From a virus, in the IMG/VR virus record IMGVR_UViG_3300022746_000057, positions 1-21,878 of that record: DNA of 21,878 nt. One strand, given 5' to 3'. A model generated the notes under the pieces. That model worked only from the letters and a program-made list of their open reading frames with translations. It ran no database searches and was not told the origin of the DNA. The position numbers were made by a program, and so were the translations under genes. Within the stretch, counting starts at the first letter, position 1. Each line of letters begins with the position of its first letter. Positions 1 to 21,878 of this stretch are shown here, piece after piece.

Positions 1-2
1 AA

Positions 3-2921
3 ATTTCTCTGGCAGAGAACCCACGCACATACAACCGCATCTTGTTTAGCGACAAGAACATCTTCCGCGTTGGCAGCCAAGTGGCCGCAGATCGTCAGCG
101 CATGCGCTTCGGTAAAGAAGCCTCGCAACCCGCTGGTGTTTTCGCCAAGGCTGGCGAGTGGCTGGACGCCGCGATCACTAGCCCCAAGGAAACCCTGCAC
201 AAGCTGAAGCTGGGCTTCTTGACCCTAGACCAACTGGCTGAACTGGACAAGTCCCCCGGCCAAGTGGTTCGCGCTTACGCAGATGTGTCTATTGCCATGC
301 AGATGATGTCCAAAGACATGGTGGATAAGGCTGTCAAGATTGACCATTTGTGGGCAAAGCTGGACCCCAAAGAAGCCAAGCGTCTGTCTGAGACTATGCG
401 CTCCGCCACGCGTGCGCAATACGATCCTGCTTTGAGCGTTGCCGCTGCTAACGGAACGGAGCAAGAAGTCAAAGACCTGTACGATGGCCTGACTAACAGT
501 GGCCGGGACGTCTACGCCAAAGTCAAAAAGTATTATGAAGATGCGTTTGCTACGCGTCTGGCCATCATGGAAGAGGCTGCTGCTAAGCTGGGCGGTAAAG
601 AGCTCAAGGAAATCCAAGAGCTGTACTCCAAGCTCAAGGGCCCGTACTTCCCGCTGGGTCGCACTGGTAAATACTACGCTGTGGGCATGTCCCCCCGTGT
701 GGCAGAGTTGATGGCTAAGAAAGAAGACTCCGGTCTCTCCAGCTCTGAGACAACTGAATTGGCTGCGCTGCGCAAGCAAGCTGACCAATATAAGACCAGC
801 TCGTTCAACACTCTGTATGAGGCCAAGAAAGCCGCTGAGCAGTTCAAAGAGTCCATGGGCGACAGCTACTACAAAGAAGTAGACATTGAAAAGACCTTGG
901 CCTCCACTACGACCAAGCTGCCTAACTTCGCCAAGATGGAAGAGTACATCACTAGCCAGATTGGCGGCGACACGCAAGCGCAAGTCAAGAGCATGCTGAA
1001 CCAGATGATGTTTGACATGTTGCCAGAGCACCATGCTTTGAAGAATCAGATGCAGCGTGAGGGTGTGTACGGCGAGAACGAGGATATGCGACAAGTGTTC
1101 GCAAGCACCTCTATTAGCCAATCACACTACATCAGCCGCCTGAAGTTCAGTAATGATCTGAATGTAGCCATGGCTAATATTGGCAAAGCAGCGCGTCGTG
1201 ATAACGAGATGCAACAGATCAAGAATGAGCTGAAGCTGCGTACAAAGTTGTCCATGGACAACACTCAGTCTGCTCTGACCGATGCAATGGTTAACGCCAG
1301 CTACTTTGCCCACCTTGGTTTGTCTCCAGCGTTCTTGCTGACCAACATGACTCAGGTGCCAATGATTACGGCCCCTTGGCTGGGTGCACGTCACGGCATG
1401 GGTGCTACTAAACGCGCTATGGCCATGGCTTTGGCCGACACTGCCAAGATCATCAAGTCCACTTACAAGGACGGTGACTGGCGTAGCGAGTTGAACTGGA
1501 ACAACCTGTTCCCAGCAGGCTCCAATGAAGATCGTATGTTCCGTGACTTGCTCGACCGCAACGTGCTGGACATCACTATGGAGCATGACTTGGCCGCTGT
1601 GGCTTCTGCACAGAAGGGCATCTTTGACGACAAGATTTCCAAGGCTACTGGCGGCAAGCTCGGTGGTATGAGCGACGTGGTCAAACTGGTGAATACACCA
1701 GTGCGTATCACTGAGTTGGCCAACCGTGCTGTTACTGCGTTGTCTGCCTATCGCTTGAAGATGGAATCCTTGAAGTCTGCTCCTATGACCGAGGAAGAGC
1801 GCCACACGGCTGCCGTGAATTACGCTGCTCGTACTGTGTCCGAGACTCAGTTGAACTATTCTGAGTTGAACGCACCACGCCACATGCGCCAAGTGTTTGG
1901 CTCAAAGCCATTGGCCAAGATGATTTTCCAGTTCCGCAAGTACCAACAAGGTATGTTGTATTTGATTGCCAAGAACATCTCCGATGCTCTGCCCGGCAGC
2001 AAGGCAACTGCGGAAGACCGCCGCATCGCTCGCCGCACTATCGCTGGTTTGTACATGACTACTGGCTTGATGGCTGGTACGACTGGCATGCCTCTGATGG
2101 GTACAGTGGGCGTGGCTGGTATCGCTAACCTGATCGCCGCTGCCTTCGGTGACGACGATGAGCCATGGGACTTCGAAACTGAGTACCGCAACTTCTTGGC
2201 CGACTGGCTGGGTAAGGACATGGCTTTGTTGGTGGCCAAGGGTGTACCTGCGGCTCTCGGCGCTGACTTGTCTCAGCGTGTTGGTATGGCCGATATTGCT
2301 AACCCGATTCCCTTCGTTCAACGAGGCGCTACTGGGCAGTCCACTGTGGCTAACGCGCTCTACGCTACGCTCGGTGCTCCCGTAGGTATGGTGGGCTCAA
2401 TGTATGACGGCATCGTGGCCATGGCCAACGGTGATGTGATGAAGGGTATGGAGAAGGTCATCCCAGTCAAGGCTGTGAAGGACGCACTGCGCACGTATCG
2501 CTATGCCGATGAAGGCATGACTGACAAGCGCGGTAACGTAATCCTGCCGCCAGAGAAGTTCGACGCATGGGACTTGACACTGCGCGGTATGGGCTTCACA
2601 CCCACCAAGGAATCAGAGTACTACGCGGCCAATGCAGCAATGCAAGAAGCCAAGATGGCTGCCACTGACGTGCGCACTCGCCTGTTGCGCGAATACTCTG
2701 AGGCTAAGATGAAGGGTGAGCCAACCACTGACGTCGACGCCGAGATCGCTGATTTCAACGAGCGCCACCCAGAGAAGACCGTGAAGATCGATATGTCCAC
2801 AAAACTGAAAGCAGTTCAGGCTCGCCGTAAAATGGCAACCGAACGCAATGAGGCTGGCTTACGTATCGGTAAACGCGAGAAACCTTTTGCTGACCAAGCA
2901 CGATTCGCAACAGAGGAATAA
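3..2921 (+). CDS. C-terminal part of giant PLxRFG-type phage protein (5' partial)
   Basis: The frame is open to the left edge: codons before the TTG at 42 read ISLAENPRTYNRI, so the true start lies outside and 972 residues are visible. I recognise the layout of the PLxRFG domain, the roughly 700-residue C-terminal tail of very large phage proteins. The signature lies at 651-668 as PLGRTG within GPYFPLGRTGKYY, a variant of PLxRFG. Further on are the stretch FGSKPLAKMIFQFRKYQQ (about 1900-1953), a Gly/Met-rich hydrophobic segment that may cross or enter a membrane (about 2040-2150), and a charged helical C-terminus. Family members are often polyvalent proteins thought to be packaged with or injected alongside phage DNA; that role is inferred here. 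No catalytic domain is visible in this part, and enzymatic domains may lie upstream. TTG at 42 is not a credible start. Confidence 0.8.
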   Translation: MSLAENPRTYNRILFSDKNIFRVGSQVAADRQRMRFGKEASQPAGVFAKAGEWLDAAITSPKETLHKLKLGFLTLDQLAELDKSPGQVVRAYADVSIAMQMMSKDMVDKAVKIDHLWAKLDPKEAKRLSETMRSATRAQYDPALSVAAANGTEQEVKDLYDGLTNSGRDVYAKVKKYYEDAFATRLAIMEEAAAKLGGKELKEIQELYSKLKGPYFPLGRTGKYYAVGMSPRVAELMAKKEDSGLSSSETTELAALRKQADQYKTSSFNTLYEAKKAAEQFKESMGDSYYKEVDIEKTLASTTTKLPNFAKMEEYITSQIGGDTQAQVKSMLNQMMFDMLPEHHALKNQMQREGVYGENEDMRQVFASTSISQSHYISRLKFSNDLNVAMANIGKAARRDNEMQQIKNELKLRTKLSMDNTQSALTDAMVNASYFAHLGLSPAFLLTNMTQVPMITAPWLGARHGMGATKRAMAMALADTAKIIKSTYKDGDWRSELNWNNLFPAGSNEDRMFRDLLDRNVLDITMEHDLAAVASAQKGIFDDKISKATGGKLGGMSDVVKLVNTPVRITELANRAVTALSAYRLKMESLKSAPMTEEERHTAAVNYAARTVSETQLNYSELNAPRHMRQVFGSKPLAKMIFQFRKYQQGMLYLIAKNISDALPGSKATAEDRRIARRTIAGLYMTTGLMAGTTGMPLMGTVGVAGIANLIAAAFGDDDEPWDFETEYRNFLADWLGKDMALLVAKGVPAALGADLSQRVGMADIANPIPFVQRGATGQSTVANALYATLGAPVGMVGSMYDGIVAMANGDVMKGMEKVIPVKAVKDALRTYRYADEGMTDKRGNVILPPEKFDAWDLTLRGMGFTPTKESEYYAANAAMQEAKMAATDVRTRLLREYSEAKMKGEPTTDVDAEIADFNERHPEKTVKIDMSTKLKAVQARRKMATERNEAGLRIGKREKPFADQARFATEE

Positions 2922-2923
2922 TC

Positions 2924-3175
2924 ATGGCTAAATCACCAGCATGGCAACGTAAAGAAGGCAAAAATCCTGAGGGCGGGCTCAACGCCAAGGGGCGGGCATC
3001 TGCTAAAAAAGAAGGTATGAACCTGAAGCCCCCAGCCCCCCACCCAAAAACAGATAAAGACGCTGCACGTCGGAAGTCATTCTGCGCCCGAATGGGGGGT
3101 ATGCCCGGCCCAATGAAAGACGAAAAAGGTAAGCCAACGCGTAAAGCGCTGTCTTTAAAGGCATGGAACTGTTAA
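2924..3175 (+). CDS. DUF6321-like small phage protein
   Basis: This is an 83-residue basic protein starting two bases after the preceding stop, with AGAGGA as ribosome-binding site. The motifs NPEGGLNAKGRAS near the N-terminus, KPPAPHPKTDKDAARRKSF in the middle and ARMGGMPGPMKDEKGKPT towards the C-terminus match the small conserved phage protein family I know as DUF6321. No biochemical role is established for it to my knowledge. It is commonly found in podovirus-like genomes close to late genes. Its last codons overlap the start of the next gene by 13 bases, so the two are probably translated from one message. Confidence 0.75.
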   Translation: MAKSPAWQRKEGKNPEGGLNAKGRASAKKEGMNLKPPAPHPKTDKDAARRKSFCARMGGMPGPMKDEKGKPTRKALSLKAWNC

Positions 3176-3579
3176 CTAAATCTTGTACTAGATGCCACGA
3201 GGAGAAGCTGCTCAACGCAGATCACTTCCCATTGCATAATAGAACTAAGTCGGGGTACGACAGTTGGTGCCGCTCATGCCGAAGCGCGTATAGAAATGCA
3301 AATTCACGCGGCAAGTTCCGCGATGTTATTTCTGATGAAGCCTTAGCAGACATCAAAGCAACAACTCATGAGTGTGTGATCTGCGGGGATGAAGCCAAGC
3401 TGGTTGTAGACCACGATCATGCAACCGGAAAAGTTCGCGGCATGCTTTGTGGGCACTGTAATCGGGGCCTTGGGCACTTCAGAGATGACCCAACCTTGCT
3501 AGAGTTTGCTGCACAATATCTATACGCTTCGGTGGACGCACCGCAGTGGGACAAATACAAAGAAAAAGGAACTTGCTGA
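3163..3579 (+). CDS. Endonuclease VII-like HNH (His-Me finger) nuclease
   Basis: A 138-residue protein with two cysteine pairs at the N-terminus (C8-x2-C11 and C36-x2-C39) and a classic recombination endonuclease VII core: C71-x2-C74, then VVDHDHATGKVRGMLCGHCN with H84 and H86, C96-x2-C99 and N100, followed by GLGHFRDDP. In T4 endonuclease VII the equivalent residues bind zinc and a catalytic metal to cleave branched DNA. Phage homologues act as Holliday-junction resolvases or as free-standing nicking or homing enzymes. The gene begins inside the DUF6321 gene, without a well-spaced Shine-Dalgarno of its own (AAAGG is only one base from ATG), so translation is probably coupled. Its position between late genes leaves either a packaging or resolvase role, or an inserted homing gene. 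Confidence 0.85.
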   Translation: MELLTKSCTRCHEEKLLNADHFPLHNRTKSGYDSWCRSCRSAYRNANSRGKFRDVISDEALADIKATTHECVICGDEAKLVVDHDHATGKVRGMLCGHCNRGLGHFRDDPTLLEFAAQYLYASVDAPQWDKYKEKGTC

Positions 3580-3580
3580 C

Positions 3581-3826
3581 ATGCCAGAATCAATCGAAAC
3601 AGCCCGCGAGCTAGCTACCCACGCTGCTGACATTCGCCACCTCCAAGAGGACATGGACAAGCTCGTCGAGAGCATGGCAGCCATGAATAAAACCTTGTCG
3701 GACATCAATACCACCCTGTCTGAGGCCAAAGGCGGGTGGAAAGTTCTCATGATGTTTGGTGGGGCTGGCGGCGTTCTGGGCGCGTTATTTACCCAGCTCA
3801 TTCACAGCGTCCCTTGGACTAAGTGA
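3581..3826 (+). CDS. Small coiled-coil/membrane protein, possible holin
   Basis: An 81-residue protein. I chose ATG 3581, one base after the preceding stop, because AAAAAGGA (3563-3570) sits at suitable spacing; the frame is open further upstream only inside the nuclease gene. Residues 1-50 form a charged heptad-like helix (MPESIETARELATHAADIRH onward). Residues about 53-75 form one Gly-rich hydrophobic segment (VLMMFGGAGGVLGALFTQLI), followed by a short tail ending in a lysine. An N-terminal coil with one C-terminal membrane segment resembles XhlA-like or class III holin-type proteins and other small phage membrane proteins. No endolysin gene is visible nearby, so a lysis role is only inferred. 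It is the last gene of the rightward unit. Confidence 0.65.
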   Translation: MPESIETARELATHAADIRHLQEDMDKLVESMAAMNKTLSDINTTLSEAKGGWKVLMMFGGAGGVLGALFTQLIHSVPWTK

Positions 3827-3860
3827 AAAAAGCCCCCGGTTTTTACGCCGGGGGCAAAAC
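3826..3860 (-). terminator. Intrinsic terminator of the leftward operon
   Basis: A perfect 8-bp stem, GCCCCCGG at 3832-3839 and CCGGGGGC at 3848-3855, encloses an 8-base loop. Read on the minus strand the hairpin is followed directly by six Ts (complement of 3826-3831), a textbook Rho-independent terminator lying 32 bases beyond the primase-helicase stop. Read on the plus strand it is followed by AAAAC, so rightward termination here would be weaker. It separates two convergent units. Confidence 0.85.
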
Positions 3861-3887
3861 CCTCATCTAGAGACAGCCAGCAACTGC

Positions 3888-6881
3888 TTACTGGCCAGCG
3901 GATGATACCGCAGCAGTCTCTAAACTGACAACCGTCGGGCCACTTGTTTTATCAACAGCGCCTTCCATAGCAGCGAAGTCGAAGCAATAGCAGACGCATG
4001 CGCCTGTCGAGTGGGCAGTTCCACGACCGATGTTGAACCGCTCAGAGCTCTTGCCAACCCACTTCTTCTCCTGTGCAAACTTCAGCACCTCTTTGGGCTC
4101 CATACGATTCTTGGCGCACCAGTCGTAGAAGTCCTTCTTGGCGATGAACAGCTTGCCAACCAGCTTGGGGTCAACAGTCTCACCAGAGTTCTTGTTGGGT
4201 GAACCCAGTATGCGACGACCAACCGCCACGCCGTTGATACGGGACAAAGACTCCTCAGGGCCACGAGCATCAGCACGGGTATCGCGGTAGCCTACGGTCA
4301 CCAAGATGCGGCTAGACATCTCACGGATCATGCGGCTGATACCTTCGGCTGGGTCAGTCACGTTGCCCTTGGACACCGCAGCAGTCAAGTCAGTCATCAA
4401 CGTAACGGTGAAGTCCTCGAGCTTTTGGAAGTCGAAGTCCACGATGTTATGGTCGATCAAAATCTTGGCCGCCACCAATGTGCAAGTCGCATGGCTACGG
4501 AAGAAACGATACTCAGACTGCGGCATCAAGCGGCTCATCTTGTTCTCGATCTTGGCGTAGAGGTCAGCGACTTCCTGCTGGTGCGTCACGATGTACTTCA
4601 CGAACTCATGACCAGCGTTGCCCATGTTTTCACGCATGGTGTCGATAGCGTTGGATACTTCAACCGCTGGGTCAATGATGGGCACGTTGTACGTGGCGAA
4701 GTTAATGCCGATCATACGAACTGCCTCAGCTTGCGTATTGGCGTTGTGGCCAGCCAGCTTGGAGTGCATGTCTTCGTTGGCAGTTAAACCAACCACAGTC
4801 TTCCAAGTGTGCTGCTCCGCGAAGCCAACCTTACCGCCAGCAGAAGTCAGACGGGCACGGTCAGTACCTTGAGATGTTGTGTAGGCCATAGCAGAAACTT
4901 CCGCTGCGTCCATGTCAGTCATCTCGTCAAACACCACGGGGATGTTCTTGTGTGCACCGACGATTGCCCACCGCGCATTGCGAGTCGCACCTTCCTTACC
5001 AGCGAAGATCATCTTGTTGGCATCGCAGATACCGTACAGCGCAGAACGCCACACAGAAGTCTTGCCTTTGCCAGACGCACCAGAGTTCACTGCGACGAGG
5101 GCACCGTTATAACTATCTTCTCCGAATGGGGTGATGAGTGAACCGTACACATTGCAGAATACGTATTGGGCAGCCTGACTGTTTTCTCGGTTGTAGATGT
5201 AGTTAACAGCAGCGGAATAAGCAGCAAGAGAGCCACGAGGTTCAGGATAAGCAGCGCGGTGATCTGCGGCAGCGCCACCGATAAACACTTTGCGAATTGA
5301 ACCATCTTGGTGATAGAGCCTGTCTCCAAGTAGCACCCCACTCATGTTGTCGCGCCAGCCAAACGCAGTCAGTGTGTCGGTTTCACGTTGCTCGGCCATC
5401 AGCTTGTGAATTGAGTCGCGGATGTACGCGGTCATGTGCATCGTTGAGTCCTTGTTGTTGGATGGCATCAGCTCATACTTAGACAATGCTTTGAGCAAGT
5501 CGGTAGAAGAGGCCAATGCAGAGGTGTCCACCTCGAAGTCACGAACCCGTTGGTCAGGCAAGTGCATGCGGATAGTGAACGCAAAAGCGCCATCAGATTT
5601 TTTGATCCGTTGGATTGGGTAGAACAGCGTACGGCAGAACGTGTATGGCTGCATCACACCGTCTTTGTCACGGATGAAACGCAGCATGTGCCCAGTCTGG
5701 TACTCATAACCCTCGGGCATTGGAGGCACAGTGGCTTCCAACACTTGGTCAGGCTTAGCCTCGTCGATTACTTCGACAACTGATTCTGCTGGTTCAGGCA
5801 GAAGTCGTCCCAGCACGATTGGTGATTTGATGTTTCCTTTATGAACACAGCCTTCGCAGGCGGTCGGGTTGCAGCGCTGAAAATATTCACAAGTAGCAGG
5901 GCCACTATCCCAAGTGTGATAACGGGTATCAACATCGACATTAGAGTGGCCAGTAGCGGCCCGCAGTTCGCTCCACTCATGTGCCAGAGGTTCTCCCTCG
6001 ACACAGTGCTTGATGATCCCAATGATGCCGCGCCATGATTCATAGTCAACGTCTCCTTTGGTGTCACGCATCTTGCCAACTTGAGCGCAGTGGTTTGCGA
6101 CCTCTTGGGCAGATGATTCAATTTGGGGGCCGAGGTGGCCGATCAGGTCATCGTTCAAGCCTTCCACGGGGGTGCGGCTAATCAGTTGCTGAGGGATGAC
6201 GTCGTACTTGGCAACAGCCGCTTGGACTGCTGCGTGAAAATCTTTGGGGTTTACAGCTACGCCTTCGCGTATGACTTTTACTTGACGGGGGTCTCGTCCG
6301 GGCTTTCTGTTATGGCTTCCAACTGGTCGGAGTACTGACGATAAGTCGGCAGTACGAGTAGGGTCAACCAAAAGACCAGCAGCTGCCAGACTGGACTTGA
6401 AACCACTGGCCATAGTTCGCCATGAATTTGGGCCAATAGACTGCGTGAGGGGCCAGTAACAGTGAATACCACCTCCAGAATCGACGAGCATAGGGTCAGG
6501 GAACCCATGGGCACGACAAAAACCCACAATAGCCACCGCAGCATCTCTCTTTGTTGCGTAACCTTTTCCCTCCAGAGCCTTTGTCTCTCCGCAGTCAATA
6601 TCTGCCCAGAACGCCTTTGCTCGAAACCAATTCGGTTCGCCGCGATATTTTTTCTTAGTCTCTCCGTTGATGAGTACTTCATAGCTTGGCTCCTTGTAAG
6701 CAGCGCATGCGTGATAGACAGTTAAGTTAGTTTGCTTGTCGTAAGAAGCGATGGCCTCAGCCATCAGCTCCAATGATTCATACGCCTTGTGGGCGATGCC
6801 GGGGGTTCCGGCACGACTCAGGCCAACGAACTTATACCCATCTTCCGGCAAGATTGTTTTGAGGAAGGTGAGTGCGTCCAT
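3888..6881 (-). CDS. Primase-helicase: archaeo-eukaryotic primase plus P-loop helicase
   Basis: A 997-residue bifunctional replication protein. The N-terminal primase/polymerase (AEP) domain shows FWADID (D94, D96), SGGGIH (135-140) and RPVGSHNRKPG (185-195), the expected metal-binding and nucleotide-binding motifs. A helical C-terminal primase segment (about 260-350) follows, ending in a cysteine cluster C331, C337, C342, C345 that may bind zinc. The second half is a P-loop ATPase: Walker A SGASGKGKTS (600-609), Walker B VVFDEM (649-654), then a region resembling DUF927/SF3-type phage helicases. It should prime and unwind the phage DNA for the polymerase encoded upstream in the same unit. 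I chose ATG 6881, one base after the preceding stop, over an upstream start at 6926 that has no Shine-Dalgarno and overlaps that gene. It is the last gene before the terminator. Confidence 0.88.
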   Translation of the reverse strand: MDALTFLKTILPEDGYKFVGLSRAGTPGIAHKAYESLELMAEAIASYDKQTNLTVYHACAAYKEPSYEVLINGETKKKYRGEPNWFRAKAFWADIDCGETKALEGKGYATKRDAAVAIVGFCRAHGFPDPMLVDSGGGIHCYWPLTQSIGPNSWRTMASGFKSSLAAAGLLVDPTRTADLSSVLRPVGSHNRKPGRDPRQVKVIREGVAVNPKDFHAAVQAAVAKYDVIPQQLISRTPVEGLNDDLIGHLGPQIESSAQEVANHCAQVGKMRDTKGDVDYESWRGIIGIIKHCVEGEPLAHEWSELRAATGHSNVDVDTRYHTWDSGPATCEYFQRCNPTACEGCVHKGNIKSPIVLGRLLPEPAESVVEVIDEAKPDQVLEATVPPMPEGYEYQTGHMLRFIRDKDGVMQPYTFCRTLFYPIQRIKKSDGAFAFTIRMHLPDQRVRDFEVDTSALASSTDLLKALSKYELMPSNNKDSTMHMTAYIRDSIHKLMAEQRETDTLTAFGWRDNMSGVLLGDRLYHQDGSIRKVFIGGAAADHRAAYPEPRGSLAAYSAAVNYIYNRENSQAAQYVFCNVYGSLITPFGEDSYNGALVAVNSGASGKGKTSVWRSALYGICDANKMIFAGKEGATRNARWAIVGAHKNIPVVFDEMTDMDAAEVSAMAYTTSQGTDRARLTSAGGKVGFAEQHTWKTVVGLTANEDMHSKLAGHNANTQAEAVRMIGINFATYNVPIIDPAVEVSNAIDTMRENMGNAGHEFVKYIVTHQQEVADLYAKIENKMSRLMPQSEYRFFRSHATCTLVAAKILIDHNIVDFDFQKLEDFTVTLMTDLTAAVSKGNVTDPAEGISRMIREMSSRILVTVGYRDTRADARGPEESLSRINGVAVGRRILGSPNKNSGETVDPKLVGKLFIAKKDFYDWCAKNRMEPKEVLKFAQEKKWVGKSSERFNIGRGTAHSTGACVCYCFDFAAMEGAVDKTSGPTVVSLETAAVSSAGQ

Positions 6882-6882
6882 G

Positions 6883-7134
6883 TTATGCCTGCGCGATGAT
6901 TGATTTACCTGTGGCGTGAGAGCCAATAGTGATGGTGCGATCCATGTGGGCCATGGCCACCTTCACCAACTCTTTAGCTTGAATGTTTGTGTCTGCTGCT
7001 TCCACGATAACTCGTGCCAACAGCTCAGCTAAACCGATGATGATTTCTCCGTGGTTGAAATCTTTGCCGCTCAGGGCGAGGTTTGCTTCGACTACGACAC
7101 CAGCGACTTTGCGCTGGTCAACTTGGTATGACAT
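6883..7134 (-). CDS. Unrecognised 83-residue phage protein
   Basis: This small protein starts with MSYQVDQRKVAGVVVEANLA and is preceded by a good Shine-Dalgarno (TGGAGA, spacing 5). Helices rich in Ala, Val and Leu dominate residues 8-65. The C-terminus reads ITIGSHATGKSIIAQA, which fits the P-loop consensus GxxxxGKS, but nothing follows that could complete a nucleotide-binding fold, so I do not call it an ATPase. The stop is one base before the primase-helicase start, so the two are likely co-translated. The function is unknown; a small replication accessory is possible from context only. Confidence 0.65.
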   Translation of the reverse strand: MSYQVDQRKVAGVVVEANLALSGKDFNHGEIIIGLAELLARVIVEAADTNIQAKELVKVAMAHMDRTITIGSHATGKSIIAQA

Positions 7135-7145
7135 GATTTCTCCAG

Positions 7146-7172
7146 AAAATGAAAGCCCCGAAGGGCTGGGAA
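7146..7172 (-). terminator. UUCG-loop hairpin, possible weak terminator or attenuator
   Basis: On the minus strand AGCCC-TTCG-GGGCT (7167 to 7154) forms a 5-bp stem with a stable UUCG tetraloop, followed by TTTCATTTTC. The T-tract is interrupted. It lies just upstream of the ribosome-binding site of the 83-residue protein, so it may reduce transcription into that gene and the primase-helicase, or simply protect upstream mRNA ends. Confidence 0.45.
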
Positions 7173-7178
7173 GAAGGA

Positions 7179-7221
7179 GGGGGACTACTACTGTAGCTGG
7201 GCAGGATTGCCCGTAGCCCCC
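7179..7221 (-). other. Long nested hairpin after the ssDNA-binding gene
   Basis: The outer stem pairs GGGGG-A-CTAC (7179-7188, one bulged A) with GTAGCCCCC (7213-7221). Inside it GGGCA (7199-7203) pairs with TGCCC (7208-7212) over a four-base loop. It starts 10 bases beyond the stop codon of the upstream gene on the minus strand. There is no clear U-tract, so an mRNA-stabilising or processing structure is more likely than a terminator; this is inference. Confidence 0.4.
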
Positions 7222-7231
7222 CGTAAAACCA

Positions 7232-8158
7232 TTAGTCGTCGAAGTTCAGATCGTCGAGGTTTAAGTCAGGCATGTCAACCTGTGCGTCGGCAACAACTGG
7301 CTTTGGCTCAGGCTTGGGTTCAGCCTTTGGCTTCGCCACAGCTTTGGGCTTCTCGGCCACGGCAGCGGTCTTGACTTCCACAACGGGCAGATCATCTTCA
7401 GCGGGGGTAGCTTCAGCAGCGGCAGCAGCAGCGATACCCTCAGAACCGAGAATGGCTTGCACCACGTCGGACGCCATGACTTCTTGCACTTGGGCGTAGC
7501 CCGCATCGCTCAACAAACCTGTGGGCTTGAAGGTCAGCTTGGGAGTGGGAGACTCCATATCGAAGCCAATACGGGTAACCACCATGTTGTAGCCAACGCC
7601 GCGCTTAGCGAGCATCTTGCCGTACTCACCCAAAGACTTGATCGATGCTGGGGGCACACGCAACAAGTAGGGGTCGTTAATCAGGTCAGCAGTGGCAATG
7701 GCCATACGGACGCTATCTTGGCAAGCCTTGCCCTTACCGCCGTTGTCACCGATCTTGGAGCCCCATTGGTTATGTGCACACAGTGCGCAAGACTTGGCTT
7801 GTGGCTCGGCCACGGATGGGTCAGGACGGTCACCAGTGTTGGAGAAGCAATCAGGCTTGGTAGCCTCGCTGCCCTCTTGGTAGCCCTTCATGTAGAACAC
7901 CTTGCTGGTGCCCTTGTTGGCTTTGACCAACACGACTTCAATCGAAGGCACTGCGATCTTCTCGCCGTCCACTTCTTTGGTCAGCACAGTGCGCTCGCCG
8001 TCACGAACAACGGTGAAGTTCTTGCCCTTGATGGACATAACGGGGAAGCCCGTGCCAGCGTGGGCCGTCAAGTCGTCGTTGACTGCTGCGCGGTTAGCTG
8101 TTTTCAAATAGGCTGGCAGGTTGCCAGAGGCGGTGTCGAAGGGGATGATGTTTGACAT
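7232..8158 (-). CDS. Probable zinc-binding ssDNA-binding protein
   Basis: This 308-residue protein has a compact N-terminal domain of about 240 residues, an Ala/Lys/Pro-rich linker (241-290) and a strongly acidic tail, DMPDLNLDDLNFDD, ending in an aromatic followed by Asp. Such a tail is typical of phage single-stranded DNA-binding proteins (T7 gp2.5 and T4 gp32 types), where it contacts polymerase and helicase. Four cysteines (C104, C124, C127, C146) around AHNQWGSK could bind zinc. I do not recognise the family by name. The identification rests on architecture and on its place between a helicase and the primase-helicase. The start at 8158 has a Shine-Dalgarno, TGGAGA, spaced eight bases from ATG. 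A recombination mediator or another DNA-binding role is the main alternative. Confidence 0.7.
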   Translation of the reverse strand: MSNIIPFDTASGNLPAYLKTANRAAVNDDLTAHAGTGFPVMSIKGKNFTVVRDGERTVLTKEVDGEKIAVPSIEVVLVKANKGTSKVFYMKGYQEGSEATKPDCFSNTGDRPDPSVAEPQAKSCALCAHNQWGSKIGDNGGKGKACQDSVRMAIATADLINDPYLLRVPPASIKSLGEYGKMLAKRGVGYNMVVTRIGFDMESPTPKLTFKPTGLLSDAGYAQVQEVMASDVVQAILGSEGIAAAAAAEATPAEDDLPVVEVKTAAVAEKPKAVAKPKAEPKPEPKPVVADAQVDMPDLNLDDLNFDD

Positions 8159-8184
8159 CTTAGTTTTCTCCAGTGGGTTGAGGG

Positions 8185-8565
8185 TTATGAACGACGGATG
8201 TTGACCACGCGCTCCGAGCGCCAGTTGATACCGGGCGGGAGGTCTTGGTGTTCATCTTTGTATTGTTGGATGGCGGTCTTAGAAGCGCGAACTTCCATCA
8301 GATGCCAATCTTCACGGGACTTGACGAAAGACATGAAGGCGTCTTTGTCAGCCACAGAAGCGGTGCTGCGCTCAGTAGTATAGGCCGTGCCATATTCGGT
8401 CTTCACGGAATCCATACCAGTTTGCTCAAACGTCTTAAGCAGAGCGGATTCAATCTGTTCAAGGACTGTATCCAATTTCTCTACTTTGCTTTCGTAAGCA
8501 GCTTTGAACTCAGCTTTTTTGTCGCGTAGCTCGATGTACTTGGCTACTAGCTCAGAAATTTTCAT
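8185..8565 (-). CDS. Conserved-looking coiled-coil phage protein, function unknown
   Basis: A 126-residue protein with an N-terminal heptad-rich helix (MKISELVAKYIELRDKKAEF onward to about residue 48) and a C-terminal portion containing GTAYTTERS, EVRASKTAIQQYKDEH and LPPGINWRSERVVNIRRS. The pattern resembles small proteins I associate with replication clusters of podo- and siphoviruses, which have no assigned function. The start has only a weak GAAAG ribosome-binding site. It lies between the SNF2 helicase and the ssDNA-binding candidate, so a replication accessory role is plausible but not shown. Confidence 0.7.
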   Translation of the reverse strand: MKISELVAKYIELRDKKAEFKAAYESKVEKLDTVLEQIESALLKTFEQTGMDSVKTEYGTAYTTERSTASVADKDAFMSFVKSREDWHLMEVRASKTAIQQYKDEHQDLPPGINWRSERVVNIRRS

Positions 8566-8627
8566 TGTTGTCTTTCAGTGAGGGGGACGGAGGTTACCAT
8601 CAAATCAGTGCGTGTGTATAGTGGTTT
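8566..8627 (-). promoter_or_regulatory. Leader with motifs shared with 18210-18275
   Basis: This 62-base gap ahead of the coiled-coil gene carries, on the minus strand, ATACACACG and, 31 bases later, ACTGAAAGA just before the start codon. The same two 9-mers occur in the same order, 23 bases apart, in the gap at 18210-18275. A shared internal promoter or mRNA processing and ribosome-loading site is possible. No canonical -35/-10 pair is evident. Confidence 0.25.
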
Positions 8628-10193
8628 TTACTGGTCGCTCTCAATTCCTTTCATAATTTCCAGCAGGGAGCCTTGCAGCTTCTCCTTTGCCTGTAATCGC
8701 TTATAAATACGTCGTTCAATATCACTCCCAGCAATATGGGCGATGACTGTTGTACGGGTTTGCCCGGGGCGACGAACGCGAGCACACGCTTGAACGTAAA
8801 TATCATTTGAGTGGATAGGCGCGTACCAGATGATGGTCGTTGCCGCAGTTAGGGTTAGTCCATGGGACATGGTTGCAGGGTTAGCCACAATCACACGGAT
8901 ACGATCAGTCTTTTGGAACGCCCCAAAGATTTCATCACGGTCGATTTTTGAAGTGCCCCCATGCACGGATGCGGTCTCCCACTCGGAGCTAAGTTCCTGA
9001 GCCACATGTTCGAGCACACCAGTCAACGGAACGAACACAAGCACCTTGCCCTCGGACTCTTCAATGAGCTCCTTCAGCACGTCGATGCGTGGCTTGTTCG
9101 GAATGTGGATGTACTCTCCATGTGCGCCATAGGCTACACCGCAAGCGATCTGCACCAGCTTGTTGGCCTTCACAGCTTCGTTGACAGCGAGCACTTGGCC
9201 GCCTTCGTACTCCATCTTCAACTTGTCCAGCATGTTCTTGTATGCTGCCTTCTGCTCAGTGGTCATCTCCACATCGCGGGTGACGAACGTCTGCTCGGGC
9301 AAGTCAATACAGTCATCTAGCGCGAAGCGCACAGCAGGCTGCATGATGGACTTCACTGTATCCACTGCGTCTTTGCGTGGCACCCACTTGAACTGAGTCA
9401 GCTGCTTCATCACCATGTCGCGGAACTTGCCGAAGTATTTGGGTACTACGGGGCTCGTTGGCACGACGATGCGGCACTGGGCCCATGCGTCTGTTGGTTC
9501 ATGTGGTGTTGGTGCACCAGTCAATCCCCACACGCGTCGATGCGTCTGCTTGTTGCAGATGTTGTTCAGTGTCTTCCAGCGATCGGTGCCTGAGTTACGA
9601 AACATGGCCAGCTCGTCCACGATGATGAGGTCGATGTCATCACGCATAGCCAAGTCGTCCATGATGGTCTTCAGTCCATCGGTGTTGATGATGTACAGGT
9701 CAGCCTTCTGTGCCAGCAGTTTCCTGCGGCGTTCACGAGTACCGTACAGCACAGCAGCATCTAGATGCGGGAATGTCTTGAAGACTTCATCAGCCCAAGT
9801 GCGTTCCATCGTAGACAGCGGGCAGACAATCAAAGCCTTCTTCACTAGCTTGCACTCACGCATGTAGTCATACGCCCACAGCGACGTAACTGTCTTACCC
9901 AGACCCATAGAGTTCAGGCAGAAAGCACGGTCGTGCATAGCTAGGAAGTTGGCAGTCTCAACCTGTGCAGCGAATGGCTTGAACCGTCCCGGCCATTGGT
10001 AGTAGTACTCCATAGGGTCTGGTGGATTGAACCCCAGATTACGGAGCACCTTAACTTCCTCGGGTCGGTGCGGCACAGCCACAAGCGTGTCTCCCTCATG
10101 AGTAACCAAACGTGCCGTCGGGATGACAGTGGTAACTCGTGAAGGATTGCGCAGTTTAAAGATGAGGGCTTTTTTGTCTTTTCTAATTAGCAT
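8628..10193 (-). CDS. SNF2-family DEAD/DEAH-type helicase (SF2)
   Basis: A 521-residue superfamily 2 ATPase. Motif I is SMGLGKT (95-101), motif Ia lies in ALIVCPLSTMERTW, motif II is DELA (193-196) rather than DEAH or DESH, motif III is LTGAPTP (224-230), and motif VI lies in QACARVRRPGQT (from 468). This is the two-RecA-lobe SNF2-type arrangement found in many phage replication clusters. It probably translocates on or remodels DNA or stalled forks alongside the polymerase; helicase activity itself is inferred. Length is usual for the compact phage form, without extra chromatin-type domains. The ATG at 10193 overlaps the previous stop by seven bases and has no clear Shine-Dalgarno, which suggests coupled translation. 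Confidence 0.9.
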   Translation of the reverse strand: MLIRKDKKALIFKLRNPSRVTTVIPTARLVTHEGDTLVAVPHRPEEVKVLRNLGFNPPDPMEYYYQWPGRFKPFAAQVETANFLAMHDRAFCLNSMGLGKTVTSLWAYDYMRECKLVKKALIVCPLSTMERTWADEVFKTFPHLDAAVLYGTRERRRKLLAQKADLYIINTDGLKTIMDDLAMRDDIDLIIVDELAMFRNSGTDRWKTLNNICNKQTHRRVWGLTGAPTPHEPTDAWAQCRIVVPTSPVVPKYFGKFRDMVMKQLTQFKWVPRKDAVDTVKSIMQPAVRFALDDCIDLPEQTFVTRDVEMTTEQKAAYKNMLDKLKMEYEGGQVLAVNEAVKANKLVQIACGVAYGAHGEYIHIPNKPRIDVLKELIEESEGKVLVFVPLTGVLEHVAQELSSEWETASVHGGTSKIDRDEIFGAFQKTDRIRVIVANPATMSHGLTLTAATTIIWYAPIHSNDIYVQACARVRRPGQTRTTVIAHIAGSDIERRIYKRLQAKEKLQGSLLEIMKGIESDQ

Positions 10194-10423
10194 GAGAGTC
10201 TCATTGCAGCGAGCACAGCCAGAATGGTGTCATCAGTAATGACAGGCATCTCCATACGATGTATGGTGGGGTCACCCTTGGCAATCCATCGGACGACTTT
10301 GTCACCGTAGGGATCGTGGGTAATTTCTATACGGGCTACGTTCGCTGGAACTGGGTAGCCCCACATTGTGTAGACACCCGTATCCACCAAACGAATTGGG
10401 TCATTTACCGTAGTTATCGCCAT
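10187..10423 (-). CDS. Unrecognised 78-residue protein
   Basis: A small protein that begins six bases after the HNH gene stop, with CAGG about ten bases upstream of ATG. The N-terminal half looks beta-rich (VDTGVYTMWGYPVPANVARI) and the C-terminus forms a helix (TDDTILAVLAAMRLSC). Its end overlaps the SNF2 helicase start. No family is recognised. Position alone suggests an accessory to the replication cluster. Confidence 0.6.
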   Translation of the reverse strand: MAITTVNDPIRLVDTGVYTMWGYPVPANVARIEITHDPYGDKVVRWIAKGDPTIHRMEMPVITDDTILAVLAAMRLSC

Positions 10424-10429
10424 GAGTTT

Positions 10430-10957
10430 TTACCTGCTTCGGCTACCATTAAACAAGTTACTTTTTGCATAATTCTCCTTTGCTGAGATTATTTGTAGGT
10501 TGTACACGACATGAAGCCCGCAGACCTGCTTATGCCGTAGGGGGACAATATGGTCCACAGTCATCCCGGAAGCCGCCGCAGCTTCGTAGACCTTGCGAAT
10601 TTCATCCATATCCGCCCAAGGCGGGGTAGCTATACGCATCCGTGATCGCCTTGCGTTTGTGCTTGCTTTCACTTTGTGTACGTTGCTCTCGCGCCAAGCG
10701 CGGGTAACCGCCAAAGCACGCCCTGAGGCCCGGTATATAGCGTTGTAAGCATCCTGCGTTGCCTTTCGTTTCTCACGATTCGCAGATACCCATGCTCGAC
10801 TCTTTGCGTTGTGTGCGTCTCTATGTTCGGCACGCCAAGCATCTTTACGTGCTTTATCACATGCCTTGCAATAGCTTCTATACCCGCTGGCACATGATGG
10901 CGCTTTTGGGTATAGGGCTATCGGCTTTTGCTCGCCACATCGGGAACAGCGCTTCAT
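10430..10957 (-). CDS. HNH endonuclease with N-terminal zinc ribbon
   Basis: A 175-residue protein. Two CxxC pairs (C4/C7 and C30/C33) form a probable zinc-binding head. A basic helical middle follows (about 35-110). The C-terminal HNH domain contains VDHIVPL (D135, H136), then VCGLHVVYNLQIISAKEN, with N153 and a final KSN. This is typical of free-standing phage HNH nucleases, several of which are homing endonucleases that cut genomes lacking the gene. The start codon overlaps the preceding stop as ATGA. It sits between a second, smaller HNH protein and a small unknown gene. Whether it is mobile or serves the phage cannot be told from one genome. Confidence 0.87.
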   Translation of the reverse strand: MKRCSRCGEQKPIALYPKAPSCASGYRSYCKACDKARKDAWRAEHRDAHNAKSRAWVSANREKRKATQDAYNAIYRASGRALAVTRAWRESNVHKVKASTNARRSRMRIATPPWADMDEIRKVYEAAAASGMTVDHIVPLRHKQVCGLHVVYNLQIISAKENYAKSNLFNGSRSR

Positions 10958-11217
10958 GAAGTTGAGTACCCCGTCTTACCCTTTCTCCACCCACGATTCT
11001 CTGTTTGCGACTTCACGCGTAGGTTGCCCTTGTCATTAGTCCCGCCAGCGTCAAGCATGTGCTTATGATCTACATCGCGCCCATCGCCCTTCTTGACTTT
11101 GCCTTCTTTGGCTAATTCAGCTCGGGCTTGGTTGCGCATCTCGCGCTTCTTCACTTGCTCGGGTCGTGCGTTATAACTTTTGTCATACGCTGCTTTCTTT
11201 GGTCCGCCTTTGTTCAT
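10954..11217 (-). CDS. Small HNH-type protein
   Basis: An 87-residue basic protein whose core reads GDGRDVDHKHMLDAGGTNDK, with D50, H51 and H53, followed by GNLRVKSQTENRGWRKG (N65, N74, R75). This is the minimal HNH fold seen in short conserved phage proteins. It lacks the cysteine pairs of the neighbouring 175-residue HNH protein. Start and stop overlap the flanking genes as ATGA at both ends, so it is tightly embedded in the operon. Nicking or structure-specific cleavage during replication or recombination is likely, though direct substrate evidence is absent. Confidence 0.8.
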   Translation of the reverse strand: MNKGGPKKAAYDKSYNARPEQVKKREMRNQARAELAKEGKVKKGDGRDVDHKHMLDAGGTNDKGNLRVKSQTENRGWRKGKTGYSTS

Positions 11218-11507
11218 TTGTCGTTCTCCAAAAATTCAATGAGTTGAGATACATCGTCAACCACTATGGCCTTACCCCAGTGGTCTCTGATTTCCGCGAT
11301 GACACGGTCTTGGTTAGCCGTGGTGTCGCCCCTCTTGCCGGGGGCCTTTGTCTCGATTGCAAGGAAGGTTCCTTCCATACAGCAGATGAAATCGGGGATG
11401 CCTACCTGTCCCATGCCATTCGACACAGGTAAAAAATACCAAATGTCCCGTCGTTTGAGCTCTTGCTTCACAGCATGCTTAACTTTACCCTCTGGTGTCA
11501 TTGCCAT
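11214..11507 (-). CDS. VRR-NUC domain nuclease
   Basis: A 97-residue stand-alone VRR-NUC protein, a branch of the PD-(D/E)XK nucleases. Core motifs are GIPDF (D39), then IETKAPG (E52, K54) and the following NQDRVI (Q66). The N-terminal MTPEGKVK has the early Glu that usually completes the site. Stand-alone phage VRR-NUC proteins are proposed to cleave branched DNA such as Holliday junctions. It starts at ATG 11507 in a TAATG overlap with the preceding nuclease gene, with GGAG upstream; a second ATG two codons later is equally possible. It belongs to the polymerase-nuclease-helicase cluster. Confidence 0.9.
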   Translation of the reverse strand: MAMTPEGKVKHAVKQELKRRDIWYFLPVSNGMGQVGIPDFICCMEGTFLAIETKAPGKRGDTTANQDRVIAEIRDHWGKAIVVDDVSQLIEFLENDK

Positions 11508-12163
11508 TACCTACTCCTTTTCCCGTTGAACTCACAAGACAAAACAGAACACCAAGATTTGCACAAACCGCTAGGGCGGCATGGCCATGAGTCACGCTCG
11601 TAAGCGTTCTCCAGCTTGCGCACCCTTGGCAGAAAGCCATTCCATATGGTCGCTGTCTGGTCACGATGATAGGTGGCTTTGTCGATCTTCTTGTCACGCA
11701 ACCACACGAAGCCAGTCGTCACATAGTTCACCTCGGGGAATCGTGCGAACGTATACCCAACATACAACTCAAGCTGCTCAGTGAGTTTGCGCTTACCTGT
11801 TTTGTAGTCGAAGACGCCAGCTCTGTCACCATGGACAACCAGTAAGTCGGCGATGCCGCGTGACCATGCGTTGCCCCACTCAGCAGGTTGGAAGTTTTTG
11901 TCCACTGCCATTTGCTCTTCGCAGAGTTTCTGGCCGGGGAGTGCCGCGAACTTAGCCGCAATACCTTCCCACTGTGTCATACCTTCGGGCAGCGGTGTGC
12001 CGTCCTTGATGCGGTACTCCATAGCAGAGTGGACTTTCTCGCCCCACATCGTTGCCTCAGTGGGTGGCTCCTTCACATCTTTCTTCACGCGAACGTGGTA
12101 GAACTGACGTGGGCACGTCTCGAATTTATCAAGCTGGGAGTATGTCCAAGCGGGTATAGCCAT
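11507..12163 (-). CDS. Cas4/RecB-like PD-(D/E)XK nuclease with cysteine cluster
   Basis: A 218-residue nuclease. WTYSQLDKFETCPRQFYHVR (from residue 6) carries the first cysteine C17. GEKVHSAMEY gives the conserved His45, GIADLLV gives D106, VFDYKTGK gives D119 and K121, and Q130 with LELY matches motif QxxxY. C-terminal C195, C201, C205 and C210, with C17, could hold an iron-sulphur cluster as in Cas4 and AddB. The expected activity is an exonuclease or end-processing enzyme acting in replication and recombination. I start at 12163, where GAGAGGAA is well placed, rather than 12178, which has no Shine-Dalgarno. It plays the part DUF2800 nucleases play in comparable replication clusters; CRISPR association is not implied. 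Confidence 0.87.
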   Translation of the reverse strand: MAIPAWTYSQLDKFETCPRQFYHVRVKKDVKEPPTEATMWGEKVHSAMEYRIKDGTPLPEGMTQWEGIAAKFAALPGQKLCEEQMAVDKNFQPAEWGNAWSRGIADLLVVHGDRAGVFDYKTGKRKLTEQLELYVGYTFARFPEVNYVTTGFVWLRDKKIDKATYHRDQTATIWNGFLPRVRKLENAYERDSWPCRPSGLCKSWCSVLSCEFNGKRSR

Positions 12164-12195
12164 AGGGGTTCCTCTCAAAGACCAAAGTCTTTAAG

Positions 12196-14088
12196 TTATT
12201 TTGCGTCAGCATAGTTCTTACCGATGTCGCCTTCACATGAGACAGGCAAGTCAGCGCACCACTTAGGTGGAACTTTCATTACCTCTAACATGTACTCTAG
12301 ACACCACTTCGCAGCGGGAGTCGGTACAACAGATACTACCTCATCATGCACGGTCAGTGCAACTTTATATCGACGGTCAGCTTCGGGGTTGTCGTTCTTA
12401 CGCAACTCAATGTCGATCTTGGCCATTTGGTCAAACACAACTATGCGAGCCAGCGCTTGCACGATGTTCTCCACCATCTTACCGCCATAGATTTTAACCG
12501 GGCCGTAGCGTCCATCGTACTCGTAGCCGTCTGCGTTCTTGCGCAGGTTGGGGTAGCGAATCATCGTGCCGTTAGGCAGGTGGACACCTTCGGGGGTACA
12601 GCGCAGGGCGATGCCAACACCGAGCTCACACTCATGGCCACGAGCCATAGTAGCCAGCGCACCCTGTGCGTCCTTCCATATCTGGGCGATCTTGTCGTAC
12701 TTGGCGCGGTACAGCTTCACGGTGTTCTGTGCGTCCTCGATGGGCATGTCCACGGAGATACCGCCCATACCGATCTTCAGGGTCGCCTTGAACTTGTCAG
12801 GCCCCATGCCGTAGCCTAGGCCAAGAATACAGGTCTTGCCAACGAAGCCCTCGATCTTGTCTGGGTTGTACTCTTTGCCGTTCTCATCAATCGCCTTGGC
12901 TTTACGGTCAACAGGTCGGCCATACACCACCGACGCAAACGACGAATAGATGTCCACGTTATTGCGGAAGTCTTCAACCAAGTCATCTTGGCCAGCCCAC
13001 CATGCAACGACACGAGCTTCGATCTGAGCTGAGTCAACAGCCACCAACGAGTGACCATCGGGCACAGTAATTGATCGACGCAGAGCCCCGCCTCGTGGCA
13101 GGTTCTGAAGGTTCATCTTGTCGCCGCCAGACGCACGACCAGTATGCGCTCCCCAATAGTTAAGGAGGATTGGTAGTGAGCCGCGTTCGGCGATGCCAAT
13201 AAACGACTCGGTACGCGTTTCCTCGAGCGTAGACTTAACGCCGAGACGCGCAGCAACGATGGCCTGCACCGCTGGATTTGGATGGTCGGCGAGAGCCTTG
13301 AACTCTTGATCTGTTTTGCCAAAGGCATACGTCTCCTTGTTTGTACGAAGGCTAACCTTCATGGGCGGTGTGACACCGAGCTTCTCCAGCACAGCAGCGA
13401 ACTTTGGATTCGACATCAGTGCATCACGTCCAACGGTAGCGTCGATACGCTCCATCAGTTTGGCCTTCTTGTCCTGCACGTTGAACAGATGGTTAACCAG
13501 CACGTCCTTGTCCAGCTTGAGTACTGGGTCAGTGAACATGCGAATCATCAGGTCTTGGATGTAGAGCTCCTTCGGTGGGTTCCACTGTTTGAAGATGTGG
13601 TACAGCCCATACGTCAAGTCAACGTCGTGCTTGCAGTACTCACCATAGCGGGCCATTTGCTCACGGCTGAAGTCTTCACGGCGCAGACCGAGTGCGTTGA
13701 CAACCTCAGTGCCCTTCTCGTCCAGCAGATACTTCTTGGCCAGTGCTGCTAGTGAACCACCAACAGTGAGTCCAGTAATGGGTCGTGCCATCGATAGGGT
13801 ATCGAGATAGTACTTCGGCTTGATGCCGTAACGCCATGCAAGGATTGCTCCGTCGAAGGCCATGTTGTGACAAATGAGGTAGGCGTTAGGGATACCGAGT
13901 TCATGAAGCGCTTCGGTAATCTGCCTGTCCGTACCTGTGACCCAGTGGGTGTCTCCGTCGTCGACTTTGTAGGCGAATCCAATGACTTGGAATTGCTCGT
14001 CACGGATGTAGTGTTCGGTGGTGTATTTTTTGAGTCCATAGTCTTTCGAGTAGTACGTCTCAAAGTCAAGGGTGATGAGTTGTGTCAT
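12196..14088 (-). CDS. Family A DNA polymerase with 3'-5' exonuclease
   Basis: The phage replicative polymerase, 630 residues. The exonuclease domain shows LDFETY (D8, E10), N75 and D79 in LICHNMAFDG, and HDVD (154-157). The polymerase domain shows HTGRASGGDKMNLQNLPRGG, motif A VAVDSAQIEARV (D352), motif B KTCILGLGYGMG (K418, Y426) and motif C TVHDEVV (H581, D582, E583). There is no 5' nuclease domain, as usual for phage PolA. The residue equivalent to E. coli Pol I Phe762 is Leu422. I use ATG 14088: it overlaps the stop of the small upstream gene as ATGA, and MTQLITLDFETY starts right at the exonuclease fold; the ATG at 14115 lies inside that gene and adds only MVGSKERQK. Confidence 0.95.
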   Translation of the reverse strand: MTQLITLDFETYYSKDYGLKKYTTEHYIRDEQFQVIGFAYKVDDGDTHWVTGTDRQITEALHELGIPNAYLICHNMAFDGAILAWRYGIKPKYYLDTLSMARPITGLTVGGSLAALAKKYLLDEKGTEVVNALGLRREDFSREQMARYGEYCKHDVDLTYGLYHIFKQWNPPKELYIQDLMIRMFTDPVLKLDKDVLVNHLFNVQDKKAKLMERIDATVGRDALMSNPKFAAVLEKLGVTPPMKVSLRTNKETYAFGKTDQEFKALADHPNPAVQAIVAARLGVKSTLEETRTESFIGIAERGSLPILLNYWGAHTGRASGGDKMNLQNLPRGGALRRSITVPDGHSLVAVDSAQIEARVVAWWAGQDDLVEDFRNNVDIYSSFASVVYGRPVDRKAKAIDENGKEYNPDKIEGFVGKTCILGLGYGMGPDKFKATLKIGMGGISVDMPIEDAQNTVKLYRAKYDKIAQIWKDAQGALATMARGHECELGVGIALRCTPEGVHLPNGTMIRYPNLRKNADGYEYDGRYGPVKIYGGKMVENIVQALARIVVFDQMAKIDIELRKNDNPEADRRYKVALTVHDEVVSVVPTPAAKWCLEYMLEVMKVPPKWCADLPVSCEGDIGKNYADAK

Positions 14089-14210
14089 TTTTTGTCTTTC
14101 TTTACTGCCCACCATGCGTCCACTGCTTTTTTAATTTGCTCTTTTGTGAACCCACGTTCGTGTAGGTAGCTCATGGTTATTGCGAGCACCTGTATGTCTT
14201 CGTCTGGCAT
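14085..14210 (-). CDS. 41-residue protein coupled to DNA polymerase
   Basis: A short gene found in the gap upstream of the polymerase. It reads MPDEDIQVLAITMSYLHERG, then a Lys-rich amphipathic helix ending AVDAWWAVKKDKK. AAAGG lies nine bases upstream of its ATG, and its TGA overlaps the polymerase ATG as ATGA, two independent signs that it is translated. Its stop defines the polymerase start. No family is recognised. It could be a polymerase accessory or simply a translational leader. Confidence 0.6.
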   Translation of the reverse strand: MPDEDIQVLAITMSYLHERGFTKEQIKKAVDAWWAVKKDKK

Positions 14211-14257
14211 AGTGTTTACCTTTCTGTACGGTACTGAAATGCCTATGGGTCTGCGGC

Positions 14258-14455
14258 TCATGGCGAAGCGGCCTCAATGGTGACACGCACCTTCATGGGC
14301 TTGCCCTTGATTTGAAACTGGTCAATGTCGTGCTGGGCTTCACTCTTGTGCTCGTACAGTGAGTAACCCACTGTGCTCCATGCAGACTTGTGGAAGGCAC
14401 GATCATGAATCTCGATTGCCCACATCATGACTGTGGTTCTGTATGCTTGTCTCAT
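14258..14455 (-). CDS. Unrecognised 65-residue protein
   Basis: A small protein starting MRQAYRTTVMMWAIEIHDRA and ending KVRVTIEAASP, with a mixed alpha/beta pattern. GAGG lies eight bases before the ATG, 12 bases downstream of the preceding stop, which supports real translation. The region IHDRAFHKSAWSTVGYSLYE alternates aromatic and charged residues as in small beta-rich phage proteins. No family is recognised, and nothing in the neighbourhood fixes its role beyond being early in the replication operon. Confidence 0.55.
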   Translation of the reverse strand: MRQAYRTTVMMWAIEIHDRAFHKSAWSTVGYSLYEHKSEAQHDIDQFQIKGKPMKVRVTIEAASP

Positions 14456-14467
14456 AGAGGTGCCTCT

Positions 14468-14755
14468 TCACTTTCTCTTAGCGTTCTTGCCGTTTTGCTG
14501 GTACTTGCCCCGTGCGGCTCCCGAGGCGATCTGTTCACGAGCTTCTGCAAAGATGTCAAGCAAGTCGCCGGAAATGGCCAGCTTGGGTGCGGGCTTGGTT
14601 TGCTTCGGGTACCACGAGTTGTCGATGTGTTGCCCTGAGAGGACATGTTTGGCCTTCTTTGGTTTGGGTTCCTTCACCACCTTGGGTGGCTTAGGTGGTT
14701 TGGGTCTAGGGAATGGCCAAGGGGCACTGGCCACAATGACTGTCTTAGGCTGCAT
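14468..14755 (-). CDS. Pro/Lys-rich 95-residue protein
   Basis: I start this gene at ATG 14755, because the longer frame to 14866 lies wholly inside the preceding gene. The N-terminal half is a Pro/Lys-rich, probably disordered stretch (APWPFPRPKPPKPPK and EPKPKKAK). The C-terminal half holds a short helix, SGDLLDIFAEAREQIASG, and a basic tail. It overlaps the preceding gene by 11 bases. No family is recognised; a disordered basic segment plus a short helix fits a nucleic-acid-binding or adaptor protein, but that is only inference. Confidence 0.55.
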   Translation of the reverse strand: MQPKTVIVASAPWPFPRPKPPKPPKVVKEPKPKKAKHVLSGQHIDNSWYPKQTKPAPKLAISGDLLDIFAEAREQIASGAARGKYQQNGKNAKRK

Positions 14756-15212
14756 TGATTGCTCTCGCTCTCTTGTAGATGATGTCTTCTTTGACGATGT
14801 CCAGCGCTTGTTCAAGCTGACGAACAGTGCAGTTATCCAATTGAGCATCGTGAATTTCCATGGCAAGGTTGACCGCTTTGAGCTCAGGGCCAGTAGACAC
14901 GAACTTCATATCCCGCTGCACCCCACGCCGAGCTATGGATAGTAAAGCATCTTGCCCTTCTCTGATCTCAGTTGACCAGTCGACACCGATACCCATGCGG
15001 GCAAAACCTTCCATCATGTTGAAGGCACCCACCAGAATGTCAATGTCTTCTTTGTTGGCCAGCCCCATGCGGAGCTGCTCTAGAGCGATATGGTTCTTGA
15101 TGCGCACATCAGTGCCAACAGAGATTTCCGTGAACGGTTTCATCCCCGATTGCACCCATGACATCACATCAAGTCGTACGCCCTTAGGCTTATAGCGGCT
15201 GCGTTTTCGCAC
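14745..15212 (-). CDS. Helical phage protein with RYKPKG N-terminus
   Basis: A 155-residue protein if GTG 15212 is the start, giving M(V)RKRSRYKPKGVRLDV. The longer frame to 15278 would run through the membrane-protein gene in another frame, so I reject it; a start at the Met in LDVMSW is also possible. The body is helical, with IKNHIALEQLRMGLANKED and an internal GAFNMMEGFARMGIGVDW. Small phage proteins with an RSRYKPK-type beginning are familiar to me from other genomes but have no known role. It overlaps the preceding gene by 23 bases and the next by 11. Confidence 0.6.
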   Translation of the reverse strand: MRKRSRYKPKGVRLDVMSWVQSGMKPFTEISVGTDVRIKNHIALEQLRMGLANKEDIDILVGAFNMMEGFARMGIGVDWSTEIREGQDALLSIARRGVQRDMKFVSTGPELKAVNLAMEIHDAQLDNCTVRQLEQALDIVKEDIIYKRARAINAA

Positions 15213-15363
15213 TTCGTATGTCCATAGCTTGGAGTTGCATGAAGATAGCAATGAGCATGTAGACCATTGCATAACCAAGAGTCAGGTACGTCATCGAGTA
15301 CAGAGCCATGAAGAACGAACCGATAGCGGTGAACCGCAAGAAGAGGTAGATAAGGCCGTACAT
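15190..15363 (-). CDS. 57-residue two-segment membrane protein
   Basis: A short gene found by reading the gap. It begins MYGLIYLFLRFTAIGSFFMA, continues with a second hydrophobic segment (YLTLGYAMVYMLIAIFMQL), and ends with a polar tail DIRSAKTQPL. Two closely spaced transmembrane helices are likely. The ATG overlaps the preceding stop as TGATG, which supports translation by re-initiation. It lies among early-type genes rather than late ones, so a superinfection-exclusion or host-membrane role is as likely as a lysis role. No family is recognised. Confidence 0.6.
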   Translation of the reverse strand: MYGLIYLFLRFTAIGSFFMALYSMTYLTLGYAMVYMLIAIFMQLQAMDIRSAKTQPL

Positions 15364-15665
15364 CACATTGAATCCAATCTTGCTTTGACTAACAACGTGG
15401 CGACAGCATCGTTGACACTCTCACCTTCTTTGAGGACGTACATGGTTGGCCCGGCCTGTCGGCTACCGACTAAGTTTTTAGCCATTGCCGTGTTCTGGCT
15501 GTGCAATACAAGCACCGTACCGTTCATTGCTCGAAACATTTGCACAGACGTTTGTGTCTCGCCCATGTTGTGATGGGGTGCAGTCGAAGCGTATGGTCGG
15601 TCTTCAGCGATGCTAATTTCATCCGAGTTCAACCAGTTGCGGAGTTTTCGTTTGAGCCACCTCAT
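15363..15665 (-). CDS. Unrecognised 100-residue phage protein
   Basis: The start is ATG 15665, which overlaps the preceding stop as ATGA; the frame is open ten codons further, but that would lie inside the neighbouring gene. The N-terminus is basic (MRWLKRKLRNWLNSDE). The middle reads MFRAMNGTVLVLHSQ, and the C-terminus has YVLKEGESVNDAVATLLVKA, a beta-strand-then-helix pattern seen in small uncharacterised phage proteins. Its stop overlaps the next start as TGATG. The function is unknown. Confidence 0.65.
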   Translation of the reverse strand: MRWLKRKLRNWLNSDEISIAEDRPYASTAPHHNMGETQTSVQMFRAMNGTVLVLHSQNTAMAKNLVGSRQAGPTMYVLKEGESVNDAVATLLVKARLDSM

Positions 15666-15988
15666 GCTGAAGCCTCTGCTTGTGGGTAAATCCACTCATC
15701 GTTTGCCTTATCAAGTACCTTCTCAACTTTGGTTGCCTGTGTGTACGCAGTGATGACGTCAGGGTGAACGCGTTGCATCCACTCCATGAACTTGTGGTAA
15801 TCGTTGAGGCGTGGCTCAATCCAATTAGCGTGGTTCTTCAGATTCTGAACTTCAGAGGTCAACGCTATGACTTGTGTTTCGATAGCAGTCTTGAAGTTTG
15901 AAAGCGCCTGTGGGTTAACCACGATCTGGTGCCCGTAGCTGCCGTTGATCGTCTCTGTGATATTTGACTGAGCATAGTAGTTATGCAT
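15662..15988 (-). CDS. Coiled-coil protein of 108 residues
   Basis: The start is ATG 15988, preceded by GGAG at six bases spacing; a TTG further upstream (16000) would overlap the previous gene and has no such site. The segment ALSNFKTAIETQVIALTSEV, continuing to about residue 70, is a long amphipathic, coiled-coil-like helix. The rest is helical with an acidic, aromatic end (DEWIYPQAEASA). No family is recognised. The gene is coupled on both sides by short spacing or overlap. Confidence 0.65.
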   Translation of the reverse strand: MHNYYAQSNITETINGSYGHQIVVNPQALSNFKTAIETQVIALTSEVQNLKNHANWIEPRLNDYHKFMEWMQRVHPDVITAYTQATKVEKVLDKANDEWIYPQAEASA

Positions 15989-15989
15989 A

Positions 15990-16529
15990 TTAAGCTCCAA
16001 AGATTTGTTTGAGTTCGTCGTACAGCTTGCGAGCTTGCACGATGGAGAGTGTGTTCAAGTCCACGGGGGTAACTTGAATTGCTGGTGTGGGCGCTGCCAC
16101 TGGTGCGGCTTGTGCTTCAGGCACAGGCTTCTTCTTACTACGGCCAAGGTGTTTGCGTTGATTGCGAGCATTGAGCATGTTGGAGATGCGCATCTCTTCA
16201 GTCATGACCACGTATGGTGCGCCTGTTGCTGTGTATAGCGCTGGGTAGCGGCCCTCTTTCTTTATCAGACCGCGCTTGCTGAGTTGATTCAATCGAGTAG
16301 ATACTCCATCAGCCCTAATGCCGGGGCAGCCAGCAGCCACTACCGACGAACGACTGCCGGGGTTGTCTCGAACGAATCGGTATATGCGTTCTGTCTCCGA
16401 TGCTGGAGGGCCTTCGTCGATTACTACAACCTCGGTAGATGCATCGGGGCCGTCGTCGAAAGTTAAGTTGTTGAGCTGTTGCATTTTTGGTAACACCTTT
16501 GTGAATATTTCAGTTTGTAAATCAGCCAT
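15990..16529 (-). CDS. Winged-helix DNA-binding candidate
   Basis: A 179-residue protein starting at ATG 16529, one base after the preceding stop. After an acidic N-terminal part, residues about 44-103 show a winged-helix pattern: ETERIYRFVRDNPGSRSSVV, then GVSTRLNQLSKRGLIKKEG, then a wing ending ALYTATG. This suits DNA binding. A basic patch (RKHLGRSKKK) and an Ala/Pro linker lead to a C-terminal helix (SIVQARKLYDELKQIFGA) that may mediate oligomer or partner contacts. It may be a transcriptional regulator of phage or host genes, or a replication-initiator accessory; which one cannot be read from the sequence. Confidence 0.65.
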   Translation of the reverse strand: MADLQTEIFTKVLPKMQQLNNLTFDDGPDASTEVVVIDEGPPASETERIYRFVRDNPGSRSSVVAAGCPGIRADGVSTRLNQLSKRGLIKKEGRYPALYTATGAPYVVMTEEMRISNMLNARNQRKHLGRSKKKPVPEAQAAPVAAPTPAIQVTPVDLNTLSIVQARKLYDELKQIFGA

Positions 16530-16530
16530 G

Positions 16531-16887
16531 TCATTTGTCCAGTTGTGCTTCGACCATGATCGCAATGAATTGGGCAGACAGATCAGTCATGTCATTGCAG
16601 ATTTTTGTGTACTTGCCACTGCGGAGAACGAAGCCGTTATCAACCTTCTCTACTGTGAACATACGTGTCGTGTCCTTGTGTGGCTCGAAGGGGGCCATAG
16701 GCGTTTGCGGCCATGCGTTGTTAATTGCTGACATACCTAGTCCTGCTCCCGTGTTTGGGCTCCATAGGCCACTGCTGATTGCCGCTTGTCCTGCCATGTT
16801 TGCTGCTGTTGCGTTCATAAGTGGGTGCCTCGCCATAAGAGCCTTGTTGTATTCCTCCGAGGCGACACGTTCCTTAAGATACGCCAT
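16531..16887 (-). CDS. Unrecognised 118-residue protein
   Basis: The frame is open to 16992, but its first third overlaps the DUF3310 gene and is Ser/Lys-rich low-complexity, so I start at ATG 16887 (MAYLKERVASEEYNKALMAR); the start is uncertain. A Gly/Asn/Ala-rich middle (AAISSGLWSPNTGAGLGMS) is followed by a compact C-terminal domain (TVEKVDNGFVLRSGKYTKIC) and a final helix. No family is recognised. It is one base ahead of the winged-helix gene. Confidence 0.55.
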   Translation of the reverse strand: MAYLKERVASEEYNKALMARHPLMNATAANMAGQAAISSGLWSPNTGAGLGMSAINNAWPQTPMAPFEPHKDTTRMFTVEKVDNGFVLRSGKYTKICNDMTDLSAQFIAIMVEAQLDK

Positions 16888-16903
16888 CGCGTCCGTGTAG
16901 TCA

Positions 16904-17284
16904 TCATGATGTTTCTTCAGCTCGTCGCTTGAGGACTTCGATGAGCTTTTCCAAGTAGTGAATACCTTTGCCAATTTCTTGAATCGATTCATCTTTACTC
17001 CCCATTCGCATTACGTACTTCAAAGCGCCAGCGCGGTATGCACCGACTTGTTGTTCGAGCGGCCATGTATCCACCACATCCCACGGTTGTACTTCCATGT
17101 TCTTGTAGTGATCGCCGCCGACTTGTCGCAGACTTGGTTGCATGATAGGTGTTGCCTCCTCAGTTAGTGTTGGGATGTTGCCGGTAGCCAATCGGATGTT
17201 GCGCACGACAGGGCATACATCAGCCTCGTCATACTTGCAGCCCTTGGCATCGCAGTGGTTCATGTGTTGGTAGTACTCGGCCAT
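16904..17284 (-). CDS. DUF3310 protein (T7 gp1.7-type region)
   Basis: A 126-residue protein with the DUF3310 signature: GGDHYKNMEVQPWDVVDTWP (from residue 56), then AYRAGALKYVMRMGSKDES and GKGIHYLEKLIEVLKRR. The domain is shared with T7 gp1.7, reported as a nucleotide kinase, and is widespread in phages; whether this copy has kinase activity is unknown. The N-terminus carries a short Cys/His-bearing extension (HCDAKGCKYDEADVC) that could bind a metal. AAAGG lies about ten bases upstream of ATG 17284. An alternative ATG at 17263 overlaps the preceding stop as ATGA and would remove seven residues. Confidence 0.82.
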   Translation of the reverse strand: MAEYYQHMNHCDAKGCKYDEADVCPVVRNIRLATGNIPTLTEEATPIMQPSLRQVGGDHYKNMEVQPWDVVDTWPLEQQVGAYRAGALKYVMRMGSKDESIQEIGKGIHYLEKLIEVLKRRAEETS

Positions 17285-17361
17285 TGTTCATATACCTTTG
17301 TGTATGGGTCAAGCCCTTGGTGAATCATCAGTTGCACGAGGCGTGACTCGATACGTGCCAT
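17260..17361 (-). CDS. Possible 33-residue coiled protein
   Basis: The short frame MARIESRLVQLMIHQGLDPY and a 13-residue tail overlaps the end of the 78-residue gene by 53 bases and the start of DUF3310 by 25. The helix pattern with ending GLDPY is of a kind found in tiny phage proteins. The frame is open further upstream to an ATG at 17559, but that part has the composition of an out-of-frame shadow. The ribosome-binding site (AGAG) is weak. I keep it at low confidence. Confidence 0.35.
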   Translation of the reverse strand: MARIESRLVQLMIHQGLDPYTKVYEQWPSTTNT

Positions 17362-17545
17362 CCTCTGCTCTAAGTCCTTGTTGCTCGGCTGTGAGTCGCT
17401 CAGCGTATTTGGCAAAGAGCCACTTGGCTCCGAGGGTTTCGACACTCCGTATCCAGTCCCGCTTATAGCGGGCCCGTACTTCTTCAGTGACGTGGTAGCA
17501 GCCAAAGATTCTTTCTGCTCGCTCTTCGAGTGTGAGTAGTGACAT
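17309..17545 (-). CDS. Unrecognised 78-residue helical protein
   Basis: A protein beginning MSLLTLEERAERIFGCYHVT, followed by a basic helical centre (RARYKRDWIRSVETLGAKWL) and a polar C-terminus. It begins 10 bases after the preceding stop with only a weak purine-rich ribosome-binding site. A second frame covers it completely in a different phase (17559 to 17260), and I judge this 78-residue frame to be the real one over most of the region. No family is recognised. Confidence 0.55.
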   Translation of the reverse strand: MSLLTLEERAERIFGCYHVTEEVRARYKRDWIRSVETLGAKWLFAKYAERLTAEQQGLRAEDGTYRVTPRATDDSPRA

Positions 17546-17555
17546 TCGTCGTCTT

Positions 17556-18209
17556 TCATACAGTTAGTTTGGATGCGACAGCAGCTGCTGTCAGTTGGTC
17601 GATTGAGATAGACGCCATGATTTCTTCAGCCTTCGATGCCGTCTTCTCGCGCTTGGGGTTGTTGTTCACTCGGTCGATGTACTCATCGCTGATATACAAA
17701 GACAGAGCTGGCCACAGCTTGAGTGCTTCGTTCAAAGACTTAGCAGACTCCAAGAACTGAACAACTTGGCTCTTAATCTCTTTCCACTTGAGGTCAGTCT
17801 CGAGGCAGAACTTGCGGTGTGCGACTGCTTCTTTAGCGATGGGGGGCAACAAGTGGCTGTCCTCGGGAACGGTGATGTTGTGGCCGTAGTAGGAGTCGTG
17901 CTTGGTAATAGGGACTTCGATAGGGTCAACTGTCTCGAACACGAACTCGAAGCTAGAGTTGGTGTCTGCGTTAACAGAGTAAGCGATTCGTGCATTGACA
18001 CGATTGGATGTCTTCTTCCAATCCTCTGGCATCTGGTCACGTAGATGCAAATGGTTCCCCCAGACTAGGAGCTCGAGGTTGGCGTCTGTGGATGGGACAG
18101 TCAGGCGCTCCGCAGGTGCTTTGACAGCATCCTGCTCTTTGTCACGCATCTTGATAATGTTGTTCTGTGTGGAGCTGATAAGCGCGTTGGAAATTGCAAC
18201 GTATGCCAT
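17556..18209 (-). CDS. 217-residue phage protein, possibly Nmad5-like
   Basis: This protein starts MAYVAISNALISSTQNNIIK, has a mixed alpha/beta centre (NADTNSSFEFVFETVDPIEV; LLPPIAKEAVAHRKF), and ends with two helices containing ESAKSLNEALKLWPALSLYI and a basic segment. The C-terminal pattern, a helix and then LxLWPxLxxYI, reminds me of the putative nucleotide-modification-associated family Nmad5, but this is a weak resemblance and I cannot align it here. The start has GAAAG nine bases upstream. It follows a 66-base gap, one of the few in this operon, so it could be the first gene after an internal promoter. Confidence 0.6.
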   Translation of the reverse strand: MAYVAISNALISSTQNNIIKMRDKEQDAVKAPAERLTVPSTDANLELLVWGNHLHLRDQMPEDWKKTSNRVNARIAYSVNADTNSSFEFVFETVDPIEVPITKHDSYYGHNITVPEDSHLLPPIAKEAVAHRKFCLETDLKWKEIKSQVVQFLESAKSLNEALKLWPALSLYISDEYIDRVNNNPKREKTASKAEEIMASISIDQLTAAAVASKLTV

Positions 18210-18275
18210 GGTGGTTTCTTTCAGTAAGTGTGTGAATGATACGGGAAACGTGTGTATGTTCTATAGATTATTTTT
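18210..18275 (-). promoter_or_regulatory. Leader with motifs shared with 8566-8627
   Basis: This 66-base gap contains, on the minus strand, ATACACACG followed 23 bases later by ACTGAAAGA before the start codon, the same order as in the gap at 8566-8627. An A/T-rich stretch (AAAAAATAATCTATAG) lies just ahead and could include a -10-like element. A phage-specific promoter or RNA-processing site is possible. Confidence 0.25.
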
Positions 18276-19193
18276 TCATGCTGCCTCCACGTGGTCATAA
18301 CCTTCAGTTGTTTCGTAGATGTGTTTGCGCAGTGCCTTCATGCCGTTTTCAAGAACCCGCTCACGCATGATTCGGCGCAGCTCGTCGTCAGTACGAACCA
18401 CATACGACCCATCCCTCCACACATGGGTGTCAGGCTTGAGCGTCATACGCATCCCATGCCCCAGCACAGCCATTGCGTCGTCACCCGTTGGGTTCTTGTA
18501 GTCAATGTCCTTGAGCTGCTTGACGATGGGAGGGGAGTACCAACCACGGTTGAGCTTGTTATCAATGTGCTCGTCAAAACCAACACGCACCATGACCATG
18601 GCCAGCTTACGGATGACTGCGGTGTTCGCCTTGGTGGTTTGGATTGCTTCGTTCTTCACGACTCTTTTTACGTCCTTAGGTGGGTTGAGGCACTCGACGA
18701 GGCCTAACTTGGTGCTGACAGCGCGGAACTGCGTACCTGCTTTATAGGGAATGGTTTTGGTGCTGGTGTTCGCGCACCACGCTTGCTTCGTCCACCCATG
18801 CTTGCCATAGAAGCGGCTCGACACTCGGATAGCCATATCCTTATTCCTGTGGTGTGCCGTGTCGGAGAAGACGTCGAACCCAGTAATGTCTTGCAGCCGA
18901 TTGCGAATCGTCATGTGATGCACACTAGGCCATGCCTTTTCTTCGGGGGCAAGGAGAGTCACCACGTCATCTGGTGTGATGCTGACCAATGGAGTCGCGT
19001 CGCGTGCATCACTACGCTTGTACATGTTGGTCTTCTTGTCCAGCTCCCAGTTGAATTGCACGTACTTGAATGTGAACGTACCGTCATCTGCTTTAGTGAG
19101 ATGCGTGTCTGCCTTGTATGCCTTGTACTCTCTGGTCTTGCGACGTGTATCGAAGATTGCTTGTGCCCATTTGTAAGTAAGTGGTGCGCCCAT
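18276..19193 (-). CDS. Unrecognised 305-residue protein
   Basis: The largest unknown gene of the window, with a strong Shine-Dalgarno (TAGGAG, spacing 8). It begins MGAPLTYKWAQAIFDTRRKT and has basic segments throughout (KDVKRVVKNEAIQTTKANTA). A cluster of His and aromatic residues lies near the middle (PSVHHMTIRNRL; DTAHHRNKDMAIRVSSRFYG), and the C-terminal helix is charged (DDELRRIMRERVLENGMKAL). No catalytic motif or membrane segment is clear. The basic character and soluble fold suggest nucleic-acid contact, but no function can be assigned. It is preceded closely by an 86-residue gene and followed by a 66-base gap. Confidence 0.7.
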   Translation of the reverse strand: MGAPLTYKWAQAIFDTRRKTREYKAYKADTHLTKADDGTFTFKYVQFNWELDKKTNMYKRSDARDATPLVSITPDDVVTLLAPEEKAWPSVHHMTIRNRLQDITGFDVFSDTAHHRNKDMAIRVSSRFYGKHGWTKQAWCANTSTKTIPYKAGTQFRAVSTKLGLVECLNPPKDVKRVVKNEAIQTTKANTAVIRKLAMVMVRVGFDEHIDNKLNRGWYSPPIVKQLKDIDYKNPTGDDAMAVLGHGMRMTLKPDTHVWRDGSYVVRTDDELRRIMRERVLENGMKALRKHIYETTEGYDHVEAA

Positions 19194-19203
19194 TAAATTT
19201 CTC

Positions 19204-19464
19204 CTAAGTAAGTTTCTTTGCCACCCATTTGGCGATTGCTTCGCGCATCTGGGGTTCCATGTCTTTACACATAGCCCGTATGCGTAATTCGTAGTTCATA
19301 TCTGACTGTGTCTTGACTGTGGTTCGGATGCCTCCGTCAACGTAGACCATGCTGGCTAATCTTTTATTGAACGTATGCCCAACATTGACCTCGTATAGAG
19401 TTCGATGGAACACATCGGGTGCGAACCATCTAAGCTGCTTGGTCGAGTCGTTGCTTTGCTTCAT
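19204..19464 (-). CDS. Unrecognised 86-residue protein
   Basis: A protein starting MKQSNDSTKQLRWFAPDVFH with AAGGA seven bases upstream, which supports this start even though it overlaps the coiled-coil gene by 35 bases. The middle looks beta-rich (RLASMVYVDGGIRTTVK) and the C-terminus is a basic helix (MREAIAKWVAKKLT). No family is recognised. It lies 10 bases ahead of the 305-residue gene. Confidence 0.6.
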   Translation of the reverse strand: MKQSNDSTKQLRWFAPDVFHRTLYEVNVGHTFNKRLASMVYVDGGIRTTVKTQSDMNYELRIRAMCKDMEPQMREAIAKWVAKKLT

Positions 19465-19675
19465 ACGCTATCCTTGCTTCAGGGTATGTCTCGTCTATCC
19501 AGTCGATGTAGTCTTGAAGCTCTGTGGCTTGGTCTTCGAGGTTGCCGATCTCGTTCTGCAATCCGTCAATCTCGTCGTCCTGCGTGTTGATCTTTTTTTC
19601 TAACCTACTGATTTCAAACCCTGCGTCCTCAAGATCGTTTTCAAGTTGGTCGATCTCACTTGCTAGTCTTGCCAT
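19430..19675 (-). CDS. 81-residue coiled-coil protein
   Basis: Residues 1-65 form an almost uninterrupted acidic coiled coil (MARLASEIDQLENDLEDAGF; LEKKINTQDDEIDGLQNEI), followed by a short DYIDWIDETYPEARIAYEA segment. GAGGAG with good spacing precedes the ATG, which lies 20 bases inside the preceding gene. Small proteins of this type occur in many phages as scaffolding, spanin-like or regulatory helpers. No signal peptide or membrane segment is seen, which argues against a spanin. Confidence 0.7.
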   Translation of the reverse strand: MARLASEIDQLENDLEDAGFEISRLEKKINTQDDEIDGLQNEIGNLEDQATELQDYIDWIDETYPEARIAYEAKQRLDQAA

Positions 19676-19928
19676 TTATCATCTCCTCAAGTACTGCTTT
19701 GTCCATTGCTATCTGAAGTTCCTGTGCTTTCTTGTACATGACTTGGGCTGTTACGCTTGCGCCGTAATAATTTGCTTGCCTTCGATCAAACAACACGTTC
19801 CGGTGATAGTGAAATAGGTCGTCATAGCTCATGCGTCCCCACCCGTCAGGCGGTTCAACTCCATCGAGCTTCATCTCGACTAGCTTGGCTATCTTGCGCC
19901 GTCGCTTCTCTGCTCTGGTCATCTTCAT
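19656..19928 (-). CDS. Unrecognised 90-residue basic protein
   Basis: I start at ATG 19928, which overlaps the preceding stop as ATGA and has AAGGA nine bases upstream; the frame is open ten codons more. The N-terminus is very basic (MKMTRAEKRRRKIAKLVEMK), then comes DGWGRMSYDDLFHYHRNVLF and a C-terminal helix (AQELQIAMDKAVLEEMING). A nucleic-acid-binding N-terminus is plausible. No family is recognised. Confidence 0.6.
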   Translation of the reverse strand: MKMTRAEKRRRKIAKLVEMKLDGVEPPDGWGRMSYDDLFHYHRNVLFDRRQANYYGASVTAQVMYKKAQELQIAMDKAVLEEMINGKTSK

Positions 19929-20146
19929 TGGCTCATCCTTATCATTGCGATTGCCCATGCCTTGGCTTCTTCGAGCTCAGTGTCGGGCCAATTGCTCTCT
20001 TGCCACTTAAAACCACGTTTGCTGTTTGGCCTCCATGACAATCTCCAGCCTATTGGTGTGTGCTTGACTTGTGCGAGTACCATGTTGCTTTCATCTTCGC
20101 AGCATACCCACTGAAATTCCCTGTGCTCAAACCATTCGAGTTGCAT
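19925..20146 (-). CDS. Small paralogue 1 (73 residues) of a tandem family
   Basis: It starts MQLEWFEHREFQWVCCEDES at ATG 20146, overlapping the preceding stop as TGATG, with AAAGGA upstream. The N-terminal half is Trp-rich and beta-like (GWRLSWRPNSKRGFKW). The C-terminus, DTELEEAKAWAIAMIRMSQ, matches the ends of the three genes upstream in pattern (D-x-x-EA-x-A-a-a). I read the four as diverged tandem duplicates. The function is unknown. Confidence 0.65.
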   Translation of the reverse strand: MQLEWFEHREFQWVCCEDESNMVLAQVKHTPIGWRLSWRPNSKRGFKWQESNWPDTELEEAKAWAIAMIRMSQ

Positions 20147-20388
20147 CACTCCATCCTTTCACATGCTGTTACCCATGCTATGGCTTCGTCCTTGGTGTCG
20201 AACACCATGCGCTGCTTCGTGGTGTGTGACCATGCTTGGTAGTCATGCACTCGGTCGGCGAAGTGTCGTCTCGCCCGAAAAACTCTATGCACCTCGCCGA
20301 CCTTGCGTCTGCTGTTGCCAGTGACTCGTAGGTACTCCCAGCGTTGGGTGTCATAGATTGCGCTGTCCCATACGTAACTAGAATTCAT
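20146..20388 (-). CDS. Small paralogue 2 (80 residues) of a tandem family
   Basis: It begins MNSSYVWDSAIYDTQRWEYL at ATG 20388, overlapping the preceding stop as ATGA. A basic strand-rich middle (NSRRKVGEVHRVFRARRHF) leads to the family C-terminus VFDTKDEAIAWVTACERME. It is the most divergent in the N-terminal half and the most basic of the four. The function is unknown. Confidence 0.6.
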   Translation of the reverse strand: MNSSYVWDSAIYDTQRWEYLRVTGNSRRKVGEVHRVFRARRHFADRVHDYQAWSHTTKQRMVFDTKDEAIAWVTACERME

Positions 20389-20630
20389 AGCCGCACCATA
20401 GCGATAGCAAACGCTTTAGCTTCGTCCTCTGTGTCGAACCGCCGTACTGGGCCTTTGTCTAGACTTTCCACTTTGAACCTCCACAGTTTCATTGGTTGCT
20501 TGGTCTCACATAACTCAAGGTGCACAGTTGCCAAGATTCGCCACGAAGACCATGTACTGTCCTCCACGTCGTATAGCCGCCAGCCCCCAAGCATGCCGTC
20601 TCTTATGAATGTGCGCCACTCTAGTTGCAT
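20385..20630 (-). CDS. Small paralogue 3 (81 residues) of a tandem family
   Basis: I start at ATG 20630 (MQLEWRTFIRDGMLGGWRLY) because paralogue 1 opens with the same MQLEW and GGAG lies upstream; the frame is open ten codons further into the preceding gene. A Trp-rich middle (TWSSWRILATVHLELCE) is followed by the family C-terminus VRRFDTEDEAKAFAIAMVRL. It overlaps the preceding gene by 10 bases. The function is unknown. Confidence 0.65.
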   Translation of the reverse strand: MQLEWRTFIRDGMLGGWRLYDVEDSTWSSWRILATVHLELCETKQPMKLWRFKVESLDKGPVRRFDTEDEAKAFAIAMVRL

Positions 20631-20863
20631 GATGCTTTCTCCAAGATGTAGAGAGTCCACAGGTATGCTTTGGCTTCCTCCACATCAGTGAAGTACCGAA
20701 GCCCTCTACCCATGGACAGGTCTGCGTAGTAAGTGCCGAGCTCATCACTGACACAGACGACTTCGCCAACGATTCTGCGGTCATACTCTTCATCACACAG
20801 ATACCATTGAACGAAGCCAGCCGTGTCCCGAGTAGCTTCTTGCGTCGCTACCCAGTGTGTCAC
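20621..20863 (-). CDS. Small paralogue 4 (80 residues) of a tandem family
   Basis: It starts at GTG 20863, which overlaps the stop of the metallopeptidase gene as GTGA (MTHWVATQEATRDTAGFVQW). The middle has alternating hydrophobic strands (RRIVGEVVCVSDELGTYYAD), and the end, RYFTDVEEAKAYLWTLYILE, fits the family C-terminal pattern. It is directly coupled to the metallopeptidase/VWA gene, so the array may work with that protein or be cotranscribed only. The function is unknown. Confidence 0.6.
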   Translation of the reverse strand: MTHWVATQEATRDTAGFVQWYLCDEEYDRRIVGEVVCVSDELGTYYADLSMGRGLRYFTDVEEAKAYLWTLYILEKASCN

Positions 20864-21876
20864 TGCTCTAACTCGAAGTGAATGTTCTCACCCCATGGTG
20901 CGTCGACATCGCTACTGATACACCACACGACTGGATAGCCGGGGTCTTCGCCGAAGCCTGTGTAGCCGTCAGTCAAGCACACGAACACCTGAGGCTCGAT
21001 ACCCTGCTTGGCACAGAAGTCGAAACCTGCTGGCATGTCAGTGCCACCACCTGAGTAGAACTCGAGGCCAACTGCTTCACCACAGTCGAACTCAACGTGC
21101 TTCTGGACTTCAGTGTCGGTGTACAACACATGAACTTTCTCAGGGCGGCATTGCTCGATGATGCGGGACAAGTGACCGTTGTAATAGTCCAGCTCCTTCT
21201 TGCTGATAGAACCAGACACGTCGACCTGAACAACAAGCTCACCCATCTGTGGCAACTTGTCTACGCTTGGCAGATAGTGGTCAACGAAGCGACGGTTAGG
21301 ACGACGCCAGCTCTGACCCTGTGCGACACATGCAGTCATATGCTTCTCGAGAATCTCATACCAAGGAGTCTTGACCTCGAGCAAGTTGGCAACCAACTCG
21401 GCTAGCTTACCGGACAGCTTGCCACGCATCTTGGCTGCTTGCGCTGCCTCAGCGATCTCGACTTTGATCTGGCCTTCGATCTCCTTGATCTCGTCAGGTG
21501 TCAGCGGCTTGCCCTGACCATCAGCACCGATGCCATAGATAACGTCATCACCTAAGCCGTTGTCACCGTGGTCGTCAGGCAACTCGTCATAGATAGTCTC
21601 GGTCGTCTTGTCTTTGGAGCCAGCCATGTTGACTGTGTTGGGGATACGTTGGCCTACGTTGCTGTCGTCGAGTGTGTCGTTAATCCAAGCATCGCCTGCG
21701 TAGTTCCACTTCTTGTGGTTGCGAGCACCCTTACGGATTGCATGCTGGCCGATGACGTGGCCTACCTCGTGGCACAAGCCCCACACAATCTGAGGCACAG
21801 TCAACGACTCGATGAAGTCATTGTTGTAATAGATGTTGGCACGGGCATCGACTGCCAGTGTTGGGATGCTGTTGTC
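20860..21876 (-). CDS. Zinc metallopeptidase-like/VWA domain protein (5' partial)
   Basis: The gene runs off the right edge; 338 residues are visible. It opens in PTLAVDARANIYYNNDFIES and continues to VWGLCHEVGHVI, an HExxH zinc-protease motif (residues 36-40), as in DUF2201-type putative metallopeptidases. A Gly/Asp-rich linker and a helical region (EIKEIEGQIKVEIAEAAQAA) lead to a VWA-like domain with MIDAS elements DVSGS (219-223), GGGTD (276-280) and LTDG (301-304). Bacterial relatives pair with a MoxR-type AAA ATPase, so such a gene may lie beyond the right edge. In a phage it may modify or remodel a host or phage complex; the substrate is unknown. Its stop overlaps the first small paralogue start as GTGA. 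Confidence 0.85.
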   Translation of the reverse strand, partial: DNSIPTLAVDARANIYYNNDFIESLTVPQIVWGLCHEVGHVIGQHAIRKGARNHKKWNYAGDAWINDTLDDSNVGQRIPNTVNMAGSKDKTTETIYDELPDDHGDNGLGDDVIYGIGADGQGKPLTPDEIKEIEGQIKVEIAEAAQAAKMRGKLSGKLAELVANLLEVKTPWYEILEKHMTACVAQGQSWRRPNRRFVDHYLPSVDKLPQMGELVVQVDVSGSISKKELDYYNGHLSRIIEQCRPEKVHVLYTDTEVQKHVEFDCGEAVGLEFYSGGGTDMPAGFDFCAKQGIEPQVFVCLTDGYTGFGEDPGYPVVWCISSDVDAPWGENIHFELEQ

Positions 21877-21878
21877 AC

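Follow-up and report, generated by a model that had tools for sequence, protein, structure and literature searches.

We found that four consecutive small genes in a viral DNA fragment, units A, B, C and D, are diverged homologues of one family, and that the number of such units differs among related phages. From the analysis as a whole, the units are putative interchangeable modules that each bind a different host target and act in host takeover or counter-defence, a reading for which we judge the chances to be about even. The window, which is the whole IMG/VR virus fragment of 21.9 kb, carries on its minus strand a block of replication and small genes, including those for a primase/helicase-like protein, an SNF2-type helicase, a PD-(D/E)XK exonuclease and a family A DNA polymerase. 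The sequence-only reading had placed four coupled genes of 73–81 residues at 19925–20863, which was confirmed, and all four are overlapping minus-strand genes (Table 1). Promoters and terminators were predicted within the array in numbers equal to those in shuffled sequences.

Table 1. Coordinates of the array, its neighbours and other features mentioned in the text (positions of the window unless a locus is named)
Feature	Coordinates	Strand	Description	Overlap
VWA gene	20860..21876	−	metallopeptidase-VWA protein (DUF2201-type, phrog_1314, N4 gp25-like), directly upstream of unit A; 5′ end outside window	
Unit A	20621..20863	−	80 aa, GTG start, pI 4.4	4 nt with VWA stop
Unit B	20385..20630	−	81 aa, MQLEW start, pI 6.6	10 nt with A
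Helix-start segment of B (FDTEDEAKA)	20413..20439	−	27 nt, 85% DNA identity to C segment 20177–20203	
Unit C	20146..20388	−	80 aa, pI 9.4	4 nt with B
Unit D	19925..20146	−	73 aa, MQLEW start, pI 5.6	1 nt with C; last 11 codons overlap next gene
Gene downstream of D	19656..19958	−	100 aa	34 nt with D
305-aa protein	18276–19193		conserved protein	
217-aa protein	17556–18209		MAYVAIS...	
972-aa open frame	3–2921			
Cys-rich array, L096	1286–2290		small genes ahead of MoxR gene	
Cys-rich array, L100	130–973		small genes ahead of MoxR gene	

The relationship of the four units was examined by pairwise comparison of their orthologue alignments using hhalign, which gave P values of about 1e-7 (B–D), 3e-5 (A–C), 6e-5 (B–C), 2e-4 (C–D), 0.002 (A–B) and 0.003 (A–D). 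As a control, the small genes of related phages were clustered and all profile pairs were run. All 80 comparisons of the four with small genes unrelated to them gave higher values (0.025 at the lowest) than the six within the four (Mann–Whitney p = 2e-5), which confirms the earlier suggestion that these are diverged paralogues. When jackhmmer was run from each of the four seeds against a set of 2,431 short ORFs drawn from every frame at an inclusion E of 0.01, 45–49 ORFs were recovered, 44 of which were common to all four. With reversed decoys and a cut-off of 0.005 no decoy was included and seed D kept only its own three orthologues, while 39 of 40 shuffled seeds drew no ORF and the remaining one drew 23. 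Because seed D stayed with its orthologues and one shuffled seed gave 23 ORFs, the iterative search does not settle the question by itself, and we rely more on the profile control.

The sequence signal was strongest in the C-terminal third, where the family shares the motif F-x-(T/S)-x-x-E-A-K-A-W; a Trp at the start of the sheet is also conserved. The units had been described as closing with a helix that ends in D-x-x-EA-x-A. The shared motif proved real, but this exact spacing was found in A only, being three residues in B and C and four in D, and the motif opens the C-terminal helix. A Trp-rich, strand-like first half had likewise been proposed. Trp makes up 6.1% of the four units compared to 1.3% of the window's large genes (about 4.5-fold enrichment; Fisher p = 5e-7) and strands were modelled in B and C, but the first halves are weakly alike in sequence. 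With the helix removed, they were slightly above background (p = 0.007 for the four, p = 2e-7 for ten family clusters), so the case for kinship of the first halves rests mainly on predicted structure.

Unit B was modelled with AlphaFold2 on a 41-member family alignment (mean pLDDT 82.9) and unit C with AlphaFold from six C orthologues only (pLDDT 88.9). The B model contained strands at residues 2–10, 13–22, 30–41, 47–54 and 63–65 followed by a helix at 68–80, and the C model strands at 3–9, 16–23, 26–37, 48–54 and 59–63 followed by a helix at 66–78. The two models thus agree in order and spacing, five strands and then the helix, although the C alignment held no A, B or D sequences, and this common order is what the paralogue proposal had led one to expect of these two units. 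In the models the C-terminal helix opens with F-x-T-x-x-E-A-K-A-W. Among C orthologues, pairwise identity was 69% in the helix, 45% in the strands and 39% in the loops. Profiles and the models of B and C show a predicted single-domain fold of about 60–95 residues, in which an antiparallel sheet is followed by one C-terminal helix.

We then compared the units with known proteins. Searches of A–D against PHROG and Pfam gave no significant match (best E 0.032 in PHROG and 0.14 in Pfam), Pfam and PHROGs gave no consistent match over 41 members, and PADLOC, a library of defence proteins and not of inhibitors, gave none for A–D at E up to 1. A tblastn search of 50,697 phage records with five members (B, D and one from each of three further subgroups) returned no meaningful match. 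The PDB gave nothing above noise by sequence (best E 0.42), and by fold its best Z, 5.6 for B and 5.0 for C, was no better than that of unrelated rows. The strand and helix likeness of B to YkuJ of Bacillus subtilis (2ffg, Z 5.2) and of C to SH2 domains (for example 3gxw, Z 5.0) was loose, with Z at the unrelated-row level, and had no counterpart in sequence similarity. The F-x-T-x-E-A motif had raised the idea of an AP2/integrase-arm DNA-binding domain, which found no Pfam match and no such fold among the PDB rows listed for B and C; that domain has three strands, a helix and a basic DNA-binding face, whereas the B and C models have four to five strands and the pI of the units ranges from 4.4 to 9.4. 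The best matches among viral models were uncharacterised small phage proteins. Two of these, from Arthrobacter phage Sonali (A0A411CQR4) and BFVD (A0A6J7WY43), likewise have several strands and then a single C-terminal helix and matched unit C with a Foldseek probability of 0.99–1.00 and a query TM-score of 0.56–0.69, but with E-values of 0.05–0.2 and 12–14% identity, values that do not establish homology to the family. Sonali gp34 (73 aa), picked by its length as the likely Foldseek match, gave E 3.6 against the family profile and lent no support.

To follow the array in relatives, some 70 related loci were collected via the VWA protein, and the slot between the VWA gene and the conserved downstream genes was read. 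We found that slots behind VWA proteins 93–95% identical to that of the window held one, two, three, four or five units, so copy number does vary, as had been anticipated. The slot of L100 holds five (an extra unit, A, B, C and D), those of the window and L003 four each, those of L006–L008 three (A, B and C), that of L009 two (A and a C-like unit) and that of L010 a single C-like unit; orthologues of unit A were found in L003, L004/L100 and L006–L009. More distant phages have one unit directly after the VWA gene (L015, L042, L045, L050 and L051) or none, and further members lie behind and before the gene for a MoxR-type ATPase (L096, L099 and L100). The 59.6-kb genome of L003 contained nine matches, all within 1.1–8.4 kb (weakest E 4e-4), and three other whole-contig relatives contained four or five each, the weakest of which are doubtful. 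A further 23 VWA-bearing contigs or phages divided into 11 with one match and 12 with no detectable copy, although contigs may be incomplete. Among the 12 is the cultured Roseobacter phage CRP-7, which carries genes for both MoxR and VWA. In all, the family comprises about 45 members from IMG/VR relatives. A host was sought in bacterial genomes via the VWA protein and none was found.

Several other genes in and around these loci were also observed. Ahead of the MoxR gene, L096 and L100 carry a second tandem array of two to three paralogue-like, Cys-rich small genes in a row, whose products have C-x-x-C patterns (CEGC, CVGC and CLGC) and a terminal helix with Y-V-x-x-R/L-L. The VWA protein is labelled 'HNH endonuclease' in phrog_1314 and many GenBank phage records, whereas Pfam assigned its full-length orthologue to DUF2201_N and DUF2201 (E 8e-43 and 1e-20), that is, to a metallopeptidase-VWA protein; by these domain matches the public label is probably wrong. 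The units had first been taken for early phage proteins, a timing that the analysis does not bear out; in phage N4 the homologues of this VWA gene, the neighbour of the array, are middle transcripts (PMC4193335). The gene downstream of unit D co-occurs with D, both being present in the window, L003 and L100 and both absent from L006, L009 and L010, as if the two moved as a pair in the loci compared. In the nearest relatives the 305-aa protein comes after the small-gene block and is 66–72% identical. Many relatives, including distant ones, have a counterpart of the 217-aa protein, a core gene product, on the downstream side of their VWA gene. Neither protein had a match in Pfam or PHROG. The 972-aa open frame matches very large phage proteins (phrog_10089, 'DarB-like antirestriction') at their C-terminal ends, over profile positions 3953–4631 of 4647, and so probably encodes the last part of a giant multi-domain protein.

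We next considered how the units arose. In a maximum-likelihood tree the A, B, C and D groups were separate (support 100/100, 99/96, 95/87 and 100/98), with the deeper forks unresolved. As these orthologue groups are separate and supported, the duplications predate the split of these phages. Recent tandem duplication was ruled out, the sole direct repeat left being the B/C segment in Table 1. Between the window and L003, dS was 0.17 for B, 0.54 for the VWA gene, 0.94 for C and 1.39 for A, and was saturated for D; between the window and L100 it was 0.84 for D and 0.91 for A against 0.32 for B, 0.47 for C and 0.31 for the gene after D. The differing dS of adjacent units indicates separate histories, for which exchange of single units is the simplest explanation, and what has happened recently resembles the gain, loss and swapping of individual units among phages. 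The tandem expansion first proposed accounts for part of this history, its duplications being old. Nucleotide identity was lower inside the units and higher at their borders; this border conservation may come partly from overlapping start and stop codons and reading frames and not from crossover points. Gene-wide dN/dS was about 0.1–0.5, indicating that the proteins are maintained under purifying selection. It gave no gene-wide sign of positive selection, and diversification driven by such selection, as implied by the initial suggestion of rapid adaptation, was not borne out.

The units are kept as translationally overlapping genes, mainly behind MoxR- and VWA-type genes of a podovirus-like phage group. 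For the function that we favour, host-directed binding, the C-terminal helix and the first Trp would hold the scaffold and the variable sheet and loops would bind partners, each unit having a target of its own, in all likelihood a host protein to be inhibited or redirected during infection. The mixed charge of the units, seen in the spread of pI, argues against one common ligand such as DNA. Taken together with the AcrID1-type arrays of varying number, it leads us to regard binding to host targets, counter-defence among them, as the likeliest role. The steady position near the MoxR and VWA genes counts against this reading and fits better with a second one, possible though on balance unlikely, in which the units serve the adjacent MoxR ATPase/VWA-metallopeptidase machine as adaptors or client-specific cofactors and each presents a different client for remodelling or cleavage. 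Copies do lie behind both the VWA gene and the MoxR gene, single copies directly follow the VWA gene in distant clades too, and a part in the assembly of phage virions has been proposed for MoxR–VWA pairs that include a fused metallopeptidase (PMC7824862). However, the absence of a copy from 12 of the 23 additional VWA-bearing records (including CRP-7) speaks against an obligatory role, with a weight limited by fragments, while the clustering may simply reflect tandem origin and the link stems partly from searching loci around the VWA gene.

It appears still less probable that the units are accessory proteins within the phage programme, in transcription, replication or nucleotide metabolism, that were duplicated and lost without adaptive meaning. 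The position of the units inside a one-strand block of replication and small genes, the age of the duplications and a dN/dS below 1 would suit such a role, but the loss of three of the four units where the VWA protein is 93–95% identical, and the differing histories of neighbours, would be unusual for core functions. A rather remote conjecture is a modular scaffold in which as many as nine interchangeable units of one small sheet-plus-helix fold, each exchanged independently, surround the MoxR/VWA-metallopeptidase machine and each unit directs the machine, or acts alone, against a different host protein; if this were true, the exchange of single 240-bp units would let a phage shift the range of its targets. 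Finally, the view that the resemblance is no more than shared composition (Trp and an EA-rich helix) in unrelated small proteins is very improbable, because the clear separation from the 80 unrelated small-gene comparisons and the equal topology of the separately built B and C models outweigh the concentration of most sequence signal in the last 15–25 residues, the weakly similar first halves, the similar layouts of unrelated small phage proteins and the one shuffled seed with 23 matches.

New defence inhibitors and host-takeover proteins come in large part from small variable phage genes, most of which cannot be grouped, being short and diverged. The present family is without a name in the libraries searched and has about 45 members with a defined scaffold and location; the literature on tandem arrays of small phage proteins does not describe it. 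Relatives that differ by single units provide a natural experiment in which host range and defence sensitivity can be compared, and the link to MoxR and VWA, if real, would also give a clue to the targets of that phage machine.

Two known systems bear comparison with the array. The MoxR AAA+/VWA-metallopeptidase pair has a proposed role in virion assembly in jumbo phages (PMC7824862). The array stands behind such a VWA gene, with further copies behind a MoxR-type ATPase gene in relatives (phrog_1297 and phrog_1314 for the pair); however, the pair as described does not include the small proteins, and many phages have the VWA gene without them. The second system is AcrID1, whose paralogues cluster in rudiviruses, with members down to 7.3% identity, an arrangement attributed to duplication and possible functional diversification (PMC11065993). 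AcrID1 belongs to archaeal viruses and has proven anti-CRISPR activity, whereas the phage array is likened to it by arrangement alone, which is not proof of membership. In that arrangement the two agree, as the AcrID1 clusters of Icerudivirus (SIRV1–3) are also made of close-set, very diverged small viral paralogues whose number varies per genome.
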